From Apoda limacodes (Eukaryota; Arthropoda; Insecta; Lepidoptera; Limacodidae): DNA of 64,000 nucleotides. The DNA is taken from NCBI GenBank assembly GCA_946406115.1, contig OX291547.1:4159001-4223000 (forward strand). Direction: 5' to 3'. Below are positions 1 to 64,000 of this stretch, piece after piece. A program made the translations under genes and the position numbers. The notes under the pieces were generated by a model. That model saw only the letters and a list, made by a program, of their open reading frames with translations, searched no databases and was not told the origin of the DNA. The stretch's first letter is position 1. Each line of letters opens with the position of its first letter.

Positions 1-60
1 TTGCTACACAACTTTTCATTTATTCTAATTCAAGATATATATTTACAACTAACGTGAATC

Positions 61-300
61 AAAGTTATAAAGCTCGTTCCCTACAAACGTTTAAAATGTA
101 TGTACCCAATAATGTCGGTTCCGTGGCTCAGTGCGTAATAACCGGAATGCTGAATCGAGGAGCGTGGGTTCGAGTCCCGCACAAGACAAACGTTAATGTA
201 ATTACGTATGGTTGTAAAAGATAGTCCTGAGTTAGTGTTGTTTGCAGACTCATACAGACTCATCCACTCTTATTTAAACTTAAAAGACGTAAAAACTATT
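61..300 (+). repeat. tRNA-derived SINE-like repeat
   Basis: A pol III-type head is visible: box A-like TGGCTCAGTGCG at 124-135 and box B-like GGTTCGAGTCC at 167-177, about 43 bases apart, followed by a tail ending in AT-rich DNA. A functional tRNA is unlikely because the flanking bases do not pair into an acceptor stem. The likely identity is a SINE head; the 3' limit is a guess. Confidence 0.6.
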
Positions 301-700
301 TAAAATAATGATAAGAATATATGACTAAAGTGGTCCACTGGTTCAACATGAATAATTTACTGCATAAGTGATTTATTACCGTACTGAAAGCACTTTCTTT
401 TTATTTAGTATTGTAGCATCAAGTAATCCTATAATGGTTTCATATTTTATTTCAAGGGGGAAAGGCAAAATACCGGATGACTAGAAGTGGATCACTTACG
501 ACAAGAATGTGTGGAATAAGGAATAAGATCTTGGGTGAAACCCGGCTAAAGCTAAACAGCATAATGTCGTTATGTTGCGTTCAGGGAGGGATTCCATTTG
601 AAAGACATTGTACTAAACTTTTACCATAAGAATAAGGGAAAATACGCAGAAAACTCCTTCCATATTTATTCTTATGCTTTCACCTTAATTGCCATTTACT
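301..700. other. No gene seen
   Basis: AT-rich sequence without a credible reading frame, RNA gene or clear repeat boundary. Confidence 0.5.
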
Positions 701-1055
701 TTTTTAGGGTTCCGTGCCCAAAGAGTGCCCAATGAGGACCTCTTACTAAGCCTACACTGTCGGTTTGTATGTCTGATCATTAAAGTGCTTTATCTTTTAA
801 ACCGAAGTAGGTAGAAGCATTTAATTTTATCGGAATATGTGTTGTTGTATCGAATTATTTAACAAATAATAGAAAATTCAAAAAGTAAATATTTAGGTGA
901 GTTCTAATACAAGAAACACGTTTTCTCTGTTTTTGAGTCATCTTATAAGCAGTTATACAAGAATGCTTCATACTTACTGTGATTATAGTATGAGCTCCAA
1001 ACTATAATAACAAATACAGAATAAAAAGCGGCCAAGTGTGAGACGGGCTCGAGAA
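701..1055 (+). repeat. GGTTCCGTACC-type dispersed repeat, copy 1
   Basis: Starts TTTTTAGGGTTCCGTGCCC at 701. It continues with the 'ACTAAGCCTACACTGT' and 'ACCGAAGTAGGTAGAAGC' blocks and ends near GGCCAAGTGTGAGACGGGCTCG. It shares these blocks with the copy at 56947-57360, so the two belong to one subfamily. The family is interspersed in lepidopteran DNA. I do not assign a database name. Confidence 0.75.
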
Positions 1056-1178
1056 GAAAATCTTAGCTTACCGTATCAGCGCCATCTGTTTAACAAAAAT
1101 TTAACAAAAGCATCTAGTTAAAAAACAAAAAAAGTGGCGCATGCAGCGCTCAATGTTTCATAGAAGTCTTGAGATTTG

Positions 1179-1312
1179 ACCAGGAGCCTTTAAATGGATG
1201 CTGTGCATCGTCTCTGCAAATGATACAAGCTTTATTTTTTGTAAAACTTGCATCATTATTTGGCATGTGACGATGCACAGCATCTGTGAGAGACGTGTCT
1301 ATAGCTCCTGGT
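1179..1312. repeat. Long imperfect hairpin in the 3' end of the DIRS-type element
   Basis: The arms pair as ACCAGGAGC (1179-1187) with GCTCCTGGT (1304-1312), and GATGCTGTGCATCGTC (1197-1212) with its complement at 1269-1284. A weaker inner stem lies around TGATACAAGCTT/AAACTTGCATCA. The 16-base block occurs again near 5432-5447 at the other end of the element, so the hairpin is built from the element's own terminal sequence. Confidence 0.75.
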
Positions 1313-1540
1313 GGCCACATAATGACGCTATGTGAAAAAAGGAGACTATAAAATAAAACCTTAAAAATTAATTCTCAGTCTTATTATCAATTTTAACACC
1401 AGTTAGGTATTTTGTGGTTACTATAAACGTAATCCTTAAATTTATCAATAATGAATTAAAATCAACAACATTAACATCTACAATTAGGGGTATTTGCCCC
1501 TATAATTTAAACATTATTTAATCAAGTAGTTTTTATTATA

Positions 1541-2623
1541 TTATGTAGGTTCAAAGTTTATCGTTAAGTTAGAAGGGGAAGGGCCCCATCTACGTTTTAT
1601 TTGCTTACAATAAAATCGCGAGAATGTATTTTCGCTACGCCAGTTTCCTCTAGCCAAAATATCCTCTATAGGGAAATTTTCATACCTGTTCAGGGACGCT
1701 ACAGCCGAACGCAAACTGCCAGGTGTTGCAGAGATACCAGCCTCCCGCAATACTGTTTTAACCCAGTTACCTATTATAGTTCTCGAGGCGGCCCCCACGT
1801 TGCCTAGGATTGTTAGAAAAAGGGCATCTTTACATTCGACTGCTCGTCACTGTGTACCTAGCTCTCTGGTGACTTGTAAGTTTCTAACCTGGCTGCCTGT
1901 TTGCTGATGTGTCTGTTTTAGATCCGAACGCCGGATATAAAATAATGTAATCGCCCGCACCTTTATAATAATCAGTGGAGACCTTTAATAATGTTAGGTC
2001 ATGTACTCGCCTTCCGGAAGCGAGAAGTAAAATGCAAGCCAACCTACGAGAAGTTTGAAATAAGTTTTCATTATTTTCAGAGTTATTTTGCAACCATGCA
2101 GCCAAGTCTCTTGGATCCCAAGTAGGGGGTTTGTCTGCTTTTGGTCTTTGGAGGAATATGGCTTTTAATATGTGTTTGACTAGAAAATGTGAGTTTAAAT
2201 TTTCATTATTGACTGTTTTACCAAGTGTTAGTTCTACTGATTTGTGAAGTAAAATTGTTAGGTAAGCCAATTTTTCTTTGAGGAACAAGTGTGCCAAGTA
2301 TTTTGATAATTTGATATTCTTTGGATGCTTAAAACAAAATTATTTTCTATACACCACTTTGTCCACCGCGACCATGCTGGCTTGTAAGTTCTTAAAGTAG
2401 AATCTCTCCAATTGGATGTCAGTAAGTCCTTCTCGGCCTCCGACCAGTTTTCAATTATCCTGCTCCAGCCCCAATCTTCCAAACATAAAGCTCCATGTCT
2501 TGAACGTGAGATGGTGGCCGGCCGGTACTCTGGTCTACTAATACCTGATCCAAGTTCGTGATTTTCATGGGCTTGGCAAGAGCTCGTCTGCGGAGGTCCG
2601 GCAGCCAAAATGCCCTCTTCCAC
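1541..2623 (-). pseudogene. DIRS tyrosine recombinase remnant
   Basis: Three overlapping frames together give a DIRS-type recombinase. The N-terminal part (2623-2258) includes a core-binding stretch with 'WSEAEKDLLTSNWRDSTLRTY'-like residues. The middle (2297-1884) carries the catalytic arginine in SGRRVHDLTLL. The C-terminal part (1798-1541) has the second arginine in PGSLRSAVAS and the candidate nucleophilic tyrosine in FSRFYCKQI. The enzyme would cut and rejoin the circular cDNA intermediate at the target. Frame changes near 2290 and 1800-1884, plus an in-frame stop between the last two pieces, show that this copy cannot make the protein. Confidence 0.8.
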
Positions 2624-2660
2624 ATTGGTGCAACCAACAGGAATAGTCCTTCGGCTGTGT

Positions 2661-3873
2661 TCAGGTGATGAAGCACTCTGGGAAGCAAGCTCGGCGGGGG
2701 AACAAGTATGGTAGCTGGTATTGCTTCCTGAAGTGTTTCACTGCTGCTATTATGGCAAACATTTCTTTGCGGTTGCAGTACCAATTGGTTTGGTCTAGGC
2801 GCCATCTGCCTGATATCGTGCAATCGTCTAGTTGAGCTCGCCACCCATAATCATAATCGGCATCCGTGGTATAAAAGTGATGCAAAAGGCTCTTCGTCTG
2901 AGGTCCTTTCAGTGTAGCGATCCACCAATCCAAGTCTTCTAAGACGACATTTGGTATTGTTAAGGCCTTGTGAAGAGCTAGGTGCTTTAGAACTCGGCAG
3001 TGTCTCTGCAGTTGACGGCAATGTAGTCTTCCCCTTGGTATTACAAAATTGGCAAAGTTGAGAGGTCCTAACATGATTTGAGATTCTTTTAATGTTCATC
3101 ATTGTCGATATCTTTTGAACTTTCCTTAGTGGAAGACATTTCAAATTCTGTTTTGTGTTCCAGACTACGCCTAGAAATTCGATTTCTTGAGTGGGTTTTG
3201 TCACCGACTTTTTGTGATTTATCGTCCAACCTAACATTTTGAGGGTGTCTATGGCAGAGCTTTCACATGCGATTGCAATAATTGGCGTGACTGGTTTGCC
3301 ATCAAAAAATCGTCCAGGTACACGATGACCCTGACGCTCTTGTTCCGCAGGTACTGTGCTATCCAGTTAGTCAGGGCCGCAAAATTTTTCGGGACACACG
3401 AGAGCCAGTAAGCAAGTCATCTGTAAGACTTTTTGCTCGTATATTAGTCGAAGAAATCGCCTGTGGCTCTCCGCGATGCTCAGGTAAAAATAAGCTGATG
3501 ACAGATCCAGTTTTGCCATCCAGTCCAGCCTCTGGAGAAAATGCAGAACTTGAAAATGCGATATAACCTTTAAGGGCTTGGGTATTATGAACTGGTTGAG
3601 CAGTTTGAAATTGAAAATCGGTCTGTACGAGTTGTTGCTTTTCTTTGTCAAAAACATTGTTGAGATAAAGCTGGGTCCTAGAGATCCTTGATCCGGTATT
3701 TCTATGGCACCTTGACTTACTAATATTTCGATTTGTTTCGTCATCTCTGTAGACTGTGGTGTCTTGAAGCGATTTAGTACTTCTGTTGACGGGTGAAGTA
3801 ATGTTGGCTTGGAGGTAAATGGCAGATGCATTCCCGTAATCATGTCGAGAAGGGCCTCCGGAGCCCGAAGCAT
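2661..3873 (-). pseudogene. DIRS reverse transcriptase / RNase H remnant
   Basis: The N-terminal part (3873-3367) has the early RT motifs YRPIFNFKLLNQFI and MAKLDLSSAYFYLSIAESHR. The catalytic YLDD lies at 3320-3309 in a different frame, followed by FLMANQ. The next piece (3237-2851) has GWTINHKKS and EIEFLGVVW, the thumb-proximal RT motifs. The last piece (3074-2661) has an RNase H-like TDADYDYGWRAQ and RKEMFAI. At least three frame changes separate these segments. The product would copy element RNA into cDNA. The YLDD is intact, so decay is recent enough to recognise every motif. Confidence 0.85.
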
Positions 3874-4233
3874 CTGCCACTGCCTTCGATACGCTCGACG
3901 ACAGCCTCTATAAAACTAGCGCTGAGGGGGCAAAGAGTAATTTGTCAAAATGTCTTTTAACTGGTCGGCCGTCCTTCTTAAACAGCTTTTTGGCCTTAGA
4001 CGAGTGGTTTTGCTTTGAGCCGTTTCCGCTGAATTAATTAGTTTTTCTGATAAATTGGTCATTTTTCTTGAACGAAAGGAACTATTTGTTGATTGATGAC
4101 GGTTTTTGATTTGATCTTCCTATTTTTGAGTTAAACCAAGGTCGGACCCACTTTTCAATGCCACCCGTATTACCTATGTAAGCGCGCAGCTGGTTTTCAT
4201 CAAAAAGATGACTAGAACACGCAAGTTCGTGTT

Positions 4234-5082
4234 TTATATTTCGATATACTCCGCTCGTTTTCTGGAAACGAGTTGCATGATTTCCTCGGAGACTTTGTGA
4301 AATTTTAAGCTAGGATTAAACAATTCCGATATATTATCAAAGATATTTGATGCTGACAAAACTGTTGTCGGTAAATCTGCCCAATCGATAAACTGCTGAA
4401 GGTTTTGATTAAGAGTCTCACGTTGAGCTAAAAACCCGTTACTTATAGCTGCTACGATTTTTTCGGAACTTTTTTCCCTCGAGGTCGACAAATCCCGGAG
4501 TTGCACAATGGCCTTTTAAAACTTCAGTATATCGTACATCTTTCCATGCATTAGTACCAAAACGTTGTAAAACATCAAGTTGTTTAACGCGTTCTGGCTT
4601 AGAACGAGGTACTTTAGGATCTTTTAGGGTGGTATTTATTACACTCAAGTTCAAACGCGGTGCTTCGATTAAGCCAAAAATATTTGCGCCCGCGGGGCGA
4701 TTTAGATTAAAGTTGAGCAATGTAGGCCCAACAAGCTCCGGCCCCGGCTGCGAATGCGGCGGTAGCATTTGAACTAGTGTGGGTAGGTAGCGGAACATTA
4801 GCAACAGTGTCGCCTGCATCAACCGAGCGACATACAGTCAGGATAGCAGCAGAAGAAGTGCGATCTGTATAAGCACTAGTTAACGGTAATGGTACTAAAC
4901 TACCGCTGACACGTTGTAAACGTGGACCAAAAGTTTGTTAATGCATTAACTTGGTTCGACAAAATACTGATGTCTGACTCATCGCGTTTCCGACGTTTAG
5001 ACTTGCCTAAAGATACCTGCGATGACTCGGACTCTGACGAAGACTCCGAATCGCTCGAAGAGGCATGGTCTCGCTTACAGCC
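4234..5082 (-). pseudogene. DIRS gag-like protein remnant
   Basis: The N-terminal segment (5082-4900) is open and reads as a Ser/Asp/Glu-rich stretch followed by KRRKRDESD and a NALTNFW segment, ending at a TAG (4902-4900). A second segment (4822-4439) has PRLNLSVINTTLKDPKVPR and ERVKQLDVLQRFGTNAWKDV. A third (4506-4234) is helical and ends RKRAEYIEI. The position 5' of RT and the low-complexity acidic start fit the DIRS ORF1 (gag-like) protein, which packages element RNA. I identify it by position and composition, not by a conserved motif. An open frame on the opposite strand at 4922-5215 is only its shadow. Confidence 0.6.
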
Positions 5083-5288
5083 TTATCCGGGAGACTATAT
5101 TCCGGACGGTCCAGGCTGGAATTCGGTGTCAGCAGCGACACCTGGGTCGGAGTCGATTGTAATTTATTTTTCACTCATTTCAACTAATAACGACAGCACT
5201 TTAAAATTTATGTAATAATAGTTTTCTTAGTTTCAACACTATAATTTCTGTAGTTCAGAATAAGATGTTTGAACGAGAAGTAACGACG

Positions 5289-5465
5289 CTATGAAACACT
5301 GAGCGCTGCATGCGCCCCTCCTAAGACCACGTGGTTAAAAACGCGACGCTGATTGGTCGATCGTTGGCGGGCGATCGAAAAGCGATGTGATTGGTTGAAA
5401 TCGAACGGAAGTACTTCAACGCCATTTCACAGATGCTGTGCATCGTCACACGCCAAATAATAAAT
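5289..5465 (-). repeat. 5' terminal region of the DIRS-type element with CCAAT-like sites
   Basis: This stretch carries both inverted-repeat blocks shared with 1136-1289. Between them, GATTGGTC (near 5350) and GATTGGTTG (near 5390) read as two CCAAT boxes in the direction of gag, next to a locally GC-rich segment. This suggests the element promoter. The promoter role is inference. Confidence 0.5.
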
Positions 5466-6207
5466 TAAAAGTCGACTGTGTTTCAATGAAAAATATTTAA
5501 TTCGAATGTACGACTGATCAGATCCATACTCACACGAAGCAGTGAATACAAGAATCGATGAAACGTATACAAATACAAGTGTAAAGAATCGCAAACATCG
5601 TCGAGGTTGTCAGATACACACCAAATGTTTAGTTAAATTTATACTAATTCTAATGTACAAAAACGTTGAATGATTTGCCGTTTCTCAAAAAGTGTTCTGA
5701 GAAGCCTAATCAAATGGAAACGTATAAGAATTATCTTTAATCTTATTTATTTCTTGTCCTTTGTGATTTCTTTGACTATTGCCGCGGCTCTATATATGTA
5801 GACATTAATAGTGGATGGATAACTTTACATTTTGTCGGTTGAGTATCCGTTTGTGTCACACGATACTTAGCTAAGTTTACAGCAACCCGGTTTAAAGCAA
5901 AAACTTATTTTATGGGACAAACTAAAGTTATATTTTTAAAAAGTATAAACATATAGATTTTTTTGAGAAGGTTTGTGTCTATAGTTCTAATTTAAGGCCT
6001 ACAGCCTCTCACTTAATATGTAATGATTTTAAGTAGTGTTTAATAATTACTTACTTATTTTATTTAAATAAAGTTCACTTTTAATTGCAATTTGAAAATA
6101 GGAACATTTTTTGCGATAGCTCTACTACGAATAAAAAAGTCTAAAATAGCTTAATGAACTTATTTCTAATAGTTCTCATATTTTTAGAGACAACGTTTTT
6201 TATTTGT
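5466..6207. other. No gene seen
   Basis: AT-rich DNA without a supported coding or RNA feature. Confidence 0.5.
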
Positions 6208-6215
6208 GTTAAAAT

Positions 6216-6791
6216 CAGTGTTACCAACTCTCAAAAATATTTATCCCTAAAGTTTGTGTTAAAAACCCCTAAAATCGCTTTAATTATTGAGTTGTCCCCC
6301 TAAAAAATATATAAATATAAATTCATAATGATTTAGAAATAATATGCTGTAATATGTTTCAAAAGTCTTTTTATTATAAGTTATTTAATATATAAAATAT
6401 TTCGACTTCATCTGAAGATTCAGATTTTTTGAAATCATACATGTTGATATTGAATAAATTTACCATTTTATTGGATGGGTGAAGTGTTGTAGATCCACCT
6501 TTTCGATTAAGACTTATACACAACAATAACCGCCATATGCACAGACAATAAAATGACCGCCAGTGACGCCAGTATTGCCGCCAGTAACACAGAGTGGTTG
6601 TAGAATTACGTACTAGATGTCGTTATAAAGCGCTAGGTCAAGAAATAAATATTAATATTATCAATTTAAAAATATTAAAGAGTCAAAAAATCCCTGAAAA
6701 TATCCCTAAAAATTTCAGACCCCTAAAAAAATCCCATCTCACTTATTTACCCCCTAAATTTAGGAGGAAAAGCCCTAAGTTGGGAACCGTG
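6216..6791. mobile_element. hAT-type MITE with 8-bp target duplication
   Basis: The left end starts CAGTGTTACCAACT and the right end, reversed, reads CACGGTTCCCAACT (11 of 14 equal). It is flanked on both sides by the perfect 8-mer GTTAAAAT (6208-6215 and 6792-6799). A CAGTGTT-type end plus an 8-bp duplication is the hAT signature. At 576 bp and without a transposase frame it is non-autonomous. Runs of CCCTAAA/TTTAGGG-like words occur near both ends. Confidence 0.8.
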
Positions 6792-6799
6792 GTTAAAAT

Positions 6800-7295
6800 G
6801 GGTCCTATATGTGGTAAGATTTTCGTCACATGTGGTGACCGTACTTTTTCTACATGTACTTCTAAGAAATGGTAACCATATTTAAAAATTGTTTTATACA
6901 AGAATCACTTTTAATTCACTTTTGTTCTGTTGTCATTAAACATATTCCAAAGAACCAACACTCATGAAAAATTGGGTTCCAAATTATAAACGTTTTCTCA
7001 TAAAATCCTGAATACACCATTATAAATATACACCAACTTCAACTGACACCACTGCCAAATTAAGGCTATATTTTCCACAAGTTGCAAAAATGGTTTTGGG
7101 TCTAAAATGTATTAATCTAAATTTAAAATAATAATATATATATAATAATAATGCACAATGTATTCCAAAATTCATTGCGTTTTTAATATCTTCGTTTTAT
7201 ATGTGAATATTGTCTGTTGCGTTGCATGTGCTAAATCGTTAAGAAGGAACAACGAACCTGCGGATATGGCACTAACGTATACTCAGCCGACGATT
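6800..7295. other. No gene seen
   Basis: AT-rich spacer between the MITE and the satellite block. No supported feature. Confidence 0.5.
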
Positions 7296-7296
7296 T

Positions 7297-8360
7297 GTCG
7301 TAGTACTTCCGTAGCAGTCTTGTAGGCTGCTACGAGAATACCTACCTACAGCTCGTCTTATTTGCTTGGAATACTTGTTTACTACTTTTAATTTTTACGT
7401 ATTAAGTTTAATCATTTAGCGGTAGGTACCTGCGTAGTAGTGTCGTAGGCTTTTACAAGAATACCAACCTACTCATTGTCTTATTAGCTTTGAATACCTG
7501 TTTCCTACTTTTTATTTTTACGTAATAAAGGCTGGAGCAGACCAGATGCGCGGCGTGACGTGACGTGAGAACGCGCGTCTAAGCCCTGTAACACCGTCAA
7601 AAGCGGTACAGGACATGTCACGTATGTAACTTCTGCATGCGTGCAGCCATATTAAAGTTGAGAGCTTTTGGTTACAATAATAACTTATAATTAAAAAATT
7701 TGTACTCTTTATGTTTAATGTTGTAGATACACTCATATTTGCGAACTATTTTCATATATTTTTCTTTGAAATGGTCTCTATTGCGACAAAAACACTCGTA
7801 AACTGTATTTCGTTTGCCAAAAAACTACAACCTGCCGTGCGTGCGAACGTGCAGCACTGACCGATGCGTGTGCGTGCATGCCGGGTCTGGCATCTAACTT
7901 GGAGCGCCATACAATACAACGTTATCACTGCACGGGTGTGTGCGATGTTTCCGTTGCACACACACACTTGGGCACGGACTCGGTTTGTCAGTAGATGCGG
8001 GTCGTGCGTGCGCGGGTCACGCGCGTGCCTACGTCACGCGTTTTATCTGGCACCTTTCTTACAGTTTCATACATTACAAATGGTGCGTGCGCACGTCACG
8101 TCACGCATCTGGTCTGCACCGGCCTTAAGTGTTATCATTTAACGGTAGGTACTTGCGTAGTAGTGTCGTAGGCTTCTACTATAAAACCTACCTACTCATT
8201 GTCTTATTTGCTTATAATACTTGCTTACTCCTTTTTTTTATGTAATAAAGTGTTATCTTTTAGCAGTCAATAGTTGTGTACTAGTTTTGTAGGCTTCTAC
8301 GAGAATACCTACCTACTCATTGTCCCATCTACTTCAAATACTTGTTTGCTCGTTATTAGT
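7297..8360. repeat. ~120-bp satellite array, block 1 (interrupted)
   Basis: Four diverged units, each with CTTGCGTAGTAGTGTCGTAG, then CTACGAGAATACCTACCTAC, CTCATTGTCTTATTTGCTTG and a TTTTTACGTAATAAA end. They begin near 7299, 7417, 8139 and 8261. The second and third units are separated by an inserted element (7529-8125). The same unit returns at 11055-11440. Confidence 0.85.
7529..8125. mobile_element. GC-rich inverted-repeat element inserted in the satellite
   Basis: The left end AGGCTGGAGCAGACCAGATG and the right end (reversed AGGCCGGTGCAGACCAGATG) form a terminal inverted repeat that continues into CGTGACGTGACG on both sides. It is flanked by TAA at 7526-7528 and 8126-8128, a 3-bp duplication of the TWA type made by PIF/Harbinger transposases. 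The 597-bp interior is GC-rich with many GCGTG/CACGC words and holds no transposase, so it is a non-autonomous (MITE-like) element. Family assignment rests only on the TAA duplication. Confidence 0.75.
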
Positions 8361-8593
8361 CTTAAGTAGTTAAGTGATTTTGTAAATTCTAGAAGACTTG
8401 ACTTGGCCTCGATGATGACACTAGGCTTGCTAGTGTCAACATCGAGGCTTGCCCTGAGCACATTTCTGCACAAAGCGTATATAAAAATTAACTAACGTAC
8501 ATTTTAGTAGGTTTTTTCTAGAATTTTATAATAATTTCCTACAAATTTTATAATAATTTCTTTGCCATTCAAGCAGTGCGGCTGTGAAACTAT

Positions 8594-9060
8594 CTAGCCC
8601 TAAATATCCAGAAGGCACAATCACTAGCACGGTTTAAAGATCAAGTTAAAATACATTTCCCGTCACAGTAATCCTTTTTGTTATGAAATTTTATGTAGCT
8701 ATGTAAATAGTTCAATATCATTCATGTCATATTTATTTCTATGTGTAGTTTATGTATTTCATGTGTAATTATGAGTATTCTTATGTATGTATGTATAAAA
8801 ATATAGAATAAGAACATTTTGTTTGTAGGTATCTTATGTGTCATTATTTTGTGCAGTCTATGTACGTATATCATATAAAAAAAAAAGTATGTCTTTCAAT
8901 TTTGCACTTCTACTATTTCCTAATCAGGTTTTTTCCATCTTATAAGGTTATTTGGCATCGACATCTGCCGATAAGATCGCCTATTACATATTTAACATTG
9001 ATGTATTTTTAAGTTTGTTTATTCTGTGCAATAAAGCATATTTGTCTTATCTTATCTTGC
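8594..9060 (+). pseudogene. 3' end of a non-LTR retrotransposon (5'-truncated)
   Basis: Positions 8594-8671 read as the end of a LINE polyprotein, with NIQKAQSLARFKDQVKIHF before a TAA. This resembles the C-terminal tail of jockey/CR1-type ORF2. A ~390-base 3' UTR follows, ending in AATAAA (about 9031) and a TCTTA-rich simple repeat. It is a typical dead-on-arrival LINE insertion. Clade assignment is uncertain. Confidence 0.55.
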
Positions 9061-9395
9061 TTCGTAAGTTCGAAGACACAACGTCGTCCTTATATAATAT
9101 GAAAAAATTATGATTTCTTAAAACAGTTGAATTTACTTTTTTGCCTTCTTGTGTGTGTCCTGCTGCTTGTATAAAGAGTTAAGATTTTAGATGTAGTTTG
9201 AATGTTTTGCCTGCAACTACCTACCATCGCACTGCTCTCCATCCACAGGTGCATAAATGTTCACGCACAGTTGTTCCAAGCGTGAAATGTTTACGCTATG
9301 GTGACTGTTAAACATCAGAAGTTGGTTTGCCAACTTAGTGATACGTAAAAAAAGGATTCCGCCTATTGGTAAGTTTTTAGTTAGTTTTATATTTT
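9061..9395. other. No gene seen
   Basis: Spacer without supported features. Confidence 0.4.
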
Positions 9396-9396
9396 A

Positions 9397-9585
9397 AAAC
9401 GGCTCTGTTCACTTCTGGGAGCATAAGAAACTTATACAGCTCTGGCCTCTTCTGGAAGAATAAAGTAACGTACGGCCCTGTACAGTTCTCGGAGTATACG
9501 TTTTGTACGGCTCTGTCCACTTCTAGGAGTATAAAGTAGCGTATACGGCTGGGTCCACTTCTGGTAGTACAAAGCAAAATACTTT
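9397..9585. repeat. ~37-bp minisatellite, five diverged units
   Basis: Five tandem units with the pattern CGGCTCTGTCCACTTCTGGG then AGTATAAAGTAGCGTA, 35-38 bases each, differing by point changes and small indels. A short open frame on the minus strand here is a by-product of the repeat. Confidence 0.8.
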
Positions 9586-9589
9586 ACTG

Positions 9590-11040
9590 ACAACTAAGTA
9601 ATATTATTTACTAAGTAAATAAGTAAGCAATAGAATGTTTTTATTCTTTCTTACTGTTTAAGTAAACATTAAGTTAAGAATATGAAAAGTTTATTTTTTT
9701 CTTTTATTACAGACTTGTTGACATAAATTTTACTCACACGTACATACGTGATTCTTTCATGTCACTCTCGGTAAATTTATCTGACCTAGAGACATGTCAT
9801 AAGACATTTTACGCCAGTACTTTATTTATTAGGGACGGCAATAAAAGGTCATCAGATAACGTGGAACATTTATAGCTGACGGACACACGACAATAAAACA
9901 CTAATCTACGTTATATCGCCGTCGGAATTTTACACAAAACAAAATTATTCTAAAGCAAAATCCTATAATATATATATTCTTTACTGCTATGAAAAAATAT
10001 AAAAAAAAAATTAAATGTTCAAACCAATTCCGATTTTATCAGGACATCCTTTTTGAAGCTGTAATATCTGACCCTTTTTAAACTACAAAATTAGTTTTAT
10101 ATTTTATTAACTTAGACGTAGGAAAGCAATTTCTGTAACTGTACCGGATCGTAAGTTGATAAAAAGATGCAGGTAAAAACAGCAGCGACAGATAAACAGA
10201 CACATACCAACATCCTTTATATCATTTTGGTATAGATCCTAAAAAATATATTTAGATAGTACTTTAAAGTGGAAACACACTTAGTAAAATTAGTCAATTT
10301 GTAGTAAATTACTAATCGAATAAGAACTTCTGTTATTATGATGCCAGAAAGCTGATTTCTGTAATACCTACTAACGACGTACATGTAAATGTACCTACTA
10401 AAAATCATTGCACAATGTTATATGTATACATTACTAAACGATTTGTTTGTTACATACTTCTTAAGTAATTTATACTACACTCGGCCGCAAAGAAAGCGGG
10501 TCAGTTATATAAATGCGAAAGGTTTTAAAATATTTGAGCAATCCTTATAACCACTACCCTTTGCAACCAGGGTTGCATATGGGAACAAAAAAAATAAAGA
10601 AAACCTAAATTGAAAGCTTTAGGCGTAAAACAACAATTTTTTCAAAACGTAGTTGCCCAGTGGGGTTTTTTTTAAAAAAATATTAAATTTTAAAATATAT
10701 ATATACGTTGGATTGCACTGGCACTATTTAAGAAATAAAAAAATTTTTTTTTTGGTGATTGTATTAAAAAATATAAACAAAAATAAATAAATTAAATGCG
10801 ACAAATCAATCGTTTATTTCAATATTAAATTTGTATTTCTAAAATATCTTCATGTGCAAATCTTAATTCAACTAGCGTCCACCGCAAATACTGAAACTGT
10901 TAAGTATCTAATATTTGAACATAATAACCGTTAGAAAAATGTGATATTTATCGATAGTCAATCACATTTTACAAAGTGCAAAGTACACTGCACATCGTTG
11001 ACAAAGTTATAACATCGGATATGACACAATAACTTAGTAA
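9590..11040. other. No gene seen
   Basis: AT-rich DNA. An inverted repeat AAAATGTGAT/ATCACATTTT lies around 10936-10970. No coding feature supported. Confidence 0.5.
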
Positions 11041-11054
11041 CATAGTTTTTAGAA

Positions 11055-11440
11055 ACATGGATGTATCATAGGCAGCTACAAGAATACCTAACTACTCATT
11101 ATCATATCTGCTTGGAATACTTCTTCTCTACTTTCCATGTGTACGTAGTAAATTTATATTTTAGTAGTACATACTTGCGTAGTAGTATCGTAGGGTGCTA
11201 CTCATAGTCGTATCTGCTTGGAATACTTGTTATCTACTTTTGATTTGCACGTAATAAATTAATGTATTTGGAAGTAAATACTTGCGTAGTAGTATCATCA
11301 TAGGCTTCTACGAGAATACCTACCTACTCATTATCTTATCTGCTTGGAATGCTTGTTTGCTACTTGTCATTTGTACGTAGTAAATTAATATTTTTAGCAG
11401 TACATACTTGGTTAGTAGTATCGTATGCTCGGTACATGGT
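11055..11440. repeat. ~120-bp satellite array, block 2
   Basis: About 3.5 units of the same satellite as 7297-8360, recognised by ACTTGCGTAGTAGTATCGTA, GAGAATACCTACCTACTC, TCTGCTTGGAATACTTGT and GTACGTAGTAAATT. The second unit lacks the GAGAATACC segment. Confidence 0.85.
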
Positions 11441-14200
11441 ATTAGATATATATCTTACATTATTTAAATTTGTGTTGTGTACTAAATAAATAAATGAAAA
11501 AAAATCTTAGTAGCCCGGAGAAACAACATTGTCCTTATATAATATCTTCGGCCCATTTCAAAGCAGTGTTTAAAGCTTCAAGTGGCTCGGAATTCCCAAT
11601 TTATTACTTTCCGATTAAAGTAACTACCCAACCACTACAAGGTGTGATATGACTTTTGAAGAATTTGATAAAATTTGAAAAATAGGAAGGCCTTGCCTGT
11701 GGACGCCAATTTTTTCCTTTTTGAAATTTTAATAGCTTATTGACTTGTATGCGACAAAAACGGAAGGAGGGTTTAGTGTATATATAAGTGTGTTGAAAGT
11801 AAGCGTGTTTATCGTCAGCTGGATATTTTTGATGCATTGTCCGAAGTTTGCTTTTGCTGTAATGCTAGAAGCCTTCAATTCATTGAGAATGGACAATCGA
11901 GTTTCTGTCTTAAAAACATATTCATAATTTAAGTAAATAAGTAGTTTCGTTCCATTTGTTTTCAATTGTATTAAGATGATTTTGAGTTTTTTTATTAAAT
12001 TAGTAGCAGAAGAGTAGCGGAGTGAAGGAGTTTCTATGAACGCATTATGAAGAAAAGAGTTGAATTTCTAAAAAATAAATAAATAGTACAGGATTAGTAC
12101 TTTTATTCTCTTGTTAATTTTTTTTCAATTTTGATTAAGTATTTTAGTAAAGTTGAAATAACTTTTTGAAGGTATTTTTAATTTAGATTTCGCTCTTGTA
12201 TGTTCCCTATAAAACTCGGGAGATGACTACCTTTCTTTTGAGACCTCATTCATCAAAGTCGGTCCAGCCGTTTAGGCAACAGGAGGTCACAATGGAATGG
12301 ACATGCTCACATACATACAGACATATGCGCGAAAAAATTACCCTTCATCGGATCAGTCAGGTAAAAATAAAGATAATTTAAAAAAAATAACAAATAAGGC
12401 ATTTCTTGAGCAGAAATTTATTAATTTGATCAATAAAAGAAATGCAACTAACCCTTAAGGAAAAAATTTAGATTCTTAACTTAACTAACTTTTATTCAAA
12501 ATATACTTCATAATCCTTAACTTTTATGACTTTGATTTAAGTTATAAAACTGTCTTTAATACACTCTTTATTTCAAAAAGCTATAGCTCCAATATTTCTA
12601 TAACAGAAGTTATCAAGGTTTTTGTTTGCTTTTTTTGCGGCCCAGTATGTAATTTAAGGACTTAAAATTATGACCGTTTTATAGTGACATTTATTGACTT
12701 TTTACTAAAACATAAGTCATTGCAATAAGCGCTCTAAAAAATTTACAAGCATTGCGTCGTAATACTGATCATTTTCAGATTTTTGTAAGCAATAAATGAA
12801 TTAATTTAATTTACTCAGTAAGGTTATGTAAAAGCAAGTGTTGTAACATATATTTTTTTTCAATCCTTCGATGCAAAATTTGCACAAAAACAGCGAATTT
12901 ACACAATGTAACCTCTATCGTCACTTTACTTTAAATCTTTATACTAAAGAAATCAACAATATATATAGTTAATGTTTTAAATAGTGTATGTTTTGCTATT
13001 CAATATAATATATATTTTTATAAAATATAAATAGATTTATGTTTGTATATGTGTCTTCACGGCTTTAATCTCCACATCAGCTATTAACAAGTCCACATCA
13101 TAATAAATGTAGGACCAAGCCCTTTTCCCCAATCTTTATTCCTACGTGACAGGTGATAAGCCCATCAAGTATAAAAAAAAACATTTTCTATAACCTTGAT
13201 TCAAACTCATAACCGAAAAGAAATCATTACCTCCCTACGAGTAGTAGTAATCTATTTATTAATTTTTGAATATATTATAGGTATTAGTAATTAATAGTAA
13301 TTTATAAATTAAGTTTTTATAGAGTATATTTGTTATATGTATAATAGAGTTGATCTATCTTAAATCAATAGAACCTTTTTTAAATAAAATTAAGTTTCAC
13401 CATTTCGATTAATTTTGATTTTATGTAATTCTCTTTGTATTTACGTTAACACACGTGTAATTAAAATTTGTTTGTAATTCCCAAAGAAAGAAACTTTTCC
13501 AAGAATTTTTTCGCAGAAGCTTTCAGAAGCTTTCATCCCTAAAAAAACATAAGATAATGTTATTTCCCGATCCGTATAATTTTACCTCTTTATTCCAACC
13601 TCGGCCCATCCACTGGGATCGGAAGGTTGTACAAAGTTCCCTTATATCTGCAGATAGAGCTTCTTTGTGACATTGTTTGATATTATTATGTATGAGATGT
13701 GTAGATGTAATCCGAGTGTTTCACCTCGAAGCGACAGAGACTAATCTGATCACTCTTCTTGGATATGTTTTCATGTAAATCTTTGTTTATGTATTAAAAA
13801 TACTTGAAGATTTATTTGAAATTTAAGTCTCCAGACATTATGTTACCTTGTCCTAGTTATTTAGAGCTGCCTCATCGGTAAGTTGTTCATGCGACCGTAG
13901 TTTATTTAGCAATATATTTTAAAATACATAAAAAAAATGTAATTGTCGACATATTATTTTCGAAGTAGATAAAATTATACTATGTATGCTTAAAATACTT
14001 TGAAGATAATTAAAATTCCTAACAATTAAAACGAGTGCTCAACTTCAGTTAGAATTTAATTACAATCTATCTCAATACGAATCAAAAAACGTGACCTTAT
14101 AAATTTATTGCCGTTTTATTGAAAAGAATAGGTAAATCAATTACAAAAGGGGTGGGCAGAATTAAAGGATAGTTAGGATAAAAGGATAGGTACACAAAAA
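11441..14200. other. No gene seen; one dispersed repeat fragment
   Basis: AT-rich intergenic DNA. At about 12183-12375 there is a more balanced stretch with TCAAAGTCGGTCCAGCCGTT, a motif common in dispersed lepidopteran repeats. Nothing else is supported. Confidence 0.5.
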
Positions 14201-14247
14201 CCTTCTACCAAAAAAATAAATTAAAATGCAGTTAGTATTTCATACAC

Positions 14248-14253
14248 TTTATT
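14248..14253 (-). terminator. Candidate poly(A) signal of the receptor gene
   Basis: AATAAA on the minus strand, about 155 bases past the receptor stop codon. Position and strand fit. Usage is inferred. Confidence 0.5.
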
Positions 14254-14406
14254 GCTTCACGGATATTATTCTCCATAAAATCTCAAACAACCACGTTTTT
14301 AACGACGAAACGAGCAACTCCGCCCATCGAGAGGCAGACCATAGACTATACGAGGCACTGAGAGAAAAGAATCACAGATTGACAGAGCTTAGAAGATATA
14401 TGGACA

Positions 14407-17400
14407 TCAATATAAAAAGCTCGAAGGTGGCGGCCGAGGGGAAGGGGCCGGGCGCGCGAGGCGAGGATGAAAAGCCCCCAAAGCTGCCTCATTAGTAGAA
14501 GATGGCCGCTCATCCCTTACTCTTAGCTGCGGTAGGCGCCACGCGGCACAAGCAGCCGTTAACGCGTGTCTATTTAACGCCCAATAAGCTGCTGCATTCA
14601 AAGCCGAGTGCATATAACCTAATAACAAAGCATATTGAGCTAGCAACAATGGAACATGAAGTCCAAATGCGCTAGATATGATAATAAAAGCGTGTGGACA
14701 CCAGCAAGCGGCGAAGAGAGCGGCTATGCCCATAAGGACGTTGCCAAGTCTTCGTCTCGCGCGGAGAGTTGACGTCTGAGGCTGCGGCCCCAGGAGGCTG
14801 GGCTGGAGCCTCTTCCCTCTGACATCGCCGACGTCGACAGCATCTCGACGTTCTCTAGGACCCACGCCTGCGACGATGATGACGTGCGTAGGACGTTGTA
14901 TCAGAGGTACTGGTAAGGGCAGCTCCCCGTGCGCTGCGCGTGCTGTGAGAGAGAGTGCCGTAAGTTTGACACGAACTGCCCAGTGGCACCGCGCCACCGC
15001 TATCACCGGGAAGCAATACGTGATGAAAGCGTGCGCAGCGTCTAAGGGGGGACAGGATATGCATGTCGCTACGAGTGTTGCTGCACCTGAAAAAAAATAC
15101 ATAAATTACAAATAAAATATTGCCTCCTTTTAAAAAAGATCATGAATGCAACATGTATAAAAGTAATACGATTCGTGACTAACGTTTTTCTTATATTATC
15201 TACTCACACGGCGAATAGTATTCAATAGAATACGATAAACTCACTTAAGTAGGTATAAAATTACATAATTATTCTGTGTAGGATCGTACAGTATTGAGCA
15301 CATTTTATTTACATAAAATTTAAAAAAAAACTGTAAAGTAAAGTCAAAGTCAGAGTTTGAAAAAATATATAATTAACAGACATTAATTTCTTTCACTAAC
15401 CATGTTACTTTAGTACAAGTACTCGTAATCAGATTACCTTGTCAACTTTGTCAACTTTGTGATCTACCTATTATTATAATATCAAATATTGAGTAATCAT
15501 TTTTACTGGTCGATAACAATATCTCATGCTTATTTATATTATAAAAGGAAAATGTTTGTCTTTTTAATGAATTCAAGTATGACAAATGCTTGTGCAATGC
15601 TTGATATGAAACTACACGCAGCATATACCTACTTTTTGAATTGCTATAGGCTTTGTATCATGCTGGCGGAACCGCTGGGAACGACTAGTCTATAATAAAA
15701 CTAAATAACATCCGAAAAATTGGTGGGTGAAAAAGTTAAAGTGTAGCTGCCCTGACCTTACCTAGCAGCAAGGCTGTCATCCAGACAGCGAAGACAGCTA
15801 GGAAGGGTCTCGTGCAGAGCGCTGCGCTGCGCCCGCGCCGCACCGCGTCGCAGCGGTCCGACGCCAGGGCCACCAGCGACAGCGTACTCGCCGCCACGGG
15901 GAACGACTGTCGGAACAAAGCAATGCCGGTTTACACGATGCCAGTATCTGAACCCAGTAACACGATTTTCGGTATAATCTAATTGAAAAAACTTTAACTG
16001 CTAAATACATACTCTACACAGAAAGACAAAAATTATATTTATTTATTTGTTAGATTATTTTACCGGGATGGTGTTACACGACCCAGTTAATAGTCTCCAA
16101 ACTAGAGTGTAAACCAACAATCACTGCTAATTCTCAAGATGATCTATACCGCCTTGATTAGTGATGCTTCGTAAACAAATCAAATTAGGTTCGGCGTAGC
16201 GTAAAAGGTGATGCGGATGATTTAGCACAAGGGTGGCTAAAGAGGAAAACAATAATATAAACACATTTTATCCCAGTTAAACAGTTCAGAAATCTCAAGG
16301 CGATAACTCAAATAAACACACACGAGCAAAAACTATAGGTTTCATTGATATGTTCTTCAATACCGAGTTACAAACCCAAAAACCCATAGCTACGTAAAAA
16401 TATTAAAAAAACCGGCCAAGTGCGAGTCGGACTCGCACTCGAAGGGTTCCGTACCATTATCTATAAAAACGGCATTTTTATTTTTATTTATTGTTTATTT
16501 TTAAGTGAATATATAATTAAATATTCCGTGAATATTTTAAGGGTCTACCTGTTGCCGTTATCAATATCGAGAAAAAACGAGCAAAAAACTGGTGTTTGTT
16601 GTATGCGAGCTTCTTAAATATTTATTTTATTATATTTTTTAGTATCTGTTGTTATATGGCAACAGAAATACATCATCTGTCAAAATTTCAACTGTCTAAC
16701 TATCACGGTTCATGAGATACACCCTGGAGACACAAGGATGGACAGCGAAGTCTTAGTAATAGGGTCCCGTTTTTTACCCTTTGTGTACGAAACCCTAAAA
16801 AGAAAGTAGTTCCTAGATTTCAAGGCCAGGCTGAGGCCTTAGAGGCAGTTTTGAGTAAAACTCTCGGTCAATTAGGCTGTCCGAACTATTCGCATATTTA
16901 CCTCAATATAATAAGTGATATGACACGGATGATAGTCGAATCTGACCGCTCGTGTGGCTGCTAAGGGTGCGCTGGCTGCGCAGACCAGCAGGTCAGCTGC
17001 ACACGCGCTTAGCAACTGCGGCGTGCGCAGTCGGGCTGCACCCCCCGACGCTAGGGCTGCCATCAGGCTCACATTACCTACAAAAAAGAAAATTCAAGAG
17101 TAATCTAAAGCTGAATCTATTTGCTGTTAAAATGTATTTGAACAAGAAAGACATTATAAAAAGTAATTAAGAAAGTTTCAAAGGTTAACTTTCGACATTT
17201 CGGACTTTAATTCAAATACCTGTATTATGTAGACAAGTTAGCTTAATAATTTAAGCCAAACTTTTTTCGATACAAAACTTAGGTAAATTTTTTTAAGCAA
17301 TTAAAAACTCTAGGATGTCGAAGGTTTCCTTCTTTAAACCATGAAAACCTTAATTGAACCTTGTTGCTTCTGTAGTAAGGCGGTAGAAGGTGATAGCGTC

Positions 17401-18073
17401 GTAAAGGACGCAGGGAATCTCCTTAAGAGGCCATAGTATCTTAATTCAATTGATTAGATTTTACAAGGATTTTTTTGTATGTGCTCAGTAGGTTTTCTTA
17501 ATATTTAATAATCGAGTTCTGCGGAACTTTTCAGCCCTTTTTAAAACTGTTTTGCTAAAAAAAATCCAAGCATTCGACGTGATATTACTTTACAACTAAT
17601 AACTAAAGCAAAGAAATTACTTAGACCTTACCAAACCATTTTTTTATCGCACTAAAGTATAATAAACGAATATTTTTATTTTTTGAATTTCAATAAAAAC
17701 TTCAGTCGGTTGAAATGTACAGCAGCTGGACTAAAACACGCTTGACTAAATCATATTTATGTTAATGTATTGAGATAAGATTTACGTCAACAAGTTAAAT
17801 TAACATATATAATACAACAACTGCATAAAATATTCAATGGAGTGACGATTAAAAAAAAATTCATGAACAAAGACAGTGTAAATCTGTATGCTAAATGCAA
17901 ATTTCCTTGTCTTTACTTAAGGACACTGCCAAGTAACAAGATGTCATTATTCGAGTGTACTTACCAATAATACCGACGACAGAGACAAGCACATAGAGCA
18001 CCAGAAGCGGCGTGAGGAAGTCGTCCGCGAAATGTTCCGCCGCCTCGGGGCCCGCGCTGCCGTTATCGTACAT
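14407..18073 (-). CDS. Rhodopsin-class (class A) G-protein-coupled receptor, four exons
   Basis: Exons: 18073-17965, 17077-16902, 15906-15762 and 15086-14407. All have GT-AG borders and matching phases, giving about 369 residues. The start ATG (18073) is followed by an N-glycosylation site NGS at residue 4. Family landmarks fall in place: TM1 N38, TM2 D65 (ACAADLLV), TM3 C88 with DRC at 112-114 exactly 25 residues later, TM4 W137, TM5 P170, a long arginine-rich third loop, TM6 CWCP (271-274) and TM7 NAAAY (307-311). DRC replaces DRY and NAAAY replaces NPxxY, so it is a divergent receptor. The loop cysteine C152 or C155 could bond with C88. It should act at the plasma membrane, probably for a peptide ligand, but I cannot name the ligand. 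Exons are conspicuously GC-rich against AT-rich introns. No stops or shifts suggest decay. Confidence 0.85.
16411..16803 (-). repeat. GGTTCCGTACC-type dispersed repeat, copy 2 (in receptor intron 2)
   Basis: Reverse orientation: starts ACCGGCCAAGTGCGAGTCGG, then GAAGGGTTCCGTACCATTAT. It ends with ACTATCACGGTTCATGAG, AGTAATAGGGTCCCG and AACCCTAAAAA. It lies within the intron between exons 2 and 3 of the receptor gene. Confidence 0.85.
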
Positions 18074-18099
18074 CACGCATCACTACTTACTGAAACAAA

Positions 18100-19810
18100 A
18101 CACACGACGCTAAAGATGAAAACATATATTAGGATGCGTCCATCAGCCGCTGGTGACTGCCGTGACTGATCAATGTTGTTGTTGCGGTTGTTCGGGAAAA
18201 TTTAAGCCACTTTCCTATTACGGTCCCATAGGTATAACTAACAGACAGTTGGCGGAGGCTTTGTTGAGTCCCGTTGGCACCCAAAAACTGTGAAGGTGCA
18301 AAATAAACGAAAATCCCGTTTGTGTTTCATAGAAAGTCAAATTAACAAAACACCATTTCGCCCCGCCTTTAACTTATGTCATGGTTAGGTAAATACGTGG
18401 CCTATATGTATTGCCAAGTTTTATCAAGGAGTGTTAAGAGGCAATATCTCACTGTTTTTTTCCCATACAAACGTATTCCCCTGTTTCCTCCTTGGATTTT
18501 GGCATAAGACCTGTTATGTTTTTATGTGTGATAGATATACACAATCACTATGTCTGTATGATTTTGATGATTACGACTACGTAAAACAGCACAAAGCGCA
18601 GTTGATCCTATCGCACATCGGACCGGGTCCTAGCACGACAGCAAGTGTTTTTCAAATACTTATTTCTGCATTGGCTAGGTTGTGATGATTCCTCTTAAAT
18701 AATGCCTACATAGTATATACATACAAGGACAGAAAATTCTGTTCAGTTTTATTATTTGTAAATCCAAATAATAAGATTTAGGCAACATTGACACAGTTCT
18801 ACGAATACAAGGATAAGTGGAAATACAGATTTGCTTTCGATACTGCTATCATATTCAGCTAGCTCGCAACAATCCGAAATAAAATGAGAAATATTTATAT
18901 ATTCACATTTTAACCAAAGGAAAAGCAAAAGATCTTATCAACCATCTAATCGTTCGTTACGTTTATTTCTGTCACTATATTATACAAAACATTTCGAGCA
19001 AATTTGTTTTTAACCCTGTTCAAAAAATGTGAAGGTATTAAAAGGGCTTATGCGCATATAGGTACTCGTACAATTGCTTTGCTGGCGTTATGCTGAAATC
19101 GACGAATAAAGTTATTTTTTTAAGCTTTTAATTGACTAATATTACGTCACATAGATTATAGAATATCTATTACAGTAAGTTTTTAGCTTGGTAGATACTT
19201 GACATGCCTTGTAATAAAATACGTTCCCGCTACTAGTTGATAAGGAGTTATGGATTGAAAATAGAAAAAAGAGAGGGTCGTCAGTTATTTTTTTTAAGCA
19301 ATGTTTTAACAGATGTTTTAAAACTAATACTGTAAGTTTCTAGTTACAGAATGTGTATAGGCATTTTATTTTTTCCCAGTTAGAAACTTGTAATAGGACA
19401 GCGGAACTGATTTTGATAACGTTTTGAAAATTGCACATTTGGGTAGGACGCACCCTTAACGCTTCCTTTTTGTGTGCAAAAAAGCAACACAACCTGACAC
19501 GATATTGTGGCTGGTTTTTACATCCGTGGAAGGGTTTACCTACGAATTGGCCAATTTCAAAATGGTTAGGACCTGACCAAGGCACCACAGTAAGGTAAAA
19601 AAACGTTTTTGATTCTTAAATTTGTAGGTAATTAATTATACTCTCTACTGAATGTAGTGTATGTTTAGTAGTACAAGTAAAAAAAAAACTGTACAAGTGC
19701 AAGTGTTACTTGGACAGCAAGTTCCATATAAACTTGTATGTATAGATATTATTATTTTTTTATATTAAAATCTGGTTTTCACACTAATTGTTTTATATAG
19801 AAAGAAAACC
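18100..19810. other. No gene seen; probable upstream region of the receptor
   Basis: AT-rich DNA with a somewhat GC-richer patch at 18130-18420 just upstream of the receptor start, where a promoter or 5' UTR exon could lie. I see no convincing TATA box. Confidence 0.4.
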
Positions 19811-19811
19811 A

Positions 19812-20197
19812 TTTTTAGGGTTCCGTACCCAAAAGGTAATTAGTGGAACACTATTACTAAGACTTTACTGTCCGTCTGTCACCAGGCTGTATCTCATGAA
19901 TCCTGATAGTTAGCTGTTGGAATTTTCACAGAAGATGTATTTTTGTTTCTGCTATAACAACAAATACTAGAATAAAATAAATATTTAAGGGTGCTCCCAT
20001 ACAACAAACGTCATTTTTTGCTCGATATTGATAACGACAACAGGTAGACACTTGAAATATTCACAGAATATTTAGTTATATATGTCACTATAAAATAAAT
20101 AATTAAACTAAAATAAAACAAATATTTTTTTGCCGTTTTTATAGATAATGGTACGGAACCCTTCGTGCGCGAGTCCGACTCGCACTTGGCCGATTTT
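19812..20197 (+). repeat. GGTTCCGTACC-type dispersed repeat, copy 3
   Basis: Starts TTTTTAGGGTTCCGTACCC, then CCGTCTGTCACCAGGCTGTA and TCTCATGAATCCTGATAG. It ends with GGTACGGAACCCTTCG and GAGTCCGACTCGCACTTGGC. Nearly full-length copy of the same subfamily as copies 2 and 4. Confidence 0.85.
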
Positions 20198-20831
20198 TGT
20201 AAGATATTCGGATTTCTAAGCGCTTAAATCGCCGCGCCGCCGCAATCCTTAGCTAACTTGTAACTTAGAAATCTCGTTGAACGATAGACATTTAAGAGTT
20301 AAAAATTATTATACTAACGTAACTTCTATGATATTTTTAAAAACTGCTAAAATACCATACTCCTAAAAAACATTTTCACGTCAACCGTCTAAAGTTCTGA
20401 GTAAGTTGTATCCTTGCAAAGACAGTAAGAATTAATAAAATCTCAGAAACACTTGACCTACATAATTCACGACCCAAATAACTTGTACAGCTCTGGGACC
20501 AAGTGACAAAGTGTAACTAATGACTTTATTTCGTCTCATTCCCTAGCTTCATTTTGCGGAAAACTACTTCAAGACACAGTGGTAGGAAAACCTCAATTCT
20601 TATAAGCGCTGGTTCCACTGCAAGCGAAATAGTTACAGTATATTTTTACTTAAAAAAACGTTAAAATTTACGTTTAAAATATATGAGATAGATACGCTTA
20701 AAAAAAATATACGACAAATTTTCTGTGTATATATATGTCCTCTGGCTTCCGGCTTTTATAAGCGGCTTTTAATCGGCTATTTATGAGCTTATTAAAACCT
20801 TTAGTAGTTAAGTTTAGAAGTCTTGTTCTAC

Positions 20832-21545
20832 TTTAGCTATTTCCATTCTGTCATGTCTTAAGGCGTTTTACTTTGGGGTAAGGCAGCTGATATTAATACA
20901 GTCTTTATTTTGCAAAAGAGAATAGTACGGTCAATCATGAAATTAGGCCCTCAAATTTCTCATAGGGAACTATTAAGGGAAATTTATATTTTAACTACTC
21001 CTTGCCAATATATTTTCGCTCGTATAATGTATGTACACCAAAATTGATACTTATTTGCTAAAAATAGTGACATACTCAGTGTTAAAACAAGGAATAAGAA
21101 TAAATTGGTATTTCCAAAATGTCGTCTTCAGAAGGTACATAGCTGTTTCGCAATACAAAGTATATTTTCCTACAATAAAATTCCAAAACATGTGATTAAT
21201 TTACCCTAAAATAAATTCAAAATAATCAAAGATAGTTTAATGAAAGAAAGCTATTACAAAGTTGATAAGTACATGTATGATAAAAAAGCTTGGAAAATTA
21301 GAACTTAATTGATTTGTATTTGTATAAGGGCATTTGAAATATTTTTTAATTTTAAACATTGTATGTTATTACCTAGTATAAGGCTATATTGTATTTCATT
21401 ATGAAGTCGAAAAAATATAAAAGTTTAACTGCTGAGTTTTTGCCGGTTCTTCTCATCACTCCGAACCGGTGGTTATTAATAATTAAACTGACGTTCAAAA
21501 AGTGCTGTTTAAAGTCTATTTGGATAAAAAAGTTTGAGGTTGAGA
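20832..21545 (+). pseudogene. Jockey-type LINE: reverse transcriptase C-terminus and 3' UTR
   Basis: Positions 20832-21308 read in one frame as the conserved tail of jockey-clade ORF2. It holds a YFHSVMS...GVLLWGKAAD block, ILQKRIVRSIMKLGP, and near the end YYKVDKYMYDKKAW. Three in-frame stops interrupt it, about 10, 65 and 117 codons in. The 3' UTR has the recurrent TTGCCGGTTCTTCTC and CCGAACCGGTGGTTA blocks and a TGACGTTCAAAAAGTGCT motif. This is a 5'-truncated, long-dead insertion. Confidence 0.8.
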
Positions 21546-21960
21546 GTTAGAACTTAAAACGTTTATTATTGTAGCAAAAAATAGGTATGTAAAGTTACTA
21601 CGCTTTTTTACCATTCAAATGCTGTTATTACAATAGTTTTACGTATTACCTTACCTTAAAGTCGAATGCCAGAAATAAATAATAAAAAATTAAAGGAATC
21701 CATAAATGACACAACCAGCACCACTCTTACGTTTTGTTAAGTATTTGTTAGTGTTAATGCAAAAAATGGCTGGATATCTAACACAAGTTTACATAATATC
21801 GATTCACACCTCTAATAGAATACTTTTATTGCTTTTCTGATGTAGAATTTGTTATTGTAAGGGTTACATAGAACTATCGTTTTCCTCCATTGTGATGGAA
21901 TGAATACCTTAGAAATTGGACCGCGCCCGTTTAAAGATTTTGAAATTGTAGTAGAGGAGC
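21546..21960. other. No gene seen
   Basis: AT-rich spacer before the pogo-like element. Confidence 0.4.
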
Positions 21961-21963
21961 GAG

Positions 21964-23475
21964 GGGCTTGTTGTAACAGGGGTAAGTAGTAACAGGCTCT
22001 TTTCACTAGGATCTTAAACGCTATTAACGTATTTCTTTGACACGATTTGACCTATAAACCGCGCCGCATCATGTTGCCATAGCCAGTTTCCCACCGGTCG
22101 GCGGAGTGAGTGGAAGTGTGCACGCGCTTCATTTCTGCCAGGTAATTTAAAATTGTACTGTCGTAAAATTTCGTTTTATGTTTTTAATATCCACTAATTT
22201 CAAATTTTCTATATCTTATTTCCATTAAAATTTATCTATCTCTGATAATGTGTAACAGTGTTAATGATTGCTAAATTGTTTAAGTAGTTATCTTGTTAAA
22301 TGTTAAAAATCATACCATAGGGTTGGTTAGTTGTAACAAAATCCTGGGGCTTGTTGTAACATGTTACAACATGCTCTAAGTTATGATGTAGATACCTACT
22401 TTTTTCCTTTGTTTTAGTATGAGGGTTTATAAAAGAAAGTCAGACCGGGCAACACAAAGCCAAGAAGTGTACTGATCGTCCAGATCCTACACAAGAGCCA
22501 GATGACGTAAATGTCACAGATAATATATCTTTGAATCTTGAAAATCTGGAACTATTAGATTCTGTCCCTTAAGGAGATATAAGCACCACGGAAATTATAA
22601 GCCAAACCGAAACTGCAAACGAACCAACTTCGAGTTGCTACGGTCTACAAAAAACTTTCTCGTCATCAAGATTATACCTTTACCAAAGGCGCCACCAAGA
22701 AAAACTAATACAAATAGCAGACGCAAAAGTAATCTACAGTATTGACAGACACTCCTGAAAAGGAAGCTTTACAAAAGGAATACGAGGAAAAGATGAAGAA
22801 AAGACAGAAAAAAGATGACAAAATTATAGGAAAAGGAAAGGAAAGGGGAAGGGGAAGGGAAAAGCCAAAGGTAAATCGACAAATAATAAAACCGGAGTGG
22901 GCAGAGCTAAAAAAAGATTTTATGTTCGGATTCAGAATCTGAATCAGAAGAGTGGTGTTGTCTGGTATGTGGTGAAGCTTACACAGATACAAATAAAAAA
23001 GATTGGATAGAGTGTATCATTTGTAAAATGCGGGCACATGTTGGATGTGTTACAGGAGACATTATATCTTTTATTTGTATTAATTGTAGCTCAGATGAAG
23101 ACTGAATTTAATTATAATGAAACCCACCAAATGTTGATTCTTACATAAGTATAATACTTTGTTAGATAGCTATTAACAAGAGATAATTACGAAGCATACC
23201 TAAGATATAAATAATTTAATTACTTACTGTTACTCAAAAGTGCTATTATGATTATAAGTAGTTTTTAACTAAATAAAACTGTTAATTACTTAATTTTTAA
23301 GTGTCGATTACTAAAAAAGTGTATTTGAGATGATTTTTGATAAGAATTACATATGACTTACTTTAGAAAGATGTCAATTTTGTTAAAAATAAACAAAGAA
23401 TAAATGATTAGAGGTATTATTGTCGTTTTTTTTTGTCGTTACTACTTGCCCCGGTAGACGTTACAACTTGCCCCA
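21964..23475 (+). mobile_element. Internally deleted pogo/Tigger-like element
   Basis: The left side GGGGCTTGTTGTAACA...GGGGTAAGTAGTAAC corresponds to the reversed right side GGGGCAAGTTGTAAC...GGGGCAAGTAGTAAC, an inverted repeat with a small gap. No flanking TA duplication is clear, so true ends may lie further out. A non-coding leader with a donor at CCAG|GTAATT (about 22141) and an acceptor TTTTGTTTTAG (about 22417) precedes the start codon, so the parent element had a 5' intron. Confidence 0.6.
22419..23105 (+). pseudogene. CENP-B/pogo-type transposase remnant: N- and C-terminal ends only
   Basis: ATG at 22419 gives MRVYKRKSDRATQSQEVY and then a stop. This is the typical start of jerky/Tigger transposases, before the CENP-B DNA-binding domain. 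The DNA-binding and DDE domains are missing. The C-terminal part survives: a Lys/Glu-rich charged helix (22742-22928) and, after a frame change, an acidic stretch plus a PHD-like finger (22929-23105). In the finger, cysteines read C-x2-C (CLVC), C-x2-C (CIIC), H, C and C-x2-C (CINC). Such PHD-like tails occur at the end of some insect Tigger-type transposases. The remnant could no longer cut DNA. Whether the zinc-finger end is expressed cannot be told. Confidence 0.65.
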
Positions 23476-23499
23476 AGCACAAGGTAAGTTGTAACAACG

Positions 23500-26040
23500 C
23501 ACTTCTTCCAGAAAATAATTGATTGTTAAATAATGACCAATAGTTATGGTATTATCCATTCATCTTTATTTAGTGATATCGTGACCCGATGTTACCCGTG
23601 TATTTTGACTGTTTCAACAAAAATTTTCAACAACAATTTTTCATTTGAAGTTTAAAAACTACAGTTTTTATGTTTTTATAGATGTACGATTTGACAGTTT
23701 TTGTTACAAACCAAGTTGTACTGCAAACACATTATTACGAGTAATAATTAAAATAATGTTATGCATTATATTGTGGAACTAAACTTTGTTAGTTAGTCTC
23801 ATAAAATTTGACGGTCACTTAACGATTTTAAATTTTGGGGTCGGCCATAAATAAATAGTCCGTTATAAATAAATGAAATTGTTATGACCGTGATTTACTT
23901 AATTAATAAGGATAAATCAATAAAACTCGACTGTACGGCCAGGAGAAATATTTAATACTCAACCTTTGGATTATCTATACAAACGTAGGTAGTAAGGTAC
24001 AAAACTACCTGCAGTACAGATATTACAGAAATAAGAATAGCCTTTATTTCCCCTAACACTCTCAAGTGTAACTCTCAACTAACCTAACAATATAGAATAT
24101 ACCTAGATATATTCTATATTGTTAGGTTAGTTGGAACCATAAGAACTTAAAAAAAACATGTACGTATTATATATCTACTAATAATAATTTGCCCCAACTA
24201 ACAAGATGTAAGTACCGTCCTTGTGTTTGATTTCGTTAAAAAAACACCGATAAAAACACCTTGTCCTTTATAATAACGCATAGTTCTAACATAAACTTCG
24301 GCCTACAGATTGTTATCTAAGAGCAATTAATATAGAGAATAATAATAATGACATATTTACAATTATTATTTGGCAGAAAATATTATATTTGTACAGTTGC
24401 TACAGTCATATAACAAGGTTGTCCCTCACCTGTCACCCTATTATTTATCGACAACGAACGGTGTTACGTCGCGTCGCACCGTCGCGGTCGATAGCTAGTT
24501 ATCGTGCATTGTCACGTGTCATCACATCACTATGATGACATAACGATAATGGTATCTAGTAACGGAGCTACTCTTGTTATTTTAGCTGAGTCAGGCTTTT
24601 GCTGAAAACTTCAAAATAATTGACTTATTAAGCAAAAACTATTTATTTCTTAATTTTTTAAACGCACTGGCAGAATTTGGTCGCAATTTTTTGATAGAGT
24701 AGTTTAGAAATTTTAACTTTAAAAAGAAGGAGGTTTGCAATTTTGCCTCAGATTTACGAAGGTTCTACCAATTTCTTATTATAAGGAAAGATTCATTCAT
24801 TCGGATTTCATTCAAAGATATACAGGTGATTTCTTACAAATTTGATGAGTAAGATCTGTTTGTTATATTTTATTTAGATGCAGTTCCTGGTGCAGACATA
24901 GAGAAAGAACAATATAAAATATGCAGCAAAGGAGAAGTTTGTTTGCTGCCATCTGACGGCGAAAAAAAAAAGTTAACGCTTAGTCAGCTAGGCTTACTTA
25001 TGAACACATAAATATAAATATATATTGATTCAAAAATTGATTCTTTCATCCAGGGTTGCAACTAAAAATTAAAATTCAAAATTAAAAAAATACAGCGTAA
25101 AATTAGCTCAAAAAGATAAAAAAAATTTAATGAGAATAATGAATCGAAATGTATGTGTATCGATACGTCTAATGGGGAGGGGAGCAACATGGGGAGCCAC
25201 CACATTAGCCTCAAAGCGTGCATTGCCATATGAAATTTTTATTCTGTGACATTGCCAAAAACTTAATCGATAAATTCAGGCGTTCCTATAACTAGCTATA
25301 TGTTAACATGTAACACCGAAAAAGAAATGTGAAGAGATAGGACTACAGAATAAATAATATATTATATATTCAAATAAATAAGTAATACATAATATGTAGG
25401 TTCCTAAAATTAAGTTAAGGTAAGTGATGAAAATATGTACCTACTTAACAATATTCGTACCGTAATCTGAAAGTTTCTGATAAAAGACTTAAAGGAACAA
25501 GTAATAAAAGAGTCCTCATACAAACAGCCTATAAAATGTTCGTAACTCTGTTATGACGTACGCATTCTGTCCTCGTTTATGTGCGACGTAATATTTTATC
25601 TATGACATCATATGTTATGTGAGAATCCTTTGTGCCCGTTGGACAATTTTCACCGGGAATTCGGATTTCTAGGTTTCATGCGGAATTTTTGGACGCGTGC
25701 ATTCATATTTATGTTGCACTAGCCGTTTCCCCCTGTTCACCGATACAATAAAAATGAGATATATGTTTTTTTGATCTAGTAACTGTTACTTTTATTCTCT
25801 AAGGCAGACGGAGTGCTAGATACTAGATCCTCCCTACTAGATACAAAGTAATTTTTTCTTTTTTGTATTAGGTAATTCTTACACTAAAAAAAATACAAAT
25901 TTACATAACCTACCTCTAAAATATATTAAATTTTTTTAAAATAAAATTCATTCTGTATTTACCGAAAAAATCGTGCTCAGGCATAAATACAAAAAGACAT
26001 TTATTTCATACCAAGCAGAGATAAACATTTTATCAATGGT
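23500..26040. other. No gene seen
   Basis: AT-rich intergenic DNA. It contains the perfect hairpin at 24076-24133 and a GC-richer patch with CGTCGCGTCGCACCGTCGCG at about 24463-24490. No supported gene. Confidence 0.5.
24076..24133. repeat. Perfect 26-bp inverted repeat with 6-base loop
   Basis: The left arm 24076-24101 starts CAACTAACCTAACAATATAG. The right arm 24108-24133 is its exact complement. The loop is CCTAGA. It could be a cruciform, a tiny foldback element or a small-RNA hairpin. Perfect pairing over 26 bp is not expected from base composition alone. Confidence 0.9.
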
Positions 26041-26108
26041 ACGTACTGCGTGATCGACCATGGGTGTTTGCAATTGTACGTGTTAACTGACTTGTAAAAT
26101 TTGTGAAA

Positions 26109-26232
26109 ATGCACCACAATAACAGTTTAAGGCCGGATAAGTATGAGCTGGACTCGCTGACTGAGGAATTTCGTACCAAAATTGGTAACACCAATTATTT
26201 GGTAGATAACAAGAAAAGCAACACTGCAACAG
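26109..26232 (+). CDS. Candidate first coding exon, unknown gene
   Basis: An ATG opens 41 codons (MHHNNSLRPDKYELDSLTEE and on), rich in charged and polar residues, to a donor ACAG|GTAAAT at 26232/26233. Codon use looks normal for coding DNA and the frame is open up to the donor. It has no hydrophobic stretch, so it would be a cytosolic or nuclear N-terminus, or the cytosolic end of a membrane protein. I found no following exon in phase. I do not recognise the protein. It could be chance, but the start, length and splice signal together are suggestive. Confidence 0.35.
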
Positions 26233-26756
26233 GTAAATGGTAAAATATGTGAAATTTTTGAAATAACTGAGTCGCTGCGTACTAATACGTATGAACACGA
26301 TACACGGACGGACGCAGGCATAAGCATTAAAGCGATAACACGGTCCAATAAACAACAATATGCTACCACGAAAGGTAGCGTCTGAACCACAGACGTAGAT
26401 CTAGAGATGATTTATAATCACTTTTACAAAATTGTAGATGTCTCGAAATATTTTCCTAGTAGTTTTACGTTACTTCTAAACCGGGCCTCAATGTTTATTA
26501 TGAATTTCCCCACCCTCCTAGGTTTTTATCACTAAAATTTCTCATTTGGCACTCAAATTACCACTGCGTTACCAATCCCCATGACTCCTCAAAAAATGTC
26601 CACTGCGTTACTAAACAATTTTTTTTTATTTTGAGCCCAAGTATTTCGACGAAAGTCATCCTTCGGGTATGTATATGTCTTTCTGAATAAGAAAATATGA
26701 TGTTTTTTATATAAACCTTTTTAACATATATAAAAAACATATAAAAACCTTTTTTT

Positions 26757-26900
26757 GTAAATACATACATTTCATTTATAAATACACCCAGAGTCAAGAA
26801 AAACACAAATGTTTATCACATAAATGTTTGTCCAGTGCGGGAATTGAACCCACACTCTTGGCAGCCGGCCACACTAGCAACTAGGCTGCGAGGGAGTTAA
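26757..26900 (-). repeat. tRNA-derived SINE, copy 1
   Basis: Read on the minus strand: CTCGCAGCCTAGTTGCTAGT (box A region), then a box B-like GGGTTCAATTCCCGCAC and a tail with AAACATTTATGTGATAAACA and CTGGGTGTATTTATAA. The copy at 45693-45841 shares all blocks. Confidence 0.75.
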
Positions 26901-26931
26901 TGTGTATATTGCACATAGAGTAGAAACTCTA

Positions 26932-27116
26932 AGTGATCTTACTAGATTACTTTGAAACCATACACGATATCTAAATAGTAATTATTGATCCTAAAAATGC
27001 TTCACTAGCTCTATCCAATAGTATCAATAATGGTTTATAAAATAAATTCGATCGATCCGAAAATTTAATGTTTTCAGCTATCGTGTATGGTTTAGAAATA
27101 ATCGAGTGAGATCACT
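26932..27116. mobile_element. Tc1/mariner-type MITE
   Basis: 185 bp with terminal inverted repeats of about 41 bp and about six mismatches. Both ends start AGTGATCT and carry AAACCATACACGATA further in. It is flanked by TA on each side (26930-26931 and 27117-27118), the Tc1/mariner target. No coding capacity. Confidence 0.8.
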
Positions 27117-27162
27117 TACCTTTTTTACCCTGTACATATATACATAAATATACCTATGCAAG

Positions 27163-27201
27163 AATTGCTCATTTAAATACGTAAGATTTAAATGAGCAAT
27201 T
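27163..27201. repeat. Perfect 16-bp inverted repeat
   Basis: AATTGCTCATTTAAAT (27163-27178) and its exact complement (27186-27201) around a 7-base loop ACGTAAG. Confidence 0.85.
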
Positions 27202-27832
27202 AAAATTGGACAGAAACGATTGTCTTTATTACAATCTCAAAAAAGATATTCGCAATAAGCAGGGTCCGTTTTCCAGAAACAGCAAAATAATAATTCCCAT
27301 ATTTTCTGATTCACTTTTTCCTCAGGACGTAATTGTGGACGCCGGGGAAAAATAAAAAACGTAAACGAACTGACAAACGGGAAGCGGTCGCTCTCATAAC
27401 TGTTTTACTACTTTTTTTATCGGTTTTATTTATAAAGCTTTTAACGGATATCGCTTTCTGAAACTGTTCCTTTGCTATGCATGTTTCGTTTAAGTTTTTA
27501 AAGTTTTTATTTATGGATACTTGAATTGAGTCCTTAATTTATCAAGATATTTTTTTGTAAGTATTTTCTTATGAACAAAAAGTATTATAAGCCTATTTAT
27601 TAAACGACTTGAAAAAAAGGAGGTTATTAATTTAACCTATATATTTGTATATAATATTGTTAGAGCTGCACAATATTTATATATGTTAGTCTATGTGAGC
27701 TTCTAAACTGCATAACTGTATATAGGTAAGTATATATAAATATCTCTTACAATCTAGATACCAACACATCAATTTCACGTATAGCAACCAAAAAAAAAAG
27801 AGCTCTCTGCTGCTGTCTGTCGAGCACATACT
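27202..27832. other. No gene seen
   Basis: AT-rich spacer up to the minisatellite. Confidence 0.5.
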
Positions 27833-28304
27833 TGTCTGATTGTATACCAGTCATCTTATCGTTATTGTCTGATTGTATACCAGTCACCTTATCGTTATTG
27901 TCTGATTGTATACCAGTCACCTTATCTTTATCGTCTGATTGTATACCAGTCACCTTATCGTTACTGTCTTATTGTATATCAGTCACCTTATCTTTACTGT
28001 CTGATTGTAAACCCGTCACTTTATCGTTACTGTCTGATTGTGTACCTGTCACCTTGTCGTTATTGTCTGATTGTATACCAGTCACCTTATCGTTATTGTC
28101 TGATTGTATACCAGTAACCTTATCGTTACAGTCTGATTGTATACCAGTTACCTCATCGTTATTGTCTGATTGTATATCAGTCACCTTATCGTTATTGTCT
28201 GATTGTATATCAGTCACCTTATCGTTATTGTCTGATTGTATACCAGTCACCTTATCGTTATTGTCTGATTGTTTAGCAGTTACTTTCTCGTTACTGTCTG
28301 ATTG
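27833..28304. repeat. 33-bp minisatellite, about 14 units
   Basis: Tandem units of TGTCTGATTGTATACCAGTC plus ACCTTATCGTTAT, 33 bases each, with few substitutions between units. Because 33 is a multiple of three, the array reads as an 11-residue repeat on both strands: SDCIPVTLSLL on plus and NDKVTGIQSDN on minus. There is no upstream start context or splice signal to support a real protein. Confidence 0.9.
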
Positions 28305-29985
28305 ATGTATGTATTTACCTAAACTAAACAAATATTATTTTCTTTTTATTTTTTTACTTTTCAATAAACGGAAACATTTTTTTGATAATAAATAATGCAA
28401 GACATAGAAATAAGGCTATGTACTGAGGCATATTGTTTGAATAAAAAAAACGGGGATTTTTTTTTTGAAGCATAAAATTTTTCTAAAATATCTTACTATA
28501 TTTTAATACAATTAAATTAAAACTTTAAAGAATTTCGCACATCCCAATAAAAAAAACATCAGATTTTAGTTTATTTAGTTCACAATTTGCACGCGAGAGA
28601 CCTAAGTAGGTAGATCAGCTAGGTTAATAGTTATTATCTTCACTCAGTTAATAAGCGTGGGTGTTTATTTAGATAATTTTATTAGTCTTCCCATATTAAA
28701 TCATACTGAGTACTTAACCTAATAAATAATACCTAATTAAATTAATATGCTCGACAGAAGCACTATTTTTTTTGGTTGCCCTACGCGGAATTGATTTGTA
28801 TTGCGGAATTTACAAACATACTCCAACTAAAAAAACCAACATCACACCTAACCAATATAAAAATATTTCACAATAAATACATTTGTGTGTATACTTTTAA
28901 AATGTATAAGAGTTTATAAATTTAAATGACTTACAAACATAATGAAAAATTATGTTTACGTTAACACTGAAACAGCAACGTTTTGTTTTGAAATCAATTT
29001 CGTAAAGTTTTTGTTTACACTTTGATCTCCGTAACAGCAATTTCGGATGCCTGTTGCTCGCCTTTTATATTAAAACAAAATACAGAAATAATGTTTGTTA
29101 TAAATTTTATACCAGAAATGTAAAAACTTTATTGTTTTAACTTAATTTTTTTTGTATACAATTTTTTATATTCTTTTAATTTTGATATTTTATTTTTTAA
29201 AGCGCTTCACCTCGTAACAAGACGGGCGATTGTTATTCGCGGGACGTGCGCTTATTGCAAAAGCTGCACGGTTACTGCTGAAAGCTTTTCATAAGCTTTT
29301 GAAATTACGTTCATAGTAGGACAATAATCTGAAGGCCAGATTTGGTTACACGTTAGAGTGTGCGAAAGGTGAAATATGTGTTCCTTATCATCAAAATGTG
29401 TCAAATGTATTTAAGGGGACTTCCATTAACTATATGAGGCGATTTTTCGACCCCACTTGTGAGATATAATGATACGGAGCTCAACCCCTGCCACATCTCA
29501 CATGAGCTTTTTTTAAATGCGTAATATTAATGTAAATTCGTTAAAATATTATTTAAAAAAAAACATAATTAACCGCGATAAATATTATTCTAGCATTTTG
29601 CCATATTTTACCACCCTATTGGAATTAAAAATCAATCGACTAATTGTTGATTGCGGTAGCTACAATTAATAATTTATTAATTTGCAAATGTAGCAATTAA
29701 CATAGTTTGATTAATTGTTAATGCGTTAGCCACAATTAACAATACATTAATTGTTTATTGCAATTATTTTTTAACTAAACTGCTATATATATTAACTGAA
29801 ACTAAATATATAACTCCTACACTCAGGTGTGCCTCTTAATGGACTCTCTTATGCCCTCTAAAGTCTATATGAGGCACATATTCTCAGCCTAGGAAAAGAA
29901 TCAAAATGTAATTGGTGTCGTTTGCAAGTAAGAACATTATCGTAAAAATTTGCGCGTGATATCTTGTTATCTAAGTTGCAGAACA
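28305..29985. other. No gene seen
   Basis: AT-rich DNA. At 29640-29760 two diverged copies of an ATTAATTGTTAATGCGTTAG-like word, rich in TTAATT, form a short self-complementary repeat. No gene supported. Confidence 0.5.
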
Positions 29986-29989
29986 TAAC

Positions 29990-30140
29990 TTGTTGACATA
30001 AATGGAACAAAATCACCGGGATCAACATTTGTAATGGGAGTTGTAAGGATCGATTTTAGGACCGTTTTTGTTTTTATTATATATTAACGATTTGCCTTAT
30101 TTTGCTGAAAATTATATTTTATTTTATTTATCTTTAATAT
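29990..30140 (+). pseudogene. LINE reverse transcriptase fragment
   Basis: 30047-30130 reads GSILGPFLFLLYINDLPYF, the RT segment just before the catalytic FADD box. The preceding bases in another frame give GTKSPGSTFVMGV, the residues before it. One frame change separates them, and nothing of the rest of the polymerase remains. Confidence 0.7.
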
Positions 30141-30411
30141 TTAAGGCTTATAGTTGTTGTTCTTATTATATATTAACGATTATGGTACTACTTACAAAAT
30201 AAATGATTTTAAATATTTTGGATTTTATGTACATATTTTCTATTAATGTGACTTACAATAAAAAAACAACCAATACAATTGCATATTTGTCACTTTATTG
30301 TTTGACATCGCTTTTACATAAAACAACTTGACTGATAAACGCAGAGCTTAGACATTCATTATCTTTATTCTGAAATTATGAGACAAGTGTAGGATATAGG
30401 ATACGCTTGGG

Positions 30412-30590
30412 TTGTGGTCTAAGCTCCCTGTCAAGGCTTTTTCCTAAGGACAACAGTATGAGGTTCTTCAAGAAAGAAGTTATCAAATTTCTAAACGCGC
30501 GAATAATGCCATAGGCTACGGTGACCACTTACCTTCAGGCAGACCGTAAGCTTGTTTGCCACCTGAGTGGTACCTATGTATGTATGTATA
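30412..30590 (+). pseudogene. LINE C-terminal end with 3' UTR
   Basis: LWSKLPVKAF in one frame, then, after a shift, FPKDNSMRFFKKEVIKFLNA to a TAG at 30512-30514. This is the usual C-terminus of a non-LTR ORF2. The 3' UTR carries GGTGACCACTTACCTTCAGG and CGTAAGCTTGTTTGCCACCT and ends in a TATG simple repeat. The same UTR recurs at 36240, 45860 and 59104. Confidence 0.65.
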
Positions 30591-31413
30591 CATATAGATT
30601 GTACTATTAAAAAGTTTTAGCTATTTAAGAAAGCTCGTTGAAGATGAATTTAACAACCACAGCGCATTCTATCCAACCGCTCGTTAAACTACTAAAGATA
30701 TACTGTTTTAATTAGTTATGAAAGCTTTGAAATGTTTGCGAACAGATTCCTTACAGTTTAAACACACGTCGATGTTTTGAGAAAATGTTGTTTAAACTTG
30801 GTGTTTACGTTTCAAACTACGTTATTGGCCGAGAAAGCAATTATATTTTAGTCACGTTATTGAAACAGTAATTTAATTAATACTAATTTGAACATCCTGT
30901 ATACTAACAACGGTATCATATTCTATACATGCATATGTTACATAGTGTTATAATTACAATTAGAGAATTATAATTAGAAATTAATGTTTCTCTCTAAATT
31001 GGTCGGCTACGCGTTGTGCACACCACGGGAAAAGAATTTAATATTAGGTACGCGCAAGTTATTTCTCATAATGAGTGTATTTCATACTGCTTATCGGCAG
31101 TTCTTATGTTTTCGGTGTGACTTTACTGAGAAGAGAAGATACAGAAGAGAGGGGGAGAGTGAGCTAGTTCAACATTCGCTGGGTCAGCTAGTTATAAAAT
31201 AATTAAGTAAATACGAACAATAATCACGTCAAACACGTATAACTCAATGTAATGTTAATTTGTCAGACATAACATAGATCTAAAACAAACATCATGGAAG
31301 TAGTAAACAAGATCGTCGCCATATTTAACACTTAGCTAAAGACAGACAAGCTCTACGGAAAGATAAAGAGACCATTTAACGAACTAAATAAGGGCGTTTA
31401 TCTTTCTGTTTAG
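30591..31413. other. No gene seen
   Basis: Spacer up to the Transib insertion. A short open frame at 30984-31202 has no supporting features. Confidence 0.45.
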
Positions 31414-31418
31414 CGCCG

Positions 31419-31446
31419 CACAGTGGGGTATTTCAATGTAAAAACT
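31419..31446 (+). repeat. Left Transib terminal repeat, 12-RSS-like
   Basis: Heptamer CACAGTG (31419-31425), a 12-base spacer, then GTAAAAACT (31438-31446). The heptamer equals the V(D)J consensus. The nonamer-like block matches ACAAAAACC at 6 of 9 positions. Confidence 0.8.
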
Positions 31447-31690
31447 GGTCATAATACCTTTTCCGCAAGTTGTTAGGTTAGTAGAGTATCTTACATCGTT
31501 AGAAAGAGAAAGAAACAAAGCATTCGATAACAATAGAATCAAATACCAGAAGCTAAAATCGGCCCGCACCGCTCAGTCCGGATTTACCGTTCATTCATTG
31601 TGTTCGTGTACGATATCCAGGTGCTTAAAAATTGTGTTTAAACAATTAACTGTGATTTTTTCAAAATACATATTTGTTAAAAAGTTTGTG

Positions 31691-34111
31691 ATGGATTCTG
31701 TGGAGCCAGGTATGTTCTTGGTTTTAATTTATTATTTTACGAATAGGTGTCAAATAAAATCTGTCTGGCTTGGCCACAATGTCACCAGTAAAACAAATTA
31801 CTAATTTTTCAAAATCCGAAAGTTATTGGGAGTTTTAAATCTGTTCTTAACTTTATTAAGGTTTAAACTCTATTTTGTGTCAAGCTCTAACAAATGTTGA
31901 TTAGGTATCAACTTCAATTAACCGCCTATTTGCGCCTATTTTTTTTAAATAAAATACTTAATGTAACCTTACAAAAAATATGTACTACTTAATAATATAT
32001 GAATTTTATTCTAGGCCGCTCTGGACTAAAGTCTATGACTCGAAATCAGTTGTACGATCTGATGGAAGGGGCGACTATTGACAAGAAACTTGATTTTATG
32101 GAAAATAAGATTCTCTGTGACTATTACAATGCCGAGCAGAAATCTAATGTGAAACATAAATTATCAAATTTTAAGTACCAATTCAAGAAAAGGTGGCGCG
32201 CAGCGCATAAAACAAAGGTGGTGTTTGAAAAGAACAATAAAGACTGGCTTAACGGAATTATACTGCTACCTGATGCAAACACTGGAAGCAACAAAACCAG
32301 ATCTTTCGAGGCACAAGCAGGTAGTAATTACCTTTTTAATTCCGTTTTTTAAATGTGATGTTGAGACTTTTTTGCATAAGTTTTTTTTTTTGTTTAGCTA
32401 TTACTTCTGGTCCCGGTCGTCCACGGAAATTATTTCTAGAATCAAGCGAGAGGACAAAACGCCGGAAAACAGAAGATCTACGAAGCTCAAACGAATTAGC
32501 TAAATTAGCATACGCGACACAAATGAAAATGCGGGAAACTGGCAAAGCTGATGCTTCCCGGGTCATGAAAGAACTTCAAAAGACACCAACAAGAGCTAAA
32601 AAATATAAGGAAGCCTATCTTAGCAGTAAAGAACCACAACGTCAACTCTCTATCTTAAGAACGTTCTCGATGATAGCCGATGCGAACCTTTCGAGAGATG
32701 GATACAATGCTGTACGAGACACAAACAAAAGCTACTATCCGTGTTACTCTGTGATACAAAAGGCAAAAAAGGAGATTTATCCTCCTAAAGAGGCTTACAG
32801 GGTGACCGCTACCTGTGCTGAAGTTAAATTACAAGCCTTGATGGATATTACAGCTAAAAGATTACTTATGCAAGATTTATTAAATAACTTGAGTGACGAA
32901 GAAAAAAAAACAATTGTTTTGGTCTCTAAGTGGGGCTGTGACGGCTCCCAACAAGCCCAATTTAAAATGAAATTTGAAAACGACATTGAGTCAGACGCCA
33001 ACATTTTTCAATCCTCAATGGTTCCTGTACAGTTGATTTGCGGACAAAACAAACGAATTATTTGGCAAAATGACACACCTTCATCACCTCGATTTTGCCG
33101 GCCAATACGACTGAGATTCCTTCATGAAACTTCAGATATCACTAAAGAAGAAATTTCTTATATAAATCAAAAAATTAAGGATTTAATAAAAACAAATTAC
33201 AGGGATACACATATCAAGCACAAAATGGTCTTCACTATAGTAGATGGTAAAGTGTGCAACGCAGCAACCCACACCAAATCCACCATGAAATGCTACTTGT
33301 GCGGTGCTACATCCACAGAATTTAATGATCTGACAAAATCAAGACCTGTACAAAAAGAAAATTTATCATTTGGTCTTTCGTTGCTACATGCTCGTATTCG
33401 ATTTTTTGAAATCCTGATGCATGTAGCTTACAAATTACCAATAAAAAAATGGAACAAAAGATTGACTGCAGAAGAAAAAGCAATTGTTAAAACTACAAAA
33501 AAAAAATTCAAGAAAAATTTAAAAATGAATTGGGCCTTTTAGTTGACATGCCTAAAACAAATTTTGGGTCAACTAACGATGGAAATACGAGTCGAAGGTT
33601 TTTCCAGGAATACGAAAAATCTGCTCAAATAACAGGCATCGACCAAAACTTAATTTATCGCTTAAAAACAATATTAGATGCTTTGTGTAGTGTATATAAG
33701 ATAAATATAGAAAAATTTGAATCCTATGCAAAGGAAACCGAAAAACTGTATGTCAGTCTGTACAGTTTTCACCCACAGTCACCCACCATGCACAAAGTGT
33801 TACGCCATGGTGCCCAAGTGATTCAAGAAGCCATGCTTCCTATTGGTCAATTATCTGAAGAGGCAGCAGAAGCGCGTAACAAGCACATACGAGAATTTCG
33901 CTTAAGCTTTTCACGCAAATTTTCACGAGAGGCCTGTAACATGGATGTCATCAACCGCCTCCTGTTCACTTCAGATCCACTTATATCGGGTATAAGAAGA
34001 AAACCGAAAAATAAATTAAAAACTTATAACAGCGACGTGTTGGAATTATTGTCACCCAGTGAATCTATAAACGAAAAAATAGAATTAAGTTCCGATACTG
34101 ATTCTGAATAA
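31691..34111 (+). CDS. Transib transposase, RAG1-related; one frame change
   Basis: Exons 31691-31709, 32015-32320 and 32398-34111 join with GT-AG borders and matching phases to about 680 residues. After an N-terminal helical region comes GPGRPRK (about 113-119), like the GRPR DNA-binding hook of RAG1. The catalytic DDE residues are D in WGCDGS (about 290), D in VDGKV (about 391) and E in LSEEAAEARNK (about 599). Between them lies CYLCGAT, matching the RAG1 zinc-binding CxxC. The order and residues follow the RAG1 core. The enzyme should cut at the CACAGTG ends by nick-and-hairpin chemistry in the nucleus. In an A10 run (33497-33506) the frame changes by one base, so exon 3 is split unless the run is misread or slippage occurs. 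AATAAA (34107-34112) overlaps the stop codon. Confidence 0.9.
33497..33506 (+). other. A10 run where the transposase frame changes
   Basis: Upstream of the run the frame reads ...TTKKKFKK and soon stops. Reading one base back gives KIQEKFKNELGLLVD, which continues the conserved protein. One added A (11 in all) would restore the frame. The run also fits an A_AAA_AAA minus-one slippage site. Confidence 0.85.
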
Positions 34112-34227
34112 AATTTTAATATACTGTATTTATTTGTGTTTTATTGTCAAGTTAGTTACTTAGGAAACGGAATATTGTCTTATAATAATACACTGAAATA
34201 TAAAATTATTGAAAAAAAATATTGGCC

Positions 34228-34255
34228 AACTTTTTGGTCCAAATACCCCACTGTG
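34228..34255 (-). repeat. Right Transib terminal repeat, RSS-like
   Basis: Read inward: CACAGTG (34255-34249), an 11-base spacer, then CCAAAAAGT, which matches ACAAAAACC at 6 of 9 positions. It shares the first 15 bases exactly with the left end. Confidence 0.8.
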
Positions 34256-34299
34256 CGCCGGTGGCGGCGAAAATTAGGAAATCGGTTAATTCGTAAATA

Positions 34300-35035
34300 A
34301 AATATATATTCCACCAAACACGTAAGCAAAGTACAAGTTTATTTATGTTAGTACAATCATAATTTAACTTATACGTTTTATTCGCTTGCTTCAATGCGTT
34401 TGAAGTCATAACCCAGCCAAATTAATAAATTTAACACGGCTATACAAGTCTTGGCTCATTTTCATAGTTAGATTACTGACATTATGTAACATAAAAAAGA
34501 ACATTTGGTGTAACACAAAAAATAATTTAGGCCTGTGACATCTTTACCGATTTTTATTTTGCTAGAAATGTAAAAGAAAACGGAAGAGGCTGTGGGGGAA
34601 AGACATTTCCGTTCTGACGGCCTGACGTTATAAAGCCGTTTGTCTTCGTCTTGCATCCTCTATATTACATTTGTTTATTTCTAAATAAGTTTTTTTATTC
34701 ATTGTATTTCTGCTATATATAATATAGGTGGAAACACGTTTTTGACACATTTAAAAAAACAATCAAATACTTTGATACAAAACAACAAAAAATCTATACT
34801 TAAAACTAGGAGGGAAATTTCCAAAAAGAAATTAATAGTATTCTAGATTATTATTATAAAAAAAAAAACAAATTTTCTTTAAACAATAAATAAAGGGTAT
34901 GTTTATCGAAAAAAAACCGTTGTGTACATGTCGTCGGAAAATATATGTTTTTTGAATAATTCCTTAATAATTATTACTTATTTGTTAATTTTACCCATTT
35001 ATTTACCTTATATAAGTGTGACATGTTCAAAAATA
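34300..35035. other. No gene seen
   Basis: AT-rich DNA following the Transib insertion. Confidence 0.45.
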
Positions 35036-35450
35036 TGTAATTACTAGTAGTTCCTGAGATTAGCGCGTTCAAACAAACAAACTCTTCAGCTTTATATATT
35101 AGTATAGAAAAAAAACCTGATTTTGAAACATTTTTCATTAGTGCTCCGCTCCAATTTGTGTTAGCATGATGATATATAGCCTATAACCTTCCTCGATAAA
35201 TGGGCTATCCAACACTGAAATTTTTTTAAATCCGAACAGTAGTTCTTGAGATTAGCGCGTTCAAACAAACCATCTCTTCAGCTTTATATATTAGTTTAGA
35301 TTTAAAAATATTCATTAATCTAAAGTAAAACTCACATTTGACGTTTTTAAGTAGCTTATGTCCTATTTCGGGACTCAAACTATCTCCATGCCAAATTTCA
35401 TCTAAATCGATTCAGACAGACATCGCATTTATGATATTAATACGGATTAT
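35036..35450 (-). repeat. RTE-like dispersed repeat tails, two adjacent copies
   Basis: AGTAGTTCCTGAGATTAGCG with CGTTCAAACAAACAAACTCT and AGCTTTATATATTAGTATAG at about 35043-35107. The same set returns at about 35236-35299, followed by CATGCCAAATTTCATCTAAA. These are the usual 3' segments of a common lepidopteran repeat. The duplication suggests two tandem or nested insertions. Confidence 0.7.
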
Positions 35451-35705
35451 GATCCAAAAGGCCTATCGGTATAGCAGCAAATGGTACCCTAATGTAGCCA
35501 TACCATAACCACCTAGTTAAATCAATGAACTTAATCTTCTTTTGAGGAAGCGGTTAGATTTTTGTCATATGTGGCATCGACAAGCCAGGAGTGATCAATT
35601 TCACAAACTTTGTTGCGTTAAGGCTCCATGGAAAGGCAACGTTTCAGGTGTAAGCGGCATAACAAACATAGTTTTTTAGATAATACATAATTGGCCGCTA
35701 CGTTG

Positions 35706-35840
35706 CTCTGTTGATTCTAACGCTGTCCAGGCTCTTGACGCAGTGCCACTTAAATAAGAGGAGACTAAAGTATCAACGCACATTGCGTCTCACGCAAAAG
35801 CCCTGGCCCTATCCCATGGAACAAGCGTCATGCCGTTAGT
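35706..35840 (-). pseudogene. RT-associated nuclease-like domain, degraded copy
   Basis: The minus strand reads NGMTLVPWDRARAFA, a stop, then DAMCVDTLVSSYLSGTASRA. This aligns with the better copy at 51007-51438 ([20 protein letters not shown], then IDTLAASHLS). It is a short fragment of a mobile element protein. Confidence 0.6.
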
Positions 35841-36239
35841 TTTCTTGGAATTAGCACACTAATATTAAAAAAACTTTTAAACGAATTAGGTGCAGGAAGA
35901 TTCTTATGTAAATATAATCACATTTTAAATCAATACGTGGCAAGCAATTACCTAAAATTCATCCTATATACAAAATTAACAAAAACTCTCAGTAGATGTA
36001 TGTAGAATTTACAATTCTTAAACGAAAGTCCGGGAATTGATGGAAATTCAAAGAAACCTAATAAAGAGTCGATACGTTGGTTCTGCATTTAGTTGGATGA
36101 TTTATTACTCGACGGAGAGAAGGGCCTCGCTTCCGGCCGGTAATAGCCTGCCTAAGGGAATTATTGTACCTTATATTGGTATAGACATTTAATATATTTA
36201 TAACATTATCAAAACTAGGGTAAAACTCGGTAACATACA

Positions 36240-36345
36240 AGTAATCCTACCCTTGGTGTTGAAAGCGTCCATAAGTTAAGGTCAGGCTCAACATCAGGCG
36301 GACCGTGAGCTTGTTTGCTACCTCGGTGGTAGTGGATCGCACTTT
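36240..36345 (+). repeat. LINE 3' UTR fragment
   Basis: CAACATCAGGCGGACCGTGA then GCTTGTTTGCTACCTCGGTG. This is the same 3' UTR as the LINE end at 30412-30590, without coding sequence. Confidence 0.7.
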
Positions 36346-37285
36346 TTATAGGTACCTACTTCGACCAAAAAACAAAAAGCATTGTGTTTAGAAATATCAA
36401 GCTATATCTTATAACTTGACCCGTCTAGTTTACTATATCAACATAATATGGCATTAAAGGTGATGATTGAAAACAACGAAGCCTTTTAATCTTGGTATCT
36501 TACATTTGACACATTGTTACTATCTGAGCCATTATCAACCTGCAGGGCTACCGTCCTCCTCTTATAAAAAAGAGACTAGAACAATGTGTTACTAGGCGAT
36601 CGCCCATCCAACGACGACATTGCCTAACTTTGTGAATCTAGTCGTCTTCAATCGTATCCAATAGAAGGATGTAACTGCAGAGGAAATAAGTTCTGGACAG
36701 GTTTTTTACTATACCTTCTCTGGAGTATTAACAGAGATAAAATCTAAGCTGAAGCAACGCCGTTAATTACATGAAAATGAGCAAAATTTTGACACTTTAA
36801 ATCGCTAATGGATATGCCTTTATTATAAATGAAAAATTAAATCATATTTTCTGGTAGTATATTTTAAATGGTGAAAAAATTTAATAAGCAGTTGGAGAAA
36901 ACAAATGGCTTTCAAAAACAAAGTCAAAATCAAATAACGACTATGCGACGGATGCGAAGAACCTTTGTAGACTGTGTTCAGTGGTCAAAACATTTTTGAT
37001 AAAGTATCAATTATGAAATATTGCAAAGATGTCGTGAAAGAAAATAAAACTGTAAATATATTTATTATACGAAATATTGTATAGGTTATGGATATTTAAT
37101 TGCATTAATTTATTATATATATTTTTTTTTCATTAGGTTTTAATCATTACAAAACATATAAATCAGAAGCGTATCTCAATATACGCTACTGAGTTAAATA
37201 AACATAGCAGCAACGAATGCATTATATCAGTTTGTAAAATTTGAGTATATGCAATCAAAATGTTTAAGCTTTATAGTTTAAAGGT
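36346..37285. other. No gene seen
   Basis: AT-rich intergenic DNA, nothing supported. Confidence 0.45.
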
Positions 37286-37651
37286 TCAAATTTCTGGTGA
37301 TGGCGATCACCGCACCTGTGCGAGTGCAACAGCAAATAATTAGCGCGGGCAACAGAGACGAATAGTGACCGGTCATTGTACGAAATTCTTCTTGCTTCGT
37401 GTCCGTGCTTTAGTTGTCTTCGCAGTTGTTTGTCTGCGCGTTAGAATGATGTGTAAAGTGACCAACGCACTGAACATTCCTTACAACTAATAATTCAAAC
37501 CCATTACACAGCAATAGCGCGAGCGTCGGACGTAAATGTTCCCACAGGAAGTGTCTGCCTTCTCGACCTTCTACACTTCCTTCATTAGTTCTCTGGCAAA
37601 ATTTACGCCGAAAATGTCACTGTCCGCGGGCATTTTCAGATAGTCGGTAAA
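37286..37651 (+). promoter_or_regulatory. GC-richer patch, possible promoter or 5' UTR
   Basis: In an AT-rich region this 365-base patch is clearly more GC-rich, with TGTCCGCGGGCATTTTC near its end, just before an ATG followed by a strong donor. It resembles a TATA-less 5' UTR/promoter. This is inference from composition only. Confidence 0.25.
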
Positions 37652-38599
37652 ATGAAAACGTAAGTTAAGTTTCTACTTTAGATTCTGTTATGTTAATGTT
37701 TTCATTTGGAAATTGTGCGGTTTGCTTGTATAGGTATTCCTTTATTTTATTCGAAAATATGTTGTATTATTATATATGTAAATTATTATAGAAATACGTT
37801 ATCTACTCTTAGCACGATAATGGCCTCAAATACGAATAGGAAACGGAAAATTGACAACCTTCTAATCTTTAAATATAAAAAAATCATCTGATGTATATTT
37901 GTATCCGTAAAACTCGAAAATTAGGCAATGGATTGACTTTTTACACAGTGCTTCATTCATAAGTATGCAAGAATGTTTAATACACTTTTAACCATGCCAT
38001 GTGGCCGCGTTTATCTAGCAAAACATATAGAAAAATATTTAAGATTAAGTAAGTAACATTTAATGGGCGCAGTTACCTAGCTAAAATAAATTAACTTGAC
38101 AAATGCAATTAAAAAAAAATTGCTAACAAGAAGCAGAAACATAAATCGTTATAACAAGAATTCATATAATATTCACAAAAATGGGCTTTGGAATAATACA
38201 GAAATTGTAAGAGCAAAATATTTCAACCTCAAGTAAAAAACTCAAGCAGAATTTAGTATCTTCAATGATAGTCTTTATCAATCGAGAAAGCTCTATTTTT
38301 TAATGTAGCTAACATTATATTTAACGTATGACCTCAACAAAATATTGAATTTACTGTAACGTAACGTAAGGTTAGTGAAATTATTTTTAATGTGCTTTTA
38401 TAATTTTTTCTTTTTGGTAAATTCCTAAAAATCTTAAAACGAGAGGTAATTATTGTTTAGACGTATTAGTTATTTTCTTGCTGTTCCTGATTGTTGTCAT
38501 GACAGTAGTCGCTATGACAAGTCAGAGTTCTATATTAAGTTTGAAAATATAGACAGTCGAGTGGCCACTAGCTCGACATCATCCACCAATTTCCATTGA
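37652..38599 (+). CDS. Candidate two-exon small gene, 48 aa, uncertain
   Basis: ATG AAA AC|GTAAGT at 37652-37659 has a consensus donor. The acceptor TATTGTTTAG at 38460 restores the phase into an exon (38461-38599) that encodes 48 residues in total: MKTRISYFLAVPDCCHDSSR, then a charged stretch with YIKFENIDSR and a Ser/Thr-rich end. Just after the stop the frame opens again (PGDFFLEVKKDIQRLRQQIS), so the exon may be a broken piece of a longer, coiled-coil-like protein. I do not recognise it. Splice phase agreement could be chance. Confidence 0.2.
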
Positions 38600-38699
38600 C
38601 CCGGGGACTTCTTTCTTGAAGTAAAGAAAGACATACAACGACTAAGACAACAAATAAGTTGTTTGAAATCATAAACAACTTATAAAATTAAATGTAAGT

Positions 38700-41450
38700 T
38701 TAAATAATTATTTCTATTACAAAAACTGAAAACAATATTTTTAAACTGTGGTAAGAATCAATCTATCCGCTGGCTTTTTGGCTTTTCAGGTTTAACTCCC
38801 TGATACTAAGCGATATGGCAATTTTGTGTAATTTCTGGCGTTAAGGCGTTAAGGGCTCTACAGTAGCTACCTAGCACCGCCATCAGATATTTTTTATTTC
38901 ATCTTACAAAGCAAATTTTAAATATATAATACATAGAAGTTATAACACTAGTCATGACCTAAATTTAAAACGTTTTGTATTGTTTCTAGATCATATCAAT
39001 AAGCTTTCGTTAAATTTTCTGCTATAGGTAGCCTCTTTAAAACAAATGCCAAATAAAACTCACAGATGTATTTCATGAACAACGCAGCATTATAACTTCT
39101 ATGAAGTACATTTTAAAATAAGCTTTGTACGAGGTAATAAATAATATCTGATGACGGCGCTAGTTGGCGGCTATATCCTTAAGCCTATCGAAAACACATC
39201 AGACTACCTGGATACGAAGTAAACCATCCATAATGATGGTGGTCGCTGGTCGGCCCGTGCCTTTTGTGCCTTTCTTGATGGCTTTTGCAAAACAATGGGG
39301 TAAGAATCGTTATCACAAAATATATGTGTATAATTAAAAAAAAACTGTTATATTATTTTTATACATATAAATATAAACAATTAATAACTCAATATTTAGC
39401 CACTCACCACTCCTTAACCAATACTTAATTACAACCCGAACCAAGCTTTTCAATATGCATTGTTGACTTCATCAAGTTAGCAATTTCCCCCTAGCCTTCG
39501 CGAAACTTTCTCAGATTAACATTGAGGGATTTAAGATCCGCACAAAAGACAAGAATTCAGATTATAAATGGTAAAACCAATAGACTTTTAACTTTGCTTT
39601 AGATAAACTTTACGGATTCAATGATTCAGCAAAAGCCTAAGTCCTGACTTAAGCCTATTTAACTCTTTTTTATTGATGTACTTGAATCCTCTTGATAGCT
39701 AATATTTTTTGCAACGAGCTTCTGCCCGTGGCTCTGCCTGCGCTTTAATAGTATCATTGTATCTACATATAAACTTCGCCTTGCTTTTTTAATACTTCCT
39801 GCTTAAAAAATTAACGAGCACTAAACATTTATGTTTACATTTAATTTAACTACATGTTACATTAAAAATATCAAGAGTATGTTTCTAAAATCACATATAA
39901 ATAACTTTTGATAACTATATTCTGTTGTTTTGTTGTGTACCTATGTGTACGAGATTCTTAGTAAGCTTCCGAGAGCTTGTGCCACGTGTGCTTTGTATGT
40001 CATTGTAGGTAGTGTAAGGCCCTATAGCCTTTAAAAGTTTTAACAAAAACTTTATACGGTTTTTAAAGTACAATAAACCGCGCTACGTCATAACTTGTTT
40101 TTTACTTATGCTAGCAAATATTTTTGTAAACTTTAAATTTCAATGTATTTTATGTTTCATTATCCACGAGATTAGCAGCGTATATACTTATGTATCTATA
40201 GGTGACCCCATTTATTATTTTATTAAGGATAACGATAGTAGCAATATGAAAAAAAAACCTTTTACAACCGACTTTACGAAATGTATCGATATCAACTTAC
40301 TAAAGTATTTAATGCATTTGATATTAGTTGATTCGTAGCACTGAAAAATTCTTGAAAAGGAATACAATACGTAGGTAAATACTATGCATATGTCATGGTC
40401 GGAATACGTCGCCAATGTGGAGACAAAACGGCGGCGGCGCGGGCGTAACGAGTTAGTAACGGCGAGTACATACTCCTGTTGGCACGTAACGGCCGCTTAC
40501 AGTTAGACCGTATCGTAGGTATGTCAATGTTAACCCCAACTGGAAGCAGTCACGTAGTAGAACGTATTAAGTGAATTGTTTTTCTCCAACATATTGTATG
40601 ATTTTTAATTGTAATTAATTTTAAATTAGTTTGCTTCAAAACGCTTGTTTACTGTTTCTTTAGTTTTATTAGATACATTTAACCTAAATCTACATTACCA
40701 ATTGTTATTTTAATTCGTAATATTTCAGTCTAACGCACAGTTATTAGGCAGATATAACGAGTAAGTATCAACTGTAATAGCTTTCCATTAATCATTTGCA
40801 ATATTAATATTTCATTTACACTCATATTATAAATTTTTACGTTTGAAATAATCAATACACTCAAAAACCGCTAGATTTATTTAAAAATTTCTTTCACCTG
40901 CAGAATGTTACATTATCACCGAGTAACGTAGGCTATATTTTATTTTTAAACAAATAAAGAATCCACGAAATCTCCAATAATTAAACCCAAGTGAAAAAAA
41001 AATTACCTTGCCTTTCGTCGCGTGCGCTGAGAAAACTATTTATGGTAAAACAAAATAATTAATTTATTTACTGAGACTTTTGTACATAAATTAAAATAAC
41101 AGCATATTTTCTTAAATATACTTAACAGTTTTTGTACATGGCGGACTTATCGCACATGCGATCTCTTCTAGTCGACCATAAGTTTTGTAAGGTCAAATTA
41201 TTTTATTATATGTTCAGTGGGTCTGGTCGCAAGTAACCTATGGAAGTTAGAAATAATTTGTTAAATCCTATACATAAAATATATACTTACATAAATATCT
41301 CTTAACTATAATATATACATAGGTATACATATACATAGATTTATTTCCACAAATATATAGTATCATAATATATAATACAGTTAACTGATTTAGAACAGCT
41401 TTAGAGGACAAATAAATATCTACAAAAATATTTACTATACTATTTGTTCA
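38700..41450. other. No gene seen; GC islet at 40390-40560
   Basis: Mostly AT-rich. At 39719-39750 there is a fragment of an RTE-like repeat tail (GAGCTTCTGCCCGTGGC). 40390-40560 is a sharp GC-rich patch with CGGCGGCGGCGCGGGCGTAA and an open 38-codon frame from the ATG at 40390 (MSWSEYVANVETKRRRRG) to a TAG. No splice or domain evidence supports it. Confidence 0.4.
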
Positions 41451-41499
41451 ACTATAATAGTTATGTTACTATTAGTACTTTTTAAGTATTTGGAAATAA

Positions 41500-41585
41500 T
41501 TAAAACGCCGCCCGGTAGAAACTGGACCACGTTATACCTTCGTTTGAATCGTTATCCAAATAAATCAGTTCGTACTCAAGGCTGT
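41500..41585 (-). CDS. Candidate terminal coding exon, unknown gene
   Basis: Read on the minus strand after an acceptor TGTACTCAG (41594-41586), the frame is open to a TAA at 41502-41500. It gives SLEYELIYLDNDSNEGITWS and ends SSFYRAAF. Composition and codon pattern look coding in an AT-rich setting. A minus-strand AATAAA lies about 160 bases downstream (about 41339). No upstream exon was identified, so the gene remains unknown. An open frame on the opposite strand here has no support. Confidence 0.35.
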
Positions 41586-41828
41586 CTGAGTACATTTAGA
41601 TTATTATTTGTATCGTTTAAATCGTATATTCCATCCAAACATAATATCATGAATTTAAAAATGTTATCAAAACAAAATACTAAATAAGAACTAATAACTT
41701 AGAGGCTTAAAATTTAAAAGGCACAAAAAGTTCTGTTATGACTTAGACAAGCCCAAAAAAAGAATTTCTGCAAAATTCATCTCCAAAGAGGTTAAATAGG
41801 GGTTGGAAATTTGTATGTAAGTTTGGCA

Positions 41829-42249
41829 TTTTTAGGGTTCCGTACCCTAAGGGTAAAAAACGGAACCCATTACTAAGACTTACCTGTCCGTCCGTCGTCC
41901 GTCTGTCACCAAGCTGTATCTCATGAACCGTGATAGTTAGACAATTACAATTTTCACAGAAGATGTATTTCCGTGTCTAAAAATCATAATAAAATTAATA
42001 TTTAAAGGGGCTCTCATACAACAAACGTAATTTTTTTGCTCGATATTGATAACGGCAACAGGTAGACACTTGGAATATTCACAGAATATTTAGTTATATA
42101 TTCACTTTAAGTTTAAATAATTAAAATAAAATAAAACAAATATTTAAGGGGGGTTCCCATACAACAAACGTGATTTTTTTATCCCATTTTTATAGATAAT
42201 GGTACGAAAACCCTTCGTACGCGAATCCGACTCGCACTTGGCCGGTTTT
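41829..42249 (+). repeat. GGTTCCGTACC-type dispersed repeat, copy 4
   Basis: Full-length: TTTTTAGGGTTCCGTACCCT, CACCAAGCTGTATCTCATGA, GCTCGATATTGATAACGGCA, and the end CCGACTCGCACTTGGCCGG. An internal segment (CATACAACAAACG) is present twice. Confidence 0.88.
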
Positions 42250-43375
42250 AAAGCTAAGTGCACAAAAATTGGTTTTAGTAAATCATCTATTAGACTCTAA
42301 GAGCATAGTGCGTCTATAGAGTCTATGATACCTACCTACAAAGCAAATCAATAGTCAGTGGTATAGCTTCACGCGCACAAAATTAGACTAAACACACTAA
42401 GCACTTTATACAATAAAAAAATATGTAAGTACATTGTACAATATAGTGTATTATGCTAAAAAAGTGAAATTAGGACTTTGGAGCCGTATGTCTCTACCAT
42501 AAGCAAAAGACGACAAACACTATTTCGAGACAGAGAACCTGAGAACAGACAGACAGACTGAGAACCTTAATTGTTAAAGCCGTATTATGCGTCATGATCA
42601 ATCAAACCACCATCTATAACATAGTATAAAACAAAACCTAGTTCTTTATGCTGTGGTTTTATGGTGCATACAATTTCACAGTCTAAATATATAAAATTAC
42701 AATGTATTAAAATTAACATCTATATTTGTTTAAAACAATTGTCATAAAAGCTATAACCTCATTGATTGATCATCTTTATCCCCAAGCTTTGCAATAACAC
42801 AGTAACTGGGTCAGTAACTTTTTTATAAAATAAAATCTAATTATATTTAACAATTTTATCAAACAAGTAATTATTAATTATTATTATTATTATTAATTAT
42901 GTAATTATTTGTAAGCAAAGCAGATGATTTTGTTTTTAAGAAATATCAGTGTCATTTAAATGTGAATGTTGTGTATATTTGATTAATCCTTATAAAAAAT
43001 TTGTTTTTGAACGCACATTAATTCTTATCAAAATCTATCATTGCGTAAGATAGACTAAACTTGCTAACTATTATATAACAGACATAACTCTTTAACGGTT
43101 TCACAATAAGTTCGGTGAGTGACGGTAACTTATTGGCATAGGCTTATCTCAAGTGTGGGGTAAAGGAACAACAACGTACACTGGTAATTTGTCAAAATGA
43201 CGACAAATATTTGACGCGGGGAAAAATGTGTACACGGGAAGAAAATAAATTTTATAATTTATTTATTATTTTTTTTGAGTTTAACGTCATACTTATATCT
43301 TGTCATAAAAAACTTTACTAGCATTTAATTGTAATTTTATATGCTAACGAGCTCTATACTTTACTACACGTATAC
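42250..43375. other. No gene seen
   Basis: AT-rich, with a TTATTA simple repeat around 42870-42900. Confidence 0.45.
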
Positions 43376-43695
43376 ATTTACGGTTGTTATCCCCTATAGG
43401 GGTAAGCAGCGGCTGGATACACACCCTCACCATAATGTGGTGGCCGTGGAAATCCTTTTTCACCAACCACTTTTCATTATATGCGACTTCAGAAAAAAAC
43501 ACAAGTAGGATCATATAGGATACGATAGATAGGACAGTTGATTAATTTTTTTTTCATTATACGAAGTATAGATTTTTGAGATTTGTTCCAGTAACTGAAA
43601 TTAGTTTGTATTTTTTTGATCGCCAACCCGCACTTCAACGAGAGGCCTGTAACGGCAGTGCAGTGGGGCGTACAACGTCTGAAGCAGGAGATAGT
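43376..43695. repeat. LINE-derived 3' fragment
   Basis: At about 43620-43685, CGCCAACCCGCACTTCAACG followed by AGTGCAGTGGGGCGTACAAC resembles the 3' UTR of a common lepidopteran LINE. The upstream 43390-43480 patch (AGCAGCGGCTGGATACACAC) is also of balanced composition and may belong to it. Confidence 0.45.
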
Positions 43696-45690
43696 TTTTA
43701 AATGGTTTAATTGTAGTATTAGGTTTTTAATAGATTTTCCTATATATAATTTTAACGTTGCTAGATAATCTGGCTATGACGATTTGTGTTGATTTGAACA
43801 TAAATAGACTGAAGGTAATAAATAATATTGTTCAATCCAATAGGCCTCAGATAGCTGAAACATTCATCAAAATTTCGTTTCTGTCAAACACTTACTCTAA
43901 ACTTTAGTAGTTAAGTAACTTTGTAATATTAAGTCCACCTTAATGGTATATAACTGTAGTAAAATGTTTTACAAATAAATTTAATTCGTAAATAAAACTA
44001 ATTATATTTTCCTTAAGATTAAAAAGAACAAATTTTTTTTTTATCCTTATTTTTCATAAGTAGGTATTATAATCATATTACAATAAGTAAATTTTATCTC
44101 TTACACACTATTTGTGTCATGTGTTATAACATCAAGTTATTCTATCTAGGCTTATCCTATATTTCAAGGATATTTACGTAATAATTTATTTACTCACCTT
44201 AAACAGGTTTCATCCAAGATCTTCGAGTTTTATTCTCTTAGATTGAATGCATTTGTCATAGAGAAGTCCAACTATTTAATAGAGTTATATAATTATAATA
44301 CCATAGTATTTAAATATCATAGTTTTATCACTACAAAATATATAAGACGTCACGTCACATTTCACTCGAAACTAAAAAAAATTAAACAATTTTTTTATTT
44401 AATTTTTTTCCAAACTTTTTGTTGTTTAAAAGTCTTTTCTATTGACAACATTTGAAAGTACTAAAATACTAACAATAACATTCATAACTAAATTATTAGT
44501 GCATAAATAAAAACAGGTTAATATTCATGATAAGAAAAAAGTAATTAGTTGCAATTTTGAATGAGAAATATCGAGAAGCGAGAAAGCGCTTTAAAAGCTC
44601 ACGACGCGTGTGCTCGCTTTTAAAATCGAGCAAGGACTGCCACTAAAACTGAAAGCGAGCTTGCAAAAAGCTTTCATAACGTCCCGAGAACATAATTTAG
44701 AAATCACTTTATGGATTCAAACCTCGGTCCACAGTTTTGATAAGTCGTGTTTTACGTATTTCCAAAGCGTACTTACGATTTACGGACCATCATAAAATAT
44801 TAACTAAAAGTATGTCAAGCTTCTTTGTCACTTAGTTGCTGAAGGGTATTCACAGTTCATTGTTATAGCATATTGTACAATAGAACTACTTGGTATTGTT
44901 TCAGGCTCTTGTCCCTTTTAACTTATGTTTCATGTACATACTAACTTCAACTAGGTTTTTCTGCGACTTCGTGTGGCATTTCAAGCATTATATAAACCGT
45001 TATGTTTCTTGTTAATTGCTTTAGTGAAAATCTTTGAGTAACAGTAACGATGTCACCATAAGTTTCTATACTTGCATAGTGATTATGGAAATTATATTTG
45101 AATAATAATTACATGTGACTATGATACCAGCCTGTCTGTGTCCACTGTAATCCTGAGCCATTTCTATCAAATGGCCGACAGAAACATTATATAGGCCATC
45201 TAATACAAATAACTAAGCATCCACCTAAGAGACGCGAGCTTGCTAGTCACTTAGTTTTTCTATGGATTCTCTAACATTAGGTAATTATTGGTTATATATC
45301 TACCAACATACGCACATAACGACAAGGAATGTCTGTTAAAAGTAAATACCTGGTTTAAAGTTTGAAAGCAATTTGATTTGATTATTTACTCATTACTTCA
45401 AACTAATACATCCATTCTTAAATCATTGTCTGTTTGTTCAATGGATTTTTTAGTTCACTTTTTATCAAAAAGCGAATTAAATAAACTGACCTGATTTTCT
45501 TCCAAACCACAAGATAATGCAATCAAACTTATAGATACAATGCCTAATACAAATTTTGTTAGTGTAAAATTGTAGGTAATTCAAACAATAATTCCGACAC
45601 CAGATACAATTTTAAATCAATAAATATTTTTGAACATTACACACAGCACCGTCTAGTCCCAAAGTAAGCGAAGCTTGTGTTATGGATACC
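43696..45690. other. No gene seen
   Basis: AT-rich DNA. A short open frame at 44610-44795 has no domain, start context or splice support. Confidence 0.45.
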
Positions 45691-45692
45691 AG

Positions 45693-45841
45693 ACAACGGA
45701 TACAAATACATTCATAAATACACCCAGACTCAAAACAAACACAAATGTTAATCACATAAATGTTTATTTAGTGTGGTAATCGAACAAACACCCTCTGCAC
45801 AGCAGCCGGCCACACTACCAACTAGGCTGCGAGTGAGCCGT
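45693..45841 (-). repeat. tRNA-derived SINE, copy 2
   Basis: Same blocks as 26757-26900 on the minus strand: CTCGCAGCCTAGTTGGTAGT, a degraded box B, AAACATTTATGTGATTAACA and CTGGGTGTATTTATGAATG. Confidence 0.75.
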
Positions 45842-45859
45842 CTATTTGTAATTATTTTA

Positions 45860-45935
45860 GGGTTTATTATACCACTAATGTGGCAAACAAGCTTAAGGTC
45901 CGCCTGATGTTGGGTGGCCACCGTAGCACTCCCTT
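45860..45935 (-). repeat. LINE 3' UTR fragment
   Basis: Minus strand reads GGTGGCCACCCAACATCAGG, then CGGACCTTAAGCTTGTTTGC, the same 3' UTR as at 30520-30580. Confidence 0.65.
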
Positions 45936-46019
45936 AAAATTTGAAGCTGTGGTGTAATACCGTTTTTACAACAGAGCAAAGACAAAAAACCTAAAAAAAA
46001 ATTTACGTTTTGTTTTTTT

Positions 46020-46175
46020 TATTATTTCTTATAATGGTACATGATCTGTGGAAATTTTAGCCTGATAGCTGTCAGGTGTCGAAAGATATAGCCTTTTAAA
46101 GGCTGAACAGACAGACAGACAGCACTGACTTAGTAATATGGTCCTGTTGGTACTCTTTAGGTACGGAGCCCTAAT
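46020..46175 (-). repeat. GGTTCCGTACC-type dispersed repeat, partial
   Basis: Minus strand reads TTAGGGCTCCGTACCTAAAG, TATTACTAAGTCAGTGCTGT, CTGTCTGTCTGTTCAGCC. Truncated and diverged. Confidence 0.65.
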
Positions 46176-47205
46176 AAGTAAAAGTAACAAAAAAGTGGAT
46201 TTATTTAATTACATTTAACATACGTTTACTTAATAAAAATTAGTAACTTGGAATATGTAAGACAATTTGACCACATTTTAAAACGTGATATTCGTATTTT
46301 AACTTTTGTTTTAATTTACTTTACATTGTACGTAAAGTGATTTGTCTTGCTCAAAGAAAATAAACGATGTCACTCAGAAAATACACCACAAAAAAATACT
46401 CTGCATGCTTCCCCTTCAACATGTAATAAATTTTCCATTACACGAGAAAAAATACATTTCATCCCTGGAGGTAACGACGGGAATGGCGTAAGTAATCTAA
46501 CTGTCGAGTTGTTGCTTCTCACACCTTGGTATGTTTGGTATTTTTAAGGTTTCGTACCTGAACAGGTAAATAAAATTACACTTGTTCGTCGAGTCGCGTA
46601 ACTATAGAATATATAAATATTTACATATACTTATGAAATTACAGTGAAAAAAAGATACAAAACTGGTTTAGGCATTCGAAATTTACTTAGTAATAACCAA
46701 ACTTTGTTATAATTTAACAACTGATTTATTGCACATAGCTCAACACTTAATCTTCTATTAGCAATTTAGTTAAGCAATCCCACTGTTATGTTACCAGTAG
46801 ATAAAATTTGTGTTATTGTTAGCTTATATTTTTTTTTCAGTGTAGCAGATTATAGATAAATAGTAATTATTTATTGTAAAGTTTTACTGAATACTTTTTA
46901 CTTTTTTTGTGAGTAAGTAAATTGTCCAACTAGGGATTTTCAACGATTAAAATTTATTAAAAAATAACTGTGTTTTAGTTTTAGGTAAAAATGATTTGTT
47001 GCTAACAAAGCAATGTTTAATATTATATTTTTTATTATCATATAAAAATAAATAGTATTATAGTAAAAGTAAAGTAGAATAATAGTAGATTGTTAACTAA
47101 GGTTTGCAAGTCAAGTCTGAAATGGGTCTTTTACTAGAATTAAACACTCCACTTTACGTTTTGAATGTGAATAGAGAAAGTAATAAGATATAGAGATTCT
47201 ACTTT
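46176..47205. other. No gene seen
   Basis: AT-rich; a short GGTTTCGTACC-like scrap at about 46545. Nothing else. Confidence 0.45.
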
Positions 47206-47352
47206 CTAGTCATCTCGCCACTTCATAAAATTATTGTACAATTTTAGGTATCTTTCTTTCGAAACTTCCGGCAAAAGATTATCGATTACTTTATTTGCCT
47301 CTTCTTTTACCGAATCTGGGGTCAACATCTGAATCGCTTGAACTCCTTTTTA
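47206..47352 (-). pseudogene. Crypton-like tyrosine recombinase, N-terminal fragment
   Basis: The minus strand is open to a TAG (47208-47206) and reads VKEEANKVIDNLLPEVSKER followed by YLKLYNNFMKWRDD. The 'LLP..S..RY...Y..F..W' pattern is the start of the core-binding domain in the tyrosine recombinase-like (Crypton-type) proteins widespread in arthropods. An adjacent frame gives SSSDSDVDPRFGKRR, probably the residues before it, so a frameshift is present. The catalytic half is absent. The assignment is from memory of the pattern. Confidence 0.5.
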
Positions 47353-47359
47353 GTAAAAT

Positions 47360-48980
47360 ATTCAGTTTAATGAAAAATTACAAAACTTTTTGAAATTTCG
47401 AATTGCGGCATAGTTTATAGTTAGTATCCCGCCAAATTATATATTTTTTTTATTTTATTTTAAATATCGCCGCGCCGGCAACCCAGCCCAGTGTAATAAA
47501 AACACTTGTAAACACTGTCATTATATTCTGGTAGGTACTATTTAAAACTTTTTAATTCATATATTCCCTAAAGCCAGTGGCTTTGTTTTCTATACCTACT
47601 TATATGTTCCCGCTATTTCAATAGTGTTTTGGTGAGTTTAATTATTTTTTCACCTTATATTTTTATGCATTTACTTGCAAATGTGATGAAAAACATTGAG
47701 TGTAATACGGGCGTTACAGAATTTACAAACTAGAGTCATTAAAGCCTTCGGCCTTAGGCCTTAAACTTCTAAACAGCCTCTCGTTAGTAATTTTCTCCAA
47801 CACCCTTAATACACAATGTACTATTAATTCGCACTGGCTGTTTATACACACAAGTATTACAAGGCCGCTAAAAAATATCAATGCAAAAATGATGTTTTCC
47901 TAAAAATTGCTATATTGTTAAAAAAAATCATGAGATTTGCTCATCTTAACAACCCAACACCTTCAGAGATTTTTAAGTGTCAAGATTGTGTAACTTAGGT
48001 TAATAGGCAATTAGACTGTAGTATTTAGGCATGTAATGTTATAAAGAACTAGCCTTTGCTGCGCTTTCATCCGCCCCATATTCGGTTATTATATAGTATT
48101 ATTCTTCTATATACATTTCATGTAGGTGATCCTGTCCCATACCAAAGAAATCGTCTCTTAGCTCAAATAATTTCAAATTACATTCTAAAAAAGAACACTG
48201 GAAGTATTGCCACGAGTAATAATAAATAAATAAAAAAAACTTTTATGGACAGAAAATGCGACAGTAAATTCTTATTCTATTTTTTCGAAAAATTCGAATC
48301 TATGCGAGTAGCTTCCTAACGGTTTGTTTTTATGTTACAGAAAAGAGATAGTTGGATTACCATATTGCTTCTTCAACTAAATCCATGGCTCGTGACGTGA
48401 CGATTCGCTTTGCTGTACATTTCGAATAATTTAGGCAAAACATAGTTTTATAAAAATCGGTTTCAGGTCCGACGTTCCATTCCAATTCCGGATTTGAAAA
48501 AGTCAAAAATCGCTTTGAATCTTTGGATTTTTAATCGTCTACGTCGGACCCATAAAACATAGGAACACGCACGTTGTTGTATAGGTTTCAATGAGAGCGT
48601 CAACACGTGCCGGATTTTTATATGACACCTTCCGCCTCTGATCCGTGTTAACCGTCTACAACAGCGCTTAAGGAAATAATTTTAAAACATTGGTAGACTT
48701 AAATCAATTGGTGATCTTAAGTTCTTATAATACCTAATAAGATTTTATGTCTTTCCGTAGATCGTAGACTTCCAAAGGAAGTATTTCATATCAATTTCAC
48801 CTATACAACGTGTAACATAAGTGTGCGATAATAATGCAGGGTAAAATTTTGCTCCTTGTACTGAACAACTTTCCCCAAGGCACATGGGTCGAAATCTCAA
48901 AAAAACAATTTAACTTTTCATACTAAGTTCGATCAGCTGATCAGCACTTTGCATGAGACTTAAATTTATTTTTCCTTATT
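47360..48980. other. No gene seen
   Basis: AT-rich DNA. 47705-47780 may hold a very short LINE RT scrap (LQNLQTRVIKAFGL). 48053-48110 resembles an RTE-like tail. Confidence 0.4.
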
Positions 48981-48999
48981 CGAACTTCATGCGGACGTA

Positions 49000-49330
49000 C
49001 TATAGCTATCCATATCAGCCTCACATGTACCACTGTTGGGGCACAGCCTATCCTCACTGAGGGTAATTTGGGCCATAGTCCACATGCGGACCCAGTGCGG
49101 GTTGACTAGACATTTTCTTTTTTTTTGAAGTGAAAACTTCTTTAGCGGCGTTGTGCACTTTTTTTGGTATGGGTAAAAAATGAGTGAGTGCAACTCGTTT
49201 TTTTTTTATGTATGTTAGTTTTCTCACGATGTTTTCCTTCAACGTTAAGCCAGCGGTGTGAATAATCAATATACTTAAGAAATTAGGATAAAGACTCATT
49301 CCTCGGGCTCGAACCTCCGCCACACAGAAC
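49000..49330. repeat. LINE/SINE-type 3' repeat
   Basis: CCACTGTTGGGGCACAGCCT, GGGCCATAGTCCACATGCGG, ACCCAGTGCGGGTTGACTAG, TTCTCACGATGTTTTCCTTC and CTCGGGCTCGAACCTCCGCC are ordered blocks of a very common lepidopteran repeat. Short minus-strand open frames inside it are by-products. Confidence 0.7.
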
Positions 49331-49394
49331 GCAAGGTGAAATCGAAATATAGCTAAAGCTACTGGTTATAAACAACTTACTTTCTTAATACAAT

Positions 49395-49465
49395 CAAGGA
49401 CTCTCTATAGAACTCCCACGCTGTCAAAAGTATTTCGCGCGGACGGGGCCGTGGGAAAAGCTGGT
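49395..49465. repeat. RTE-like tail fragment
   Basis: TTTCGCGCGGACGGGGCCGT followed by GGGAAAAGCTGGTG matches the usual end of RTE-type repeats. Confidence 0.5.
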
Positions 49466-49889
49466 GCCTATATAAGCTAATCATATTTTTGTCTGTCTTT
49501 CTTAAGAAAGCATAAGTCGCAGAAACAGAAAGATAATATTTGTTTACGAAGTGAATCGAAACAAACTTCTAGCACAATTTCATTTCCTTATTTTATATCT
49601 TAAACTAAAACTTCATTAAGTTTATCTTCAAACTAAGTCACCGTTCAATTTCAAATAAGCTCACCTTTGTAAGTAGTTTCTCACTACTTTGATCCCTTTT
49701 CCGTGACAAGCATACCTGTTTGAACGGTGCTATGAACTCAAACCATACGACTTAGATTAGGTATTTTTTTATCTTACATCAAAGATAATATAAGCTAGGT
49801 ACATCCTACTTGATCATTTATTTGAACATGTTATTAATTAAATTAATATTTTTTAAATCCTCCTTTTAGCTTACGCAAAATTACTTAGT

Positions 49890-50170
49890 TCTCTTTTTAG
49901 GACTTAGGACTTTAGGACCCTATTATTAAGTCTACGCTGTCTGTCCATATACAAATATTATTGTGTATTTTTTGTAACTAAATTTTTAATATACTGTTTG
50001 CTGTTTGATTCTCAACAAGTTGATGGTTGCAGTTTTTATAAAATGGCGGTTTACCGAAAAAAAAAACACAAAAAAAAAAAAAAGTAAAATTTTAGTCTTA
50101 ATACAAGAAACACTTTTGCGTTGTTTTTACTCTATCGTAAAAACAGTAATACTCATACATACAAGCTTCA
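49890..50170 (+). repeat. GGTTCCGTACC-type dispersed repeat, diverged copy
   Basis: Shares ACCCTATTATTAAGTCTACG, CTGTCTGTCC and TTAATACAAGAAACACTTTT with the copy at 701-1055. The first block is altered. Confidence 0.5.
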
Positions 50171-50369
50171 GACAGCCGTGAAAATAGTGTTAGCTCGAAG
50201 CAGCTTACCAACATAACAATTATTCTTTTAGAAGAACCTTCATGCATAGTCAAAAATAGGGTTGAAAGTACGTGTTTGCAGCAATTATTACTTTCTTGCC
50301 CGTTAAGAGGAAAGAAAGCTGATGATGATGAATTTAAAAGCTGACGAAACAATTAAATAGCTTCTGTTT

Positions 50370-50775
50370 ATTTGGTACAGTGCCATCTGTGATTATAAAA
50401 GCGAACCAATTTTACCTAGAAAAAAATAACTCAACATTTATAAACAACAGAAAACATAACCATAGCTATGTTATTCGGTACAGCGCCATCTATGTTTATA
50501 AAAGTGAATTAATATTTGTTAAGTAAATTAAAACTTTTATTAATTATATTTTATTTTCCCCGCATTTGTAGTGTAAAGGACTATGTATCACTCGGGATGA
50601 AAGACGATTCCCACCTCGTGTGTTTTAAGGCCCTCAGCTCCGCTTCGGGCCTCAAACTACACCCTCGTCGGTAATCAGTCACTTTCACCCCTTGGTGAAC
50701 AATGTACTATATAAGGTACAAGACACTGGCTTGATAAATAAAACTGTTAGTGGGAGTCGGGTTCGACCAACAATT
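50370..50775. repeat. Duplicated block and possible LTR-like segment
   Basis: GGTACAGTGCCATCTGTGAT and GGTACAGCGCCATCTATGTT, each followed by TATAAAAG, lie about 103 bases apart (50377 and 50478). 50560-50775 then has a GC-richer segment, TATATAAGG at about 50710, AATAAA at about 50738 and AGTGGGAGTCGGGTTCGACC. The order TATA box then AATAAA is LTR-like, but no matching partner LTR was found. Confidence 0.3.
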
Positions 50776-51006
50776 TCTTGTAATATATTTTAATTAACTA
50801 AAAAGATATTATTTTAAAACTAACTAATTTCTTTCATAAATATTTTCGTTATACATATAATAATATAATATATAAACAATGAGATTAAAAACAATTAAAA
50901 TAAATAACTAACTAAACTATTAACAAAGGCCCTGGATGTTGCTGCCAAGTGATAAAGTGGCTAGAAGACTGGCAGCGTTGTCACGTTGTATGGCAACGCT
51001 TATTTG

Positions 51007-51438
51007 TTATCCAAAATATAAACCAGGTTTCTGATTTTTTGAAGTAGAGATCAATCGCTTGGTTATTTCCTTATAAAAACAATGGGCGCTCTGTCCCCAA
51101 GATCCCATGGTCTCCACTCGAAATGCTTCAAAAATGTATCCGTTACCAAGGGCTGCATATTTTCTACGCTTAAGATGTTTCGCAGCGTCAGCTCCTGAAC
51201 CAGCCTTTCTTGAGGTAGTTGAAAGATGAGACGCGGCCAAGGTGTCAATGCAAGTTGCGTCCCACACCAAAGGGCGTCCCATCTTCCAAGGTATAAGAGC
51301 TAGGCCATCGCGCCTCTTACCGTCGTCACGCGCCAGCCCAATTGGTTCTAAAATGGACGGCACATTGACACTGGCAAGTGCCCTACGAATAATATCGTTC
51401 AAGAGAAACGCGGAAATCTGCCAGCACTTTTTCTGCAA
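51007..51438 (-). pseudogene. RT-associated nuclease-like domain, better-preserved copy
   Basis: An open stretch of 143 codons contains ILEPIGLARDDGKRRDGLAL, IPWKMGRPLVWDATCID, KAGSGADAAKHLKRRKYAAL and VETMGSWGQSAHCFYKEITK. I recognise this as a recurrent segment of metazoan predicted proteins that carry reverse transcriptases. The D-G...W-D-A-T arrangement is compatible with a PD-(D/E)XK nuclease fold, but the lysine is not evident. No RT lies next to it here, so it is an isolated fragment of a mobile element. Beyond its end the frame stops. The functional reading is inference. Confidence 0.55.
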
Positions 51439-51514
51439 GACAGCCCATGATGACCTAGGCTATTTCTATTTCTTTTTGTTACACACGTATATATCTATAT
51501 ATATATACATATGA

Positions 51515-52040
51515 ACTAAAAGTTTAACTTTAGTGAACTTCAATCTTTATACCATAGCTTAGCGAAATGATGAGTGGTTTTCAGAGAATTAGGAAATCTT
51601 CAGAAATGCTTCCTTCAACTTTGATTCGAATGACAACAATTCCACGAAAAATATCGCGCTTTTTTTTTTCTCTCTCGGGCCTCGGGGGACCCTCTGACGT
51701 CTGATATCGAAGTTACATTTTTACTTGGAGAGCGGGAAAAATCTACAAAGATAGATCGCGTAAATACGCCGTTTTGTGCAAATTGTGTGTCAAACTAAAG
51801 GATTTAATAAAATATATGTTAGAAAATTTGCTTTTACTAAGTGCATTACCTTTACCTAAAAAAAAATTATTTATTCAATAAAAAAATTAATTATGCAGTT
51901 ATTAAGAAACGATATACCTACTAAAAAACTTAAGATTTAATTATAAAAAAATGGATTTTTATTTATTGTATGTAATGCAAAAAATAACTGGAATTGACCT
52001 TATTAAACACTTGTGCAAATTTTTAAAGCGTGTATTGCAT
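51515..52040. other. No gene seen
   Basis: AT-rich spacer before the inverted-repeat element. Confidence 0.45.
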
Positions 52041-52042
52041 TT

Positions 52043-54530
52043 GGCTCAAAACCACGAAGGTGGAGAATTCGGTTTGGAAGCTCGCAAAATAAAATATACG
52101 AATGAATAACGGTCAATAAGAATTCAATACTATCGAGAACAATTAGATGTATCTATACCTAAAATTTATGATTTAAAAAAATAAGTAATTTTAAATAATT
52201 TAACAAGAAATATGTGTAAAAAGTCAGTTCGGGAACGCGTCCAAAACCAAAACTTCAAACTTCAACTTACGTTAACAAGTAGTAAAATCATACTTTTTAT
52301 ATTCTCAATGTTCATTAGAGTTTGTTTGTTTCCTAAACAAATATTATTCTAAGCCAAAATATAGAAAATAAAATAATTTTAAACACGGTATTTGTCAAAA
52401 GTTTGTCCGAGAAATCAAACGTCATAGCTGTGAACGCAGCGTTAGGTAGTGAAAACTTTTATTCTTGCATGCGACTTGCGGCGCTAGTGTGCTTTAGTGG
52501 TGAGCAATAGTGTTGTGAGGCGGGCGTCATTTGTTTTGTGCGGAAATAAATAACAATGTAAGGAGGTAAGTACTGTTATGTTCATGTATTTTTTACCGTT
52601 CCTTAATTAACGTCATCACGGGAATGGATGTAATAGTAAATTATATAAAAATAACAATTAGTTAATAATTACTCTGTAAAACTATCATTGTTTACTTCAC
52701 AATAACCTAGAAATAATATGTCTAAGATGGCGACCATCGGAATTATAGGCGTAAAATTTCAAAAACGTCATTTCGGGAACAGTCATTAAGGTAACGTTTC
52801 CGGACATGATGACGCGTTCCCGGATTGACGTAGTACTGTCTGACATGACTCGTTTATTGGTGAATTAATATTTAATTAATATTTTGTTAAAATTCAAAGA
52901 TCTTCTTTTGTTTTCAGTAAAAATGGAACCAAACGAAGATAAGAAAAAGAAGAAAACTAAAAAAATACTTTAAAAAATAGTTCAGCTTCTATAAAACAAA
53001 GGGAAAAAGCCAATGCAAGGAAGCGGAAGTTCTTAGATAAAATGACAGAGGAACAAAGAAAAATAAAACGAGCTAAAGATAGGGAGTACTATCAAAAAAA
53101 GAAAGCTGAAAAGAAGGTAAAGAAAGCAGCAGATATGACAGAACGGGAATAACGTAAGCAAAGAAAACAATGAAAACAAGCTTCATAGAAATATAGAGAC
53201 AAGAAAAAGATGTTATAAAATGTAGTCAGCAATACTCCTCCGTCTTCAGATACGGAGCTAGTGGGGTCTCCTCAAAACTCGGTGAGAAAACAGCGTGGAA
53301 GAAAAAGTGTGAAGAAAGACCGGGCAAAAGCATACAGAAAAACAAAAAAACAACAAGATATAATAACAGAAATGAGACGTAAGATTGATGTATTGAATAA
53401 AAAAATAAGCAGAAAGGAAAAGACAGAAAAGAAGAAGGACAATTGACTCCAAACAGTAAAGTGAATGATATGATCAAAGATATACCAGTTCCAGTACTTC
53501 GTGAAGTACGCAAACAACTGTTATTTGGTGAAGTATTATCTACTCAATTGAAGACAAAATCAACAACATTAAAGATAAACTCAAAAAAGAGAGAAATTTT
53601 TCAAAGATGTGTTAGTGGCACTGGTATCAGAAAGTACAAAGTGTTACGCATGGCTAAGGTATTTATACCCAAACAGAAAAAAATTAAAACTATTTTGATG
53701 TCCGACAAAAAAGTTCGCAAAGTAGTTCTGAAGTCAGATGTACGTCGAAAGGTCGGGGATTTCTTTCAAAAGGATGATGTTAGAAAGATGTGCCCACGAA
53801 AAAGGGACTTCGTAATTAAAAATGGTGTCAAGAAAAAAAAAACGCGTACTTCTATCAACAACCAAAGCTTTACGTCTTAAGATATTTCAGCTAGAACCAA
53901 AAAATGTGTCTTATGTGACATTTGAACAAATTATAGAGATAACATCTACAGCGTCACTGAAAATTAATCATTCAGTGAACACCTTAGTCATTCCGGGAAC
54001 TCTACTTTTATTTGCCTTTATAATACTAATTTCAGATATTATGGAACATGTTAAAATGCACATACAAACAAAATAAAGTTATTATCATAGTAATATCTAA
54101 TTTTACTTTGTAAGTCATCTATATTTTGTTATATTTTGAATTTGGTGCTTGAAATTTGAAACTTAGTTATTTTTTTATTTTCAATTTGATGATTTTTATA
54201 AATATCCATGTCTATTCACCAAATTTCCATTTGCATTTAAAAACTATAGTAGAATGCTATTAAAAATAATAATATTTTATTGTTTTCTATAAACATAACT
54301 AAATATTTAAAAATAAATATTTAGTTACGTTCCCGAAATGACGATTTTTGCTGTCGAGTTACCTTAAAATCGCTGTAATTTGAAAAATTGTGAAATCTGT
54401 GCGCGCCCCTTTTAAATATGTTAAGTTTAATAACAAACCAATCATTTATACTTCTTTTTTTGGCTATTGCTTTTAACATTTTATGCTCAAATCGCAAACC
54501 TGAAATTCGCCACCTTCGTGGTTTTGAGCC
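52043..54530 (+). mobile_element. 2.5-kb inverted-repeat DNA transposon of uncertain superfamily
   Basis: Both ends start GGCTCAAAACCACGAAGGTG and stay paired for about 26 bases with one mismatch. ATTT lies on each side (52039-52042 and 54531-54534), a possible 4-bp target duplication. Inside are several copies of a CGGGAACG/CGTTCCCG word in both directions (about 52228, 52771, 52813 and 54330), some next to AAGGTAACG, as subterminal protein-binding sites would be. A decayed lysine-rich coding region lies in the middle. Confidence 0.75.
52923..54076 (+). pseudogene. Decayed lysine-rich protein of the inverted-repeat element
   Basis: ATG (52923) after an acceptor-like TTTTCAG gives MEPNEDKKKKK and soon stops. 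Beyond it are basic helices (REKANARKRKFLDKMTEEQR, DREYYQKKKAEKK). 53261-53446 continues as KDRAKAYRKTKKQQD. 53443-53880 holds VPVLREVRKQLLFGEVL and FFQKDDVRKMCPRKRDFVIK. After another shift KKKRVLLSTTKALRLKIFQL and YVTFEQI follow. The 'RKQLLFGEVL' and 'CP.KRD....KKRVLL' blocks recur in predicted proteins of insects and other invertebrates whose function I do not know. At least four breaks make this copy non-functional. The expected longer C-terminal part is missing or replaced. Confidence 0.6.
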
Positions 54531-54539
54531 ATTTGCTTG

Positions 54540-56940
54540 TAAGTAAAGTCGTTTAAATAATTAGGATTGGTTGTTATCTAGTTCATTGACTCTAGTGGTA
54601 GCAAAACGTCAAAAAAGGTGACTTCAAAACGGTAAAATCATGAAATTCTATTACAATTTTTTTTAAGTTCAAAGTTGTCATACGGGTATATATACGTACG
54701 AAGTACATAACAAATATATTTATATAAAAGTATACTAAATATTGCCTAGCACAATGATTTTTAGTACATTAAAATTGGCTTCTTGGCCTGTGCGCCATCT
54801 GAAACCAAAACGCAATCTCTGAAAAATTTAGAATAAACCAGCATATACATTACGATTACTTTATTAAACTAACACTTCTTACTATAGTCAAAAAGTTTCC
54901 GTGACAAAGTTTACCTATTTATTTAGGCTTGTCTACTTTCGACTTTGGAAACTTACCCTATAGCGAATGGCTGGCCATGCTGATAACTTGTTTTCATAAT
55001 AACTAAATATTTAAAATTTATAATCTTTAATGAAAATTAAAACTGAACACAGTTTTCATTTTAATTTGAGTACATTTATAATCATTAATGGCAATTTAAG
55101 ATCGGTTTCCTTAAGGTTGTTTTCCAATATAGGTATTATCTCCATAATGGTTGACCGTCTTCTCATCTCTTAATCTGTCATCCTTTACGACATTCCCCTC
55201 TCGTGGGTAACAAAATTGTAGAGTTGTATGGCCAATTTTACTTTTGAAAAAACTCAGGCTGATAAATAAATTATCAGTTATTCACGACGAGATCTTTTAC
55301 TTCTTTTTATTTGTCACTTGCTTCTGTTGAGTGTTGATCTTATTTACTTTTCTAAACATGATAAAACTAGATAAGAAAAGTTAGCAAAATAAAACCAATT
55401 CTCAGTCCCCGAGCCACCGAGCATTAATATCACTCCGATATCGGATATAGGTCTGTCAGAGTCCCCAGAGTCTTGAGAGAGAACAAAATGAGTGCGATAT
55501 CTGTCGTGATTCGAATTAAAACTATTCGTCTAAAAGTCACTTAACTATTTCAGAGAAGAGAAGAGAAAATGTGCTTGGTTATGGTAGAAAAATTAAAACT
55601 TCTCTACATATTACCTATACAATACAATACCTAATATGATTTCAAAATATATACGTATATACATACTAGTGGCGAGCGAGGGGTGGAATTATGACAAGGG
55701 TATACCGGTTCAAAAAAAATTTGTTTTTGTTATCAACACTTAGTTTTGAAAATGAAGTTTCGTGATCAGTTAAAGAAGGAAAATGAAGTAGTCTGTTAAA
55801 CAGCATTCTATATTATGACAAATAAAACCCAATTTAAAAGTAAAGTAAACATGATCCTAGAAAGAAAGAAACAAATCGAAAGCACTTACAAACAGTAATG
55901 GCAAACGGACACGTACTAAATTCATGCTATTCTAAATAAAACGCAAGTACACTTCTAAATAAAAACGTTGACACACTTTGTTATTAAAATTAAGGTATTA
56001 TGATTTTTAATTTTGCAATCTTATCTATCAATTACTTGTAGGCGACAGAGTAAACGCGCGCGCCGCCGGGTCAAAAAAGTCTGGTGTACTATACTTGTAG
56101 TGCTCCTAGCTCTGAAGTTAGTACGTGGTTTTGGTAGTATTGTGGAATTTCTGAAAGGTAGATTGACACGAATCGGCATGTATTGAAACAACGCCACTGT
56201 TATATACTTATGGCGGTATAATTATCCCTTGGTTAACATGGGATGCCACTGTGATATGTAGGAATCACAATTTTTTTGTTCTATAACATATAATGTCCCG
56301 CGGTTTTGAAATTCTATAATTTGTTTGATTGGTTAACAGTCATTTTTGAAACTGAATGTATAAAAAATAGTTTTTAGCTTTTAGGTTAAAAATTAGGATT
56401 GAAGTGTTTTATCGTTTCAGAGAACTATCACCAGAGGGCAAAATACGGGATGAATATTTGCATAAAAATTCCAAATTTTTTGAAAGTAAAACCTTAAACA
56501 GAAAAAGGCTTTTTTTAAAAAGTCTACGGGAACGAAGTCGCCGGAATAAGCTATGAGAGTATTAAAAAAAATAGTATTTCATAATTTTAACGATAAAAAG
56601 TGTTTGTAAAAACCTAATTTGAATAAAGAAAAAAAATTTGACTTTATTATATTTCTAAGTATAAAATAACTTCAATCCAAACTAAGTATTGCACAGTAAG
56701 TAGTTCATTATTGCATATATATGCAGACACAGTAATATGTACCTAATACATTTTTTAAAGAAATAAAAGGAAAGTTAAGCGAAATGTTTTCTTTTTTCCC
56801 AACCCACTAACTTTCAAGTCACGTTTTCCATAATCCCTTTCCAGTGTTTTCAGCTCAATGGTAAAGCATTTTGTTACACGAACAATTTTGTTATTATGAC
56901 AAAATTTGTGAGATATTTCAGTAGGTATCCGTGTCACAAA
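54540..56940. other. No gene seen
   Basis: AT-rich intergenic DNA. GC-richer scraps at 55400-55500 and 56040-56120 (AACGCGCGCGCCGCCGGGTC) have no supported function. Confidence 0.45.
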
Positions 56941-56946
56941 GACTAG

Positions 56947-57360
56947 TTTTTAGCGTTTCGTAGCCAAAGTGTGTCAACGGGATCCTATTACTAAGCCTAC
57001 ACTACCTGTCTGTCTATTCGGCCCTTAATGGGCTCTACCTTTTAGACCGAAGTAGGTAGAAGCCTAATATTTTTTACACAATATGTGTTATTATGGTGGA
57101 TTCCGTAATGAAATAAAAAAAGCAAAAAAAGAATATTTTAATTGGGGTTTCCATATAAGAAACACCATCTTGTTGGCTTTTTCGTAAAAACGATAATACA
57201 TAACTGCAGCTTCAAACTACAACTAGTCATGGTGTAAGCTATAGTAGGTAAAATAACACATAATAAAAACTAATCAAGTGCAAGTCGAGCTCGTGAATTC
57301 TGTGGTGCGTGGTACGGACCTCTCAGTGCACGGGTCAGACTCGCACTTAGCCGGTTTTTA
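56947..57360 (+). repeat. GGTTCCGTACC-type dispersed repeat, copy 5
   Basis: Starts TTTTTAGCGTTTCGTAGCC and contains ACCGAAGTAGGTAGAAGCCT as in copy 1. Near its end it has both AAGTGCAAGTCGAGCTCG and AGACTCGCACTTAGCCGG, a hairpin-like terminus that copy 1 has lost. Confidence 0.8.
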
Positions 57361-57399
57361 ACTTTCGAATGCAGAAGGGTAAGCCTTCTATGGCATGTC

Positions 57400-59100
57400 A
57401 TCATCGTAGAATTCCAGGTGTTCTCGACCTTGTAATGAATTAAAGATATATGTACTCGTAATTTACATAACTAAAAACCACTCTTTCGTTACTGAGTGTG
57501 ATGTATTCGACTAGTTAAAACAAACTTAATGAGCCCTAACTCGAGGGCTTTACTTGTTCCATTATTCACCTTCAGGATACATTATCAGATCAACTCAATG
57601 GAACCACAACAAAATATGATTGTATTGTCATCTGTATTACATACATTTGGAAAATCTCAAATTGATACTACATTTATTAGAAGTTGGTAAAAAGATTTGT
57701 TTACATACATACATACGCACGGGTCCATAACTCCATTAAGTCAATCGTCAAACTTTGAACCCCTTGGAATCCTTATGGATAAATATTTAAAAAATAAAAA
57801 ATATATATTACCTATACTTACATTTCTTCTCCTTCTAATATACATTTATCGTTCACTATTACTCATGTGACATATCGATAGATAACTCATTATCTGTCCA
57901 TAGCTTATCGCTACATCGGGATTACCGACGCTATTACACATAGAACGTGGTTAGCCAGCATCCCTTATCCCTCACGTACCAATAAGCATAGTTAAGTTAT
58001 TGTAGTAATAATTAGTATATAAGAGAAGCTATATTGTAACAGAGAGGCAATCAATATTCAATCTCTATACGACAACAGTGATTATTACAAGTTATAAGGT
58101 TCAATGTCTTTCCTAAAGACCTCCTACAACCCGCCTTATTTCACTATAGATCAATTTATTAATGAATTGGAAAAGGTCATAATACAGCCTTATTTAACGC
58201 AAATGTTGCATGGAGTTATAAATCTCTAACTTTATAACCTCCTCAGCTTAAAAAAACTATATTAGGTATTCCTGTGTCAAAAGTAACGAATATACCTATT
58301 TGCAGCATCTTGGAATCTACAAATCGGTCGTTTAGTTTGTTATTTCTATTAATATATTTGAAGTTAAGTACATTTTTGTTAAGACTCTGATGTCGAAGTT
58401 TCAATTTATGTTTGATTTTAACTAAACTTATACATTAGCCGATTGAATACATGTGGCGCCAGCTTAATGGTAAAAACTTTGTTTTTATTGAAAAGTTTGA
58501 AGGTTTACCGACGTTTTGATGTTATTATATTATAGTTATATGATTTATCTACATGTATATCGTTTTACACCATTAAATTTTTTTTTAATAGAAAATCTTT
58601 AATGTTAGCAGGATTTTCCATTTCATATCGAAACATACATTAACGTTTAAACAAAAGTTAATTTTAATAAAGGATGAAATATGATTTTCAAACATATATT
58701 GAAAGAAATAAAAAGAAAAAGACTATAAAACAGTAAAAACGCTCATTTTCTTTAAGACGTAATTTAACGTAGGTATTCAATGTCATACAACAAATACATT
58801 TCTACGTAATGTAACATTTTTTTATTACAGAATTATGCTTGGAACTCTCCCTAGACTTAGTTTTTAATCAATATAAGGTGACAATCTTAAACTCACGACC
58901 AGTTTCAGTCTGAGAAGAAACATTGCATTATAGAATATAAATGGTCACGCATCGCACTCACGTTCCATGCGGTTTTATATTGACTGCGAACACTTAGGTT
59001 GTAAAATTATCTTTGGCAAATATCTTCCTAGGGACTACTTCATCTTCACGTTAACACACCAGTACTAGTCCTTGAGCTACAAGCGTTCGGCTACAGTTAC
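57400..59100. other. No gene seen; isolated TATA-like context
   Basis: AT-rich. At 58015-58145 a TATATAAGAG word is followed by ATG at 58105 and a 39-codon open frame (MSFLKTSYNPPYFTIDQFIN and on) ending TAA. No domain or splice site supports a gene; it may be an LTR remnant. Confidence 0.35.
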
Positions 59101-59103
59101 TTC

Positions 59104-59345
59104 TTAACATCAGGCGGCGTGATGCTTGTTGGCTACCTTACTGCAAAGTATAAATCATGGCCACGCTGAGTATAAAATTTTAGGACCATGTGTCACGCAC
59201 GACACATTTTTAGTAGTAGTGTTTCGTCCTTCTATGAGATCACCGAAGATATACTGCGGGGAGCGCTTCCCATCAGGTGGACCGAAAGCTTGTTTGCCAC
59301 CTTATTGGTATAAAACAACTTCTACTTGTTTACAAGCACTGTGAC
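59104..59345 (+). repeat. LINE 3' UTR fragments, two tandem
   Basis: TTAACATCAGGCGGCGTGAT at 59105, then TTCCCATCAGGTGGACCGAA and AGCTTGTTTGCCACCTTATT at 59268-59310. Both match the 3' UTR at 30520-30580. Confidence 0.65.
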
Positions 59346-59639
59346 CTCCAATCTTAGTTTATGAGAGACATACTCATAAATGAAGAGACGTTTTAACTGC
59401 GCTTTTATAGATCTTGACGTGAATTTGATGAAACGTCTTTAAACTTTACATAATGTTGGGACACGCAGAGTACGTACTTTTTGCGCTTAAGATCTCAGAA
59501 ACTAAAAGAGATACAGCAAGGTAAGCCATATTACTTTACACTTAGTTCTTCGGACTTGCCAAAACAATATTCCCGAGAGTCGTCCTTTGAGTCTTTTGAA
59601 TGGGAGAGGCCTTGCAAGAAGTCAAAAATATATGCATTG

Positions 59640-59901
59640 CGTACCCAAAGACTGCCAAGGAGCTTTATAAATAAGTTTACTCTATCTGTCGGTCTGATCT
59701 CAAGTTGTCTGCCTGACTGTCCAACCTTTAAGGGACTCTATCTTTTAGATCGATTTTTTTAAACAGAAAATGTGTTATTATGGGGATTTTTTTTAATAAA
59801 AACTTTAACACACTTAGCCAGCTTCTTTTTAGGGTGCCGAACCTAAAAAGGAAAAAAAACCCTTAAAGGATTATAGGATACAGGACACTCGGTTGTCCGC
59901 C

Positions 59902-59957
<56 letters not shown>

Positions 59958-59978
59958 CGTCCGTCCGTCCGTCCGTCC

Positions 59979-60026
<48 letters not shown>

Positions 60027-60376
60027 TTCAGGTCCCTTTTTCTGAAAATAATATCAAATACTAAGGTTTACGTTCCCTTGAAGTTGTAAAAAATCAAGCT
60101 CCTAATTCAACGCATTAAAAAAATACGTTAAAAATACGTTTTTGTCACATATTTTGGCATTCAAAAATAAATCAAAACTTATTTCCCGTTGACCTAGAAT
60201 CATGAAATTTCGCAAGAAGCAAGTTGTTACATCACAAATATAGGAAAAAAACCAAAAAGTAATAAATAAGGTAAAACCTGTGAGACTGATCTCATGATAA
60301 ATCAACTATCTTCATATAATAAGTTTGTACGGAACCCTCAGTGCGTGAGCCAGACTTGTACTTGGCCAGGTTTTGA
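59640..60376 (+). repeat. GGTTCCGTACC-type dispersed repeats, two, with microsatellite
   Basis: A first partial copy (GCGTACCCAAAGACTGCC to GTGTTATTATGGGG) is followed at 59828 by TTTTTAGGGTGCCGAACC. The second copy ends GTACGGAACCCTCAGTGCGT and ACTTGTACTTGGCCAGG. The CTGTCTGT segment normal in this family has expanded to a long microsatellite. Confidence 0.75.
59901..60026. repeat. (CTGT)n microsatellite with (CCGT)n core
   Basis: About 31 tetranucleotide units. The central seven or so are CCGT instead of CTGT. It sits at the natural CTGTCTGTC site of the surrounding repeat. Confidence 0.95.
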
Positions 60377-60659
60377 ACATAGATTTAATAGCGGCATCAA
60401 ATCTCCACAGCTAAGCTGCCGTGGCTCCGACACAACCAACCCTCCATTTTAATTATATAAATGTAGCAAGTAGGACTGGACTAATATCTATATTAGTATT
60501 TATAAACAGGTGTATTTATTGTAATGTTGAAACATGAATCGCAATCCGTATTAAATTAAAACATCGTTGATGATTAGTTTATTGTTTATTGCATTTTCCT
60601 TTTGTGTATTAAATTGTAATCATTGATCGTTATATTATTGATTTTATTTTCATTATGTG

Positions 60660-60666
60660 TATAAAA
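60660..60666 (+). promoter_or_regulatory. TATA box of the Kunitz gene
   Basis: TATAAAA lies 54-60 bases before the start codon. An initiator-like CCAGTG around 60693 is at the expected distance (about 30 bases), giving a short 5' UTR. Confidence 0.55.
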
Positions 60667-60719
60667 CTGATACGTAAACGGGTGTCCGCCACCAGTGCGT
60701 GATAAGGTGGTTATCAGCT

Positions 60720-63269
60720 ATGAACTATTGGTACGTAATCGTGTTTGTGGTAACCACAGTTGGCCATTTTGAAGCTGGTAAGTACCTATTTTCCTTTTCG
60801 TGCATACCTACTGATTCCATGGTAATTTTTAAATATATGATTACAAACCAGGAATACCAGATATTATGTAAAATCTCCTGTGCTTATTCTAAACTGAGGT
60901 AATTATGTAAGTTGAAGCCAATGACCTTAACTCTGAGTCGCATAAACTTCAAGATCGTCATACAGTAATTTTGGAACTAGACTCCTCTTTATTTCAAAAT
61001 TATCGGTAAAAACTATTTGTTTAAGACATTGCTTACACCTGGAAAATAAGTTTAGTTACTGTTACATAGATAATAACAAAAAGTAGATATAGGTACAAAA
61101 ATAAATGTTTCTTCCTCTAAAATTTCCATCTGCCGAATCATTTCAGACGGTCTGCTTCCGCAGTTTTATTTTTCAAAATTATTCATATCTATATCGATAC
61201 CTATTCCAGATAAATCTGTGGATTTACTCAAGTTAATGTATTAAAATGTATCGAAATACAATTAATATCTGAACCTGTGTGATAATGTGATAAGTAGCCA
61301 TTGTAATTCGGATAGTGCTCGCGATGATTATTATGATTTTCTTATCAACTTTTTATTCTTTAGTAAATTTTTTTGAATACTAATGGAGTAAGTTTCTACA
61401 CCCTCCTCATCCCTGTCGCTTATTTATTTCGCTTTATTTTCCCTTAGCATAAAAACATTTCACTAAGTAATACCAGCTTTTGTGTAATTTTCATTACATA
61501 CCGCAGTTGGGACTGGAAAGCTGTTCTAAAATATAAAGCCTATACACACAGCAGAGAGTAATATGAAAGACAATTAAGTATTTTTCAATGTTGTTCTTAC
61601 AAAAGGCCACCGGGCAGTGGAACGACACATTTTAAAGTTAAAAATGAAATGTTTAAACTAAATGTTGTCGCGTTTCCACTAATTAAGTAAGATCTAGGTA
61701 GGTAACAAACATTCAATATCTTATAAGTTAAAGAAGATATTATAAGATGTATTGTTTAATTGAAAATCATGATGTTAAACGGATATCCTACGCGAGAGCT
61801 AATTTCATTAAAATATTCAAGTATTTCAGGTGTTATAAGTCTTTCTTCTTTCTTCGTGAGAAACGACCGAATTAAAAGCATTTTTGATATTTTTTATAAA
61901 CATTGTCTATGTCGGTAGTTAGAATGTTAAAATACCTACTCGGTAGTTTGATAATAATCTCTAAAGCATTTATTTTCAATTTACTTCCATACATTCGACT
62001 GTATTTTTTTTTAATATTGGTTATCTCAGAACTTTCGACTGGGTGAACCGATTTTGATAATAATTTCTTTTTTTTTAAGCTATTGCTTTCCCTGCGATCT
62101 TATTTTAATTTGGTCCAGTTCTAGCAATAGAATCCATGAGAAAACCATATAAATCTTAAATAAGCATTAAGTATGTACGCGACAAATGGACGAAAAACTG
62201 AATTTTGATGGTTAATTTTTAGTGTATGAGAAAAAATAAAAGCAAAACATTGATGCAATAAATAAATGATGAATGATGAATGACTCTTGTTTACTATAGT
62301 ATCATAGGTTTGGCGTTTGACTACTCTTGAGCTTATCAACTTACCTAGTAGTGATTTTTTTTGATTGCTTATCATTTTATTTCTAGTTCCTTCAGAAGAA
62401 TGTGAAATGAAACCAAAAGATACACACTGTATCATAGAGTACGCTTCGAGAGAACGCTTTCCACATAGCAAGAGGTAGGTCGGCATCTTGTTTTCTCATG
62501 AAATAATAGCACATTCATTACATAAGGTTGTAGGTGATAATTCAGCCTAGTACGTATTGAGCAGAGCTCACGAGTGTCATACGAATGTTTTCAGCACACT
62601 TGAAGGACAGTAAATGCTTAAATTAGTGTTAAAATGTTATAAACAATTGATATTCATTGGATTTAATAGTTTTGATAGATATGTTTTTGGCAAATACGTT
62701 GTATTTATTTTTCTGAAAATAAAAACTAAGTTCATAGGTATAATTTGTTCTTGCTAAAAATTTAAAAAAAATCTGAAAAGTAATGAGAATTACCGCATAA
62801 GTGCGTACTGGACGCTATTAAGATGCTGACAACGGTGCAGTAAAGTTTGCTTTATAAGCAAATGTGTAGAAAATACATTTTTAGTCTGTCGACTACCGGG
62901 TATAGTAAGACTGTTTTGAGTGCAAGGAAACTATGATGTCGTAATAGTGTTTTTTCTATTTGTTTATTATCTGTTATGTACTTTGTTTAATTTTATATTG
63001 CAACTGTGATATCCTGTTAGAGCAAGATGACTGAGGCATTATCCATTCCAGAGATTTTTAAATAGGAACTTATTTAAAATCCACGCTATCTATTAATTTA
63101 ATGAAATCATAACAGTTACATGCCAAATCTTTTCAGGTATATCTATGACTGGGCAACAAGAAAATGCTTCCTGATCAGATGGTCCGAGCACTGTCCTCCG
63201 CCCGCACCCAACGTTAACAACTTCTCCAGCGAAAGCGACTGTCTTCGAGAATGTTCAGGATGGGCTTGA
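60720..63269 (+). CDS. Secreted Kunitz-type (BPTI-like) protein, three exons
   Basis: Exons 60720-60777, 62387-62474 and 63137-63269 join with GT-AG borders and matching phases to 92 residues. Residues 1-19 (MNYWYVIVFVVTTVGHFEA) are a signal peptide. The mature part is one Kunitz-like domain with six cysteines at 25, 34, 59, 68, 84 and 88. The YIYDWATRKC and NNFSSESDCLREC segments are the family signature. Spacing is C-x8-C-x24-C-x8-C-x15-C-x3-C, against the usual x8-x15-x7-x12-x3. The residue after the second cysteine, where the protease-contacting residue sits, is Ile, not Lys or Arg. So trypsin inhibition is doubtful. Kunitz proteins of insects act in haemolymph, gut or cuticle as protease inhibitors or channel-binding peptides. 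Introns are 1609 and 662 bases. No frame damage is seen. Confidence 0.82.
62020..62130. repeat. Dispersed repeat fragment in Kunitz intron 1
   Basis: TCAGAACTTTCGACTGGGTG followed by AACCGATTTTGATAATAATT is a motif common in lepidopteran repeats. It lies inside the first intron. Confidence 0.5.
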
Positions 63270-63305
63270 GTTAGGTTTTAAAATGTATGTAATCAATGGA
63301 AAAAA

Positions 63306-63311
63306 ATTAAA
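63306..63311 (+). terminator. Candidate poly(A) signal of the Kunitz gene
   Basis: ATTAAA, the common variant signal, 37 bases after the stop codon. Confidence 0.45.
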
Positions 63312-63339
63312 TTGTTTGAATGAATATGGTTTATATCAT

Positions 63340-63545
63340 CCTATCCTACTAATATTATAAATGAGAAAGTATGTCTGGATGAATGTTTGTTACTCAATCA
63401 CGCTTCAACCAATAGACGGATCCTGTCCTGAAATAGAACACAGGCTACTTTATCCTGAAATATCCAAAAGTGCCCACGGGAAGAACTATAACCAAGCTTA
63501 AACGAACTATAGCTACAGTCATAGCTTGCTATAACAAACCAACAA
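63340..63545 (+). repeat. RTE-like dispersed repeat tail
   Basis: CTACTAATATTATAAATGAG, GTTTGTTACTCAATCACGCT, ATAGAACACAGGCTACTTTA and AAGTGCCCACGGGAAGAACT are in the usual order of a common lepidopteran RTE-type repeat. Confidence 0.65.
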
Positions 63546-64000
63546 ACAATAAATGATTATAATTAAGAAGTTAACCAACGTTGATAACCGAATTTAGGAC
63601 AGGTGGAGCCGCTGGCTAAGTCTAGTATTCAACTGGTAATGGGCAACATTGTTTAAAACTGCAAATCCAGCTTTATTATATTTCATGTATTTAAAAGTGG
63701 CAAACAGATTAAGGAAGATAATGCAAGGCGCGGCTTTTAATGGGTGACACGCCTAACTGGGGCACAGAGTAATCAACTCTGTAGAGGAGAGGCCCTGTTA
63801 AATGTTTGTTGGCAAAAAATAAACAATAGCTACCTACTTTCACTCTTTTCATTAGTAATCAAATTAAATCCAACTAAACTTCAATTAATAGTTGATAACA
63901 CTAGGTTTTAAGTCACTTTTGTAAATAATATACATTGTAATACATGGTTGTACCTTTATGTGTGACGTGAAAAATCTGAAAATACGAATTCTTATTTAAT
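63546..64000. other. No gene seen
   Basis: AT-rich end of the window, nothing supported. Confidence 0.45.

What the first reader, a model, noticed from the sequence alone, without database searches (positions are those of the whole stretch)
31419..34260. Complete Transib element whose ends start with the V(D)J heptamer CACAGTG
Both ends read CACAGTG, identical to the vertebrate recombination signal heptamer. At 11-12 bp from it there is an A-rich block matching the nonamer ACAAAAACC at 6 of 9 positions. Together with the CGCCG duplication and the RAG1-like transposase, this is a nearly whole copy of the type of element from which V(D)J recombination is thought to descend. The exact CACAGTG and the 12-like spacing are seen directly; their recognition by this enzyme is inference.
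Basis: partly seen in the sequence, partly recalled or inferred. Interest (0 to 1): 0.85.

Follow-up and report, generated by a model that had tools for sequence, protein, structure and literature searches.

The report
Young Transib jumping gene, transposase broken
This is one copy of a recently multiplied Transib jumping gene, a known relative of the enzyme that assembles our antibody genes; its ends are complete but its own enzyme gene is broken here, and its exact match to the antibody-gene signal is partly a recent change.

Summary
A 2,837-bp element (31419-34255) starts with CACAGTG at both ends and is flanked by CGCCG. Its RAG1-like transposase falls inside Transib, not among RAG1-like proteins, with 100/100 support. 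It is a new Transib family, not a new kind.

The genome adds 19 other fetched copies or fragments. Of 18 copies with both ends, this one included, 14 have identical 5-bp duplications, 8 of them CGNCG. Eleven near-full copies differ by 1.3% on average, mostly by private changes: a recent burst. The frame is broken here, and 0 of 17 copies passed a test for one open frame.

Another family in this genome has CACAGTG ends without a nonamer-like block. The 6/9 nonamer match alone is weak.

Two-part recognition is plausible, untested.

The parts
31414..31418 (.). left target-site duplication CGCCG
31419..34255 (+). whole Transib element, 2837 bp
   Evidence: ends and TSD; other copies with the same ends
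31419..31433 (+). left terminal inverted repeat, perfect part CACAGTGGGGTATTT (imperfect to about 31456)
31438..31446 (+). nonamer-like GTAAAAACT at spacer 12; its A-run 31440-31444 lies where the A-run of a 12-RSS would
31691..31709 (+). predicted exon 1 (MDSVEP and part of G)
   Evidence: GT/AG sites; N-terminus like P0008
32015..32320 (+). predicted exon 2, N-terminal domain
   Evidence: tblastn with P0001, P0008, P0009 and others; splice sites
32398..33496 (+). predicted exon 3, first part: GRPR 32415-32426, D (HzTransib D126) 32940-32942, D (D225) 33243-33245, CxxC from 33291, H 33387-33389
32403..32645 (+). nonamer-binding-domain-like region (81 aa) with GRPR
   Evidence: fold; Foldseek; VIA (weak scores)
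33497..33506 (+). A10 run near which the reading frame is lost (real mutation or assembly error)
33497..34111 (+). predicted exon 3, second part in another frame; catalytic E (E436) 33869-33871, stop 34109-34111
34229..34237 (-). nonamer-like CCAAAAAGT at spacer 11 from the right end
34241..34255 (-). right terminal inverted repeat CACAGTGGGGTATTT
34256..34260 (.). right target-site duplication CGCCG

Best explanation
A cut-and-paste DNA transposon of the Transib superfamily (probably of the Subgroup II kind, judged by its HzTransib-like C-terminal tail), one copy of a family that multiplied recently in an 800-Mb genome, probably of a moth or butterfly. Shown: the ends, the 5-bp CGCCG duplication, copies at other sites with their own duplications, the three catalytic residues, the place inside Transib, and the broken reading frame of this copy. 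Inferred from HzTransib and RAG: a transposase dimer binds both ends, cuts at the C of CAC with hairpins on the flanking DNA, and joins the freed ends to a CG-rich 5-bp target. Inferred here at about even odds: recognition is in two parts, the catalytic core holding the CACAGTG end and the N-terminal GRPR domain holding the A5 run 21-26 bases in. This copy can move only if an intact enzyme comes from another source, if at all.
Confidence: 0.96

Rival explanations
1. The ends are true RSS relics: heptamer and nonamer kept since the ancestor of RAG, so that exact CACAGTG and the 12-like spacing are ancestral.
For: Exact CACAGTG at both ends; A5 at the 12-RSS position within one base at both ends, chance 4e-4 if the ends were independent; GRPR domain in the transposase.
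Against: The four most diverged copies with a left end read CACATTG or TACATTG. In the same genome L068 and L075 have CACAGTG ends but at best 4/9 nonamer matches, L063 has CACAGTA with the A-rich block at spacer 22/23, L074 has CACACAC. The ends are not independent.
Confidence: 0.07
2. The A-rich block and the GRPR domain are unrelated; the enzyme reads only the terminal 15 bp or so, as proposed for RAGL elements, and the A5 run is AT-rich sequence inherited by the copies.
For: Perfect identity of the two ends stops after 15 bp; the ends are no less variable than the rest among copies; recognition of about 15 bp was proposed for RAGL (PMC7204232, passages).
Against: The two ends match again at four A and at TGG after them; GRP is conserved in at least 90% of 44 relatives; both GRP families with ends here (window, L063) have an A-rich block near an RSS-like distance and the GRP-less family L068/L075 has none, but that is three families.
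Confidence: 0.45
3. The frame break is an assembly error in a homopolymer and this copy is intact and possibly active.
For: It lies at an A10 run; otherwise the predicted exons are open; nine relatives align on both sides of it in one protein.
Against: Other copies carry stops and shifts at various places, so decay is general; the window copy differs by at least 1.1% from each of the ten others compared.
Confidence: 0.2
4. A RAGL/ProtoRAG-type transposon with a RAG1L-RAG2L pair.
For: Shared RAG1 homology.
Against: The tree puts it on the Transib side, 100/100; apart from transposase pieces no ORF of over 92 aa lies in the element.
Confidence: 0.01

Closest known systems
Hztransib / HzTransib of Helicoverpa zea (PDB 6pqn, 6pqx; 3518 bp, TSD GCTCG; PMC1852546, passages)
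   Same: Single transposase gene, 5-bp TSD, DDE core and C-terminal tail align over nearly the whole solved chain
   Different: About 40% identity (P0008 against 6pqx); the solved chain aligns only from model residue 178, after the GRPR domain; its ends are said to have little or no nonamer similarity (PMC8289069, passage)
Transib-like proteins of Onthophagus taurus (P0001), Chilo suppressalis (P0009), Helicoverpa armigera (P0019), Anticarsia gemmatalis (P0008)
   Same: P0001, P0009 and P0019 share the smallest supported set with the window (7 rows, 100/99; members as drawn), P0008 the next (9 rows, 100/100); 58-64% identity to the first ORF piece
   Different: P0001, P0008 and P0009 align across the window's frame break in one protein; their sources call them uncharacterized or hypothetical
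ProtoRAG / RAGL transposons and vertebrate RAG1-RAG2
   Same: Homologous catalytic core, CAC-start ends, 5-bp TSD (PMC7204232, passages)
   Different: Separate clade; no RAG2-like gene; about 16% identity to RAG1 in the structural alignment
Transib families with symmetric 20-22 bp or asymmetric 12/23 spacers (PMC8355894, figure legend)
   Same: Heptamer-like start plus A-rich block
   Different: Here the spacers are 12 and 11; I did not see that arrangement in the passages read
L063 family, same genome, C16
   Same: Transib with GRP motif, TSD CGTCG/TGTCG
   Different: CACAGTA ends, A-rich block ACAAAAATA at spacer 22 and ACAAAAGGT at spacer 23; one copy seen

Membership tests
Transib superfamily | 5-bp target-site duplication, CG-rich (CGNCG) | tested here: met
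   CGCCG here; 14 of 18 copies identical, 8 of 14 CGNCG
Transib superfamily | terminal inverted repeats starting CAC, heptamer-like | tested here: met
Transib superfamily | RAG1-like DDE transposase that groups with Transib | tested here: met
Transib superfamily | one gene, no RAG2-like partner | tested here: met
   ORFs of 60 aa or more other than transposase pieces are at most 92 aa
Transib superfamily | cut-and-paste activity with hairpins on flanking DNA | not testable with these tools
   inferred from HzTransib (PMC6941560, passages)
Transib Subgroup II (PMC9435367) | type II C-terminal tail | tested here: inconclusive
   tail aligns with HzTransib to chain residue 481; that HzTransib is Subgroup II I infer from the text, its figures are not held
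Transib Subgroup I or II (PMC9435367) | NBD equivalent with GRP | tested here: inconclusive
V(D)J recombination signal | heptamer CACAGTG | tested here: met
   both ends of this copy; both ends in 13 of 18 copies
V(D)J recombination signal | nonamer ACAAAAACC at 12 or 23 bp | tested here: inconclusive
   6/9 at spacers 12 and 11
V(D)J recombination signal | 12/23 asymmetry of the pair | tested here: not met
   both ends 12-like; at spacers 22-24 the left end reaches 5/9, the right 4/9
RAGL (ProtoRAG) | transposase in the RAG1L clade | tested here: not met
RAGL (ProtoRAG) | adjacent RAG2-like gene | tested here: not met
   no long second ORF in the element

The most novel reading that the evidence does not exclude
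One genome holds two Transib families that both carry a GRP motif like that of the RAG1 nonamer-binding domain but differ in the distance from heptamer to A-rich block: 12/11 in the window family, 22/23 in the L063 family. If each enzyme reads its own spacing with a flexible NBD, the raw material of the 12/23 rule (two spacer classes and a hinged NBD) exists in plain Transibs without RAG2, and loss of the GRP motif in the HzTransib-like family L068/L075 goes with loss of the block.
Probability: 0.12. Interest if true: 0.7.

Novelty: new member of a known kind. Interest (0 to 1): 0.36.

Why it matters
Transib is the accepted relative of the RAG1 recombinase, so families with clear ends and comparable copies are useful. 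This one shows that an exact V(D)J heptamer can arise by a recent change at one end, a caution against reading descent from identity. The pairing of an A-run position with a GRP domain, in families that share one genome, gives a concrete test of how two-part signal recognition began.

Tried and rejected
Viral and bacterial collections: scans with the ORF and with alignment A1 gave no relative. The exact 15-base end gave 34 viral stretches, one match each; I did not examine them and take them as chance. Pfam: no family above its cut-off for the window's own pieces. The RAG1 family appears below its cut-off in P0022, P0042 and P0049 and not in P0001, P0002, P0008 or P0033. Many relatives and the RAG1-like proteins bear the precomputed label PF26100; the Pfam copy I scanned did not return it, and I do not know its name.

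Nonamer as strong evidence: rejected, 4-13% chance per end. Conservation of the ends as evidence of constraint: rejected. More family ends: of 20 loci fetched for other Transib matches, a detector found 4 with at least 11/12 TIR match and at least 4/5 TSD, all 4 enclosing the transposase match; other hits were 9-10/12. A looser detector gave no further convincing pair. The detector missed the decayed L061 and L062, so absent ends are no evidence. The whole-model structural comparison hardly tested residues before 176, hence the separate fold.

Papers: PMC9435367 read whole, without figures. Passages only: PMC8355894, PMC1852546, PMC7204232, PMC6941560, PMC4411706, PMC8289069, PMC5704228, PMC4735498, PMC12230796, PMC9033116. 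Kapitonov and Jurka 2005 (PMC1131882) and Liu 2019 (PMC6872938) are not held; what I say of them comes through other papers or is recalled. I did not see a symmetric 12-type Transib in these texts or in the listings; that is no proof of absence.

Full report
The element. CACAGTGGGGTATTT stands at 31419-31433 and, inverted, at 34241-34255, and nowhere else exactly in the window. CGCCG flanks both ends. The two ends match at 15 of 15 and then at 27 of 38 positions; 12 or more of the last 23 has chance 0.011. Between them lies one gene. Its predicted exons are 31691-31709, 32015-32320 and 32398 onward, with GT/AG introns, supported by tblastn with relatives. The frame is lost near an A10 run at 33497-33506. 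Nine relatives compared (P0001, P0002, P0006, P0008, P0009, P0018, P0022, P0042, P0093) align on both sides of it in one protein. This is a real mutation or an assembly error; I cannot tell which.

The protein. The two pieces match the solved HzTransib chain at E 6.5e-56 and 2.2e-46, and the second piece matches ProtoRAG at 0.0061. A profile of 25 relatives finds HzTransib at 2.9e-158, ProtoRAG at 3.1e-10 and vertebrate RAG1 at 8.4e-6 or weaker. The residues aligned with D126, D225 and E436 of HzTransib are D, D and E at 32940, 33243 and 33869, and the CxxC and H are kept. A careful tree of 67 rows holds the window, HzTransib, 29 of the 120 listed Transib relatives (of 594 found) and all 36 RAG1-like proteins. 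It separates Transib from RAG1-like with 100/100 and puts the window with six relatives at 100/99 (drawn in the quick tree: P0001, P0002, P0003, P0006, P0009, P0019, three of them named, from Onthophagus, Chilo and Helicoverpa). HzTransib and P0156 have long branches, so their exact places are unsure. No row is named as vertebrate RAG1; that enters only through.

The genome. The window lies in a genome of 800,300,627 bases in 31 contigs. The DNA search gave 36 matches, a lower bound by the tool's own note. I fetched 20 stretches that cover all of them but C16:12107130 (later in L072) and C7:2445508. Ten copies besides the window are near full length at 96.6-98.2% identity to it; L054 would be too but for a nested insertion. 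Of 19 copies with a left end, 15 read CACAGTG, 3 CACATTG, 1 TACATTG; of 18 with a right end, 15 read CACAGTG and 3 differ; 13 of 18 have both exact. Duplications are identical in 14 of 18, and 8 of these 14 are CGNCG. Substitutional distance among the 11 near-full copies is 1.34% on average (0.50-2.63%), with 153 variable columns private to single copies and 25 shared: a recent burst from few sources. By a string test for four motifs, 0 of 17 copies has them in one open stretch (some of the 17 are partial, and L060-L062 were not given). The genome-wide protein search lists stops inside many matches, though a closing stop may be counted among them.

Is the exact heptamer old? The copies with T in the fifth base of the left end are L056 and L059 (3.1% and 2.8% substitutions from the window copy) and L061 and L062 (10.2% and 11.3%). 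L056 and L059 are only a little more diverged than the most diverged near-full copy (L053, mean 2.28% from the others), so the case for T as the older state rests mainly on L061 and L062; a separate subfamily would also fit. None of the 15 other copies with a left end has it. The simplest reading is that CACATTG is ancestral and CACAGTG on the left is recent. The right end reads CACAGTG in L059 and L062, GACAGTG in L061 and GACGGTG in L056.

Other Transib families in the same genome. The protein search gave 82 matches. Of 20 further loci fetched, four gave ends enclosing the transposase match: L063 (CACAGTA, 26-bp perfect TIR, ACAAAAATA at spacer 22 and ACAAAAGGT at spacer 23, GRP motif, TSD CGTCG/TGTCG); L068 and L075, one family (CACAGTG, about 60 bp of TIR, at best 4/9 to the nonamer, no GRP, TSDs CGGCG/CGGTG and CGGCG); L074 (CACACAC, TSD CGACG). 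What all share is CACA and a CG-rich 5-bp duplication. The best nonamer match at RSS-like spacers has chance 1.3% and 10.5% for the two ends of L063 and 12.6% for each end of the window family. Several further loci without ends also show GRP (L064, L073, L081, L082), others do not.

Mechanism. Cut-and-paste by a transposase with hairpins on the flanks follows from HzTransib (PMC6941560, passages) and is inferred, not shown. Two-part recognition, core on the heptamer and GRPR domain on the A-run, is my favoured refinement at about even odds. For it: A5 at the 12-RSS position at both ends (2.0% chance each within one base), the conserved GRP, and the match of GRP with block presence in three families. 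Against it: small numbers, recent descent, weak structural scores.

Verdict. A copy with complete ends and a broken gene, of a new family of a known kind.

Noticed in passing
L049 (G000:C7:892634-896080), right end: A copy with an intact left end and matching GCGTC duplications whose right end reads GCCAGTG instead of CACAGTG: the outermost bases changed without loss of the duplication.
   Followed up: partly
L054 (G000:C28:34817926-34822096), oriented 428-1140: A 713-bp insertion with long inverted repeats (GGTCTGCGTCC...) nested inside a copy of this Transib; probably another DNA transposon. Its exact boundaries are not resolved.
   Followed up: partly
G000:C11:9818889-9819995 (+) and C11:10480759-10481865 (-), L067 and L066: Two Transib fragments with the same match statistics in opposite orientation about 660 kb apart, suggesting an inverted duplication or an assembly artefact.
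   Followed up: no
L063 2749-5735 (G000:C16): A second Transib family with no stop over the matched part (P0008 residues 87-606) and an A-rich block at spacer 22/23.
   Followed up: partly
window 1884-4837 (-): Broken reverse-transcriptase region (RVT_1, E 0.0011, below cut-off, at 3367-3915) with further ORFs beside it; perhaps a DIRS-like element (recalled, not tested).
   Followed up: no
window 14407-15105 (-): Exon-like ORF with a weak rhodopsin-type receptor match (7tm_1, E 1.3e-5, below cut-off).
   Followed up: no
window 27733-28392: Tandem array of a 33-bp unit with an open frame through much of it (191 aa).
   Followed up: no
window 26773-26863 and 45709-45799; 35046-35115 and 35238-35307: Short dispersed repeats that resemble lepidopteran SINE and LINE ends (recalled); with 31 contigs they suggest a moth or butterfly.
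   Followed up: no
relatives listed: Many of the unnamed Transib relatives sit on contigs of roughly 2.8-3.1 kb, the length of a whole element, which suggests collapsed transposon contigs in assemblies.
   Followed up: no
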